From an uncultured beta proteobacterium (GTDB lineage Bacteria; Pseudomonadota; Gammaproteobacteria; Burkholderiales; Burkholderiaceae_C): 52,243 nt of DNA. The stretch is taken from positions 1 through 52,243 of the forward strand of contig CAIYMN010000393.1 in assembly GCA_903927295.1 (NCBI GenBank), written 5' to 3'. A program made the translations under genes and the position numbers. Of the stretch, positions 1 through 52,243 are shown piece by piece (position 1 is the first letter of the stretch; the number at the start of each line of letters is the position of its first letter). Below the pieces are notes generated by a model, which saw nothing but the letters and a program-made list of their open reading frames with translations, ran no database searches and had not been told where the DNA came from.

Positions 1-419
1 TGAAAGAACTCGTGCGTCAGTTGGCTGTCAAAAGTGCCAATCATGCCGCTCTTGAATGGCAGATTCATGACCAGCCCCGGGCGACCAGAAAAATCAATGA
101 CGGCACGGGACAAGGCTTCGTCCAGCGGCACATAGGCGTGGCCATAGCGGCGAATTCCCTTTTTGTCGCCGGCTGCCCGGTGCACGGCCTGCCCCAAGGC
201 AATGCCGACATCTTCCACAGTATGGTGACCGTCGACATGCAGATCGCCAACGGCCTGGATTTCCAGGTCCAGCATGGCGTGACGGGCAATCTGATCGAGC
301 ATGTGGTCAAAGAACCCAATCCCGGTATGCAAGTTGGACTGACCAGTGCCGTCAAGATTGACTTTGACCGTGATATGGGTCTCGGCGGTTTTGCGTTCGA
401 CTTCAGCAGTGCGATTCAT
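1..419 (-). CDS. hisB: Imidazoleglycerol-phosphate dehydratase, 3' end outside the window
   Basis: Only the N-terminal 139 codons are present; the gene runs off the left edge. The product dehydrates imidazole glycerol phosphate to imidazole acetol phosphate, the sixth step of histidine synthesis, in the cytoplasm. The reading frame begins at the ATG at 417-419 and shows the family's N-terminal [12 protein letters not shown] segment and the metal-binding [13 protein letters not shown] motif (around residues 64-76), followed by [19 protein letters not shown]. It is the monofunctional type, since no HAD phosphatase domain precedes it. The ATG overlaps the hisC stop in an ATGA junction, so it is translationally coupled to hisC. 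Identification is firm; the C-terminus cannot be assessed. Confidence 0.95.
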
Positions 420-1507
420 GGTTGGAGTGATTCCTTCAGGGCGGTGAGCATTTTCGCATTTTCGTCCGCAGTACCCACCGTGATGCGCAGGCAGTTGTGC
501 AGCAGCGCATGCAGATTCGATACATTCTTGATCAGGACCTTGCGCGAGCGCATTCTCTCGAATGTCTTTTGTGCATCTGCCACGCGGATCAAAATCATGT
601 TGGCTTCGCTCTTGAAGGCCGCAACGCCAGACATCGCAACAAGCGCTTGCATCAGCACATCACGCTGGACACACAAGTCGATCGCCTGTGCCGCGAAAAC
701 CTCACCGTGCTCCAGCGCAAAGAGTGCGCACTCGCAATTCAGCGCACTGATGTTGTAGGGTGGTCGTACCTTGTCAATCTCGTCAATCAGGGCTTTGGGA
801 CCCATCAGATAGCCAAGCCGCACGCCTGCCAATCCAAATTTCGAAAGCGTGCGCAGCAGCAGCACATGGCCATGACGCGTGATCCGGTCAATGTAGCTCC
901 TGCTGGAGAACGGTTGATAGGCTTCATCGAGCACGACCAGTCCGCCATGCTGGCCGGCGGCCTGGATGATGTTCTCCATCACCGTGGCATCCCACAGATT
1001 GGCTGTCGGGTTGTTCGGATAAGCCAGGTAGGTGATGGCCGGCCGGTAACGGGCAATCGCCTCCAGCATGGCGGCTTCATCGAGTTCAAAGTCCCTGCTC
1101 AACGGCACGCCGTGAAACGCCAAGCCTTGCAGTTGGGCGCTCATGGCGTACATCACAAAGCCCGGCAGTGGCGCCAGGATACTGGCGCCCGCAACGTCAC
1201 AGGCCAACGCCAATAAACTGATGAGTTCATCCGAGCCATTGCCGAGCATGACTTCAAAACCTTCCGGCATGCCAGCGTAACTCGCCAGTGCCCGGCGCAA
1301 CTCGTTGTTGCGGCCCGCCGGATAGCGATTGAGTTCCAGCGCGCCCAAACGCCGTCCCAGCATCTCCTGCAAATCCAGCGGCAGCCGATGCGGGTTTTCC
1401 ATGGCATCGAGTTTGACCATGCCTTCGGACTCCTGAATGGCGTAGGCGTGCATCGACTGGATGTCCTGACGGATGCGTAACAGGGCCTGAGGATTGACAG
1501 TTGTCAC
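416..1507 (-). CDS. hisC: Histidinol-phosphate aminotransferase
   Basis: A 363-residue class II PLP-dependent aminotransferase that converts imidazole acetol phosphate plus glutamate to histidinol phosphate and 2-oxoglutarate. The Schiff-base lysine is K223 in [14 protein letters not shown], and the upstream [11 protein letters not shown] and [10 protein letters not shown] segments are the usual PLP-phosphate and pyridine-contact motifs. Length is normal. The start is a GTG at 1505-1507, chosen because it overlaps the hisD stop (GTGA) and because the following sequence aligns with the family start. It sits between hisD and hisB, the usual Burkholderiales order. Basis: motifs seen directly, function from the family. 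Confidence 0.95.
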
Positions 1508-2841
1508 TTGGCCCCCCTCATCGGCGGCACCTGATTCAGGCGAAATTCGGCAGCCCTGGCATGCGCCTGCAAGCCTTCACCATACGCCAGTTCGGCAGCG
1601 ACCAAGCCCAGAGTCTGGGCACCCGCTTGGCTCACTTCAATCAGACTGGAGCGTTTCTGGAAATCGTAGACACCCAGCGGTGAGGAAAAACGCGCCGTGC
1701 CGCTGGTCGGCAGCACATGGTTCGGTCCAGCACAGTAGTCCCCCAGCGATTCGCTGGTGTAGGCACCAAGGAAAATGGCGCCAGCGTGCTTCAGGAGCGG
1801 CTCCCAGCGATGCGGCTCAAGGCTGCTGACTTCCAGATGTTCGGGTGCGACCCGGTTGCTGATCTGGCAGGCTTCTTCCATGCTGCGCGTGAGGATCAAG
1901 GCGCCGCGGTCGTTCAGCGACCTGGTAATGATGGCGCGTCGCGGCATGGCAGGCAGCAGGCGGTTAATCGACAACTGCACCTGTTCGATGTAAGCGCCAT
2001 CCGGACACAGCAGAATGCTCTGTGCCAATTCGTCATGTTCAGCCTGACTGAAGAGGTCCATGGCAACCCAGTCAGGCGACGTGCTGCCGTCGGCCAGCAC
2101 CAGTATTTCGCTCGGCCCCGCGATCATGTCGATGCCGACCGTGCCAAAAACACGGCGTTTGGCAGCGGCCACGTAAGCATTGCCGGGGCCGGTGATCTTG
2201 TCAACTTTCGCAATGGTTTGTGTGCCGTAGGCGAGCGCGGCCACAGCCTGGGCGCCGCCGACGGTAAAGGCGCGGTTCACCCCGGCCACATAGGCCGCTG
2301 CCAGCACCAGCGCATTCTTCTCACCGTGCGGGGTCGGAACCACCATGATGATCTCGGCAACACCGGCAACGTGCGCAGGAATGGCATTCATCAGGACAGA
2401 GGACGGATACGCGGCCTTGCCACCAGGCACATAAATCCCGACGCGATCAAGCGCCGTCACTTTTTGACCAAGCAAGCTACCGTCTTCATCCCGGTAACTC
2501 CAACTCTGCCCGCTAGCCTGCAACTGCGCCTCGTGGTAGCTTCTCACGCGACGGGCCGCTGCCAGCAAGGCCTCCCGCTGAACTATTGGCAATGCATCAA
2601 ACGCGGCCTTGAGTTCGGCTTGCGTCAGTTCCAACTCGGTCATCGTCAAAGCATGGAGCGCGTCGAACCGCGCCGTATATTCAAGTAGCGCCATATCGCC
2701 ACGCAGCTCAACATCGGCCAATATATCGGCCACTCGATCCTCGATTTCTGCATCCGCCTGCGCGGACCAGTGCAGACGTGCCGTGAACTCGGCCTCAAAG
2801 TCGGTGCTGGTGGTCGCCAGTCGGACTGGAGAAGCGATCAC
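1504..2841 (-). CDS. hisD: Histidinol dehydrogenase
   Basis: A 445-residue zinc-dependent NAD enzyme that oxidises L-histidinol in two steps to histidine, the end of the pathway. Recognisable blocks are [20 protein letters not shown] (around residue 130), [40 protein letters not shown] with the family's conserved metal and substrate residues, [10 protein letters not shown] and VAPEHLE near the C-terminus. Full length. The start is GTG at 2839-2841 inside a GTGA overlap with hisG. The C-terminal end also overlaps hisC by four bases, so the gene sits in a chain of coupled his cistrons. Confidence 0.96.
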
Positions 2842-3482
2842 GACTCTTTTCCTATCGCCGAAGCAAACGCTTCGATGATCCTGCGAATGGGCGCCTGTTT
2901 GAGTTTGAGCGCAGCCTGGTTTACCACGAGCCGGGAACTGATATCCATGATGTGCTCAACCTCGACCAGATGGTTCGCCTTGAGTGTATTGCCGGTAGAG
3001 ACCAGATCCACAATGGCATCGGCCAGACCAACCAGCGGCGCGAGTTCCATGCTGCCGTAGAGCTTGATCAAATCCACGTGCACCCCCTTGGTGGCAAAAA
3101 ACTCACGTGCAATGGCGACGTATTTGGTCGCCACTTTCAGGCGCGATCCTTGTCTCACGGCCGACGCGTAGTCAAAATCTGCACGCACGGCCACACTGAT
3201 GCGGCACCTGGCAATCTGCAGGTCCAGCGGCTGGTAAAGGCCTTCGCTGCCATGCTCCAGCAGAGTGTCCTTGCCAGTGATACCCAGATCGGCGCCACCA
3301 TACTGCACATAGGTCGGCACATCGGTAGCCCGCACGACCAGCACGCGCACGTCGGCCTGGTTCGTGGCGAGAATCAGCTTGCGCGACTTTTCCGGATCTT
3401 CCAGCACCTCTATGCCGGCCGACCGAAGCAGCGGCAGAGTCTCTTCAAAAATCCGTCCCTTCGACAACGCCAGCGTAATCAT
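2838..3482 (-). CDS. hisG: ATP phosphoribosyltransferase, short form
   Basis: Catalyses the committed step of histidine synthesis, joining ATP and PRPP. At 214 residues this is the short form, which lacks the C-terminal regulatory domain and in known species works with the accessory subunit HisZ; no hisZ lies in this window. Family blocks seen are [19 protein letters not shown] at the start, [15 protein letters not shown] and the PRPP-binding region near [20 protein letters not shown] longer reading from ATG 3500 is possible, but the ATG at 3482 overlaps the upstream bolA-type stop as ATGA, matching every other junction in this operon, and it matches the usual HisG N-terminus. Confidence 0.93.
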
Positions 3483-3721
3483 TTGGGCAGCACGGCCCAT
3501 TCGGCCGGTGTATAGGCTTTGATTGACAGAGCATGGACTTCGTCAGTTCTCATTTTTTCACCCAAGGTGGCATAGACCATCTGGTGCCGCTGTATCGCGC
3601 GTTTACCTTCGAACGCAGCCGACACAATCGTGGTGAACCAGTGGCGGCCATCTCCCTGGAGCGTAATGTGCTCGCACAGAAGACTGGCGGCTATCATGTC
3701 CCTGATCTGGTCTGCAGTCAT
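3479..3721 (-). CDS. ibaG: BolA-family protein, IbaG type
   Basis: An 80-residue BolA-family protein. These small cytoplasmic proteins partner monothiol glutaredoxins and bind or relay Fe-S clusters. The sequence shows the class II KH-like layout, with the conserved [19 protein letters not shown] stretch and the histidine in [12 protein letters not shown]. Its place just downstream of the mla genes matches ibaG (yrbA) in E. coli, where it lies between mlaB and murA. Here the next gene is hisG, overlapping by four bases, with no murA between. The gap to the upstream ABC permease is 23 bases. Family assignment is firm; the specific partner is inferred. Confidence 0.88.
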
Positions 3722-3744
3722 ATCGTCAATCCAATAAGTTATGC

Positions 3745-4500
3745 CTAAACGCGAATTTTGTAACCGACGCGCAACAAAGTCACCGCCACGATGCTAACAA
3801 GTGCCAGCGCCGTAGCCACCACGCTCAGACTCAACCAGGGCGACACATCGCTGGCACCGAAAAATCCATAACGAAAGCCATCAATCATGTAGAAGAACGG
3901 GTTCAGATGACTGACCTTCTGCCAGAACGGCGGCAGGGAATGAATGGAATAAAAAACGCCGCTCAGGAAAGTCATCGGCATCACGACAAAATTCTGAAAA
4001 GCCGCCAGCTGATCGAATTTTTCGGCCCACAAGCCGGCAATCAGTCCGAGTGTCCCCATCAGGCCAGCACCCAGCACAGCAAACGTCACAATCCATATCG
4101 GTGTGGCAAAGCCGACATCTGTGAAAAATGCCGAGACGGCAAACACGCCCACGCCAACCACCAATCCCCGGATGACAGCTGCTCCCACATAAGCCACAAA
4201 CCAATTCATGTAAGACAGCGGCGTAAGCATCAGAAAGACCAGATTACCCATTACCTTGCTCATGATCAAGGATGAAGAGCTGTTGGCAAACGAATTTTGC
4301 AACAGGCTCATCATCGCCAGACCGGGAACCAGGAACGCACTGTAGCTTACACGGTCGTACACCTTGACGTGTGCCTCCAGCGCATGGCCAAAAATCAGCA
4401 AGTACAGCATTGCTGTCAGCACAGGGCCGGCAATCGTCTGGAATGCCACTTTCCAGAAGCGCAAAACTTCCTTGTACAAAAGCGTCTGCCAACCAGTCAA
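3745..4500 (-). CDS. ABC-2 type transporter permease
   Basis: A 251-residue integral membrane subunit of an ABC-2 exporter with about six hydrophobic helices (near residues 20-40, 58-78, 100-125, 138-165, 172-195 and 222-245). It pairs with the ATPase encoded immediately upstream. It resembles the YadH-like permeases found beside mla/ttg2 genes in Burkholderiales; the substrate is unknown, and an envelope lipid or drug is only a guess. The start appears to be TTG at 4498-4500, overlapping the ATPase stop as TTGA. No ATG exists near the expected N-terminus (TGWQTLLYKEVLRFWKV follows at once). The unusual start coincides with a repeat sequence at the end of the ATPase gene. Confidence 0.88.
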   Translation of the reverse strand: MTGWQTLLYKEVLRFWKVAFQTIAGPVLTAMLYLLIFGHALEAHVKVYDRVSYSAFLVPGLAMMSLLQNSFANSSSSLIMSKVMGNLVFLMLTPLSYMNWFVAYVGAAVIRGLVVGVGVFAVSAFFTDVGFATPIWIVTFAVLGAGLMGTLGLIAGLWAEKFDQLAAFQNFVVMPMTFLSGVFYSIHSLPPFWQKVSHLNPFFYMIDGFRYGFFGASDVSPWLSLSVVATALALVSIVAVTLLRVGYKIRV

Positions 4501-5510
4501 GATGTGGCCCCCGCGCTTGTCGCTTCGCGTACTGCGCCGCTCCCCAAGGGGACCTCGGCGACTTGGGGCGACCCAGCGTCGCTCAAGGCACCCTCAGAGG
4601 AACCTTTCATGACGGCAAGAAAGACATCTTCCAGATCGGCTTTGCGGATTTCGACGTCCTGCGCCACCAACCCAGCCTCTCGCACTGCAGCGAGATAGCG
4701 CTCAATTTCGAGCGCGTCATGCGCAGGAAACTGCACGATGCGCCCCGTGATTCGAGCCTGATCTGCCAGCGCCCTGGGCAGTTCATTGTCCACTTTGAAA
4801 CGCAACACGTTGCTCGACGCCGTCTTCAATAGTTCACTGGTGTGGTCGAGCGCTACAATGCGCCCCGCCTTGAGCATGGCGATGCGCCCACACAGCGCTT
4901 CAGCCTCTTCCAGATAATGCGTTGTCAGCAGGACCGTATGGCCCTCTTTATTGAGTCTGGCAATAAATTGCCACAGCGTCTGGCGCAGTTCCACGTCAAC
5001 ACCCGCGGTCGGCTCATCCAGAACAATCACCGGTGGCTTGTGCACCAACGCCTGCGCTACCAGCACACGACGCTTCATGCCGCCGGAGAGTTGGCGCAAA
5101 TTTGCGTCGGCCTTTTCAGTCAGCCCCAGACTATCTAGCAGTTCGTCGATCCAGGCCTCATTGTTCCTGATGCCAAAATAGCCTGACTGGAAGCGCAAAG
5201 CCTCGCGCACGTTGAAAAATGGGTCAAAAACCAGTTCCTGCGGAACGACGCCCAGGCTGCGACGCGCCTGCGCGTAATTCAGCAACACGTCATGACCCAA
5301 CACTGACACGCGGCCGGCACTGGCACGCGACAAACCCGCCAGGATGCTGATCATGGTGGTCTTGCCGGCCCCATTTGGCCCCAGCAAGCCAAAAAACTCA
5401 CCCTCTTCAATGTTCAGACTGACCCGGTCCAGCGCCAGAAACGTACTACCCTTGACGCCGCGTGGTGCCGGGTAGGACTTGGAGATGGCTTGAAAGGCAA
5501 TCGCGGACAT
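4497..5510 (-). CDS. ABC transporter ATP-binding protein with repeat-derived tail
   Basis: A 337-residue cytoplasmic ATPase of the ABC-2 exporter (DrrA/CcmA-like). Walker A is GPNGAGKTT (residues 44-52), the signature is LRQLSGGMKRRV, Walker B is PPVIVLDEPTAGVD, and the switch histidine lies in LLTTHYLEEAE. The conserved family end is around residue 303 (DLEDVFLAVMKG). The last 34 residues are rich in Ser, Gly, Ala and Glu and are encoded by a GC-rich repeat-like stretch at about 4515-4590, so they are probably not functional sequence. The gene follows mlaB by 9 bases and overlaps the permease by four. ATPase identity is certain; substrate unknown. Confidence 0.92.
   Translation of the reverse strand: MSAIAFQAISKSYPAPRGVKGSTFLALDRVSLNIEEGEFFGLLGPNGAGKTTMISILAGLSRASAGRVSVLGHDVLLNYAQARRSLGVVPQELVFDPFFNVREALRFQSGYFGIRNNEAWIDELLDSLGLTEKADANLRQLSGGMKRRVLVAQALVHKPPVIVLDEPTAGVDVELRQTLWQFIARLNKEGHTVLLTTHYLEEAEALCGRIAMLKAGRIVALDHTSELLKTASSNVLRFKVDNELPRALADQARITGRIVQFPAHDALEIERYLAAVREAGLVAQDVEIRKADLEDVFLAVMKGSSEGALSDAGSPQVAEVPLGSGAVREATSAGATS
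4515..4580. repeat. GC-rich palindromic repeat at the 3' end of the ABC ATPase gene
   Basis: The stretch contains the perfect short palindrome TCCCCAAGGGGA (4541-4552), followed by a second half with CTTGGGGCGACC. It looks like the dispersed GC-rich intergenic repeat I know from Comamonadaceae genomes (CGCTTCGCGTA...CCCCAAGGGG...). Here it is translated as the C-terminal tail of the ATPase and reaches to within about 15 bases of the permease start. Repeat family membership is from memory of similar genomes and was not checked by a search; the palindrome is seen directly. Confidence 0.6.
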
Positions 5511-5519
5511 GTCAGACCA

Positions 5520-5789
5520 CTAGTCTGCAGGTAGCAGGTCCGCTATGCCATACAACGCAGCCAAATCGTGCAATCGGACCGGCATGCCGCGAATCGAAAA
5601 ATGCTTGCCCACGGCAAGACTTTCCCGTCTGAATTCAAGCAGTACGGCCAGCGCCGCTGAATCAAAGCGGATCAAGCTGCTCGCATCAAGCACCACCTGC
5701 GTCTGGCTGTGTGTACGCAAGCCCTGCAACAACAGCGCCAGACAGGCGGTTGCCTGGGAATGCGTAAGTTCATTAGGCAATACCAACAA
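5520..5789 (-). CDS. mlaB: MlaB-like STAS domain protein
   Basis: An 89-residue STAS-domain protein, the cytoplasmic regulatory subunit that binds the MlaF ATPase in the phospholipid-transport complex. The STAS core is visible as QVVLDASSLIRFDSAALAVLLEFRRES, with the conserved serine in FDSAALA that in many STAS proteins is a phosphorylation or contact site. The likely start is TTG at 5787-5789: a good Shine-Dalgarno (AAGGGG) lies 6 bases upstream, overlapping the end of mlaC, and no ATG is available. It follows mlaC with a 3-base gap. STAS identity is clear; the mlaB name rests on its position. Confidence 0.85.
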   Translation of the reverse strand: MLVLPNELTHSQATACLALLLQGLRTHSQTQVVLDASSLIRFDSAALAVLLEFRRESLAVGKHFSIRGMPVRLHDLAALYGIADLLPAD

Positions 5790-5792
5790 TAT

Positions 5793-6431
5793 TCACCCCT
5801 TCTTGGCATTCGCCTTGTTGCGATCTGTCAGAGTGCCTATCAAACCATCGATGCCTTTGACATTGATTTGCTGCGCAAAATCACTGCGATAGGTTTCCAC
5901 CAGCCAGGCCCCCAGCACATTGAGGTTATAGATCTTCCAGCCTGCACCTTCTCCTGGCGTGCGTTCAAGGCGGTAATCGAGTTGGATCGCATCCCCGCGA
6001 CCTTTCACCTCGGTCCGCACTACGACTTCCTTGTCCTCCGGCGCCGCCCGCAGAGGCTTGACAAAAATGCTCTGATCGCTGACCTGCGTCAGCGCTCCAG
6101 CGTAGGTTCGCACCAGCAAGATCTTGAATTCTTCCTGCAGACGTTTTTGCTGCTCAGCGCTCGCTTGACGCCAGGCGGGGCCTACCGCCGCTGCCGTCAT
6201 GCGCTGAAAATTGACGTTGGGCATGATCTTGCCATCGACGAGCGCCACAATCCGCGCCACATCGCCGGCCTGAATCGCCTTGTCAGAGCGGATGCTGTCC
6301 AGCACCTCCGTCGAAAGGCGTTTGATCAAGCCATCGGCTGTCTCATCGGCCGCACTTGCCGGAAAAGTCAGCAGACCTGACAGGCTGATGACAAGAATTC
6401 CCAGCAGGCGGCTCAACATTCGTGTTCTCAT
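5793..6431 (-). CDS. mlaC: MlaC-family periplasmic phospholipid-binding protein
   Basis: About 212 residues with a cleavable signal peptide (MRTRMLSRLLGILVISL... to about FPASAA, residues 1-25). MlaC shuttles phospholipid through the periplasm between the outer-membrane MlaA and the inner-membrane MlaFEDB complex. Family features include the VDGKIMPNVNFQRMTAAAVG segment and the C-terminal WKIYNLNVLGAWLVETYRSDF block. The frame is open far upstream into mlaA, so the start must be chosen. The ATG at 6431 has AGAAAG 7 bases before it; ATG 6437 is in frame but too close to that site. It lies 16 bases after the mlaA stop. Confidence 0.92.
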   Translation of the reverse strand: MRTRMLSRLLGILVISLSGLLTFPASAADETADGLIKRLSTEVLDSIRSDKAIQAGDVARIVALVDGKIMPNVNFQRMTAAAVGPAWRQASAEQQKRLQEEFKILLVRTYAGALTQVSDQSIFVKPLRAAPEDKEVVVRTEVKGRGDAIQLDYRLERTPGEGAGWKIYNLNVLGAWLVETYRSDFAQQINVKGIDGLIGTLTDRNKANAKKG

Positions 6432-6447
6432 GGTCATACTTTCTGGG

Positions 6448-7197
6448 CTAACGAGAGTCAGTATTGTCATCTTCTGGCGGATTGCCATCAAAGATGACGC
6501 TGCGCCGACGCTGAAGAAACGCTTCGCGAACAAAAGTGTAGGGATCCAGCGCAGCTTCCTCCAGCATCGTGCCGGCCTTGAGCAAGTCAGAGCGCTCATC
6601 AACAAGTCTGAGCACCGCAGCCGTATTGCGCGTCGGAATATGCGAGACGTTGCCAACCAGATCACCCTTCCAGTCGACTGGTAGCGCGACGGCATCGCGC
6701 AAGGTCGAAGAACCGAACAAGGGAAGAACCAGATAGGGGCCGCTGCCAAAACCCCAGTAACCCAAGGTATGGCCAAAATCCTTCGTGTGCTTTTCAATGT
6801 CCATCTCGGAGGCTACATCAAAGACGCCGCCCCAACCCAGAAAAGTATTGACAGCAACACGGTGCAAGCTGTCGATGGCCGCCTGGCCTTTGAACTGCAG
6901 AACATTGTTTACAAAGGACCAGGCATCCTGCAGATTGCCGAAAAAGTTGCCCACGCCTTGCCGCACGCGAACCGGCGTTACGTCGCGGTAGGTGCTGGCC
7001 ACGGGCTTCAGAACCGCCGTATCGACTGCACTGTTGAAACCATAGACACCACGGTTCAATGGCTCCAGCGGATCGCGCCGATCGACATTGGGACCTGTGG
7101 CACAACCGGCAAGAACCATGCTCAGAAGCAAGCCCATCCCAAGCGTGAGCAGGCGCCCCATCCGCGGAACGATTGATCGCAATGGCTGACCCGTCAT
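6448..7197 (-). CDS. mlaA: MlaA (VacJ) outer-membrane lipoprotein
   Basis: A 249-residue lipoprotein of the VacJ family. It sits in the outer membrane and removes phospholipids from its outer leaflet. A hydrophobic signal ends in the lipobox LAGC with C32. The family signature RDPLEPLNRGVYGFN follows at about residues 42-56, then FLGWGGVFDVASEM and GHTLGYWGFGSGPYLVLPLFGSSTLRD. In E. coli mlaA is unlinked from mlaFEDCB; here it lies inside the operon between mlaD and mlaC, a layout seen in betaproteobacteria. The start overlaps the mlaD stop (ATGA). A second in-frame ATG (residue 13) would also give a signal peptide. Confidence 0.95.
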   Translation of the reverse strand: MTGQPLRSIVPRMGRLLTLGMGLLLSMVLAGCATGPNVDRRDPLEPLNRGVYGFNSAVDTAVLKPVASTYRDVTPVRVRQGVGNFFGNLQDAWSFVNNVLQFKGQAAIDSLHRVAVNTFLGWGGVFDVASEMDIEKHTKDFGHTLGYWGFGSGPYLVLPLFGSSTLRDAVALPVDWKGDLVGNVSHIPTRNTAAVLRLVDERSDLLKAGTMLEEAALDPYTFVREAFLQRRRSVIFDGNPPEDDNTDSR

Positions 7198-7682
7198 TTG
7201 TTTCCTTTGCTGGCGTCGGCACTGCCACCTTCGGCAGCCTTGCTGTAGAGGAATTTACCTATCAGACTTTCAAGGACCATCGCCGACTGCGTGCTTGATA
7301 TCGTGTCTCCCGCGACCAGCGTCTTTTCGTCGGCACCGGGTTCGATACCCAGGTACTGTTCACCCAGCAAGCCGCTGGTGAGGATCTTCAATGAACTGTC
7401 TTTCGGAAACGCATACCTGCTCTCCATCGCCAAAGTAACGCGAGCCTGGAAGGATTTGTCGTCAAAGACAATCCTTTCAACCCTGCCGACCACGACGCCC
7501 GCGCTGCGAACAGCCGCTTTCGGCTTGAGTCCGCCGACATTGTCAAACTTGGCAGTGACGTTATAGCTGGTCTGAAAACTAAGGGTCAACAGGTTGGCCG
7601 ACTGCAAAGCCAGGAACAGGATGGCGACGGCGCCAATCAGCACAAAGAGGCCAACCCACACGTCATTTTTTGAACGCTGCAT
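7194..7682 (-). CDS. mlaD: MlaD, MCE-domain subunit
   Basis: A 162-residue single-pass inner-membrane protein with a periplasmic MCE domain. In the characterised complex six copies form a ring on the MlaFEDB transporter that channels phospholipid. One membrane helix lies at about residues 8-28 (VWVGLFVLIGAVAILFLAL), followed by the MCE core SYNVTAKFDNVGGLKPKAAV, VRSAGVVVGRVERI and LKILTSGLLGEQYLGIEPG. The ATG at 7682 has AAGGAAG four bases upstream; the TTG one codon earlier is less likely. It lies 41 bases after mlaE and overlaps mlaA by four. Confidence 0.94.
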   Translation of the reverse strand: MQRSKNDVWVGLFVLIGAVAILFLALQSANLLTLSFQTSYNVTAKFDNVGGLKPKAAVRSAGVVVGRVERIVFDDKSFQARVTLAMESRYAFPKDSSLKILTSGLLGEQYLGIEPGADEKTLVAGDTISSTQSAMVLESLIGKFLYSKAAEGGSADASKGNK

Positions 7683-7723
7683 CAAACTTCCTTCAAATCA
7701 GTTAGTGACAGAACTGACGATAT

Positions 7724-8506
7724 TCATATGGTAAACATCAGGGCGGTCAGGACGAAATCCATACCCAGCACGGACAAGGATGCAACCACCACCGTGCGGG
7801 TCGTTGCACTGGCCACACCTTCAGGCGTCGGTTGAGCATTGAAACCCTGCAGCAGTGCTACAAAAGTCACTGTGAAGCCAAAGACAATGCTCTTGATGAC
7901 GCCATTTCCGACATCTTGCCAGACATCGACACCGCCTTGAATCTGACTCCAGAACGAGCCTGCATCAACACCAATCATGAGCACGCCAACAACCCAGCCG
8001 CCAATGATACCCATGGCGCTGAAGACAGCTGCCAATAGCGGCATGGCAATGACACCGGCCCAAAAACGCGGTGCCAGAACACGTTGCACGGGATCCACCG
8101 CCATCATCTCCATGACGCTGATTTGCTCGCCCGCCTTCATCAGGCCAATCTCGGCGGTAAGCGACGTGCCCGCGCGCCCGGCAAACAGCAAGGCCGTAAC
8201 CACCGGCCCGAGTTCCCTTACCAGACTGAGTGTCACGAGCAATCCAAGTGCTTCCGACGACCCATAACGTTGCAAGGTGTAATAACCCTGCAGGCCAAAA
8301 ACAAAACCAACAAACAGGCCGGAGACAGCAATGATCGCCAGGGAATAGTTTCCAAGGAAATGAATCTGGTCGCGAATCAAGCCAAAACGCCTGAGACTGC
8401 CACCGAGCGTCCTGAGCAGTCGAAGGAACAGGCGCGCGCCCAAACCAAGGTCAGCCAGTTTGCCGCGCACGGCGAAACCGGCATCACGCGGCTTGTACCA
8501 ACTCAT
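7724..8506 (-). CDS. mlaE: MlaE permease
   Basis: A 260-residue inner-membrane permease of the phospholipid transporter. The MlaE family segments [62 protein letters not shown] and [17 protein letters not shown] are all present, with about five hydrophobic helices. Length is as usual. The start ATG overlaps the mlaF stop in ATGA (8503-8506), so ATPase and permease are made together. It works with MlaF, MlaD and MlaB from the same operon. Confidence 0.95.
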
Positions 8507-9330
8507 GACCCGACCCCCACGCCAAAATCCTGCTCAATCACAGGCCCCGGGTAATGAAAACGAACCGGGCCGTCAATTTCGGCATTGACATATTGGTGAA
8601 CCAGGGGATCAGTGCTGTGGAGCACGTCGTCAGGTGTGCCCTGGGTAGCCACTTTGCCGTTGGCCAGAATAATCACATGATCGGCAATGGCCAAAGTCTG
8701 CTCCAGTTCGTGTGAGACAAAGATACTGGTCAATCCCATGGAATCGTTAAGCTGGCGTATCAGACGAGCCGCTGTGCCAAGAGAAATCGGATCGAGGCCT
8801 GAGAACGGTTCGTCGTACATCACGAGTTCAGGGTCCAGGGCAATCGCCCGCGCCAGCGCGATGCGTCGCGCCATACCACCGGAAACCTCGCCCGGCATCA
8901 TGTCTCGTGAGCCACGCAAGCCCACTGCATTGAGTTTCATCAAGACAATATCCCGGATCAATGACTCTGGCAAATCAGTGTGTTCACGAAGCGGAAAGGC
9001 GACATTTTCAAACACAGACAAGTCCGCAAACAAGGCGCCAAACTGAAACAACATACCCATGCGGCGACGCGCGGCATAGAGTTGGTCCTGATCCATGCAC
9101 GTGACATTCTGGCCATCAAACAAAAGTTCACCCGACTGTGCCCTGTTTTGGCCACCAATCAGGCGCAATATCGTCGTCTTGCCACCACCCGAGGCACCCA
9201 TCAACGCAGTCACCTTGCCACGCGGCACGGTCAGGCAAACGTCGTCCAGAACGATGCGCTCACCATAACCAAAAGTCAGGTGACGCAATTCAACCAGAGA
9301 TGCAGACGTAGCGGGCATGAGCAACAACAA
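8503..9330 (-). CDS. mlaF: MlaF ATPase of the phospholipid transporter
   Basis: The ATP-binding subunit of the Mla complex. Walker A is GASGGGKTT (residues 45-53), the signature is [19 protein letters not shown], Walker B is [15 protein letters not shown], and the switch histidine is in [11 protein letters not shown]. It is 275 residues from TTG 9330, or 271 from the ATG at 9318, which I consider at least as likely; neither has a strong ribosome site. It opens the mla-his gene chain, 43 bases after gltD, so it may be transcribed from the gltBD promoter, from its own promoter, or both. Confidence 0.94.
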
Positions 9331-9332
9331 TA

Positions 9333-9372
9333 CCGGGTGGAGCCCGTCCCTGCATCATAAGGGATTACCCGG
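9333..9372. other. Inverted repeat between gltD and mlaF
   Basis: The 43-base gap contains 6-base arms (CCGGGT at 9333-9338 and ACCCGG at 9367-9372) enclosing a smaller CCCT/AGGG stem. It begins directly after the gltD stop. There is no U-run after it in the direction of transcription, so it is a poor intrinsic terminator; a partial attenuator, RNA processing site or chance folding are all possible. The arms are seen directly, the role is not known. Confidence 0.4.
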
Positions 9373-9373
9373 A

Positions 9374-10861
9374 TCAACGCGGCAGTAGGCTTACTCCCGT
9401 CAGAAATTCATCGATCGCACGTGCCGCCTGCCGACCTTCCCGGATCGCCCACACCACCAGGCTCTGACCGCGACGCATGTCGCCCGCAACAAAAACCTTC
9501 TTGACATTGGTGGCATACCCGCCAACCAGATCCGTACTGGCCCTGGCATTGCCGCGCGCGTCCTTGTCGACACCAAAAGCCTCCAGCACGGTCGCCAGGG
9601 GGTTGACAAAGCCCATTGCCAACAGCACCAGATCAGCCTTCAAAAGCTGCTCGCTACCGGCGACTACATGCATCTTTCCATCCTGCCATTCGACACGAAC
9701 CGTCTTGACACCATGCACTTTGCCTTTAGCGCCAACGAACTCCTGCGTAGAAATTGCAAATTCGCGGGCACAGCCCTCGTCATGACTGGAACTGGTGCGC
9801 AACTTGAGTGGCCAATAGGGCCAGGTCATGGGACGATTCTCTTCTACCGGCGGCTGCGGCATGACTTCAAACTGCGTCACGCTGGCGGCCCCCTGGCGTC
9901 GGCTCGTACCGACACAGTCCGAGCCGGTGTCGCCGCCGCCAATGACAATCACATGCTTGCCGTCCGCCCTGATCTGATGGATGGACTCTGGCTTGAGATC
10001 GTCCCCTGCATTGAGCTTGTTCTGTTGCGGCAGGAACTCCATGGCGAAATGCACACCGTCGAGATCGCGTCCGGGTACCGGCAAGTCGCGTGACTGTTCA
10101 GCGCCGCCGGTCAGCAGCACCGCATCAAAGTCCTTGTTCAACTGCGCAGCGCTGATGGTTTCACTTGACCAGTTGGTGACCGTGGCGCCGGCGCCGGAGG
10201 TCGGCATCAAGCCGACCAGCACACCGGTGCGGATAGTGACCCCTTCCTGCTGCATTTGCGCGACGCGCCGGTCAATATGCGACTTTTCCAGCTTGAAGTC
10301 CGGAATGCCGTAGCGCAACAGTCCACCAATGCGGTCATTCTTTTCGAAGAGCGTGACATCATGTCCAGCACGTGCGAGTTGCTGGGCTGCCGCCATGCCG
10401 GCTGGGCCTGAGCCGACCACGGCAACATTCTTGCCTGACTTGCGTTGCGGCGGCTGCGGCTGCACCCAACCCTCGGCCCAGGCGCGATCAATGATGGCGT
10501 GCTCAATCGACTTGATCCCCACGGCACTGTCATTCACGTTGAGCGTGCAGGCAGCTTCGCACGGAGCCGGGCAGACGCGGCCCGTGAACTCCGGAAAGTT
10601 GTTGGTACTGTGCAATACCTCAACCGCATTCTTCCACTCGCCCCGATAGACCAGGTCGTTGAAATCAGGAATGATGTTGTTGATCGGACAGCCGCTGTTA
10701 CAAAACGGTGTGCCGCAGTCCATGCATCGAGCGGCCTGCTTGCCGGCCTGAGTTTCGTCCAGCCCCAGAACAAACTCCTGGTAGTTCTTGAGCCGTTCAG
10801 CTACCGGCTTGTATCCCTCTTCGAGCCGATTCAACTCCATGAATCCAGTGACTTTTCCCAT
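9374..10861 (-). CDS. gltD: Glutamate synthase (NADPH) small subunit
   Basis: A 495-residue flavoprotein that takes electrons from NADPH via FAD and Fe-S clusters and passes them to GltB to make glutamate from glutamine and 2-oxoglutarate. The N-terminal Fe-S binding region [17 protein letters not shown] is at about residues 47-63. An FAD Rossmann motif ([18 protein letters not shown]) and the NADPH motif [15 protein letters not shown] follow, and the C-terminal FAD block is [18 protein letters not shown]. The frame is open 17 codons further upstream, but the ATG at 10861 has AAAGGAG at ideal spacing. It lies 47 bases after gltB. Confidence 0.96.
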
Positions 10862-10877
10862 TTTTCTACTCCTTTGC

Positions 10878-10901
10878 GGGACAGATCTTTGGCTCTGTCC
10901 C
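10878..10901. repeat. Hairpin in the gltB-gltD gap
   Basis: The gap holds an inverted repeat with arms GGGACAGA and TCTGTCCC (10878-10885 and 10894-10901) around an 8-base loop, just upstream of the gltD ribosome site. The core GGGACAGAT also occurs at 15731-15739 beside the transposase element, which suggests a dispersed repeat rather than a gltBD-specific signal. It could still modulate the GltB to GltD ratio. The arms are seen directly; family and role are inferred. Confidence 0.55.
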
Positions 10902-10908
10902 CAACACT

Positions 10909-13900
10909 TCAATTTCTGCTCATCTCCAAGGACGGATTCGCGGTTGTTTTGGCGTGAATCTCGGCCAGAGCCCGCTTGTATTCATTCGGAAAGACCTTGA
11001 CGAACTTCAAACGTGACTGCTCCCAGTTGTCGAGCAGTTCGCGCGCGCGCTTGCTGCCGGTCCAGCGGTTGTGGCTGCCCAGAAGTTTCACGAGTTGCGC
11101 TTCGTCGGTCTGCCCTTGATGCCACAGCCCCGGGTCCATCGTCGCTTGCTGCTCCGCCTCCGGCAGTACCTTCTCCAGTGACACCATGGAGGTGTTGCAA
11201 CGCTGGGCAAACTTTCCATCCTCGTCGTAAACGTAGGCCACACCGCCGCTCATCCCAGCTGCAAAATTGCGTCCCGTACGCCCCAGCACCAGCACCGTGC
11301 CACCCGTCATGTACTCGCACCCATGGTCCCCGGTACCTTCCACAACGGCGGTAGCCCCCGACAGTCGCACGGCAAAGCGTTCGCCACCTACGCCGCTGAA
11401 GAAGGCTTCGCCACTGGTTGCGCCGTACATTACCGTGTTGCCAACAATCGTGTTACGGATCGCTTCACCCCGGAAATCGATGCTGGGTCGAACCACGACC
11501 CGGCCTCCGGATAGGCCTTTGCCGGTGTAGTCATTCGCATCGCCAATCAGGTACAGCGTGATGCCGCGCGCCAGAAAAGCGCCGAACGACTGCCCGCCCG
11601 TGCCCTCGAGCTGAATGTGAATCGAGTTGTCCGGCAATCCCTCGGGGTGGATCCGGGTCACGGCCCCCGACAGCATGGCTCCAACGGAGCGATTCACATT
11701 GCGTACAACCTCGATGAACTGCACCTTTTCGCCACGGTCGATCGCCGCGCGCGATCTCTCGATCAGCACATTGTCAAGAGAATGCGCCAGGCCGTGCTCC
11801 TGACTCTCGGTCTGGTAACGCGACACCGACGGCGGTGCGCTGGACAGGGCAAACAGTCGACTGAAATCGAGCCCTCTGGCTTTCCAATGGGCAATTCCTT
11901 TGCGCATGTCGAGCAAATCAGCGCGCCCAATCAGGTCATCGAATTTCCGGATACCGAGTTGTGCCATGATGGCGCGCACCTCTTCTGCAATGAAGAAGAA
12001 ATAGTTCACCAGGTGCTCGGGTTTGCCGGAAAACTTCTTGCGCAACAGCGGATCCTGTGTCGCCACGCCGACTGGACAGGTGTTGAGATGGCACTTTCGC
12101 ATCATGATGCAGCCCTCGACAACCAGCGGCGCAGTGGCAAAGCCGAACTCGTCGGCACCCAGCAGAGCACCGATGATGACATCACGCCCGGTCTTCATCT
12201 GGCCGTCTGCCTGGACCCGGATGCGACTGCGCAAGCGGTTCAAGACCAGTGTCTGCTGCGTCTCAGCCAAACCAATTTCCCAGGGACTGCCTGCATGCTT
12301 GATGGACGACCAGGGCGAGGCGCCGGTCCCGCCATCGTGGCCGGAGATGACCACATGGTCGCTCTTGCACTTGGCAACACCGGCGGCGATGGTGCCGACG
12401 CCGATTTCGCTGACCAGCTTGACGCTGATACTGGCGTGCGGTGCCACATTCTTCAGATCGTGAATCAGCTGTGCCAGATCTTCAATCGAGTAGATGTCGT
12501 GGTGCGGTGGTGGCGAAATCAAACCGACGCCAGGCACCGAATAACGGAGTTTGCCGATGTAATCGGAGACTTTGCCACCGGGGAGTTGTCCTCCCTCACC
12601 CGGCTTGGCACCTTGCGCCATCTTGATCTGGATCTGGTCCGCGCTACTAAGGTATTCGGCCGTCACACCAAAGCGGCCGGATGCCACCTGCTTGATGCGC
12701 GAGCGCAAACTGTCCCCGTCCCGCAGAGGTAGATCAACTTCCACCACATCCTCGCCAATCACGCTCTTGAGCGAGTCACCCACCTTGATCGCAATGCCCT
12801 TGAGTTCGTTGCGGTAGCGCGCCGGATCTTCACCGCCCTCTCCAGTGTTGCTCTTGCCGCCAATGCGGTTCATCGCAACGGCCAGCGTCGCATGGGCCTC
12901 CGTGCTGATGGAGCCCAAAGACATGGCACCACTGGCAAAGCGCTTGACAATTTCCTTGGCGGATTCAACCTCCTCCAGGGCAATCGCTCTGGCCGGATCG
13001 AGCTTGAACTCGAACAAGCCGCGCAAGGTCATGTGGCGCCGACTCTGGTCGTTGATCAGTTGCGCGTATTCCTTGTAAGTGCTCCAGTTGTTGGAGCGCG
13101 TACTGTGCTGCAATTTCGCAATGACATCAGGCGTCCACATATGCTCTTCGCCACGTGCGCGCCAGGCATACTCGCCACCCGCGTCAAGCTGGCTTGCAAG
13201 AACCGGATCCTCGCTGAACGCCGACTTGTGCATGCGAATCGCCTCTTCGGCAATCTCAAATACACCGATGCCGCCAACCCGGCTCGGCGTACCGGCAAAG
13301 TACTTGCTCACGGTTTCGTTCGACAGTCCGATCGCCTCAAACAGTTGGGCGCCGCAGTAACTCATGTAGGTGGATACACCCATCTTGGACATGATTTTGG
13401 ACAGCCCCTTGCCCACTGCCTTCACATAGTTATAGATGGCTTTCTCGGGACTCAGACACCCAGGCAGGCTCTGGTGAATGCTGACCAGGGTTTCCATTGC
13501 CAAATAGGGATGGACCGCTTCGGCACCGTAGCCTGCAAGAACGCCGAAGTGGTGCACTTCGCGGGCGCTACCCGTCTCGACCACCAGACCGGCGATGGTT
13601 CGCAGACCTTCGCCGACCAGATGCTGGTGTATCGCCGAGAGTGCCAAGAGCGCAGGAATAGCCAACTGCGTGGCACTGACAGCCCGATCACTGATGATGA
13701 GAATGTTCTTGCCACCCCGAATGGCGTCCACTGCTTCAGCGCACAGGGAGGCCAGTTTGGCCTCGACGCCCTCGTGACCCCAGGCCAGCGGGTAGGTGAT
13801 GTCCAGCGTATAGCTGCGAAATTTGCCCTGCGTGTGTTTCTCGATGTCACGCAACTTGGCCATTTCGGTGAAGTCGAGTACTGGTTGAGTTACCTCCAGG

Positions 13901-15612
13901 CGCATCGGTGGATTGACCTGGTTGATATCAAGCAGATTGGGTTTGGGTCCAATAAAGGACACCAGCGACATCACGATCGCTTCGCGTATAGGGTCGATCG
14001 GCGGATTGGTAACCTGGGCAAACAACTGCTTGAAGTAGTTGTATAGCGGCTTGTTCCTGTCACTCAACACCGCCAAGGGACTATCGTTGCCCATCGAGCC
14101 AATTGCTTCCTCACCTGCAGTAGCCATCGGAGCCAGCAGGAACTTGATGTCTTCCTGGGTAAATCCGAACGCCTGCTGTCGATCCAACAGACTTGCAGCA
14201 CCATCAGGCGCCCCGCCTGACTCGCCGGCGCCCACCACATCGTCGAGTTTGATGCGCAGGTTCTCGATCCACTGCTTGTAGGGCTTGGCATTGGCAAGAT
14301 TCGCCTTGAGTTCCTCGTCGTCGATCATGCGCCCTTGTTCCAGGTCGATCAGAAACATCTTGCCGGGCTGCAAACGCCATTTGCGAACGATCTTGTTTTC
14401 CGGAACTGGCAGTACACCGGATTCGGAAGCCATGATGACCTGATCGTCGTCGGTGATGCAGTAACGTGATGGACGCAGGCCGTTGCGGTCCAGCGTTGCG
14501 CCAATCTGGCGGCCATCCGTGAAGACGATGGAGGCCGGGCCATCCCAGGGCTCCAGCATGGCGGCGTGGTATTCGTAAAACGCCTTGCGGCGCTGATCCA
14601 TGGTGGTGTGCTGCTCCCAGGGCTCCGGGATCATCATCATCACAGCCTGGCTGATCGGGTAACCGGCCATCGTGAGCAGTTCCAGGCAATTGTCAAAGGT
14701 CGCGGTATCGGACTGCCCTGGAAAGGTGATGGGGTAGAGCTTTTGCAGATCAGCACCCAACACCGGTGACGACATCACACCTTCGCGCGCCTTCATCCAG
14801 TTGTAATTGCCCTTGACGGTGTTGATTTCACCGTTGTGCGCCACGTAGCGGTAAGGGTGCGCCAGCGGCCACTCCGGGAACGTGTTGGTGGAAAACCGCT
14901 GGTGCACCAGGCCCAGGGCCGAAACACAGCGCACATCTTGCAAGTCTGAGTAGTAGGTACCAACTTGATCGGCCAGAAGCAGTCCTTTGTAGATGACAGT
15001 CCGGCTCGACATGCTTGGCACGTAGTATTCCTTGCTGTGCTTGAGTTTGAGCGCCTGAATGCTGGCGCTCGCTGTCTTGCGGATGACATAGAGCTTGCGC
15101 TCCAGGGCGTCCTGCACAATGATGTCATTGCCACGACCGATGAAGACCTGACGGATGATCGGCTCTTTTTCACGCACCGTGGGCGACATCGGCATCTCGT
15201 GATTCACCGGCACATCGCGCCAACCGAGCAGGATCTGGCGCTCTGCCTTGATGGCGCGCTCCATCTCCTGCTCACAAGCCAGGCGCGAGGCGTGTTCCTT
15301 GGGCAGAAAAATCATGCCTACGCCGTATTCGCCAGGAGGCGGCAAAAAGACGCCCTGTGCTGACATTTCCTGGCGGTACAGTGCATCGGGCAGCTGGATC
15401 AGGATACCCGCGCCGTCACCCATCAGTTTATCGGCGCCAACAGCACCCCGGTGGTCCAGGTTTTCCAGGATCTTGAGCGCGTTCTTGACGATCTCGTGCG
15501 ACTTCGTGCCCTTGATGTGCGCCACAAACCCTACACCGCAGGAATCGTGCTCCTGCGCAGAAGAATACAGACCGTTTTCCTGGAGATGCTTGATCTCGGC
15601 AGCCGTTGTCAT
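10909..15612 (-). CDS. gltB: Glutamate synthase (NADPH) large subunit
   Basis: A 1567-residue enzyme, normal length for bacterial GltB. Residues 1-24 are a short propeptide before the catalytic C25 ([10 protein letters not shown]) of the class II glutaminase domain. The central domain, the FMN-binding synthase domain with [13 protein letters not shown] and [11 protein letters not shown], and a C-terminal beta-helix domain follow. The 3Fe-4S ligands are in [15 protein letters not shown] (C-x5-C-x4-C). The ATG at 15612 has AGGAGT 6 bases upstream. Just beyond it lies a sigma-54 type promoter, which fits nitrogen control of ammonium assimilation. Confidence 0.97.
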
Positions 15613-15654
15613 GGCGCACTCCTAAATATTCAGAACCGCAGAGGTTACCGCAAC

Positions 15655-15670
15655 GCAACAAAAGTGCCAA
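15655..15670 (-). promoter_or_regulatory. Sigma-54 (RpoN) promoter for gltB
   Basis: On the minus strand the sequence reads TTGGCACTTTTGTTGC. The -24 element is TGGCAC (15664-15669) and the -12 element is TTGC (15655-15658), with GG and GC separated by exactly 10 bases as RpoN requires. Transcription would start near 15644, giving a leader of about 32 bases before the gltB ATG. The match is close to the textbook YTGGCACG-N4-TTGCW. A sigma-70 reading of the same sequence (TTGGCA with TAACCT) is weaker. No convincing NtrC site is seen nearby. Confidence 0.65.
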
Positions 15671-15677
15671 GTAAATT

Positions 15678-15700
15678 AATTGGGGTCAGATTCCAATTAT
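15678..15700. repeat. Left end repeat of the transposase element
   Basis: An imperfect palindrome, AATTGGGG-TCAGA-TTCCAATTAT, that is the inverted counterpart of 16461-16483. It begins only 8 bases upstream of the -24 element of the gltB sigma-54 promoter. Confidence 0.75.
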
Positions 15701-15756
15701 TTATCTAGCAGCTTTATCAAGAAATAATTAGGGACAGATTACTTTGGTGGCAATCT

Positions 15757-16455
15757 CTATGGTGTTCTTTTTACAGTAACCGGCCGGCCCGCCGTACTTC
15801 TGCTCACTCGACGCTCGGTCCGCTTCTGCAAATCCGCCACAAAATCGGGCTCGCCCAGAGCCCAGCCCCGCAAGGCCGAGTCTGTCAACGCCTGCTGCTG
15901 CCCAGCGCCGATGCCAGACTGCACCAGTTCCGCATATGCGGCCTCGCGGGCAAATGGGGTGTTGCCAAGTTCCCACACCAGTGGATGCGGTGTGATGAAC
16001 TTGTCAGTACGTTGCCCGGTGTAGTGTCCAAAGCTCGACCAAGGGTAATCACCCGGCTGAGCGACCAGCCCGGCGCGCACTGGATTCAGATCGATATAGG
16101 CCATACAGGCAAGCAAATAGCGATCTGTCTGGATCAACGTTGACTTGTAGCGCCCTTCCCACAAAGTACCAGTGCGCTTCTGGATGCCGTTGAAATAGCG
16201 CACGTAGCTTCTGCCAACGGCCTGCATCAGTTGCGGCAGGCCGTCTGCCGTCTGAGGCGTCAGCAAAAGGTGAAAGTGGTTGCTCATCAACACATAGGCG
16301 TGGACTTCGACGGCGAACTTGCTCGCGTTCTCGGCCAGCAATCTGATCAGCCTCTGGTAGTCAGGCGTGGCTTGAAATATGGCCTGTCGATTATTCCCGC
16401 GCAGGATCACATGATGGGGGAAACCAGGCAGTGTGAGTCGGGGAAGTCGGGCCAT
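15757..16455 (-). CDS. REP-associated tyrosine transposase (RAYT, Y1 family)
   Basis: A 232-residue single-strand transposase of the IS200/Y1 superfamily, RAYT branch. The HUH metal motif is NHFHLLL (H60 and H62). The family blocks GFPHHVILRGNNRQAIF near the start, YVRYFN (a candidate for the catalytic tyrosine region), GTLWEGRYKSTLI and YIDLNPVRAGLV follow. RAYTs are thought to mobilise REP palindromes, and this one is bracketed by such sequences. The gene looks intact and of usual length. The ATG at 16455 is 6 bases from the right-hand repeat. Possible activity is an inference from the intact frame. Confidence 0.9.
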   Translation of the reverse strand: MARLPRLTLPGFPHHVILRGNNRQAIFQATPDYQRLIRLLAENASKFAVEVHAYVLMSNHFHLLLTPQTADGLPQLMQAVGRSYVRYFNGIQKRTGTLWEGRYKSTLIQTDRYLLACMAYIDLNPVRAGLVAQPGDYPWSSFGHYTGQRTDKFITPHPLVWELGNTPFAREAAYAELVQSGIGAGQQQALTDSALRGWALGEPDFVADLQKRTERRVSRSTAGRPVTVKRTP

Positions 16456-16460
16456 GATGA

Positions 16461-16483
16461 ATAATTGGAGTCTGACCCCAATT
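16461..16483. repeat. Right end repeat of the transposase element
   Basis: Mirror copy of 15678-15700, with the core AATTGGAGTCTGACCCCAAT at 16463-16482. Its outer edge overlaps the TAA stop of the methyltransferase gene (16482-16484). The same 21-base core recurs inside dnaE2 with one difference. Confidence 0.75.
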
Positions 16484-17357
16484 ATTGAACATACCGGGTA
16501 GTCAGCAGTTGCGTCAACCCGAACTCCTCCAGGAGAACGCGCAGTTTCTGGCCAGCGCTGTGTTTCTTGTGGCCGGTAAAGCGCGCAATGATGAGTTCAT
16601 TTTTCATGCTGTGCTCCCACCCCACCAACTCAGTGACGCTGACCTGGTAACCCGAAGCTTCAAGATAAAGGCAGCGCAAGACATTGGTCAGCTGACTGCC
16701 GAACTCGCGCGCATGCAATGGATGGCGCCACAACTCGGCCAGTGTCGTGCGCGACAAGGACAAGGCTTTATGTTCGTTCAGACAGCGCGCCAGTTCCGCC
16801 TGACAGCAGGGTACCAGCACCATGAAGCGCGCCTGCTTTTGCAGGCCGAAGGCAATCGCATCGTCGGTGGCGGTATCGCAGGCGTGCAGTGCCGTGACCA
16901 TGTCGATTTGATCTGGCAGTTGATTTGACACACTTGCCTCGGCAACACTCAGGTTCAAGAACGACATGCGCACAAACCCAAGTCTGGCCGCCAAAGTGCG
17001 CGATTTTTCGACCAGTTCGGATCTGGTCTCGACACCGTAGATGTGACCCGACTCACGCTGCTTGAAAAACAGATCGTAAATGATGAAACCCAGATAGGAT
17101 TTGCCTGCACCATGATCGGCCAGCGTGATGCCGGCCGCGCTATCCGGCAGCTCAAGCAGCAGCTTCTCGATGAATTGATACAGATGGTAGACCTGCTTGA
17201 GCTTGCGCCTTGTGTCCTGATTAAGCTTGCCGTCGCGGGTGAGGATGTGCAGTTCCTTGAGCAACTCTATTGATTGACCGGGCCGGATTTCAGGCGTCAG
17301 CGCCCCTGCACCGGATGACACCGAGGCGTCGTTGACCAAATGGGGCCTCTTTTTCAC
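16482..17357 (-). CDS. SAM-dependent methyltransferase (Methyltransf_32-like), 3' end shaped by insertion
   Basis: A 291-residue class I methyltransferase of unknown substrate. The SAM-binding motif I is LADHGAGKSYLGF, followed by HIYGVETRSELVEKS. The LHACDTATDDAIAFG and VPCCQAEL motifs resemble the family that includes METTL25 and GSTCD, where PCCQ is typical. The gene starts with GTG overlapping the dgt stop (GTGA), so it is coupled to dgt. Its TAA stop lies within the end repeat of the transposase element, so the original C-terminus may have been altered. No specific role can be named. Confidence 0.75.
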   Translation of the reverse strand: MKKRPHLVNDASVSSGAGALTPEIRPGQSIELLKELHILTRDGKLNQDTRRKLKQVYHLYQFIEKLLLELPDSAAGITLADHGAGKSYLGFIIYDLFFKQRESGHIYGVETRSELVEKSRTLAARLGFVRMSFLNLSVAEASVSNQLPDQIDMVTALHACDTATDDAIAFGLQKQARFMVLVPCCQAELARCLNEHKALSLSRTTLAELWRHPLHAREFGSQLTNVLRCLYLEASGYQVSVTELVGWEHSMKNELIIARFTGHKKHSAGQKLRVLLEEFGLTQLLTTRYVQ

Positions 17358-18556
17358 CGTGCTCCACCCGCCGAACCGGATGGTTCGATCAACAGATCCA
17401 GTTTCATGAGGCGCTCATGCTCGCGCGTGGCAAACCGATCCGTCATGCCGGCGATATAGTCGGCAATGACGCGTGCCGCAGCCGTTGGCCCACCGGATGC
17501 CCCATGCAATGCATCGAAGCGAGCCACAAAGCGGGGCTGCATCTGCTGGGGATGGGCGAGGTATCCATTGAACAGCGAGCGCAACATCTGGCGCGCCTGC
17601 CCTGTGGTGTGCAGAACCCGCGGATGGCGATACAACTGATGCAGCAAGAAGTGCTTCAGACCCTGTGAATTAAGCTTCATCTCTTCCCCAAACTGCACCA
17701 GGGCTGGCATCTGGCGAACCTCATCGGCACTGCGCGGCGCCGCTTGTTGCAATGCGCTGCGGGTCGCCCTGATGACATCGTCAACCTGCGCACTGAGCAT
17801 GCGGCGAATGCTGTCATAGAGCAGGCGCCGTCCGGCCGCTGCGTCCTGCAGGTGTTCGAACTCGGTCAACGCCTGGCGTCGGAAATCATCAAACAAGGCA
17901 ACCTGCTGCAACTGCTCCATCGTAATCAGGCCGGAGCGCACACCATCATCAATGTCATGGGCGTTGTACGCAATTTCATCTGCCAGATTGCAAAGCTGGG
18001 CTTCCAGACTGGGTTGACCACCCAGCAGGAAGCGCTGGCCGACACCACCGGGCTCGCCGGCCTCAAGCTCTTTGGCGTGGACGCGCGAACAATGCTTGAG
18101 AATGCCTTCACGCGTCTCAAATGTGAGATTCAATCCATCAAACTGGGGGTAGCGTTCTTCGAGCTGATCGACCACACGCAAGCTTTGCAGGTTGTGCTCA
18201 AAACCCCCGAAAGGTGCCATGCAATCATTCACGGCATCCTGCCCGGCGTGCCCAAAGGGCGTGTGCCCAAGGTCGTGCGCCAAAGCGATCGCCTCGACCA
18301 GATCTTCATTCAAGCCCAGAGAGCGCGCCATGGAGCGCCCCAGTTGGGCCACCTCCAGTGAATGGGTCAGTCGTGTACGAAATAAGTCCCCCTCGTGGTT
18401 CAGAAAAACCTGGGTTTTGTACACCAGACGCCGGAACGCCGAGCAATGCACAATGCGGTCCCTGTCGCGCTGGTATTCGGTGCGCCCAGGCGCCGGCGTC
18501 TGCGCAAAGCGGCGACCGCGCGACACAGCCGGATCACAGGCGTAGGCAGCCAGCAT
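17354..18556 (-). CDS. dgt: dGTPase-like HD-domain triphosphohydrolase
   Basis: A 400-residue HD-superfamily enzyme of the short dGTPase-like group, expected to hydrolyse dNTPs to deoxynucleosides and triphosphate and so affect nucleotide pools. Metal ligands are visible as H65 in [11 protein letters not shown]94-D95 in [13 protein letters not shown], and the aspartate in [15 protein letters not shown]. The start ATG at 18556 lies inside the 3' end of aroB, a 23-base overlap, in the typical order aroK-aroB-dgt. Exact nucleotide preference cannot be read from sequence. Confidence 0.9.
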
Positions 18557-19637
18557 CGATCACTTCGCGCACGAGTGCTTCGGGCGCTGCGCGCACGAAG
18601 GCCCGACCCGTGCCATCGATCAGGACGAACCTGATTTCACCGTCCTGTGCTTTCTTGTCAATCTGCATCAGTTCAAGGTAACGCCCCGCGTTGTCGCTTG
18701 TCGCCAGACAGGGTCCCAGCACCGGCAGACCCGCCTTTTCGATCAGCACTGTCACGCGCTGAACATAGGCTGCATCGACCAGTCCGAGTCGATGCGACAA
18801 CTTCATGGCCATGACCATGCCACATCCAACCGCCTCACCGTGCAACCACTCCCCGTAACCCAGACCCGCCTCGATCGCGTGGCCAAACGTGTGGCCAAAA
18901 TTGAGGATGGCGCGCAGACCGGCTTCACGTTCATCCTGCGCTACCACCCAGGCCTTGATCTCGCAACATCGCCTCACTGCATAGGCCAATGCCAGCGGCT
19001 CACGCGCCAGCAGGGCATCAATGTTCCGTTCGAGCCATTGAAAGAAATCCAGATCAGCGATCGGCCCGTACTTGATCACTTCAGCCAGTCCGGCGCTCAG
19101 TTCGCGCGACGGCAAGGTCTTTAGTGTCTCGAGATCGCATACAACTTTGAGCGGCTGATAGAACGCGCCGATCATGTTCTTGCCCAGCGGGTGATTGATG
19201 CCGGTCTTGCCGCCGACCGAGGAATCGACCTGCGCAAGCAATGTGGTTGGAACCTGCACAAACGGTACACCGCGCATGTAGCTGGCAGCCGCAAACCCCG
19301 CCATATCGCCAACGACACCGCCACCCAGGGCGAAAACGATCGTCTTGCGGTCACAGTGATTCCCGAGCAAGGCGTCAAAAATCTGGTTCAAAGTTTGCCA
19401 GGTCTTATATTCCTCCCCGTCTGGCAGCACCACCGTGTGAATGGCGGCGAATTTCGAGTGCAAAGCCCGTTCCAAACGCTTGGCGTACAGCGGAGCTACC
19501 GTGGTGTTGGTCACGATCAGGACATGACTGGCGCCAGGCAATTGGGCGTAACTGTGCGGGTCATCGAAAAGCGCACTACCAATTGCAATGCCATAGCTGC
19601 GTTCCTGTAATTCAATGGGAACCGACTGGCTATTCAT
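18534..19637 (-). CDS. aroB: 3-Dehydroquinate synthase
   Basis: A 367-residue NAD- and metal-dependent enzyme that cyclises DAHP to 3-dehydroquinate, the second step of the shikimate pathway. The blocks [68 protein letters not shown] and [12 protein letters not shown] are characteristic, including the metal-binding histidines in GHTFGHAIE. The ATG at 19637 overlaps the aroK stop (ATGA). Full length and intact. Confidence 0.97.
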
Positions 19638-20164
19638 AGCTGCGAGTTTAGAGGCAACACACCGGCCAATTCCAGTTGCATCACAATCATGCTGACCAGA
19701 GTTGCCACCGATGGGCGTCCGGTTTCAACGACAAAATGCGCTGTCTCCCGGTAGAGCGGATCGCGCATTGTGTGCAGCTCGCGCAAACGATTCAGCGGAT
19801 CCGAAACCTGTAGCAAAGGCCGGTTCACGTCATGACGTAAACGCCTGAACAACTCATCGGGAGAAGAATTGAGGTAGACCACCTGACAACACTGATGCAA
19901 GCACTGACGGTTGACCGGCCGCAATATGACACCACCGCCGGTCGACAGAACACCTGCGCCGCGCCGTGTCAGTTGCCCAATCACCGACTCTTCGACATCG
20001 CGAAACCGCTCTTCACCTTCGCGCTCGAAGTACTCACGTATGGAGCAACCCAGACGCTGCTCAATCACATGATCAGAATCAGAAAACGGAAGCTGCAGTC
20101 GCCTGGCAAGTTGACGCCCGACGGTTGATTTGCCAGAGCCGGGCAGGCCAATGAGAGATATCAA
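19634..20164 (-). CDS. aroK: Shikimate kinase
   Basis: A 176-residue kinase that phosphorylates shikimate with ATP. Walker A is GLPGSGKST (residues 6-14). The shikimate-binding DSD is in [11 protein letters not shown], then [25 protein letters not shown] and the lid arginines in HDVNRPLL. The start appears to be TTG at 20162-20164: an in-frame TGA lies two codons upstream and no ATG is near, so the gene cannot begin earlier. The ribosome site is weak. It is 26 bases after the Ig-like lipoprotein gene, which separates it from pilQ. Confidence 0.93.
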
Positions 20165-20190
20165 TGGTCAAACACCCAACTCATGCAAGG

Positions 20191-22731
20191 TCACGGCGCA
20201 GCGAACGTATACGTCTTCGCACCGGCAGGCGTGGTAACAGTAATCCCAACCTGATCCCCGGCCACGCACTGCTTCAAATTCAGCGTCAATGTCAGGGGTT
20301 CGAGCGAATCGGGCACAGCGGTATGCGATTGACCAACAAGGGAACAAGTACCAAATATCGGCGTAGCAGAACCGTCCGTGGGCAGTTTTGGTGAGTTGTC
20401 CGAAACTCCTACTGCAATCGTACTGCCCGTTGGAACACTTCTTCCGTTCAAGTCCTGAATGGAGACCGTCAGCCCGGTTGCAACAATTGCGTTGTTCCAC
20501 TGGGCATCGGGCGCGCTGGTCCAGACGGGGTTGTTGATAACGAGGTCGTCAGTGGAGAAAACGATCACCACTTGTCCACGCACGTCGGCCGCACCCCAAA
20601 CTCCGTCACCCTGATTCGGCAGTGGAGTGGTTCCACCCGCTTCGGCCGCACGCGGAACGGCAAATTCGCCTGGTTGGTGCACATACATGGTTCCATCCCA
20701 GCTCGGAATCGTCGATGTTGTTCCATCAGCATTCAACTTGAAGGACCCAGGCGATACATTCGCAGTTGCGAAATCGTCTCGGTAGGCAGTTCCCAAGTCA
20801 TTGTTGATCAAGCTGAAAGTATCTCCCGCGTCATATACGTTGTTGAAGTTCGTATCTGTGAAATCCTCTTCGCCGGCGGTGTAGGCCAAAATCGAGACAT
20901 AGCCATTCTTGGTGCTACCCGCCGCAAACGGACGGGGATTCTGTGTACGAATGGTGACTGTGCATTGCGAGTCGCCCGGCACGGCGCCAGTGACGCAGGT
21001 TGGTGGAATCATGACCCCAGCCTTCGTAACAAAGTTAACCGCCGTACCATCAGGCACGGGGTTGCCTTGGCGATCGGCAAGGGACATGGTTATGGTCGTC
21101 GTTGCACCATCGAAATTGAATCCACGAATGGCGTGTTTGGCGGGAACCAGACTAACCCGTGACTGGACTGGGCGCCCTGAGGCAATTACGACCACCGATG
21201 AATCGGTTTGAATGAGTGCAGCTGTCCCGACGGTGGACTTAAGGGCCGCATTCACCAAAACATTGGTTGGCACGGTGCCAGAGAACACCGGCACGGAGAC
21301 CTTGCCCAGGGAATCGGTCGTCAGGGTTACTGGCGCGACATTCCCCACTGTATTGAAAGTGGCCTTGGGAGTGCCCCCATTCAATGTCTTGAGAGAAACC
21401 AGTACATCCTGACCTGGCAAAGCCTCTCCTCGAACGTTAGACAGCAGAAACTGAACCATGGCCTGCGTAGCACCGCCCGAATTTGCGAGGTAAATCCGCG
21501 ACTTGCTTGCATCAGTCGGAACAACGAAACTCAGGTTGGTCGCTGGGGCTGCGAGTACGCTAATGGACTTGCTTACCGTACTGGCACCGACTGCGCTCAC
21601 CGATATGTCAACAGTTTTGCCGCCACAGCCTAGCGTACTGACAGCCGTTCCGGCTGCATCGGTCGCAGTGAAACTGGCGGTCGCTATGCCGCTGGTGTTC
21701 GTCGGCGCGGTCGCTGGCGATAATTGGCCACAACTGGAAGAAAAGCTGACCTGCACCGATGGTGCAACGTTGCTACCGAGCATGGCGGTCACCGAAATTT
21801 GCGTCGTGCCATAGGCGGCCAGCGTGCCAGTACCCACTTTAAAACTAAGGGGATCCAGCGTCAGGGTGGCCGCGCCGACCACGGCACCTACCGAGTAATC
21901 AACCGCACCTGTAACAACCGTCGTGATCGGAGTTCCCGATGTATTCGAACCCGAAATTGAAGCAGCGCCTGACAGCGTTCCGGCGCCGCCTACGGTGGCC
22001 GATGCTCTCGTCACTTTGATGGTTGCGACACCCGAAGAGTCGGTGAGTTGGGAACTCCCTTCCGGAAAAGTGATCTTGGTCAGATCACCCGTAATATCAA
22101 TCCTCTTTTGAGATACCGCAGTTCCGTCGGAAAACTTCAGAATGGCCTTTAATGTCGTCAGCCCGGAAGATCCAATGGTATTGGTGACCGAATTGGCCGC
22201 GTCACGCAGTTCCAGTTGCAATATCGGCGGATCGACCCGCACTTGTAGAGCAGATGAAAATGCCTGACCATAGGGATCTGTGGCTTTGAATGTCAAAGAC
22301 AGCGTCGCGGTACCAAACTCAAACAAATTTGCCCTTCCCACTCGTATTCTGACAATCCCATTGACATCGGATGTGGCGCTGGTTCCATTTGGAAAGACAA
22401 GAAGACTTGAACTCGGCCCAGTATCCAACGCTACAAGTTGGCTGGACACTGGCTTGCCGTCTTTCGTCGTCAACAAGCCGACGATTTCGGTACCGCCCGC
22501 AGCGGCAACGGATGAGACAACAGCACCGGAGGTCGCGTCTTTCAGTTGCGCGCTTAACAAAGTCTCAACCGGTGTGGCCGATGCAGTAACGCACACACCA
22601 TTTTGCAAAACCTTCGGTGCCGAACATACAACCGTACCACCAGTCGGAGTCCCAGCACTACCACCGCCCCCGCCACATGCGGAAAGTACGCCAAAGATCA
22701 ATAGAGCACAACTGTATTTCAATAAATGCAT
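20191..22731 (-). CDS. Large lipoprotein with repeated Ig-like (Big_1) domains
   Basis: An 846-residue protein with a lipoprotein signal (LSAC, C19) followed by a Gly-rich linker. The rest is low in charge and rich in Ser, Thr, Gly, Ala and Val, with repeated beta-sandwich patterns such as SFSSSCGQLSPATAPTNTSG and LADRQGNPVPDGTAVNF, typical of group 1 bacterial Ig-like domains (about 5-6). DFTDTNFNNVYDAGDTF near residue 660 looks like a calcium loop. It is probably exposed at the cell surface or in the periplasm. It lies 27 bases after pilQ, inside what is usually a continuous pilMNOPQ-aroK run. A link to pilus biogenesis or adhesion is inference only. Confidence 0.75.
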   Translation of the reverse strand: MHLLKYSCALLIFGVLSACGGGGGSAGTPTGGTVVCSAPKVLQNGVCVTASATPVETLLSAQLKDATSGAVVSSVAAAGGTEIVGLLTTKDGKPVSSQLVALDTGPSSSLLVFPNGTSATSDVNGIVRIRVGRANLFEFGTATLSLTFKATDPYGQAFSSALQVRVDPPILQLELRDAANSVTNTIGSSGLTTLKAILKFSDGTAVSQKRIDITGDLTKITFPEGSSQLTDSSGVATIKVTRASATVGGAGTLSGAASISGSNTSGTPITTVVTGAVDYSVGAVVGAATLTLDPLSFKVGTGTLAAYGTTQISVTAMLGSNVAPSVQVSFSSSCGQLSPATAPTNTSGIATASFTATDAAGTAVSTLGCGGKTVDISVSAVGASTVSKSISVLAAPATNLSFVVPTDASKSRIYLANSGGATQAMVQFLLSNVRGEALPGQDVLVSLKTLNGGTPKATFNTVGNVAPVTLTTDSLGKVSVPVFSGTVPTNVLVNAALKSTVGTAALIQTDSSVVVIASGRPVQSRVSLVPAKHAIRGFNFDGATTTITMSLADRQGNPVPDGTAVNFVTKAGVMIPPTCVTGAVPGDSQCTVTIRTQNPRPFAAGSTKNGYVSILAYTAGEEDFTDTNFNNVYDAGDTFSLINNDLGTAYRDDFATANVSPGSFKLNADGTTSTIPSWDGTMYVHQPGEFAVPRAAEAGGTTPLPNQGDGVWGAADVRGQVVIVFSTDDLVINNPVWTSAPDAQWNNAIVATGLTVSIQDLNGRSVPTGSTIAVGVSDNSPKLPTDGSATPIFGTCSLVGQSHTAVPDSLEPLTLTLNLKQCVAGDQVGITVTTPAGAKTYTFAAP

Positions 22732-22758
22732 GGCCAGTTTCCTGCTGTTTCTGCGAGA

Positions 22759-24927
22759 TCAGCGATCGCCGATTTTGTCCGAAATAATCCTGGGCGTAAC
22801 AAAGACCAGAAGTTCCCGTTTCGAATTATTACGAAGCTTTGACTTGAATAAATTTCCAACCCATGGCAGATCTGCCAACACCGGTACACCGGTTTGATTG
22901 CTTGAATCTTCCAACTCGAACACACCGCCGATCAGGACGGTGCCGCCGTTCTCCACAAGAACCTGCGTAGTGACGTTCTTCACCTCCAGTACGGGTCCTG
23001 CATTCGACGTAAACGATGTGTTGATGGCATCCTTGTTGACGTCCAGGTCCATGATGATTGAACCTTCAGGCGTAATTTGAGGTGTGACCTCAAGTCTGAG
23101 CGCGGCGTCCTTGAAAGCTGTCGTACAGGTCTGCGTTCCACCTGTACCGCTGCAGGATTGATAGGGCACTTGCTGCCCCTGCTTGATGAACGCCTTTTTC
23201 CCATCGGAAGTGACTACTCTCGGACTCGAGACGATCTTGCCCTTGTTGTCGGCCTCCAATGCGGAAATCTCCAGATTCAGAAAACGATTCGCCAGATTGC
23301 TGAAGATGGACAGTGCAAAACTCGGTACCGGATTCGTCCCCAAATTTGCCGCGCTGGGTGCCGTCGCCGGCAAGGTTATAAAACTACCTGTCGTATTGAC
23401 AGTTCCGCCGCCGCCACTTGCAGCTACGGCGTCCTGATAACTTGTGCCAAAGGCGATCCGGTTGCTGCCACCGTCTGACAGGGCGTAGCCACCGTCTCCG
23501 CCCTTGTTGGCTCGCAGGTCTGTCGCGCCAAACTTGACACCCAATGATCTTCCGAACGCTTCGTCAGCCGTTACGATTCGCACTTCAATCATGACCTGAC
23601 GCACGGCCACATCGAGTTTCTGCAACAATTGCAGGACCTGCTCGAGTCGTGATGGAACGTCCGTCACAAACAACTGATTGGTTCGCGGATCGGCGGTCGC
23701 GCTGCCGCGGGCACTCAGGGTTCGCCCCGCACTCTTCTCACCACCGCCTGCACCGGTCAACTGCTTGGCAATGTCCTCGGCTTTGGCGTAGTTCATCTGG
23801 AAAGACTGGGTGCGAACCGGCTCCAGATTCAGGACAGCCGCCTTGGATTCGAGTTCGAGTTTTTCCTTGGCAATAATTTCATCCTTTGGAGCAATCCAGA
23901 TGACGTTAGCGGTCTTGCGCATACCCAAGCCCTTGGCCTGCAAGATGATATCCAGCGCCTGATCCCATGGCACATCCTGCAAGCGCAAGGTGACGGCTCC
24001 AGTGACGGAGTCCGAGGTAATGATGTTGAAATTGGTGAAGTCGGCAATGACCTGCAACAAGGAACGAACTTCGATGTTCTGGAAATTGAGTGATAGCTTT
24101 TGCCCGTTGTAGCCCGGACCTTGCGTCAGCTTTGAAGGATCGATCTTCAGTGGTTTTACTTCCACTACGAATTGCTGGTCGCTCTGATAGGCACTGTGCA
24201 CCCACAGCCCCTTGGGCTCAATCACCATGCGCACCCGATCCCCAACCTGGGAGGTCGTTACAGATTGCACCGGGGTGGCAAAATCCGTGACGTCGAGACG
24301 GCGACGCAAACCCTCTGGCAAGGTTGAATTCATGAATTCGACCACCAGAGTTTCACCCTGTTGCCTGATGTCAACACCCACCTGGTTGTTCGGCAAGTCC
24401 ACCACTACACGACCCGAACCCTCGTCGCCGCGACGGAAATCAAGATCCTTCAGTGGCAAAGCGTCACGGCTGCGGTTTTCGGAAAAGACCGGTGCCGCAC
24501 TGGCAGCGGGCGATGCAGACGCGACCGCCTCCAGCACGACCAGCAAAGATTTACCCTGCAACTGTGCCCTGTAAGGCGTGATTTGTTTCAAATTCAGTAC
24601 TACACGCGTTCGATCGCCGGCTTGCACGACGTTGACTGACTTCAAATTTCCCTGATTCACTTCCACGGTCGAACGCCCCATGGCGTTCGAAATTCCTGGA
24701 AAATCAAGGGCAATCCGGGCTGGAGACTGAATGGAGAAACCTGTCGGGATCAACTCCATCTGCTGCGTCAGATCGATACGCACTACCTCAACGCCGCCTT
24801 GAATGGACGCCGACACTGCTTCGATAGCACCTTGCGCCTGCGCAATCAAAGTCGTCAACATGATCGTCGCCGCCAAAATGGCGCTACGCCACGTTCGACT
24901 GCCCAACCCACATTTCTGACTATTCAT
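22759..24927 (-). CDS. pilQ: Type IV pilus secretin PilQ
   Basis: A 722-residue outer-membrane secretin through which the type IV pilus exits. A signal peptide (residues 1-33) is followed by two AMIN peptidoglycan-binding domains (about 35-135 and 155-260), then the N0/STN domain (LSLNFQNIEVRSLLQVIADF), the N1 domain (RTQSFQMNYAKAEDIAKQL) and the C-terminal secretin domain with VLIGGVFELED and the closing PVLADLPWVGNLFKS motif. Length is typical of betaproteobacterial PilQ. The start overlaps the pilP stop (ATGA). Confidence 0.96.
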   Translation of the reverse strand: MNSQKCGLGSRTWRSAILAATIMLTTLIAQAQGAIEAVSASIQGGVEVVRIDLTQQMELIPTGFSIQSPARIALDFPGISNAMGRSTVEVNQGNLKSVNVVQAGDRTRVVLNLKQITPYRAQLQGKSLLVVLEAVASASPAASAAPVFSENRSRDALPLKDLDFRRGDEGSGRVVVDLPNNQVGVDIRQQGETLVVEFMNSTLPEGLRRRLDVTDFATPVQSVTTSQVGDRVRMVIEPKGLWVHSAYQSDQQFVVEVKPLKIDPSKLTQGPGYNGQKLSLNFQNIEVRSLLQVIADFTNFNIITSDSVTGAVTLRLQDVPWDQALDIILQAKGLGMRKTANVIWIAPKDEIIAKEKLELESKAAVLNLEPVRTQSFQMNYAKAEDIAKQLTGAGGGEKSAGRTLSARGSATADPRTNQLFVTDVPSRLEQVLQLLQKLDVAVRQVMIEVRIVTADEAFGRSLGVKFGATDLRANKGGDGGYALSDGGSNRIAFGTSYQDAVAASGGGGTVNTTGSFITLPATAPSAANLGTNPVPSFALSIFSNLANRFLNLEISALEADNKGKIVSSPRVVTSDGKKAFIKQGQQVPYQSCSGTGGTQTCTTAFKDAALRLEVTPQITPEGSIIMDLDVNKDAINTSFTSNAGPVLEVKNVTTQVLVENGGTVLIGGVFELEDSSNQTGVPVLADLPWVGNLFKSKLRNNSKRELLVFVTPRIISDKIGDR

Positions 24928-25466
24928 TTTGACCTCTCTTGCAACTGCAATGTAGCAGTGCGTTCAATCCATTCACCCGTCGCATCCTGCACTATTTCGC
25001 GCAGCGTTACTTCAGTCTCGGCAATCTTGCTGACTCGCCCGTAGTTCTGCCCCAGATAGTTGCCGGGTCGCACCTGATACAACAAATTTTCCACTTTGAC
25101 CAAGGCGACCGGTTGACCTGTCTGAGTCATACTCCCAACGAGCGTCATAGCATCCAACGGAAATGACTCCAGGGCCTCCCGACGACGCGCCAACTCAGGC
25201 GCAATCAAGGCGCCATTGGCTGCCGCCTGTGTGGAGTCTCGTTTCAGCGCCTGTGTCAGTTTCTGATTGCTGAACGGTTCTATCGTCGCGACCTGGCTAT
25301 AACTTTCCGGGATGAACTGCTTTGGCTCGGAAATTGGCGAAATCTTGGGCCGGATCTGGCTTTTTTGTTCCGCCATCCATTGGCGCAACTCGCTTTCGCT
25401 GGAGGCACCACAACCTGTCAGCGTCGCAACCAACACGGCGATTGCAATTTCGCGGAAACATTTCAT
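24924..25466 (-). CDS. pilP: Type IV pilus lipoprotein PilP
   Basis: A 180-residue inner-membrane lipoprotein (lipobox LTGC, C19) that links the PilNO heterodimer to PilQ. The C-terminal HR-like domain has the family sequence RREALESFPLDAMTLVGSM, LVKVENLLYQVRPGNYLGQNYG and TLREIVQDATGEWIER. It overlaps both neighbours by four bases (pilO and pilQ). Intact. Confidence 0.94.
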   Translation of the reverse strand: MKCFREIAIAVLVATLTGCGASSESELRQWMAEQKSQIRPKISPISEPKQFIPESYSQVATIEPFSNQKLTQALKRDSTQAAANGALIAPELARRREALESFPLDAMTLVGSMTQTGQPVALVKVENLLYQVRPGNYLGQNYGRVSKIAETEVTLREIVQDATGEWIERTATLQLQERSK

Positions 25467-26137
25467 TTGGCGGCCCCCTTGGGCACTGCCGCCTTGCGTT
25501 GCGTGGCAACCTCATCGGCATCGAGGTAGCGGAAAGTCTTGGCCGTCGCATCCATGGTCAAAGACCCGTCTTTGCCCGGAACAATGGTCAGGTTATTGAG
25601 TGTCACTATGCGCGAAAGGTTCGCGATGTCCGAAGCAAAAGCCCCAATGTCGTGATAGCGACCGGTGACCCGCAGCGCAATCGGCAACTCCGCGTAATAG
25701 TCTTTGACTGCCACTTGCCCGGGTCGGAACAAATCGAACTGCAGACTGCGTCCCAAACCAGCCTGATTAATGTCGGACAGGAGTGCATCCATCTCGGCTT
25801 TGCTCGGCAACTGCTTCTCCAGTTGCGTAACGTACTGCTGCACCTGCTCCCGCTGTTTCTTCAACGCTTCGAGATTGATCGCCTTGCCCAGTTTGACGCG
25901 GTACTCCTCACGCAACTTGACTTCCCTGGTCTGCTCCGCCTCCAGGTCAAGCTGCGAAGAATTCAGCCAGAGGAACCAAAGCACACCCACAAACAACGCA
26001 GCCACACCCACGAACAACGCGTTGCGCGGTAGCGTCGGCCAATTGGACGGATCCTTCGGGTCGAGTCCCTGAAACTGAGACAACAGTTTGCCCCACATTG
26101 CAGGAAGGTCTGATTTCAACGAAAACTTGGCGGCCAT
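25463..26137 (-). CDS. pilO: Type IV pilus alignment protein PilO
   Basis: A 224-residue bitopic inner-membrane protein. The single helix is at about residues 42-62 (ALFVGVAALFVGVLWFLWL), then a coiled-coil stretch (about 75-115) and a ferredoxin-like periplasmic domain with ELPIALRVTGRYHDIGAFAS. It pairs with PilN and anchors PilP. It overlaps pilP by four bases and follows pilN by 12. Confidence 0.94.
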   Translation of the reverse strand: MAAKFSLKSDLPAMWGKLLSQFQGLDPKDPSNWPTLPRNALFVGVAALFVGVLWFLWLNSSQLDLEAEQTREVKLREEYRVKLGKAINLEALKKQREQVQQYVTQLEKQLPSKAEMDALLSDINQAGLGRSLQFDLFRPGQVAVKDYYAELPIALRVTGRYHDIGAFASDIANLSRIVTLNNLTIVPGKDGSLTMDATAKTFRYLDADEVATQRKAAVPKGAAK

Positions 26138-26149
26138 AGCGTTGGGCTC

Positions 26150-26785
26150 CTACTTCTTCACAGGAGTTGAGGCCGCATTCTGTGCCGCAGTAACGGCAAC
26201 AGCAACACGCTGTTGTTCTGCTTCGCCGGCACGGGTCAAACGAACACGAATCGTGAAATTGGCGATCCGCCGCTGGTCACGCGCCGTCAACGCCACTGCA
26301 CCCGAGACAATTTCGACCAACTCGGGTCTGGAAAACCAGGGTGTGTTGTTGCCCAGATTTCTCAACAGTTCCGACACCCTTTCGTTCGACTGGGCAACGC
26401 CTTGCAGGGTGACATTCTGACTGTCCTGGCGCATGCTGGCTATGTACACACCATCCGGCAGTTGCTTGACCAACTCCGTCAGCAGGTGGACCGGCATATT
26501 TCGATCCGCCTGCAAGTCTTCGACGGCCTGTTGGCGAGCACGCAAAGCAGTTATCTCGGTCTCAAGACCCGCGATATCCTTGATTTGCGCATCAAAGCGT
26601 TTGATCTCTGCCTGCAACACCTGATTCTTCGACTGTTGTCCGGATATTTGGGCTTGAAACCACAGAAAAATCATGCCCGCGAGCAAGCCGCCCATCAGGG
26701 CAGAAAATCCCAAACTGACGTTGAAAATATCCTGGCGCCTCTTGCGCGCCGCCTCTCTGTGCGGAAGCAGATTGATCAGGATCAC
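26150..26785 (-). CDS. pilN: Type IV pilus assembly protein PilN
   Basis: A 211-residue bitopic membrane protein. Its cytoplasmic N-terminus ILINLLPHREAARKRR carries the INLLP motif that inserts into PilM. A helix at about residues 25-45 and a coiled coil plus ferredoxin-like domain follow. The frame is open 10 codons upstream, but the GTG at 26783-26785 has GGAGGT 7 bases before it and overlaps the pilM stop as GTGA, so I place the start there. Confidence 0.94.
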   Translation of the reverse strand: MILINLLPHREAARKRRQDIFNVSLGFSALMGGLLAGMIFLWFQAQISGQQSKNQVLQAEIKRFDAQIKDIAGLETEITALRARQQAVEDLQADRNMPVHLLTELVKQLPDGVYIASMRQDSQNVTLQGVAQSNERVSELLRNLGNNTPWFSRPELVEIVSGAVALTARDQRRIANFTIRVRLTRAGEAEQQRVAVAVTAAQNAASTPVKK

Positions 26786-27861
26786 TGAATAAACCTCCGC
26801 AACGCCAATCCACACGAAGTCAGATACGACGGCGCCTCGCGCGTCATTTTCTTCAAACGCACATCACTGCCAATTTCCATTCCCTCAAATGGGTTGACCA
26901 GCGTACACGCAAAAGAAGTATGTTCCGTCACTGCCGCTGTTAGGCCGGGCAGCGCTGCGGAACCTCCGGCCAGCATCACGCAATCAACCTTGTTGTGTGG
27001 CGTGCTGGTAAAGAAAAATTGAAGGGCACGACCGATTTCATGCACCATGCTTTCAACAAACGGACGCAGGACACTGGATTCATAGTCTTCAGGCAATTCG
27101 CCACTGCGTTTCTTGGTTTCAGCCTCTTCCAGAGAAAAACCATACTGACGCACAATCAGTTGCGTTAACTGAGCGCCACCGAAAGCCTGATCCCTGTCGT
27201 ACAAGACCTCGTCATTGCGTATGACCTGCATACTGGTAGTGAGTGCGCCCACCTCAAACAACGCAACAATCGCGCCGGCACCCTGGTCGGGCATACGCTC
27301 GATCAGTCGATTCGTCGCTAGCCTCGACGCATACGACTCAACGTCAACAATAACCGGCTTCAGACCAGCCGCTTCAGCCAGCCCCTGTATATCCTGGACC
27401 TTCTCCTTGCGAGAGGCGGCAATCAGTACTTCAATGTCGCCAGCCGAAGTTGCACTCGGGCCAACAACACAGAAATCAAGACTGACTTCGTCCAACGGAA
27501 ACGGAATGTATTGATTGGCCTCAATCTCAACCTGTATTTCCAGTTCCTGGTCCGACATTCCACCGGGCAAGACAATTTTTTTGGTGATAACAGCCGAGGG
27601 AGGCAGGGCCATCGCAACATTCTTGGTTTTGGTGCCACTTTTCTTGACCAGACGACGTACCGCCTCGGCCACTTCATCAAACTTTTCAATGTTTCCGTCT
27701 GTGATCCAGCCGCGCTCAAGCGGCTCGATCGCACAACGTTCGAGCATCAGATTTCCGGACTTATCCTGTCCCAGTTCAACCAGTTTGACACTGGAAGAAC
27801 TGATGTCCAGACCAAGCATGGGTGCGGGTTGACGACTAAACAAAGATCCCAAAGAGATCAA
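26782..27861 (-). CDS. pilM: Type IV pilus actin-like protein PilM
   Basis: A 359-residue cytoplasmic ATP-binding protein of the actin fold that docks on the N-terminus of PilN and helps align the pilus machine. Features are MLGLDISSSSVKLVELG at the start, VAMALPPSAVITKKIVLP, and the nucleotide-binding VDCVMLAGGSAALPGL near the C-terminus. It is the first gene of the pilMNOPQ run and is divergent from mrcA with a 267-base gap containing a candidate promoter. Confidence 0.95.
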   Translation of the reverse strand: MISLGSLFSRQPAPMLGLDISSSSVKLVELGQDKSGNLMLERCAIEPLERGWITDGNIEKFDEVAEAVRRLVKKSGTKTKNVAMALPPSAVITKKIVLPGGMSDQELEIQVEIEANQYIPFPLDEVSLDFCVVGPSATSAGDIEVLIAASRKEKVQDIQGLAEAAGLKPVIVDVESYASRLATNRLIERMPDQGAGAIVALFEVGALTTSMQVIRNDEVLYDRDQAFGGAQLTQLIVRQYGFSLEEAETKKRSGELPEDYESSVLRPFVESMVHEIGRALQFFFTSTPHNKVDCVMLAGGSAALPGLTAAVTEHTSFACTLVNPFEGMEIGSDVRLKKMTREAPSYLTSCGLALRRFIQ

Positions 27862-27917
27862 AACTATCCCCTGAAACGGGCCAATCGTGGATTGGCAAAA
27901 CTTGAGAATTCACTTGA

Positions 27918-27946
27918 ATGCTAGCAGCAAGCGTATTGTCAGGCAA
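27918..27946 (-). promoter_or_regulatory. Candidate sigma-70 promoter for pilMNOPQ
   Basis: On the minus strand TTGCCT (27941-27946) and TAGCAT (27918-27923) are separated by 17 bases, about 57 bases upstream of the pilM ATG. Four of six bases match in each box. No other equally good pair was seen facing pilM. The rest of the gap 27862-28128 is AT-richer than its flanks and must also hold the mrcA promoter, which I could not place. Confidence 0.4.
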
Positions 27947-28128
27947 AGACTATTTCACTATTTGGAAGTTTTCAACGTTGCCAAAAGTAGACGATCGGTG
28001 TCTGAATGTTACAGGTAGCGACTCGCCAAATGGCGAACAGGAACGCAGACGCAAGAATATTGGATACTACCGCGCCAAACTGCAATAACATCATTGTTGC
28101 AATGACAATGCGCGATTACTGAATTCCT

Positions 28129-30513
28129 ATGCCTTCCAAACCACCGCCCGGCGACATCAGTCCAGCCCCAAGTTCAACTCGCTCAAACAGGAGGAGTTGG
28201 CCATGGCGCGTCGCTTTGTGGGGCGGCGGTGCGCTGCTCGCCGCAATCCTGTCGCTACTGATCGTCATTGCCATTGCGCTGGCAGTTGCGTTCCCGAATT
28301 TGCCTGACATTTCGGATCTGTCCGACTACCGTCCGAAGCTGCCACTGCGCGTTTTTTCAGCTGAAGGAGTCCTTATTGGGGAGTTTGGCGAAGAGCGTCG
28401 ACACCTGACACCCATCGCTGAAATACCCAAAGTCATGACGGATGCCGTTCTGGCCATCGAAGACGCCCGGTTTTACGAGCATGGGGGCATAGACTACCGG
28501 GGCATGCTACGCGCCGGATTGGCCAACCTGGGACATTTCAAGAGTCAGGGTGCATCGACCATCACGATGCAGGTGGCGCGAAATGTCTATTTGTCGTCAG
28601 AGAAGACCTACACGCGAAAGATTTACGAGGTCCTGCTGACCTTCAAGCTTGAACATCTCCTGACCAAGAACCAGATTCTGGAAATCTACATGAACCAGAT
28701 CTTTCTGGGCAACCGCTCTTACGGATTTGCTGCAGCAGCCGAAGCCTATTTTGACAAGCCGTTGAAAAACGTCTCCATTGCAGAAGCGGCCATGCTGGCT
28801 GGGCTACCGAAGGCGCCGTCTGCGTACAACCCGATAAGCAATCCCAAGCGAGCACGCTCACGCCAGTTGCACATCATTGAACGCATGCAGGAAAACGGCT
28901 TCATCACAGCGCAACAGGCTGCTACGGCAAAGAGCGAAGAGTTGAAGGTCAGGTCTAGCTCCGACAATCCCAAGGTACACGCCGAGTACGTCGCCGAAAC
29001 CGTGCGCCAGTTGATGTTCACACAGTATGGCGAGGAGACATACACGCGCGGCCTGAACGTTTACACCACGGTACGGGCAGCAGACCAGGAAGTAGCGTAC
29101 AAGGCTCTGCGGCGCGGGCTGATGGACTTCGAGCGCCGACAAATTTACCGCGGGCCTGAAAGGTTTGTGGTGCTGCCAACCGATCCAAAGGAGCTTGATG
29201 ACGCGATTGATGACGCGCTGGAAGATCACCCCGACAACGGAGACATCCTGGCCGCGATGGTCCTTGAAGTCGACAACCGGCACATCAGGGCGATCCGGCA
29301 AACCGGCGAGTTGGTAGACATCGTCGGTGAAGGCTTGAAGCCGGCGCAGTCCGGTCTATCTGACAGGGCAGCACCCAACATCAGGATTCGCCGGGGCGCC
29401 GTGATTCGCGTCAGCAAGACGCCAAAAAACACCTGGGAAATTACGCAGTTGCCGGAAGTTGAGGGCGCTTTTGTGGCGCTTGATCCGCGCGACGGCTCCA
29501 TCAAGGCGCTGGTCGGTGGATTTGATTTTGAAAAGAACAAGTTCAACCACGTGACTCAAGCCTGGCGCCAGCCCGGCTCGAGCTTCAAGCCCTTCATCTA
29601 TTCAGCGGCGCTGGAAAAGGGCTTTACGCCAGCCACCGTGATCAACGATGCGCCGCTCTTTTTCGACGCTGGCGTAACCGGTGGCCAACCCTGGGAGCCC
29701 AAGAACTATGACGGAAAATTTGAAGGACCAATGACCTTGCGCCAGGGTCTGGCAAAGTCCAAGAACATGATCTCCATTCGCATCCTGCAGGCGATTGGCC
29801 CGCAAAACGCCCAGGAATGGATTACGCGCTTTGGTTTCGATGAAGACAAACACCCTGCTTACCTGACCATGGCGCTGGGTGCGGGTTCGGTGACGCCGAT
29901 GCAGATGGTTTCGGCCTACTCGGTATTTGCCAATGGCGGCTACCGCATCAACCCCTGGCTGATCGCCAAAGTGACGGAGCAAAAAGGAAAACTCTTTATT
30001 GAGACAAAACCCCCAGTCCTTGACGAGTCAATGCGTGTCATTGATGCACGCAACGCCTTCATGATGGAGAGTCTGTTGCAGACAGTCACCCGCTCTGGCA
30101 CGGCGGCCTTGGCGCAGGCAACGCTGAAACGACCCGATCTGTATGGCAAAACCGGTACCACGAACGACTCGATGGACGCCTGGTTTGCGGGTTTTCAGCC
30201 AACCCTGACGGCAGTCACGTGGATTGGCTATGACACACCGCGCAAACTCGGTGACCGCGAAACCGGCGGTGGCTTGAGCCTTCCGGTCTGGATCAGGTTC
30301 ATGGAACACGCTTTGAAAGACACGCCGGTTATGGAGCCTGATGCGCCAGAAGGCGTGATCCACTCAGGCGGCGAGTGGTTTTACGACGAATACGTCAAAG
30401 GTGCCGGTGTCGGCAGTCTGGGACTCAATGACAAACCCGGAACGGCGTCGGGTGTGTTGCCGCTCCCGCCCGCCGACGAAAAGAAAAGAATCCTGGATCT
30501 GTTCAAAAACTGA
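28129..30513 (+). CDS. mrcA: Penicillin-binding protein 1A (class A, bifunctional)
   Basis: A 794-residue inner-membrane enzyme that polymerises and cross-links peptidoglycan. A membrane anchor at residues 28-55 is followed by the GT51 glycosyltransferase domain (catalytic E111 in [12 protein letters not shown], then [13 protein letters not shown]). An OB-like insert and the transpeptidase domain follow, with S484 in PGSSFKP as the acylated serine, the SKN motif in LAKSKNM, and KTGTTN from K674. Length is normal. Its 3' end overlaps cyaY on the other strand by 11 bases. Position opposite pilM is the common proteobacterial layout. Confidence 0.95.
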
Positions 30514-30826
30514 GCGGGCAAGCGGCCTGCTCGCTCGCAAAACGCGACAGGCTGGCAAAAAACTCGCCTTGCCCTTTGCTGTCTCTCCACTTCTGACCGT
30601 CAAATTTGAAGTGATAGCCACCTGACTTCGCGGCCAACCAGACCTCGTGCAGCGGCTTTTGCAAATTGATCACAATCTGGCTGGTGTTTGAAAAGACCAG
30701 TGTCACCATGGCGCCGACGCGCTGATTGTCAATGTCGGCCAGGTTCTGGTCGTTGATCCGGTCACAGCTGGCCTCGACAGATCGCAGAAGATTTTCAGCC
30801 AGGTCCAGAAATTCAGAGTCGGTCAT
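30503..30826 (-). CDS. cyaY: Frataxin-like iron donor protein CyaY
   Basis: A 107-residue frataxin homologue that binds iron and tunes Fe-S cluster assembly with IscS/IscU. The acidic N-terminal helix ([20 protein letters not shown]) and the beta-sheet signature [20 protein letters not shown] followed by [17 protein letters not shown] are clear. The frame is open 10 codons upstream into lptM, but the ATG at 30826 fits the family length. Its start is only 12 bases from the divergent lptM start, and its end overlaps mrcA. Confidence 0.92.
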
Positions 30827-30838
30827 TACAATTTCACC

Positions 30839-31027
30839 ATGTTGAGTTGCCGTCAAATTCTAGTCAGTACGCTTGTCCTTGGCCTCGGTGTGGCAACCCT
30901 GTCGGCCTGCGGCCAGCAAGGGGCTCTGTATCTGCCACGCGAGCCCGATGCCGCAAAGCGCTCGCCCGCGCCTGCCGACAGCCCCGCCAAGACGCCAGTC
31001 ACTGGCGCGAACCCTGCCCCGCCATGA
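30839..31027 (+). CDS. lptM: LptM-like small lipoprotein
   Basis: A 62-residue lipoprotein with the lipobox LSAC (C24) followed by GQQGALYLP, the signature of LptM (YifL). In E. coli it binds the LptD-LptE translocon and helps mature LptD disulphides. The rest is a Pro/Ala-rich tail. It is the usual neighbour of lysA and overlaps it by four bases (ATGA). A TACAAT box at 30827-30832 would place transcription at or near the ATG, so the mRNA may be almost leaderless; this is inference. Confidence 0.88.
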
Positions 31028-32298
31028 TGACCCAAGACCTGCCCGGCCAGCCCCATCTTGCCTACCGCGACCAAGACCTGTTCTCGGAGGACGTCAATCT
31101 GCATGAACTGGCCAGACAGCATGGGACACCTCTGTTCGTCTATTCCAAGGCCGCGATGCTCGCCGCACTCGACGCATATCAGCGCGGCTTTGCCGGGCGC
31201 AAAGTGCAGATCTGTTACGCCATGAAGGCCAATCCTGCGCTGGGCGTGATTCAAGTCTTTGTGCAGGCTGGTTGCGGTTTTGACATTGTCTCCGGTGGTG
31301 AAATGCAGCGTGTGCTGGCCGCAGGTGGCAGGGCGGACAAGATCATTTTTTCGGGCGTCGGCAAGACCAGGGCGGAAATGAAGCAAGCGCTCGACGTCGG
31401 TATTGCATGCTTCAATGTCGAGAGCGAAGAAGAGCTGGAAGTCCTGAGCGAGGTGGCCGTCCAGATGGGCCTGCGTGCACCGGTCAGCATTCGCGTCAAT
31501 CCCAATGTCGATCCCAAGACCCATCCCTACATCTCGACCGGCCTGAAGGACAGCAAGTTTGGTGTGGCCCACGAACGGGTCTTGCGAACCTACCAGCGCG
31601 CCGCCGCGCTGCCCGGCATCAGTGTGAAGGGTATCGACTGCCATATTGGTTCCCAGATCACTCAGGAAGCACCCTACCTCGATGCAGTCGAGCGCATGCT
31701 GGATCTGGTTCAGGCGATCGAAGCCGCCGGCATTCCCATTGCCCACATCGATTTTGGTGGTGGGCTGGGTATCAACTACAAGGGCGACACGCCGCCGCCT
31801 GCCGATCAACTTTGGCAGAAGCTGTTAGCAATCCTTGATGCGCGGGGTTTCGGCGAGCGCCAGCTGATGATAGAGCCGGGTCGCTCGCTGGTTGGCAATG
31901 CGGGCGTCTGCCTGACGGAAGTGCTTTACCTCAAACCCGGAGAGCAGAAGAACTTCTGCATCGTCGACGCAGCCATGAACGACTTGCCGCGTCCCGCCAT
32001 GTATCAGGCGTACCACCAGATCGTGCCACTGCAGACGCGAACCCAGGCCCCGGAGATCTGGGAGGTGGTCGGCCCGATCTGTGAAAGCGGCGACTGGATC
32101 GGGCATGACCGTGCCCTGGCAGTGAAGTCAGGCGATCTGCTCGCCGTTCTGTCTGCGGGTGCCTATTGCATGAGCATGGCCAGCAACTACAACTCGCGCG
32201 GTCGAGCGCCGGAGGTTCTGGTAGACGGCAGCCAGTCTCATCTGATCCGGCGACGCGAGGCCATCGAGGACCAGATACGCAACGAGTCTTTGCCATAA
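31024..32298 (+). CDS. lysA: Diaminopimelate decarboxylase
   Basis: A 424-residue PLP enzyme of the alanine racemase-like fold that decarboxylates meso-diaminopimelate to lysine. The PLP lysine is K68 in CYAMKANPALG. HIGSQI, FGGGLGINY, EPGRSLVGNAG and the substrate/PLP segment GPICESGDWIG follow. The frame is open far upstream, antisense and shifted against lptM, but the ATG at 31024 in the ATGA overlap with lptM gives the family's normal N-terminus. Intact. Confidence 0.96.
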   Translation: MMTQDLPGQPHLAYRDQDLFSEDVNLHELARQHGTPLFVYSKAAMLAALDAYQRGFAGRKVQICYAMKANPALGVIQVFVQAGCGFDIVSGGEMQRVLAAGGRADKIIFSGVGKTRAEMKQALDVGIACFNVESEEELEVLSEVAVQMGLRAPVSIRVNPNVDPKTHPYISTGLKDSKFGVAHERVLRTYQRAAALPGISVKGIDCHIGSQITQEAPYLDAVERMLDLVQAIEAAGIPIAHIDFGGGLGINYKGDTPPPADQLWQKLLAILDARGFGERQLMIEPGRSLVGNAGVCLTEVLYLKPGEQKNFCIVDAAMNDLPRPAMYQAYHQIVPLQTRTQAPEIWEVVGPICESGDWIGHDRALAVKSGDLLAVLSAGAYCMSMASNYNSRGRAPEVLVDGSQSHLIRRREAIEDQIRNESLP

Positions 32299-32317
32299 CC
32301 AACCGAGCACAATCCCA

Positions 32318-33292
32318 ATGATGAAACGGCGCACGCTGCTGCAAGTCGTGCCAGCTCTGGTCATTGCACCTGAACTGGCGCAGTCGCAAACCACCTACCC
32401 AGCCAAGCCGATTCGCTACATCGTGCCAGTGGCGGCTGGTGGGGGCAGCGACATGGTCGGGCGCACCGTGACCGAGCGCTGGGGCCAGCAGCTCAGGCAG
32501 AGCTTCATGGTCGACAACCAGGGGGGCGGCGGTGGCGTCATCGCCTGCCAGGCCACCGCGCGTGCGCCAGCCGATGGATACACACTGATGCAGGGCTACG
32601 TCGCCACGCACGGCACCAGCCCGGCCACGCGCAAACTTCCCTATGACCCGGTTAGAGACTTCAGCGCCGTGGGCATGATCGGTGCCACGCCCAACGTGCT
32701 GGTCGTCAACGCTGCCCTGCCGGTCAAGACGGTCAAGGAATTCCTCGAATACGTCAGAAAGAACCCGGGTCGCATCAGTTACGGCTCGGCCGGTCAAGGC
32801 TCACTCACACATCTGACCATGGAATTGTTCAAACAACAGATCCAGTCCTTCATGGTCCACATTCCCTATCGTGGCATCTCGCCCGCCTTCACCGACCTGA
32901 TAGGCGGGCAGACACAGGCCATGTTCCCCGGACTCGCGGCGGCCATTCCCCATATACGCAGCGGTCGGGTGCGCCCGCTGGCTGTGACGGGCCTGCAGCG
33001 CCATCCGCAGTTCAAGGATCTGCCAACCCTTGATGAGTCTGGCTTCAAGGGCTTTGATGCGCAGCAATGGTATGGCGTCGTCGGACCCGCCGGCATGCCT
33101 GCTCCCATCGTGCGCCTGCTCAATGAAACACTGGCACTGGTGCTGCGCTCACCGGAGCTGCGCGAAAAGCTGTCAGTCGAAGCCATTGAGACCCAAGTGA
33201 TGTCATCAGAGCAATTTGCCGCCTTTGTCAAGACCGATATCGAGCGCTGGACACAGCTGGCCAGGGACCGCAAGATCCAACTCGACAACTGA
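32318..33292 (+). CDS. Bug-family tripartite tricarboxylate transporter binding protein
   Basis: A 324-residue periplasmic solute receptor (TctC/Bug family), a family greatly expanded in Burkholderiales. A signal sequence (about 1-23) is followed by YPAKPIRYIVPVAAGGGSDMVGR, DNQGGGGGVIACQATARAPADGYTL in two conserved blocks, YGSAGQGSLTHLTMELF and VPYRG-like HIPYRGISPAFTDLIGG. No TctA/TctB membrane genes are nearby, as is common for solitary Bug genes. The next gene encodes a PrpD-family enzyme 41 bases downstream, so the ligand may be its substrate, a carboxylic acid; this is inference. Confidence 0.9.
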   Translation: MMKRRTLLQVVPALVIAPELAQSQTTYPAKPIRYIVPVAAGGGSDMVGRTVTERWGQQLRQSFMVDNQGGGGGVIACQATARAPADGYTLMQGYVATHGTSPATRKLPYDPVRDFSAVGMIGATPNVLVVNAALPVKTVKEFLEYVRKNPGRISYGSAGQGSLTHLTMELFKQQIQSFMVHIPYRGISPAFTDLIGGQTQAMFPGLAAAIPHIRSGRVRPLAVTGLQRHPQFKDLPTLDESGFKGFDAQQWYGVVGPAGMPAPIVRLLNETLALVLRSPELREKLSVEAIETQVMSSEQFAAFVKTDIERWTQLARDRKIQLDN

Positions 33293-33333
33293 CGCGTCGA
33301 GCGTGTCACCCCTAATTTTTCAAGAAGAAGCCG

Positions 33334-34716
33334 ATGGCCCGCAACACCCAGGTCAGTGCCGACCTCAACGCCCCCCCTGTTACCCAACTGCTGGCACGGT
33401 TTGTCGCGACGCATCCCGGCTACCTGGCCGGCGGCTGGACCGCCGCAGTAGACCACGAGGCGCATCGAACATTCACGAACTGGCTGGGCTGCGCCGTCGG
33501 CGCAGCACGACACGAGGCGGCCACGGCAGCGCTGGCTGCCGTGGCCCTTCTGCAGCCTGCCGCACAAGCGAGTGTGCTCGGGCGCCCGGAAAAAATTGAT
33601 ATGGCAAGCGCTGCACTGATCAATGGCATCAGTTCACATACTTTCGACTTTGACGACACCCATCTGAAAACCATCATCCATCCGGCCGGGCCAGTCGCCT
33701 CAGCGTTGCTGGCTCTGGCAGAACACACCGACGCCAGCGGGCGCGATCTGATCGACGCACTGGTGTTGGGCATTGATGTTTCCTGCCGTGTCGGTAACGC
33801 CATGTACCCCGATCACTATGATCGCGGCTGGCACATTACGGGTTCCACTGGCACCCTTGGCGCCGCCGCCGCGTGCGCGCGACTGCTCAAACTCGACGCG
33901 CAGCAGACCGCGATGGCCTTGGGCATCGCCGCCTCGCAGCCAGTTGGGATGCGCGAGCAATTTGGCACGATGACCAAACCTTTTCATCCTGGCGCAGCGG
34001 CGCGTGCCGGCCTGATGTCGGCTCTGCTGGCGAGCCAGGGTTTCACCGCCAGTTCCAGGGCTCTGGAGGCAGCGCGCGGCATGATGCAGACCGTTTCCAA
34101 CAAGAACGACTGGGACGAGATCACCCGGGAACTGGGCCAGCGTTTTGAGATCTCCTTCAACAGCTACAAACCCTTCGCCTGCGGTATTGTGATTCACCCC
34201 AGCATTGACGCTTGCGCCCAGTTACGAGCTCAGGGTGTAAAGCCAGAAGACGTCCAAAGCATCGAACTTCGGGTGCACTCTCTGGTGCTTGAACTCACTG
34301 GCAAGAAGGAGCCGCAGGACGGGCTGCAGGCCAAGTTCAGCGTCTATCATGGCTGCGCGGCTGGGCTGACTTTTGGTCGCGCTGGCGAGGACGAGTTTTC
34401 CGACGCCATCGTGAATCGCCCGGACATGCTGGCGTTGCGCCGCAAGGTCGTCGCCACCGTGGACGATTCGATTGGGGAGGCCAGCGCGGACCTGACGGCA
34501 GTTTTGCATGACGGCAGGCGCGTGCATGTGTCTGTCGAGCACGCCATTGGCTCATTGCAAAAGCCGATGACCGACGCCATGCTGGAAACCAAGTTTCATG
34601 GCCTGACCGATCCGGTGCTGGGTTTGGAGCAGAGCAACGCACTGATGCAGGCCTGCTGGAAGGTGGGCGAGGCAACCAATGTTCGGGGACTCACTGCGCT
34701 GACCTGCGCTGGTTAG
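33334..34716 (+). CDS. MmgE/PrpD family protein
   Basis: A 460-residue protein of the 2-methylcitrate dehydratase (PrpD) / iminodisuccinate epimerase family. Recognisable segments are FTNWLGCAVGAARHEAAT, ALINGISSHTFDFDDTHLKTIIHPAGP (active-site region), MTKPFHPGAAARAGLMSALLA, and FKPF-like NSYKPFACGIVIHPSIDAC. It is not in a prp operon (no prpB, prpC or acnD here), so 2-methylcitrate as substrate should not be assumed. It follows the Bug gene on the same strand. Its stop overlaps the msrQ stop from the other strand by three bases. Confidence 0.85.
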   Translation: MARNTQVSADLNAPPVTQLLARFVATHPGYLAGGWTAAVDHEAHRTFTNWLGCAVGAARHEAATAALAAVALLQPAAQASVLGRPEKIDMASAALINGISSHTFDFDDTHLKTIIHPAGPVASALLALAEHTDASGRDLIDALVLGIDVSCRVGNAMYPDHYDRGWHITGSTGTLGAAAACARLLKLDAQQTAMALGIAASQPVGMREQFGTMTKPFHPGAAARAGLMSALLASQGFTASSRALEAARGMMQTVSNKNDWDEITRELGQRFEISFNSYKPFACGIVIHPSIDACAQLRAQGVKPEDVQSIELRVHSLVLELTGKKEPQDGLQAKFSVYHGCAAGLTFGRAGEDEFSDAIVNRPDMLALRRKVVATVDDSIGEASADLTAVLHDGRRVHVSVEHAIGSLQKPMTDAMLETKFHGLTDPVLGLEQSNALMQACWKVGEATNVRGLTALTCAG

Positions 34717-35333
34717 ACTGGTCTCTTCTTCACTCGATACCACCAGCGCCACAGCAGCAGCGAACCCAGAATAGCTGCATAGACATACACTTCAGCGAAA
34801 TTATTCTTGCCCGCGCGCATCCAGAAGAAGTGCAGAATGGTCAAGCCTGCCACCAAATAGACCAGCCGATGCAGTCGCTGCCAGCGTTTGGCGCCCAACA
34901 GCTTGATGGCACGGTTGAAGGACGTCAGTGCCAGCGCTGTCAGCAACACAAAACCCGAAAATCCAATCAGTATGAAGGGACGTTTGGCAATATCCTTGGC
35001 AATGTCGTCGAGTTCAAAACCCATGTCAAACCAGCTGTAGCTCAGCAAGTGCAGCACGGCGTAGAAATAGACAAACAGGCCCAGCATGCGTCGAAAGCGC
35101 GCAAGCGCTGACTTGCCAGAGATGACGCGCGTGGGCGTCACCGCCAGCACAAGACAAAGAAAGCGCAAGGTCCAGTCGCCCAGGGCGCGCAGCAAGAACT
35201 CTGCCGGGTTGGCGCCGAGCTGGTTGGTCAGTATTGCAAGCAACAGCCAGAAGAACGGCAGCAGCGCCAGACCAAAAACTACTGTCTTGGCGAAGCGGTG
35301 CAACAACAGTGCATTGAAGGATCGCAACTTCAA
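34713..35333 (-). CDS. msrQ: MsrQ haem-binding membrane subunit
   Basis: A 206-residue integral membrane protein (YedZ family) with about six helices. It carries haem b and delivers electrons from the respiratory chain to MsrP for repair of oxidised methionine in periplasmic proteins. Histidines in [23 protein letters not shown] and [15 protein letters not shown] match the haem-ligand pattern. It overlaps msrP by four bases. Family and partner are clear from context. Confidence 0.93.
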
Positions 35334-36331
35334 TAGTTCTTCTTTAAGTCCATCCCTGCGTACAACTGCCCGACTTGTGCCTCATAGCCGTTGAACATCA
35401 GCGTCTTGCGCTTTCTGCTCAGCAGACCATCTTCACCGATTCGCCGTTCGCTGGCCTGGCTCCAACGCGGGTGATCGACATTGGGGTTGACGTTGGAATA
35501 GAACCCGTACTCGTTGGATGCAGCCTTGTTCCACGCGGTGCCTGGTTGCTTCTCTGTAAAGCGGATTTTCACCAGACTCTTCGCACTCTTGAAACCATAC
35601 TTCCAGGGCACCACGAGCCGCACCGGCGCCCCGTTCTGCTTGGGCAGCACTTCACCGTACATGCCAAACGTCAGCAGCGTCAGGGGATGCATCGCTTCGT
35701 CCATGCGCAGGCCTTCTGCGTAGGGCCAGTCCAGTACACGAGTGCCGACAAAAGGCATGGTCTTGGGATCTGCCAGCGTCACAAACTCGACAAATTTGGC
35801 ACTACCCAGCGGCTCCACGCGCTTGATCAGTTCGCTCAGCGAATAGCCAATCCAGGGAATTACCATGGACCACCCTTCAACGCAGCGCAGGCGGTAGATC
35901 CGCTCCTCCTGGACACTGAGCTTGAGCAGGTCTTCCAGGTGATAACGGGCGGGCTTCCTGATCAGCCCCTCCACCTCGATCGACCATGGGTTTGTCTGAA
36001 GGCTCTGGGCGCTGGACGCCGGATCCGCCTTGTCGGTACCGAACTCATAGAAATTGTTGTAGCTGCTGGCGTCCTTGTAATCGGTCAGTTTCTCCATCGT
36101 GACGGCGCCTGCCAGACCAGATTTGACGCCTGACAACGCGGCCAACTTGCCGGGCCGCACACCAGCAACTTGCGCCAGGGCATCACGCGACGACCACGAA
36201 GCCAGCGCCGCACCGGCCGCGCCAGCGGCCATCAGTTTGATCAGCTCACGCCGCCCTTCATAGACGCGTCTGGAGGTGATTTCACTGGGGATCGGGTGGT
36301 AAAAGCCATCGCGGCTCGAGTTATTGGGCAT
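35330..36331 (-). CDS. msrP: MsrP periplasmic methionine-sulfoxide reductase catalytic subunit
   Basis: A 333-residue molybdopterin enzyme (YedY family) exported by the Tat path. The N-terminus has [19 protein letters not shown] (residues 26-44) as the twin-arginine signal. The molybdenum-ligating cysteine is in [55 protein letters not shown] (split here as two conserved parts) and the C-terminal [20 protein letters not shown] block follow. It reduces methionine sulfoxide in envelope proteins, with MsrQ as electron donor encoded directly downstream. Confidence 0.95.
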
Positions 36332-36458
36332 GCTGGAGTCCGCGCTGCAAAAGGAGTCAACGGACGGGGCCGATTCTTACCCGAACCGTTTACCCACTTT
36401 GCCATCAGGGACGAAGTAGTCGCCCTTGCGACAAAATGTTCAGGTCTCCGGTCGGCGC

Positions 36459-37115
36459 TTAGCGCAAACCAGCCACGTAGTCTGCGAGCGCCCTGATTTC
36501 GCGGTCGTTCAGTTTGGCTGCCACCTGGGTCATCTGCAGACTGTTGCCACGCACACCGTCACGAAACGCAGTCAATTGCGCCACCGCATATTCTGCGTGT
36601 TGACCGCTCAAGCGCGGGAACTGGGCCGGGATGCCAGCTCCATTCGGGCTATGGCAACCTGCGCAAGCGGGAACCTGACGATCCGCAATACCGCCACGGT
36701 AGATGCGCTCTCCGAGCATCACCAGTTCCTTGTCTTTGGCGACACTTGGGGTCGCCTTCTTCGAGCTGACCCAATAGGCAACGTTCTTCATGTCAGAGTC
36801 GGACAGCGTCGTAGCCATTCCGAGCATGATCGGATTGGCACGCTTGCCGGCTTTGAATTCCTGCAGTTGCTTGATCAAATACTGCGGATGCTGCTGCGCC
36901 AACTTGGGATTGACGGGAATAAGCGAGTTGCCGTCGGGCGCGTGACAGGCAGCGCAGACCGCCATGAAACTGGCCTCGCCCTTTGCCAGATCAGGCTTGT
37001 CCGCGCTGGACGGCGCAGCGGCGGGCACGGCTGCAGGCTTGGCCTCCTGCGAGAACGCGAAAAAAGCGGGAACCGCCAGGAAGGCAGCGATCAGGAGATG
37101 GGCGAACAACTTCAT
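36459..37115 (-). CDS. Dihaem cytochrome c4
   Basis: A 218-residue exported dihaem c-type cytochrome. A signal peptide (about 1-22) and an Ala/Pro linker precede two c domains, with haem sites CAACH (C54-H58) and CAGCH (C151-H155). The distal methionines are probably those in KRANPIMLGMA and GNSLQMTQVAAKL. Such c4 proteins carry electrons to cb-type oxidases in the periplasm. The gene is divergent from engB with a 75-base gap, the usual betaproteobacterial layout. The 127 bases between it and msrP show no feature I can name. Confidence 0.92.
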   Translation of the reverse strand: MKLFAHLLIAAFLAVPAFFAFSQEAKPAAVPAAAPSSADKPDLAKGEASFMAVCAACHAPDGNSLIPVNPKLAQQHPQYLIKQLQEFKAGKRANPIMLGMATTLSDSDMKNVAYWVSSKKATPSVAKDKELVMLGERIYRGGIADRQVPACAGCHSPNGAGIPAQFPRLSGQHAEYAVAQLTAFRDGVRGNSLQMTQVAAKLNDREIRALADYVAGLR

Positions 37116-37154
37116 AGGACAGGAGCGTATCAGGTGAGCGAAACTGGCTGATTC

Positions 37155-37160
37155 TACAAT
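37155..37160 (+). promoter_or_regulatory. Candidate -10 box for engB
   Basis: TACAAT (five of six consensus bases) lies 31 bases upstream of the engB ATG. The matching -35 region is poor (AGGTGA around 37132). Position and quality suggest a weak sigma-70 promoter; the spacing to the gene is reasonable. Confidence 0.35.
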
Positions 37161-37190
37161 GCGCCGAGGGGATACCCCCCTTCACGCACA

Positions 37191-37853
37191 ATGACCAACA
37201 ACTCAAACACATCGCCGGCCAGCCTGGCTTCAGGCTGGCTACACACGGCGAAATTTCTCACGACCGCGCCCGAATTGCACTTTCTGCCGGCGCTTGACGT
37301 TCCGGAGTTTGCTTTTGTTGGCCGCTCGAACGCGGGCAAATCCACCTGCATCAATACGCTGACACAACAAAAACAGCTGGCTTTTGCCTCCAGGAAGCCG
37401 GGCCGCACCCAGCACATCAATCTGTTCGCGCTGGGCAAGCAGGGCATAACCGATGCAGTGCTGACCGACCTGCCAGGCTATGGCTACGCCGCGGTGCCAA
37501 GGCAGGACAAGATCCGCTGGCAGCAGGTGATGGCGAACTATCTGGTCACAAGAGAAAACCTGAAGGGCATCGTCCTGATGTGCGACCCGCGCCACGGACT
37601 GACCGAACTCGATGAAATTCTGCTCGACATCATCCGCCCCAGAGTAGCGGACGGCCTGAAATTCCTGGTGATCCTGACCAAGGCCGACAAACTCACGCGC
37701 GTTGAGCAAAACAAGGCACTGTCGATCATGAAGCTGCAAGCTGGCGGCGGTGAAGTGCGACTGTTTTCGGCCACCAAGCGCCAGGGAATCGACGATGTCG
37801 GCCTGCTCCTGTGGCAATGGGCGCATCCCGCGCCAGCCCTGCCCGCAGCATGA
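37191..37853 (+). CDS. engB: Ribosome biogenesis GTPase EngB (YsxC/YihA)
   Basis: A 220-residue single-domain GTPase needed for large-subunit assembly. G1 is GRSNAGKST (residues 44-52), G3 is DLPGYGYA, G4 is TKADKL, and the G5-like FSATKRQG is near the end. KPGRTQHINLF gives the switch I threonine. Full length. Its stop overlaps the start of the next gene (ATGA). Confidence 0.95.
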   Translation: MTNNSNTSPASLASGWLHTAKFLTTAPELHFLPALDVPEFAFVGRSNAGKSTCINTLTQQKQLAFASRKPGRTQHINLFALGKQGITDAVLTDLPGYGYAAVPRQDKIRWQQVMANYLVTRENLKGIVLMCDPRHGLTELDEILLDIIRPRVADGLKFLVILTKADKLTRVEQNKALSIMKLQAGGGEVRLFSATKRQGIDDVGLLLWQWAHPAPALPAA

Positions 37854-38761
37854 TCGACAAGTTTTCGCTGAGCCTGCCACACGGCATCACCCTGAGTTGT
37901 CGCGCCAGTGGTGAAAAGGGCCAGCCGGTTCTGCTGTTCCTGCACGGATTTCCTGAAGCGGCTTTTATCTGGGACGTTCAGCTGGAATATTTCTCCCGGC
38001 CACAGAATGGTGGCTACCGCTGTGTGGCGCCAAACCTGCGCGGCTTTGAACACTCCAGCGCACCAATGGATGTGAGCGCCTACCGTCCCAAGCATCTGGT
38101 ACAGGACATTGTCGAGTTGATTGCGATCGAAACCGAAACCCAAGGTGGCCATCTTGCTGCCCTGGTAGCCCACGATTGGGGCGGTGCCGTCGCGTGGAAT
38201 CTGGCCAATCAACTGCCGCAGTTGGCGCAACGACTGGTGATCATCAACTCACCACACCCCGGTACCTTCCTGCGTGAACTGAAATCCAGCCCGGCGCAGC
38301 AAGCAGCCAGCGCCTACATGAATTTTCTGATTCGGCCAGACGCCGAGCAGTTGTTGGCGCGGGACGACTATCGGCGACTCTGGGAGTTTCTAACACACGG
38401 AAAAACAGGTTTCGAGACACCGGCTTGGCTCACCGACGATGTCATGGCCCAGTACCGGGAAGTCTGGAATTGTGGCCTGTGTGGGGGCTGCAATCTTTAC
38501 CGCGTCTCACCGCTGCGTCCGGCGCGACCCGAGGACCCCGCTGCCGCAGCGGTCGAACTGCCGCGCAACATGCTCACGATCAGCCTGCCAACCCTGGTGA
38601 TCTGGGCACTCGACGACATTGCGCTGCCACCCGCCCTGCTCGAAGGCCTGGCTGACTACATCGACGACCTGACCATTCGCACCGTAGCGGATGCATCCCA
38701 CTGGATCGTGCATGAGAAGCCGCAACAGGTGGCCGAGTTGATCGCTTCGTTCCTGGGCTGA
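37850..38761 (+). CDS. Alpha/beta hydrolase, epoxide-hydrolase-like
   Basis: A 303-residue alpha/beta-fold hydrolase. The oxyanion motif is HGFPE (residues 32-36), the nucleophile elbow AHDWGGAVAW carries D109, and the catalytic histidine is probably in DASHWIVHEKP. An aspartate nucleophile within HDWGG is typical of epoxide hydrolases and haloalkane dehalogenases; HGFPE favours the former. The true substrate is unknown. The start at 37850 is set by the ATGA overlap with engB. The longer open frame inside engB is unlikely to be used. Confidence 0.85.
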   Translation: MIDKFSLSLPHGITLSCRASGEKGQPVLLFLHGFPEAAFIWDVQLEYFSRPQNGGYRCVAPNLRGFEHSSAPMDVSAYRPKHLVQDIVELIAIETETQGGHLAALVAHDWGGAVAWNLANQLPQLAQRLVIINSPHPGTFLRELKSSPAQQAASAYMNFLIRPDAEQLLARDDYRRLWEFLTHGKTGFETPAWLTDDVMAQYREVWNCGLCGGCNLYRVSPLRPARPEDPAAAAVELPRNMLTISLPTLVIWALDDIALPPALLEGLADYIDDLTIRTVADASHWIVHEKPQQVAELIASFLG

Positions 38762-38775
38762 TTTACAAACTTTTT

Positions 38776-39654
38776 CTAGTACACGCCAGCCTCACCAGGC
38801 GGCCGATCCTTGAAGCGTCTGTGAACCCAGAAATACTGGTCAGGCATGGTGTCGATGAAGGCCTGCAGCCGCAGGTTCATGAGCGCAGTGTCGGCCACCG
38901 GATCAGCGCCGGGAAAGTCGGCCCAGGCCGGCAGGATCTGCACCTCGTAGCCGTGGCGTGTCATCCGTGTCAGCACTGGAACCACCTTGGCCCTGCCCAG
39001 TTTGGCAAATCGTGACAGCGACGGTACCGTCGCAGCAGACACACCATAAAACGGCACCCAGACCGACTCTTCCGGTCCAAAATTCATGTCAGGTAGCAGA
39101 TAGAGTGGGTCCCCGGCACGCAGCGCTGCCACGATGGACTTGACGCCTTCGACGCGACCAAACAGCCGGGACGCGCCAAAACGCTTGCGCCCGGACAGAA
39201 TCCAGGAATCAAGCACCTTGTTGGATTGATCGGTGTAGATGGTCGTGAAGTGTCGCGACACTTGCCCGGTCAGTGCGGTCCAACCGGCGTCCATTCCAAC
39301 AAAGTGCGGCGCGAAGATGACGGTTGGTTGATCGCCCTGCAATTCATGAATGGCACCCGACAAAATCAGACGCTGCCTGACCAGCTTCGCCGATCCGTGC
39401 CAGAGCCAGCCCCGATCCAGCCAGGCTTGGGCAAAATGAACAAAGGTCCAAAACGTCACGACTCGAGTCCGCTGTGCTGACCAGTCCGGAAAGCACAGGC
39501 GCAGGTTCGTATGGGCCACCCTGCGTCTGGCTTTTACAAGCACATAGAGCAGCGCGCCCAGCAAACACCCAAGAGCCCGTATCCAGCTGAGCGGCAGTAT
39601 CGCCAGGAAGTGCATCACGCCGATGCCAAACCGACTCCACACACTGCTCAGCAT
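38776..39654 (-). CDS. Lipid A acyltransferase, LpxL/HtrB family (HX4D type)
   Basis: A 292-residue inner-membrane-associated acyltransferase of the lipid A secondary acylation family. An N-terminal hydrophobic helix (about 12-40) is followed by the catalytic pair H117 and D122 in APHFVGMD, then SRLFGRVEGVKSIVAALRAG, LLPDMNFGPEESVWVPFYG and the C-terminal PDQYFWVHRRFKDRP. The start ATG overlaps the stop of the upstream paralogue by one base (TGATG); the frame's longer N-terminus lies inside that gene and is rejected. Which acyl chain it adds cannot be told. Confidence 0.9.
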   Translation of the reverse strand: MLSSVWSRFGIGVMHFLAILPLSWIRALGCLLGALLYVLVKARRRVAHTNLRLCFPDWSAQRTRVVTFWTFVHFAQAWLDRGWLWHGSAKLVRQRLILSGAIHELQGDQPTVIFAPHFVGMDAGWTALTGQVSRHFTTIYTDQSNKVLDSWILSGRKRFGASRLFGRVEGVKSIVAALRAGDPLYLLPDMNFGPEESVWVPFYGVSAATVPSLSRFAKLGRAKVVPVLTRMTRHGYEVQILPAWADFPGADPVADTALMNLRLQAFIDTMPDQYFWVHRRFKDRPPGEAGVY

Positions 39655-40484
39655 CAGAGTTCCTGACGCGGTTGCTTGTAACGCGCGTAGCCCCACAGGT
39701 ATTGCTGTGGACAAAGCCGGATCATTCTTTCCATTTCCCTGTTGACGTGTTCCGCGGCCTGATCCGCAGCCGCTGGTAAACCGGCAGCCAGTGGCTCAAA
39801 ATGTACCCGATAGCCGCGACCCCAGGAAAGACGCTCGCCCCATGTCAAAACAATGGCCGCGCCGGTTTGCTGAGCCAATCGTGCCGACAGGGTCATGGTG
39901 TAGGCATCGCGACCAAGAAAGGGAACCCACACACCCAAGCCCTTGGGTGGCACCTGATCCGGCAGCAGTCCCACACACTCTCCCCTCTTGAGTGCCTTGA
40001 TCATTTGCTTGACGCCAGCCAGCGTCGTTGGCGTCGTCTGCAGGCCGGGGCGATTACGGGCATTGGTGACCAGAGAGCGCAACCAGTGCTGACGCGGTGG
40101 ACGAAATAGAACCGTTATCGGATATTGCGTCTGCCCATAGCGTCGCGCATAAGCTTGTGCCGTGATTTCGAAGCATCCCAGATGTGGCGTCAGGAACACG
40201 ACTCCCCTGCCCCTGGCGAGCGCTGCATCCACATGCTGCGCCCCTTCCCACAGGACCCTCACAGGCCGTCCAAACCACAGGCGGGGCAGTTCCGCGACCA
40301 GTTTGCCGGCTTCACCGACGGCACCCAGCCAATACCGCCATCCGATACCGGCTTGGCGCGTGTTGGCCAAAAAGCGCCGGCGGTAGACGCCCGATGCAAT
40401 AAACACCAGCCAGCCCGCGGTCCAACCAAGGGCGTGCGCGAGCGCCAGGGGCATGAAAGAGAAGACTTTGAAAAAAAAGGCCAT
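39654..40484 (-). CDS. Lipid A acyltransferase, LpxL/HtrB family (HX4E type)
   Basis: A 276-residue paralogue of the downstream gene, from the ATG at 40484; the frame stays open to 40568 but the family N-terminus is FFFKVFSFMPLALAHALGW. The catalytic pair is H101 and E106 in TPHLGCFE. PVRVLWEG, LLPDQVPPKGLGVWVPFLGRD in two blocks and CPQQYLWGYARYKQP follow. Two tandem acyltransferases with different acid residues suggest two successive secondary acylations of lipid A. The 5' end faces metK across a 185-base gap. Confidence 0.9.
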   Translation of the reverse strand: MAFFFKVFSFMPLALAHALGWTAGWLVFIASGVYRRRFLANTRQAGIGWRYWLGAVGEAGKLVAELPRLWFGRPVRVLWEGAQHVDAALARGRGVVFLTPHLGCFEITAQAYARRYGQTQYPITVLFRPPRQHWLRSLVTNARNRPGLQTTPTTLAGVKQMIKALKRGECVGLLPDQVPPKGLGVWVPFLGRDAYTMTLSARLAQQTGAAIVLTWGERLSWGRGYRVHFEPLAAGLPAAADQAAEHVNREMERMIRLCPQQYLWGYARYKQPRQEL

Positions 40485-40538
40485 CACTCGGATAAAATCT
40501 GCTGGTCGCTGAGTTATGGAACTACTTGCAGGGCGACA

Positions 40539-40612
40539 CACAATGGCCGGTTTGCTGCAAACTGCCATTGTGCCTTGTCAACTTTGACAATTCTGCTAAA
40601 GCGTTCGCTAAA
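40539..40612 (+). promoter_or_regulatory. metK control region: hairpin, palindrome and promoter
   Basis: Three elements lie in a row. A strong inverted repeat (CACAATGGC at 40539-40547 and GCCATTGTG at 40564-40572) has an inner 5-base stem. The palindrome TTGTCAA-CT-TTGACAA (40575-40590) follows. A promoter-like pair has TTGACA (40584-40589), lying within the palindrome, and GCTAAA (40607-40612) at 17-base spacing. A repressor bound to the palindrome would cover the -35 box. It does not match a SAM riboswitch that I can recognise. The parts are seen directly; the control function is inferred. Confidence 0.45.
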
Positions 40613-40669
40613 AGCCTCCAAGCCAAAGCAACGCGAACTTGTTGTTAACTTTTTTTGGGAGCTGATACC

Positions 40670-41851
40670 TTGGCGAACGATTTTCTCTTTACTTCCGAGT
40701 CTGTTTCTGAAGGCCACCCTGACAAGGTCGCTGACCAGATCTCGGATGCCATTCTGGATGCCATCTTCACGCAGGACCCCAAATCCCGCGTGGCAGCCGA
40801 GACCCTGTGCAACACCGGCTTGGTCGTGTTGGCCGGTGAGATCACCACCAACGCCCATGTGGATTACATCCAGGTGGCGCGAAACACCTTGAAGCGCATC
40901 GGCTACGACAACACCGACTACGGCATCGACTACCGCGGTTGCGCCGTACTCGTGGCCTACGACAAGCAGAGCAACGACATCGCCCAGGGTGTGGATCACG
41001 CATCCGATGATCACCTGAACACAGGCGCCGGGGATCAGGGTCTGATGTTCGGCTACGCCTGCAATGAAACGCCTGAGTTGATGCCGGCTCCGATCTATTA
41101 CGCGCATCGATTGGTGGAACGCCAGGCACAATTGCGCAAGGACGGTCGCCTGCCTTTCCTGCGCCCGGATGCCAAGAGCCAGGTCACGATGCGCTATGTG
41201 GATGGCAAGCCGCACTCCATCGACACCGTTGTGCTGTCAAGCCAGCACGCGCCCGAGATGAGCCTGGGCGAGCGTATGACCGATGCTTTCTACGAAGCAG
41301 TACGTGAAGAAATCATCAAGCCGGTGCTACCAAAGGAGTGGCTGACCGCAGACACCAAATACCTGATCAACCCGACCGGTCGCTTTGTCACTGGCGGCCC
41401 GCAAGGAGACTGCGGCTTGACCGGGCGCAAGATCATCGTCGACACCTATGGTGGTGCCTGCCCGCACGGCGGCGGCGCCTTCAGCGGCAAAGACCCGACG
41501 AAAGTGGACCGCTCGGCCGCCTATGCTGCACGCTATGTGGCCAAGAACATCGTGGCGGCTGGCCTGGCGCGGCAGTGCCAGATTCAGGTGGCTTATGCCA
41601 TTGGGGTGGCCAGGCCGATGAACGTGACGGTCTATACCGAGGGTACGGGTGTCATCTCTGACGAGAAGATTGCAGCGTTAGTCCATGACCACTTCGATTT
41701 GCGCCCGCGCGGCATCATTCAGATGCTTGACTTGCTGCGTCCGATCTATGAGAAGACGGCCGCTTACGGTCACTTTGGTCGTGAAGAACCCGAGTTCACT
41801 TGGGAGCGCACGGACAAAGCCCAGGCGCTGCGAGCAGCGGCGGGACTGTAG
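40670..41851 (+). CDS. metK: S-adenosylmethionine synthetase
   Basis: A 393-residue cytoplasmic enzyme that makes S-adenosylmethionine from methionine and ATP. Signature blocks are [31 protein letters not shown] and [19 protein letters not shown]. The start is taken as the TTG at 40670 ([11 protein letters not shown] follows), with GGGAG about 9 bases upstream; another in-frame TTG at 40655 falls before the ribosome site. A TTG start would moderate expression of this essential gene. Confidence 0.95.
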
Positions 41852-41863
41852 ACAAGTGGCGGC

Positions 41864-43096
41864 ATGAAACTGCAGACACAACGCTGGATTGACCGCTGGC
41901 TGGGCCAGCTCTTGTGCTCTGTGGTTTCACTCTGGGTCTGGCTGCTGGCGTCAAAGAAGGCAGCGCAGCAGTTGAGCGCCAAGCCCGGTCACATCCTGAT
42001 TATTCTGCTGTCCGAGATGGGCAGCGTGGTGCTGGCCGGCCCGATGTTCGCAGCCTTGCGCCAGCGCTTTCCCGATGCCACCCTGCATGTATTGCAGTTG
42101 AAAAAGAATCAGGAAGTCTCCTTGCTGCTGGGGCTGGCCCGCCCCGACCATCTGCACGCACTCGACGACAGTTCCGGCTTGGCGCTGCTGGGCGACATCT
42201 GGCGCGTCAGCCGTGCCCTGCGCCACTTGCCGCTGGACGCCGTCATTGATTGCGAGTTGTTCTCCCGGATCAGCGCCCTCATGTCCTACCTCAGCGGTGC
42301 GCCCTTGCGCGTCGGTTTCACGCCGCACACACAGGAGGGTCTGTACCGCGGCAGCTTCATCAACCGTGCCATTCCCTACAACCCCTACCAGCACATCAGC
42401 AAACAGTTTCTCTCGCTGGCTGACGCGCTGGAGTCCACCGGCATGCCGCGGAACAAGGCCGCACCGATTCGCGAGCTACCAACAGACACCGGCTTGGCGG
42501 TGTCCTTTAGCGTCGAGGAGTTGCTGCAGTACCGCAGCAAGATGCTGGCAGATTTTCCAAACCTGAGCGGTCGCAGAATCGTGCTGCTTTACGCTGGCGG
42601 TGGCATCTTGCCAGAGCGCGCCTGGCCAGCAAGTCACTACGTCGAACTGGCCACCGGGCTGTGCTGCGCCGGGCACAGCGTCGGCCTGATCGGTCTGCGC
42701 GAAGACGCGCCGCTGGCCGCGGCGCTGCAGAGGCAGACCGGCAGCGACTTCTGCGTCAATCTGACTGGCTACACGCGCAGTATCCGCGAACTGCTGATGC
42801 TGTTTCATGGCGCTGATCTGCTCATCACCAACGACGGCGGACCGGGTCACTTTGCCAGTCTGACCCCGATTCGCACGATGGTATTTTTTGGCCCGGAAAC
42901 GGGTCGGCTGTATGGGCCGCTTGGACCACGTGCCCAAGTGCTTGAATCCGGTCTGGCCTGCTCGCCCTGCCTGTCTGCCTACAACCACCGCGAGACCTTT
43001 TGCGACGGTGATAACCAGTGCCTGCGGCGCATCGCCCCGGCGCCGGTGTTGGCGCAGGCACTGGTCGCCCTGAATCAGTCTGGCCGAGCCGCGTGA
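41864..43096 (+). CDS. Glycosyltransferase family 9 protein
   Basis: A 410-residue protein of the heptosyltransferase-like GT9 family. An N-terminal hydrophobic segment (about 15-29) is followed by HILIILLSEMGSVVLAGPMFAALRQRFPD in two conserved parts, VIDCELFSRISALMSYLSG, and the C-terminal sugar-nucleotide region LLITNDGGPGHFASLTPIRTMVFFGPET in two blocks. A Cys-containing C-terminal stretch (CSPCLSAYNHRETFCDGDNQC) resembles other GT9 members. It starts a three-gene run with GtrA and GT39 genes, so a role in surface polysaccharide or LPS is likely; donor and acceptor unknown. Confidence 0.88.
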   Translation: MKLQTQRWIDRWLGQLLCSVVSLWVWLLASKKAAQQLSAKPGHILIILLSEMGSVVLAGPMFAALRQRFPDATLHVLQLKKNQEVSLLLGLARPDHLHALDDSSGLALLGDIWRVSRALRHLPLDAVIDCELFSRISALMSYLSGAPLRVGFTPHTQEGLYRGSFINRAIPYNPYQHISKQFLSLADALESTGMPRNKAAPIRELPTDTGLAVSFSVEELLQYRSKMLADFPNLSGRRIVLLYAGGGILPERAWPASHYVELATGLCCAGHSVGLIGLREDAPLAAALQRQTGSDFCVNLTGYTRSIRELLMLFHGADLLITNDGGPGHFASLTPIRTMVFFGPETGRLYGPLGPRAQVLESGLACSPCLSAYNHRETFCDGDNQCLRRIAPAPVLAQALVALNQSGRAA

Positions 43097-43587
43097 TGAG
43101 CGAACGTCTGTTTCAGCTAATCGAATGGCTCAAGGGCTTCAGGTATATCAAGTTCGGGCTGGTCGGGGCCAGCGGCACCGTGGTCAACATGGTGATCCTG
43201 TTTCTGGCGCAGGAATATTTGCTGGCCTTCATTACGCAACCACGTGATCGGCTCTATGCGTCTCTGAGCTTGGCCATTGCCGTGGCCACCGTCAATAACT
43301 TTACCTGGAACAGGCTGTGGACCTGGGCTGACCGCATCCGTGAGAACGCCATCGCAGGCGCTACCGGGGCGGGGTTCAAAGGGCCGCGCAAGCTGTGGAT
43401 GGGCCAACTTGGGCGCTATACGCTGGCCTCCTGGTTTGGTATCGCCCTGCAATACGGTTTGACGCTGTGGCTCTCGCACAATCTGCATTACCTGCTGGCC
43501 AACGTGATCGCCATTGTGATTGCCAGCGTGAGCAACTTTCTTGCCAATGACCACTGGACTTTTCGCCGCCGTCCGCGCATCCCATGA
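43096..43587 (+). CDS. GtrA-family membrane protein
   Basis: A 163-residue protein with four predicted membrane helices and the GtrA hallmarks FRYIKFGLVGASGTVVNMVIL at the start (as RYIKFGLVGASG) and ASVSNFLANDHWTFR at the end. GtrA-type proteins are thought to flip undecaprenyl-phosphate-linked sugars to the periplasm, supplying GT39/GT-C enzymes like the next gene. The ATG at 43096 overlaps the GT9 stop (TGATG); a longer frame inside the GT9 gene is discarded. It overlaps the next gene by four bases. Confidence 0.9.
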   Translation: MSERLFQLIEWLKGFRYIKFGLVGASGTVVNMVILFLAQEYLLAFITQPRDRLYASLSLAIAVATVNNFTWNRLWTWADRIRENAIAGATGAGFKGPRKLWMGQLGRYTLASWFGIALQYGLTLWLSHNLHYLLANVIAIVIASVSNFLANDHWTFRRRPRIP

Positions 43588-45500
43588 ACCAGGTATCGCC
43601 ACCGATCGCGCAGCGCTTTGACGCCAGCACACTGGCCTGGCTGGCTCTGCTGCTGCTGGCGGTCGCGATCTATGCCTATGGTCTGGGTGGTCAATACGTC
43701 CCGAGCAACGGCGACGAACTGGTGTACAGCCATATTGCCCGACTCACAGCAGCTTCCAGGCAGTGGTTGCCGCTGGTGTCTGAACTCGATCACATGCGCA
43801 ACACCAAGCCACCCCTGCTGTTCTGGCAGGGCATTCTAGCCAGCGATTGGGGTCAGCACTGGACTCAGGCGGCACTGCGTGCGCCAAGTCTGATCTACAC
43901 GCTGCTCACATCCGGCGCCATTGTCTGGTGCGTGCAGAGAATCACCGGCGATCTGCGCCGTGCCTGCCTGGCGGCGTGCCTCTATCTGGCATTTTTTTGC
44001 ACCTTCCGCTTCGGTCGAACCTACCTCACTAGCGCGCCCGAAACCTTCTGGCTCAATGTTCCGATGTTCTGGTTGCTGTGGGCACGCCTGCGGCAAACAC
44101 GCCAGCTGAGTTTGTGCAGTTCATCTGGTTGTCATTGCGGACCTGATCCGCAATCCATGCCTTTGGACGATGGATGCCGGGTCAAGCCCGGCATGACAGC
44201 GGGCGAGGCACGTGGCGGCATTTCAGATGGCAGCATGACAAATGGCGACCTGAGCTGGCTAACCCACTTCGGATTTGGTGTCGCGCTGGGTTTGGGGCTG
44301 GCCTACAAATCCTTTGCCCTGATCGCGCCGGCAGCAGCCACCTTGTGGTGTGCGCAGTTATTGAGCTCGCCTGTGCCGAATTGGCGTACAGCAGTCCAAA
44401 TCAGTTTGAAAGTCAGCTTGAGCAGCGCGCTGGCGCTAGGCATTTTTGCACTTTGGTTTGTGCTCGATCCGGACCCTGCAGCAGTCTGGCGAGAGTTCGT
44501 CATCGGCGAAAACGCCGGCAAGCTTTCCAGCGAGAGCGGCTACTGGCGCGTGGCATTGTTCGGTGGCGGCTTCAGCGTGTGGGCGCAACTGCTGGCCTAT
44601 GTACAAAATGCCGGACTGCTGGCCTTTGTCGTACTCGGCTTGATGATTCTCGGGTTACGCGAGGTGTTTGACGCCAAATCCAGACGCAGCACGCCGAGCA
44701 CTCACATGTTCATCCTGCTGAGCTGGCTGGCCGTCTGGCTGATCGTCTTCACGCTGCCGAGCCAGCGCTCCGCGCGCTACGTCATCCCGGCCATGCCCGC
44801 GCTGGCCATGTTGATTGCGCTGTACTGGCAGCGCATAGCCCGAGTGTGGTTTCTCTCATCCTTGCTGCTGTGCGGCATTCTGCTCGTCACGCTGGCACGC
44901 ATCTCCTGGGCAACGGACCAGCTTGGCATTGCGAGCAGTCTGGAACTGGTGATCACGCTGTCTGTCTGTCTCTTCGGTCTCGTGCTGCTCGCTGGCGGCC
45001 TTCTCAATCCCCTCTGGACAAGAGCCTGTACCGTGGCCGCCTGCCTCGTCGTCTACGCCGCGTTTGCTTCAAGCACAGCAAGCCTGAATGGCAGCGCCGG
45101 ACATTACCCTGGCAAGGTACAAGCTCAACTCCAGCAAGCGCGGATTGCGGTACCTGACGGCTTCAATGGCGAGTTCGAGCGCTTTCAATTCCTGCTACCG
45201 GGCAACCAGTTCATTGCCTACGTGCTTGAAGAACGGTCCGCAACCGATTCGGGTGCGCAACAACTCGCTGCCTTGCTGGCAAGTCACGATGCCGTGATCT
45301 GGCTGCAGTCGGACCTCTCTGAACTGGCACCACCGTGTGCGCCGGACTGCCGCGTCCTTGGCTGGCGCTGGGACGTGAAGGGTCGACACCGCAGTGGCGA
45401 AATAAACGCGGGCAATCTCTGGTATCCCGAGCACTGGCTGTTCAGGCGTGAGTGGTTGCTCGCAGGCGCCTTGCCCTCCAGTACCGCCGTGCCACGCTGA
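43584..45500 (+). CDS. Glycosyltransferase family 39 (ArnT-like) membrane protein with repeat-derived loop
   Basis: A 638-residue GT-C fold enzyme with about 10-12 membrane helices. The first periplasmic loop has NGDELVYSHIARL and NTKPPLLFWQ, the usual catalytic-acid region and KPPL motif of PMT/ArnT enzymes, which move a lipid-linked sugar onto lipid A, glycan or protein. Residues 183-205 are encoded by a palindromic repeat (44130-44198) inserted in frame between two helices, and the surrounding loop (about 170-220) is unusually hydrophilic. The 3' end overlaps the convergent membrane-protein gene by 59 bases. Acceptor unknown. Confidence 0.86.
   Translation: MNQVSPPIAQRFDASTLAWLALLLLAVAIYAYGLGGQYVPSNGDELVYSHIARLTAASRQWLPLVSELDHMRNTKPPLLFWQGILASDWGQHWTQAALRAPSLIYTLLTSGAIVWCVQRITGDLRRACLAACLYLAFFCTFRFGRTYLTSAPETFWLNVPMFWLLWARLRQTRQLSLCSSSGCHCGPDPQSMPLDDGCRVKPGMTAGEARGGISDGSMTNGDLSWLTHFGFGVALGLGLAYKSFALIAPAAATLWCAQLLSSPVPNWRTAVQISLKVSLSSALALGIFALWFVLDPDPAAVWREFVIGENAGKLSSESGYWRVALFGGGFSVWAQLLAYVQNAGLLAFVVLGLMILGLREVFDAKSRRSTPSTHMFILLSWLAVWLIVFTLPSQRSARYVIPAMPALAMLIALYWQRIARVWFLSSLLLCGILLVTLARISWATDQLGIASSLELVITLSVCLFGLVLLAGGLLNPLWTRACTVAACLVVYAAFASSTASLNGSAGHYPGKVQAQLQQARIAVPDGFNGEFERFQFLLPGNQFIAYVLEERSATDSGAQQLAALLASHDAVIWLQSDLSELAPPCAPDCRVLGWRWDVKGRHRSGEINAGNLWYPEHWLFRREWLLAGALPSSTAVPR
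44130..44198. repeat. 69-base palindromic repeat inside the GT39 gene
   Basis: Two 29-base halves (44130-44158 and 44170-44198) are imperfect inverted copies, each folding into its own hairpin (ATTGCGGA...TCCGCAAT and ATGCCGGG...CCCGGCAT). The element is exactly 23 codons, in phase with the gene. A related element is in dnaE2 at 48765-48820. The family resembles the widespread proteobacterial repeat with GTCAT...GGAC.TGATCC; that identity is from memory, the palindrome is seen. Confidence 0.8.
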
Positions 45501-46125
45501 GCAAGTAGCCGAGTTGCAGCGCGAACCAAAGAAGCGGATCAAGCAGCGCATCCCACAAATTGCCCGTAGGCGCACGGGTCAGCACAAACACTGCGAGCAC
45601 CGCCAGCAGCAAAGCTGACGTGCCGGATCCCGACAACAGCCACAGCAAAGTGGCCATTGTCAGCACCAGCGCAAGGGCCATCGAACCAAAGCCCCAGGCA
45701 TAGATTGACACCGGAAACCAGGCCAGCGTATCGAGCAGCAAGCCCCAGCCAAGTAACACACCCAGCAGAAGCAGAAAATTCAGTGACCATGAGTCCGCCA
45801 CGGTGTGCCCGGCAGAGGTGTCCTGCCTGAGTGCAGCGCGTCGGAGCAGCCAGTTCGCGCAAAGAACCACACTCATGAGACTGGGACTTTGAAATGCAAG
45901 GCCGAGCCAGAATGCAGGCGACGCGGCGTTGGGCAATAACGTCCATAGCAGCGCCAGCGAAGCCAGCGTCCATCGATAGCCTGGCAGCAGCCGACTGGAG
46001 ACAAGCAGAACCACACTGCCCAGCACCACAGCCCAGCCCAGATGCAGCGCCAACCAGTTCATCGTGCCGTTTGGCAGCAGCGGAGTGCTGGAAAAAAGCA
46101 TTCTGGAGAAAGCGTCAAATTCCAT
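45442..46125 (-). CDS. Hypothetical integral membrane protein
   Basis: A 227-residue protein with about six hydrophobic helices (near 25-45, 50-70, 78-95, 115-135, 140-165 and 170-188), and a basic C-terminus. I do not recognise a family. It lies 12 bases downstream of the sialidase-like gene on the same strand, so the two are probably co-transcribed and may act together at the membrane. Its last 59 bases overlap the 3' end of the GT39 gene on the opposite strand. The frame is continuous with codon use like its neighbours, so I take it as real. Confidence 0.65.
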   Translation of the reverse strand: MEFDAFSRMLFSSTPLLPNGTMNWLALHLGWAVVLGSVVLLVSSRLLPGYRWTLASLALLWTLLPNAASPAFWLGLAFQSPSLMSVVLCANWLLRRAALRQDTSAGHTVADSWSLNFLLLLGVLLGWGLLLDTLAWFPVSIYAWGFGSMALALVLTMATLLWLLSGSGTSALLLAVLAVFVLTRAPTGNLWDALLDPLLWFALQLGYLLSVARRYWRARRLRATTHA

Positions 46126-46137
46126 CGGTCTGAACTC

Positions 46138-47331
46138 TCAGCGAACCGGCGCAACAAAGGAAAACCGTTGCCAGGCGATCGCCTGACGCTGATCGGTGTA
46201 ACTGGCCCACAGGCTGTTGCCGGCCCAGGCCAGCGCCGGATACGAAAATTCTTCATGAGCGGCACCGCGCGCCAGCGTCTGTGCCAGCACCCAGTTTTGT
46301 CCATCTGTTGAGGTGCTCAGGTCCAATACACTGCGATCTTTTGGCAGGGAGTTGTGAACCAGAAACATGTTCTCGGGCGCCAGTGCCAGAGCAGCCACCG
46401 ATGAGTCCGGATTGTGCAAGGTCAAGTCTGGCAGATCGCTCCATTGCCGACCACCATCCAAAGTTTGCGCCACCGCCACCTTGCCCAGAAGACTCTGGTC
46501 GCGCATCAGCGCCAGCCAACGCGATTCATCCGCCATCAGCAGCGTTGGTTGCAGCAAATGTTTTCGACTGGAAATTCGCACCATGCCAAGGAAGACACCG
46601 CTGGCATCAAAGCGCAAGGCAACGGGATACTTGATGCCCATTTCAAAGTGCGCTGGCAAAACCATGCCGCCGTCTTGCAATGGCAAGGGGGCGGTGCGAA
46701 CCAGAAAACTCTTGTTCCAAAACCACGAAAGAGGCAAGACCCGCAAAACATCAAACGACAGAGCCGCAAAATCCTGAGTCATCCCGCTTTGGCGCAAATG
46801 CACAATGCGCGCCGCTGCCCAACCACCCAGTCCGGTAGCCACCACAAACAGATGAACCCGGCCCTGGCCATCCAGCCAGGCCACCGGGTTGCCAAGTCGG
46901 CGCACACCAAAGCCCAGTTGATCGGCCAGCGTGTGCCGGTTCACGACAAAACGTGCAGCGCTCCACTGCTGTTTGACGCGGTCAAACCGGGAAGCGGCTA
47001 TCTGTACATCGGCACCGCTCTCGCGCTGACCGGCAAACCAGAAAGCGAGAAGTTCCGAGGGATCAGAAGCTGGCATCGCCAACAGGGCGCTGGCATGGGC
47101 GACCGGTGTACCTGGCGGCACAGGAATACGCCCGCCCGCCTTCAACATCAAGGCTTGACCCACTGGCAACACAGCACTTGCAGGCCAGACCGCACGCGCC
47201 GGATCTGCTACCGTTGCGCGCGGCAACCGGTCGAGCAGCAGCAAGACGCCCAGAATCAGCACGGCCCAAACGATACGAGATCGGGCCGGACGAGAGGACA
47301 AGCCAGGGAAATGTTGGGACACGGTACCCAA
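46138..47331 (-). CDS. Membrane-anchored sialidase-like (BNR/Asp-box) protein
   Basis: A 397-residue protein with an N-terminal helix (about 20-36), then a beta-propeller-like region. Asp-box motifs are TLDGGRQWSD (near 285) and STDGQNWVLA (near 345); RRLGNPVAW (near 145) could match the FRIP-like arginine site. It is therefore a sialidase-superfamily protein, but the Asp box alone does not prove sialic acid cleavage; related proteins bind or cleave other glycans. The start is uncertain: TTG at 47331 gives the full frame and no clear ribosome site is seen. It precedes the membrane-protein gene by 12 bases. Confidence 0.7.
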   Translation of the reverse strand: MGTVSQHFPGLSSRPARSRIVWAVLILGVLLLLDRLPRATVADPARAVWPASAVLPVGQALMLKAGGRIPVPPGTPVAHASALLAMPASDPSELLAFWFAGQRESGADVQIAASRFDRVKQQWSAARFVVNRHTLADQLGFGVRRLGNPVAWLDGQGRVHLFVVATGLGGWAAARIVHLRQSGMTQDFAALSFDVLRVLPLSWFWNKSFLVRTAPLPLQDGGMVLPAHFEMGIKYPVALRFDASGVFLGMVRISSRKHLLQPTLLMADESRWLALMRDQSLLGKVAVAQTLDGGRQWSDLPDLTLHNPDSSVAALALAPENMFLVHNSLPKDRSVLDLSTSTDGQNWVLAQTLARGAAHEEFSYPALAWAGNSLWASYTDQRQAIAWQRFSFVAPVR

Positions 47332-47397
47332 TCATAGCCATCAAGTCGCGCAGGTGTCTGCGTGTCAAATGCTGTGCGGGATAATTCCGGGCAATCC

Positions 47398-47988
47398 ATG
47401 CATCACACCATATTCGACACCCCCATCATCAACACGCTGCTGCGCATCTTCTCGCTTGCATTTTTAAAAATCAGCGGCTGGAAGATTGAAGGTCAATTGC
47501 CGGCCGGTAGCAACAAGAGCGTTCTGATCGCCGCCCCGCACACCAGCAACTGGGACCTGCCCTACACGCTGATGGTGGCATTCAGCCTGAAACTGAACAT
47601 CTACTGGATGGGCAAGGAACAGATCTTCAAACCACCCTTTCGCGGTTTGATGCGCTGGCTCGGCGGCATACCGGTCCGGCGTGAAAGCGCCAACAACCTC
47701 GTAGCGGCATCGATCGCCGCAATCAAGGCTGCTACCGGACCGCTGCAACTGGTCGTTCCGCCGGAGGGAACGCGCAGCAACACGCGCTACTGGAAAACGG
47801 GTTTTTATCACATTGCCGTCGGCGCCCAGGTACCGATTGTGCTGGCCTACATGGATTACAAGAAGAAGATCAGCGGACTGGGGCCGGTATTCCTGCCCAC
47901 CGGTAATATCGATGCCGACATGCTTTCCATCAAGGCCTTCTACGCCAACTTCACCGGCAAGAACGCGAGCCAGTTTCACGCTGGTTAG
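47398..47988 (+). CDS. 1-Acylglycerol-3-phosphate acyltransferase-like protein
   Basis: A 196-residue member of the PlsC superfamily. The catalytic motif is PHTSNWD (H48, D53), followed by MGKEQIFKPPFRGLMRWLGG and the second substrate motif VPPEGTRSNTRYW. It is shorter than classical PlsC and resembles the small acyltransferases often found near envelope genes. The frame is open 12 codons upstream, but the ATG at 47398 fits the family. It ends 6 bases from the convergent dnaE2 stop. Acceptor lipid unknown. Confidence 0.85.
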   Translation: MHHTIFDTPIINTLLRIFSLAFLKISGWKIEGQLPAGSNKSVLIAAPHTSNWDLPYTLMVAFSLKLNIYWMGKEQIFKPPFRGLMRWLGGIPVRRESANNLVAASIAAIKAATGPLQLVVPPEGTRSNTRYWKTGFYHIAVGAQVPIVLAYMDYKKKISGLGPVFLPTGNIDADMLSIKAFYANFTGKNASQFHAG

Positions 47989-47994
47989 GCTTTC

Positions 47995-50900
47995 TCAATG
48001 AAACTCCCGGCTCTGTGTGCTCAGACCGCCCAGCAAGGGCGTCAGATCCCGCAGACGCGAGGCAATCAGATGGCAGACAGCGCCACCACTTTCGACGTCG
48101 CGCTGCCAGACTCCGTAGACCGCCAGCAGACGTGACCTGAGCAGTTCGCTGCGCTGCTTTTCCTTCAGCGCCTGCCAGACAATCACATTGACGCTACCCG
48201 TTTCGTCCTCCAGTGTCACAAAGGTCACACCCTTGGCGGTCTGCGGTTGCTGGCGCATGACCACCAGGCCGCAAGCAGCGACGCGCCGCCCGTCCGGCAA
48301 GGCATGCAAGCGGGACGCTGTCAGCAACTTCTGCTGCGACAAGCGCGGGCGCAGCAGGGCCAGGGGGTGACTGCGCAAAGTCAGCCCCAGCGCAGCATAA
48401 TCAAAGAACACCTCTTCGCCCTCGCTGGCAGCGGGCAATTCCAAAGCCGCTTCTACTACGGGCACCGAGCGCAGCAGGCCTGGCGCCGGTTTGAGCGCAG
48501 CGGCCTGCCAGACCTGTTGACGCCGGTGACCTGACAGGCTCAACAGTGCATCAGCGCTGGCCAGTGCCTTGAGATCAGCCTGATCAAGTTCAGCGCGCAA
48601 GGCCATGTCTTCGGCGCTGCTGAAAGGACTGTTGCTGCGCGCCGCCACAATGCGCTGCGCCGCAGCTTCGGCCAGACCGCTGACCATGCGCAAGCCCAGG
48701 CGAACAGCGGGTAGGGAATGGCTGTCATCCTGGACTTTCAAGTTGTCATTGCGGACCTGCGAATTGTCATCCCGGACTTGATCCGGGATCCATGGATTGC
48801 GGATCAAGTCCGCAATGACAACTTCGGGGTCCCTGCGAAAAGAATTGGAGCCTGACCCCAATTTCTGCAATTCCTCCAATTCCTGTATGACAACTTCGGG
48901 GGGCCCTGCAGCTTGTTGCTCCAATGTGCAGTCCCAGTCGCTGTAGGTAACATCGACAGCGCGCACCTGCACACCATGTCGAATCGCATCCTGCACCAAC
49001 TGTGAGGGGCTGTAAAAACCCATGGGCTGGCTGTTGAGCATGGCCACCAGATAGCAGGCGGGATGGTGGTGTTTGAGCCAGCAACTCACATAAACCAGCA
49101 AGGCAAAACTGGCGGCATGGCTCTCCGGAAAGCCGTATTCACCAAAACCCTCGATCTGTTTGAACAGGGTGTCGGCAAACTCCTGCGTGTAGCCGCGTGC
49201 CAGCATGCCGCTGACCATGCGCTCATAGAACTTGTGCACTCCACCCTTGCGCTTCCAGGCGGCCATGGAGCGGCGCAGACTGTCAGACTCACCAGCGCTG
49301 AAGCCCGCCGCCAGCATGGCAATCCTCATCACCTGCTCCTGAAAAATCGGCACTCCGAGCGTGCGTTTAAGGGCTTCTTTGAGGGCCGCACTGGGGTACA
49401 CAACCTGATCCGGATGCTCGCGTGCCTTCAGATAGGGATGCACCATGCCGCCCTGGATCGGGCCCGGGCGCACGATCGCAACTTCGATCACCAGATCATA
49501 GAAACACTTCGGCCGCAGGCGCGGCAGCATGCTCATCTGGGCCCGGCTCTCGATCTGGAACACGCCTACTGTGTCGGCCTTGCAGATCATCTCGTAGGTG
49601 GGGCCATCATCGTCCGGGATGTCCTGCATCGAAAACGGCTTGCCACGGCGGCGGCTGATCAAGTCCAGACAGCGCCGGATGGCGCTGAGCATGCCCAGTG
49701 CCAGCACATCAACCTTGAGCCAGCCCATGGCGTCCAGATCGTCCTTCTCCCACTGAATGATGGAACGCTCGGGCATGGCGGCGTTCTCCACCGGCACCAG
49801 ACGCGTCAGCTTGTCATGCGTCAGCACAAAACCGCCCACATGCTGGCTCAGGTGGCGCGGGAAACGCTGCAACCGGGTGGCCAGACTGAGCCAGAGCTGT
49901 AACTGGAGCGGCTCTGGCGCTGTGAACGCGGACCCCAGATGTTCCAGCGCCGACTGCAAACGCCCGGCCAGCACTTCGCGGCTGTACATGCCCGGATGCT
50001 CCTTCGCCAGCGCCGTGATCAATGCCTCGTCAATGCCCAGCGCTCGCCCGACATCCCGCAGCGCACTGCGCGGACGGTAGCTGACCACCACCGCCGTCAA
50101 AGCGGCGCGCTCCCGGCCGTACTTGGCGTAGATGTACTGGATCACTTCTTCACGCCGCTCGTGTTCAAAATCCACATCAATGTCAGGCGGCTCACCGCGC
50201 TCGCGGCTGATGAAGCGCTCAAACAGCATATTCATGCGTGAGGGATCGACCTCGGTCACACCCAGGCAGTAACAAACCGCAGAATTGGCCGCTGAACCGC
50301 GCCCCTGGCACAGGATGTCACGGCTGCGGGCAAAAGCCACGATGTCGTGCACCGTCAAAAAATACATCTCGTAATTGAGTTCGGCGATCAGCGTCAGTTC
50401 ATGTCCGATTTGCTGGTGCACACTTTCCGGTATGCCTGAGGGGTAACGCCGTACCGCACCTTCCAGAGTGAACTGGCGCAGGGTTTGTGCCGGTGTTTGA
50501 CCGGGCAGCACGGTCTCCAGCGGGTACTGATAGCGCAACTCGTCCAGGCTGAAGCTGCAGCGCTGTGCGATCAGCAGCGTATGGGCCAGCAACTCGGGCG
50601 GATAGATCGTCGAGAGCCGCTGGCGCGAGCGCAAGTGAGCTTCAGCATTGGACTGCAATGCAAAGCCGCACTGCGCCACCGTGCAGCCCTGGCGCACCGC
50701 TGTCATCACGTCCTGCAGCGGCTTGCGCGAGCGCAAGTGCATGTGCACATTGCCACTGGCCACCAGCGGCACCCCGGTAAGGCGTGAGAGTTGCTGCAAG
50801 CGGAGCAGCAACAATGCATCGTCCAGTCCCAGTAGCAGTTCCACGCTCAGCCACAAGTTCTGTGTAAAAAGGTGCTTGGCCCGGATCACCGTGGCGCAGG

Positions 50901-51339
50901 CAGTTTCGAAACCGATAGCCGATGAAAATGCCAGTAAAACTTCGCACCCTCCGAGCATGGCCCAGTGCGAATCTGGCCATGCCATGCGGTACTGACCCTT
51001 GGGTGCAGACCGGCGCGCCAGTGTGATGAACTCGCACAGATTGCCCCAGCCCTGCAGATGCTGCGGCAAGACAATCACGCTAAAACCCGGCAGTGCAAAT
51101 TCAGCACCGGGCAGCAACTTCAAACCCAGTTTTTTCGCCTCGGTGTGAGCCCGCACCAGACCTGCCACTGAACACTCGTCAGTGATCGCCAGCGCTGCGT
51201 AACCCAGAGCAGCAGCGCGCGCCACCAGTTCTTCGGGTTGCGAGGCGCCACGCTGAAAGCTGAAGCTCGACAGGCAATGCAACTCGGCATAGGCCGGCAA
51301 AGCAGCTTCAGCCACAGGTGTCTTAAGCAAACAGGCCAT
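47995..51339 (-). CDS. dnaE2: Error-prone DNA polymerase DnaE2 with repeat-derived insertion
   Basis: A 1114-residue C-family polymerase of the ImuA-ImuB-DnaE2 mutasome, which copies across DNA lesions. The PHP domain begins YAELHCLSSFSFQRGAS, the polymerase catalytic aspartates are in EPPDIDVDFEHERREEV, and CQGRGSAANSAVCYCLG is the family nucleotide-binding region. An HhH domain starts near residue 875 and an OB domain (GVTFVTLEDETGSVNVIVW) follows. Residues of about 811-873, just before the HhH domain, are built from repeats. The ATG at 51339 lies 17 bases inside imuB; a longer start at 51384 is less likely. Confidence 0.93.
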   Translation of the reverse strand: MACLLKTPVAEAALPAYAELHCLSSFSFQRGASQPEELVARAAALGYAALAITDECSVAGLVRAHTEAKKLGLKLLPGAEFALPGFSVIVLPQHLQGWGNLCEFITLARRSAPKGQYRMAWPDSHWAMLGGCEVLLAFSSAIGFETACATVIRAKHLFTQNLWLSVELLLGLDDALLLLRLQQLSRLTGVPLVASGNVHMHLRSRKPLQDVMTAVRQGCTVAQCGFALQSNAEAHLRSRQRLSTIYPPELLAHTLLIAQRCSFSLDELRYQYPLETVLPGQTPAQTLRQFTLEGAVRRYPSGIPESVHQQIGHELTLIAELNYEMYFLTVHDIVAFARSRDILCQGRGSAANSAVCYCLGVTEVDPSRMNMLFERFISRERGEPPDIDVDFEHERREEVIQYIYAKYGRERAALTAVVVSYRPRSALRDVGRALGIDEALITALAKEHPGMYSREVLAGRLQSALEHLGSAFTAPEPLQLQLWLSLATRLQRFPRHLSQHVGGFVLTHDKLTRLVPVENAAMPERSIIQWEKDDLDAMGWLKVDVLALGMLSAIRRCLDLISRRRGKPFSMQDIPDDDGPTYEMICKADTVGVFQIESRAQMSMLPRLRPKCFYDLVIEVAIVRPGPIQGGMVHPYLKAREHPDQVVYPSAALKEALKRTLGVPIFQEQVMRIAMLAAGFSAGESDSLRRSMAAWKRKGGVHKFYERMVSGMLARGYTQEFADTLFKQIEGFGEYGFPESHAASFALLVYVSCWLKHHHPACYLVAMLNSQPMGFYSPSQLVQDAIRHGVQVRAVDVTYSDWDCTLEQQAAGPPEVVIQELEELQKLGSGSNSFRRDPEVVIADLIRNPWIPDQVRDDNSQVRNDNLKVQDDSHSLPAVRLGLRMVSGLAEAAAQRIVAARSNSPFSSAEDMALRAELDQADLKALASADALLSLSGHRRQQVWQAAALKPAPGLLRSVPVVEAALELPAASEGEEVFFDYAALGLTLRSHPLALLRPRLSQQKLLTASRLHALPDGRRVAACGLVVMRQQPQTAKGVTFVTLEDETGSVNVIVWQALKEKQRSELLRSRLLAVYGVWQRDVESGGAVCHLIASRLRDLTPLLGGLSTQSREFH
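48742..48822. repeat. Palindromic repeat cluster inside dnaE2
   Basis: A 56-base palindromic element (48765-48820) with two hairpins, CCCGGA...TCCGGG and ATTGCGGA...TCCGCAAT, is preceded by a partial extra half-copy. Outer arms at 48742-48756 and 48808-48822 form a perfect 15-base inverted repeat. Read on the gene's strand it encodes ADLIRNPWIPDQVRDDN and shorter decayed versions (QVRNDN, KVQDDS). It is related to the element in the GT39 gene. Confidence 0.8.
48815..48905. repeat. Direct repeat enclosing a RAYT-end copy inside dnaE2
   Basis: ATGACAACTTCGGGG occurs at about 48815-48829 and again 72 bases on at 48887-48901, giving the repeated peptide PEVVI. Between them at 48843-48863 is a 21-base copy of the transposase-element end (AATTGGAGCCTGACCCCAAT then T), differing at one base from 16463-16483. 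The 72-base offset is 24 codons, so the frame is kept. Confidence 0.75.
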
Positions 51340-52243
51340 GCAGGTACCAGCTTGAATCGGACTCTGCTCCGGCACGCTCGGCACTCAGGCGTTCGCGGTA
51401 AATCCAGAGCAGACCGAACTGCTCGCTGCGCGCCAGAAAATAGTCGCGCAAGGCGCAGTCAGCGCCATCCCACCAGGCCGTCTCAAGACGCTGTGGACCC
51501 GCCAGCAGGGTCAGAGGACCGGGGTAATGCGGACACTGGTCGCGCACCACCAAACGCAGTGGCTTGTCCAGCAGCCAGCTTGGATACAGCACACTTTGAT
51601 CGCTCCTGGCAAGCTTGCCCTGTCGCGTGCCCTGTGCCAGCTTGTGCCAGAGCTGCATGCGCTCAGGTCGGTGCTCGGTACACTCCTGCGCCTGCAACAC
51701 CTGAGCATTCCCCAAGCGCGCGCACAGGCGCTCCTGCATCTGCAGCAAGCTGTCGCCATCGACTTGCTCCTGTGGCAGCAAGCTGCCCGTTTCACCCCGC
51801 AGTTTTTCGGTTTCCAGAGAGCGCAAACGCAGGTACAGCACCGGTGCCGGCAAGGTGATGCGCGCCAGTTGTTCGGCCAGCAAACGCTGCAGGTGCGCCA
51901 TGTCGGCGCTCGGCTCGGCCGTGCGCAGTAGCAGTTCACCCTGACTGACCGTATCGCGCCGCTCATCCATGGTCCAACCCAGCAACAGTGCCAACACACC
52001 TGCGTGGCGCGCCTGCAACCAGAGTTGCAACTGATTGAACAGGCGGCGCGCGCCAAACAGCAACGCCGGCGCCGCCTCCACCTGTGCACCGAGTTCCAGC
52101 GTCGCGTCAAACTGTTCTGGCAACATCAGCCAGGGGTAGCTGTCGGGCGCCTGCCCGTAGGCTCGGTCCAATGCATCGAGCAGGTCCGCGTCAAAGCGAC
52201 GCACCACACCACCCCGCGGCAGGGCGCGTAACTGCCCCCAGCA
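51323..52243 (-). CDS. imuB: ImuB, Y-family polymerase-like protein, 5' end outside the window
   Basis: The C-terminal 306 codons are present and the frame is open to the right edge, so the start is outside. ImuB is a catalytically inactive Y-family polymerase homologue that binds the beta clamp and recruits DnaE2 and ImuA. The segment LRALPRGGVVRRF and RAYGQAPDSYPWLMLPEQF match the family's C-terminal half, as do QCPHYPGPLTLLAGPQRLETAWWDG in two blocks and the closing LLWIYRERL-WYLHGLFA. It overlaps dnaE2 by 17 bases. imuA and any LexA-controlled promoter would lie beyond the window. Confidence 0.92.
   Translation of the reverse strand, partial: CWGQLRALPRGGVVRRFDADLLDALDRAYGQAPDSYPWLMLPEQFDATLELGAQVEAAPALLFGARRLFNQLQLWLQARHAGVLALLLGWTMDERRDTVSQGELLLRTAEPSADMAHLQRLLAEQLARITLPAPVLYLRLRSLETEKLRGETGSLLPQEQVDGDSLLQMQERLCARLGNAQVLQAQECTEHRPERMQLWHKLAQGTRQGKLARSDQSVLYPSWLLDKPLRLVVRDQCPHYPGPLTLLAGPQRLETAWWDGADCALRDYFLARSEQFGLLWIYRERLSAERAGAESDSSWYLHGLFA

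Follow-up and report, generated by a model that had tools for sequence, protein, structure and literature searches.

Why does an error-prone DNA polymerase gene carry, well inside its reading frame, a stretch built from dispersed palindromes? The question arises in a 52,243-nt contig (hereafter the window) from an uncultured beta proteobacterium, in which dnaE2 occupies positions 47995 to 51384 of the minus strand as an intact frame of 1129 codons. The gene was identified from its Pfam domains and from 69 related loci, and its product contains, in order, PHP (residues 34-128), DNA_pol3_alpha (301-562), the finger domain (565-730), and HHH_6 (893-956). An earlier note on this DNA had proposed that two unrelated repeat families are stacked in frame within the gene, in a tolerant linker that serves as a landing site.

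The extra sequence lies in a loop of 213 nt (48706 to 48918, minus strand; residues 823-893) between the motifs DCTLE and VRLGL, all 71 codons of which are free of stops; the linker had been placed at residues of about 811-873, but the 1129-codon frame puts it further along. L041, the complete relative nearest to it (80% identical), has a loop of 11 residues, leaving an excess of about 60 in the window. An AlphaFold model of DnaE2 (40 sequences; mean pLDDT 84.3) brackets the loop with beta strands at residues 820-822 and 893-895, gives pLDDT values below 50 at 826-836 and 838-888, and predicts disorder for nearly all of 826-888. Of 14 dnaE2 genes, 11 have a PF14579 (HHH_6) match that runs across the loop; in the other three, the window's included, the match begins after it. 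Because the modelled strands flank the loop and PF14579 spans the site in most of these genes, the insert is predicted to make up the tip of the HhH domain's first beta-hairpin, and the earlier placement just before that domain has to be moved inside it. In an alignment of 168 proteins, this hairpin loop is the DnaE2 segment richest in long variants (39/168). A short contig of the host carries a second dnaE2 (L328, G000:C166), whose loop has 7 residues; one TGA falls within the search match of this copy.

A nested palindrome, recognized from inverted repeats and genome matches, occupies 48765 to 48821 (minus strand) and belongs to a dispersed family. A 40-nt inverted repeat (78%) pairs 48753-48792 with 48793-48832, and a partial copy consisting of an arm (48740 to 48759, minus strand) forms a 20-nt inverted repeat of 95% with 48805-48824. 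Searching the host genome with this insert gave 84 matches. At E ≤ 1e-3 there were 41 distinct places with the dnaE2 copy counted, a lower bound because 40 of the 92 candidates were scored. A second member in the window (44128 to 44198, plus strand; 75% match, 1.5e-8) lies in frame in a 638-codon ORF (43584-45500) that has no Pfam match and that we take to resemble a membrane glycosyltransferase. Two sub-threshold Rfam microRNA matches on the nested palindrome were dismissed as chance.

The other element in the loop is a 21-nt REP-like palindrome at 48843 to 48863 (minus strand; sequence at these positions AATTGGAGCCTGACCCCAATT), which is translated as L-G-S-G-S-N. Its consensus resembles that of the nested palindrome no better than chance (27 of 300 shuffles scored as high), and with the loop stop-free the picture of two unrelated families in frame inside dnaE2 stood up. 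What had been described as a 72-base direct-repeat unit proved to be only a 25-nt direct repeat (84% identity) at 72-nt spacing and not a repeat family; its copies lie at 48805 to 48829, overlapping the nested palindrome, and at 48877 to 48901, on the far side of the REP, and the longest genome match of this stretch was 25 nt, located at the REP core.

A RAYT-type Y1 transposase gene of 232 codons (PF01797 Y1_Tnp, 8.5e-13) is found at 15757 to 16455 on the minus strand of the window. Near-copies of AATTGGAGCCTGACCCCAATT sit on either side of it, downstream at 15678 to 15698 (minus strand, two mismatches) and upstream at 16463 to 16483 (plus strand, one mismatch), where the chance expectation is 0. 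The general RAYT-palindrome pattern gave 10 + 10 matches in the host genome (G000), falling in 15 distinct places, while the reversed pattern gave 0. The palindrome is short, imperfect, and present in many copies that include those flanking a Y1 tyrosine transposase gene, as in RAYT-associated REPs, so its description as a RAYT end was borne out, as was the expectation that both motifs recur elsewhere in the genome (at least 41 and 15 places). The RAYT transposase is the likely mover of the REP. The dnaE2 copy in the window is a singlet, lacking the head-to-head doublet of a REPIN that is present in L112, and no GTAG or CGTC tag was visible by eye at the ends of the 21-mer. As in an intragenic palindromic repeat, the insert is dispersed, lies in frame in a conserved gene, and is missing from close orthologs (the loops of L041 and L110 have 11 residues each).

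To place this loop among others, we extracted 235 dnaE2 loops, the window counted. The sample was not random: it comprised 62 of 69 contig-search loci, 29 loops from the 30 best family matches (one of which was the window), 79 of 80 further family stretches, 27 of the 28 best class matches, all 20 short class stretches, and 17 of 20 extra stretches, many of them picked for cut or partial matches and one being the second dnaE2 of the host. Of the family genomes with a match, about 180 out of 289 lay outside it, as did more than 30 of 107 class genomes. The shortest loop had 3 residues and the longest 104 (median 15 residues among 171 loops), contents varied, and the three genomes of the window's genus with a dnaE2 match had loops of 11, 28, and 7 residues with neither window motif; the expected absence of the linker from orthologs was thus confirmed. 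Lengths were divisible by three in 233 of 235. One exception, L335, had a poor anchor match; the other was the Rhodoferax antarcticus dnaE2 loop (L052, 6455-6597), which is out of frame with stops.

Repeat-like inserts were present in 21 of the 235 loops, window included, with labels assigned by eye from translations and tested afterwards. They occurred in 5 of 62 contig-search loci, 7 of 29 best family matches, 5 of 79 further family stretches (three picked for cut matches, leaving 2/76 among the rest), 3 of 17 extra stretches, and none of the 27 best class matches or 20 short class stretches. The phenomenon is strongest among the relatives of the window and scattered beyond. A second two-family stack was found in L141 and possibly another in L339, and at least nine other loops of 34 residues or more carried no recognized repeat origin.

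Further copies in the same genome backed 16 of the 21 repeat-like loops; L115, L116, L117, L121, and L334 were assigned by resemblance only. Consensus comparison sorts the inserts of the 16 supported loops into five groups with no sequence relationship to one another, namely the RAYT palindrome, the window palindrome together with the RAQRGNP type, the PLSPWER type, the GTAGGAGC type, and the L053 element. We had treated the window palindrome and the RAQRGNP type as unrelated, but they proved alike (0/300 shuffles) and were joined. The L053 insert, once taken for two families, is one element in several copies, and the yes/no counts were unchanged.

Matches to the RAYT palindrome numbered 34 in G061, 36 in G317, 25 in G173, 16 in G027, 8 in G097, 7 in G042, 20 in the host, 10 in G405 (three within L073 itself), 7 in G346, 1 in G284, and 0 in G261; head-to-head REP doublets were present in G061 and G317. 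The L141 linker had 42 matches in G317, and that of L084 had 82 in its own genome and 94 in the genome of L085. The L157 linker, whose family was also presumed for L117, had 7 matches in its own genome (G208), 11 in G114, 20 in G399 (L092), 26 in G400 (L053; none on the dnaE2 contig), and 2 in G131, neither at dnaE2; in G280, of the same genus, it had 0 matches, and the dnaE2 loop there has 12 residues. The L053 insert had 25 own-genome matches, three of them inside the gene itself. For L339, 13 matches including its own came from three pieces, one of which has a single weak match (3.9e-4), and for L329 many of the 16 matches including its own lay in two tandem arrays. L092 and L140 had further copies at other loci of their genomes.

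Parsimony on a tree inferred from 234 DnaE2 proteins with the loop left out required 16 changes for all 21 insert labels and 15 for the 16 supported ones. Many nearest relatives of insert-bearing loops have no recognized repeat in the loop. Contents differ even among five species of genus g62 (tree distances 0.05-0.16), where L112 has a full REPIN, L115, L116, and L140 have the RAQRGNP type, and L141 has the RAQRGNP type plus a REP.

We then asked whether the hairpin loop is special. The RAYT pattern had 9 matches (seven loci) in 14.4 kb of loops. In 1.78 Mb of flanking sequence it had 2, both at one locus that must be the RAYT gene of the window; because the pattern was derived from the window, its own loop is not independent and six independent loci are left. 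The rest of dnaE2 had 2 matches in 483 kb, both in L073. For loops, rest of dnaE2, and flanks, respectively, matches were 1, 0, and 1 for the window palindrome, 3, 0, and 1 for the RAQRGNP type, 3, 0, and 2 for the PLSPWER type, and, as scanned, 0, 1, and 6 for the L053 element. The GTAGGAGC type, at 2, 7, and 16, is not concentrated in the hairpin, which counts against the landing-loop explanation.

A pooled BLAST at E 1e-3 was swamped by chance matches and by upstream windows running past the gene, and was rerun with the far upstream and downstream windows left out. Matches were then found for 23 of 171 loops versus 301 of 5264 dnaE2 control windows at 1e-4, and for 11 of 171 versus 29 of 5264 at 1e-6. 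Among 15 control windows matching at 1e-7, 12 matched L144 or L113, which presumably hold leftover dnaE2-like sequence, two were Luteimonas inserts, and one was another case. The paralog taken as DnaE1 (the other HHH_6 polymerase) had a short, clean hairpin, read off from coordinates, in all 14 genomes with repeat-like dnaE2 loops. It is not obvious that tolerance of length alone accounts for the enrichment. Segment 79-90, in the PHP domain, runs long in 31 of the 168 proteins, none of which has any of the six family patterns there, whereas 11 of the 39 long hairpin loops do (Fisher 0.0008); the comparison is imperfect because that PHP insert looks clade-conserved by eye. In segment 132-153, the GTAGGAGC type was present in four of seven long cases (L068, L084, and L085 [Luteimonas], and L087). 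These residues (window numbering), in the PHP domain, form a second landing loop, and the GTAGGAGC-type repeat is in tandem in L087.

The best explanation, to which we give a probability of roughly 0.77, is that the extra loop consists of stacked repeat copies inserted at the DnaE2 hairpin tip, a landing site limited by tolerance. A RAYT transposase would copy the REP palindrome to further sites, either alone or paired as a REPIN. Copies that break the fold or the frame would be purged, leaving the hairpin tip among few in-gene landing sites; in-frame copies of several unrelated families do occupy this one loop in several lineages, and they would have survived because the frame stayed open and this exposed loop can be dispensed with. 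Loop contents, which differ between species of one genus, would turn over fast, a reading drawn from sequence patterns. A repeat-filled loop would need no new function. Of the earlier idea of a tolerant landing site, the landing site is well founded (21 of 235 loops, with the paralog clean in 14 of 14), while tolerance is its probable cause. The recurrence of dnaE2, uvrA, and purL as REP hosts is compatible with targeting or selection too. Also weighing against the explanation are the concentration of inserts among relatives of the window, the five inserts assigned by resemblance, and the nine or more long loops with no recognized repeat origin.

It is unlikely that one or a few ancient insertions were inherited vertically, with many losses and with gene conversion keeping the likeness to genomic copies. 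Such a history would fit the REP lying in the same frame across five forward loops (the window, L112, L123, L129, and L139), and likewise the PurL REP, whose site and frame agree between two genera. It sits poorly with dnaE2 REPs that differ by only 0-2 mismatches from a common pattern across five genera, with the many nearest relatives whose loops have no recognized repeat, with the reversed REP in L141 and the doublet in L112, and with the occupation of the site by unrelated families.

We consider it similarly improbable that the loop is selected, tuning DnaE2, for example near a predicted contact of the (HhH)2 region with the thumb of ImuB, or acting through an mRNA hairpin, and so adjusting mutation supply. 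The RNA of the insert does fold far better than shuffles (−80.5 kcal/mol, z −5.9), but a hairpin is expected from any palindrome. Modeling predicts that the region contacts ImuB (PMC12926913, available text), and REP inserts in repair genes have been speculated to help make mutators (PMC3733652, main text). On the other side, loop contents are unrelated between lineages, loops are mostly short, and REPs are also found in PurL, hydantoinase, AcrB-family, and carboxyltransferase genes.

Somewhat more doubtful is a machinery that targets the site or the gene, through a short target sequence or a preference for SOS-induced genes. Both dnaE2 and uvrA are SOS genes, and dnaE2 genes with the REP come from six family genomes, which span five genera, and uvrA genes with it from two genera. 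REP density in the loop is orders of magnitude above that in the flanks. However, the same loop is used by families for which no RAYT is known, and PurL is not a typical SOS gene. We would give equally little weight to the bolder proposal that the hairpin tip is a true hot spot to which palindromes are preferentially delivered or at which they are preferentially kept, with copying in SOS-induced cells while dnaE2 and uvrA are open and with the loop, in a domain predicted to touch ImuB, altering mutasome assembly; if true, the repeats would tune the mutation supply of their host and thereby their own spread. An assembly artifact of a metagenome bin at a repeat is very improbable, for although the source genome is in 400 contigs and 86.8% complete and a 90%-identical relative (L040) stops at residue 810, just short of the loop, the frame is intact through 213 nt and such inserts are present in better assemblies (G114, three contigs and 100% complete; G097, 30 contigs).

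The tolerated landing site has precedents in part. REPs inside dnaE2, uvrA, and other repair genes were reported in 2013 (PMC3733652), and that main text shares with our data short palindromes in dnaE2 and uvrA, dimers, several elements per gene, and a mostly intergenic location otherwise. It describes the repair-gene REPs, recB aside, as sitting at different sites, whereas here one DnaE2 hairpin tip is common to many lineages, with five repeat groups and two-family stacks; the contrast is with the main text, the positions of its DnaE2 cases being in supplements. The likeness to Rickettsia RPEs drawn in the earlier note holds as a parallel, in that palindromic repeats are fused in frame into conserved proteins (PMC10969869, PMC3733652; compared by description only), but these are other organisms, our case involves a RAYT-linked REP and one loop recurrent across genera, and the 2013 dnaE2 cases are a closer precedent. 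As in the REPIN/RAYT system (PMC3116915, available text), a palindrome flanks a Y1 transposase gene and head-to-head doublets are present (G061, G317); in that account the elements are extragenic, whereas in our data genes themselves contain copies, the one in the window's dnaE2 being a singlet. Among titles and abstract openings, with few subscription journals covered, we found no report of one DnaE2 site common to several repeat families. Intragenic REPs in dnaE2 and uvrA are already known, and the shared hairpin tip across repeat families appears to be new. Scattered reports of intragenic REPs would become a testable rule, namely that one polymerase loop repeatedly takes unrelated palindromes while its replicative paralog stays short and clean. 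The loops also offer a natural allele series with which to ask if proteins simply tolerate mobile repeats or are remodeled by them, and if there is any effect on damage-induced mutagenesis.

REPs in other genes were surveyed in 60 stretches from five genomes, which cover most REP places away from dnaE2 and hold 71 elements, 36 of them within long ORFs. Counting any long ORF over a REP as a gene was rejected, and because 17 of 29 ORFs examined had no Pfam match, only domain-supported cases were used. UvrA carries REPs in G061, G317, and G097, with one linker before the P-loop common to the three; the long UvrA proteins (L244, L276, and L260) have REPs or REPINs at this linker, and that of G317 has three elements. 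The PurL REP lies at one site and in the same frame in two genera (G317 and G000), at residues 431-453 of the L274 ORF and 368-374 of the L293 ORF. Other domain-supported cases are a hydantoinase gene in G317, an AcrB-family gene in G000, and a carboxyltransferase gene in G097. In the LplA ORF of G000 (L294 and L010, G000:C327), a REP lies upstream of the domain and the window's palindrome family lies inside it, so that the two occupy different places in one ORF.
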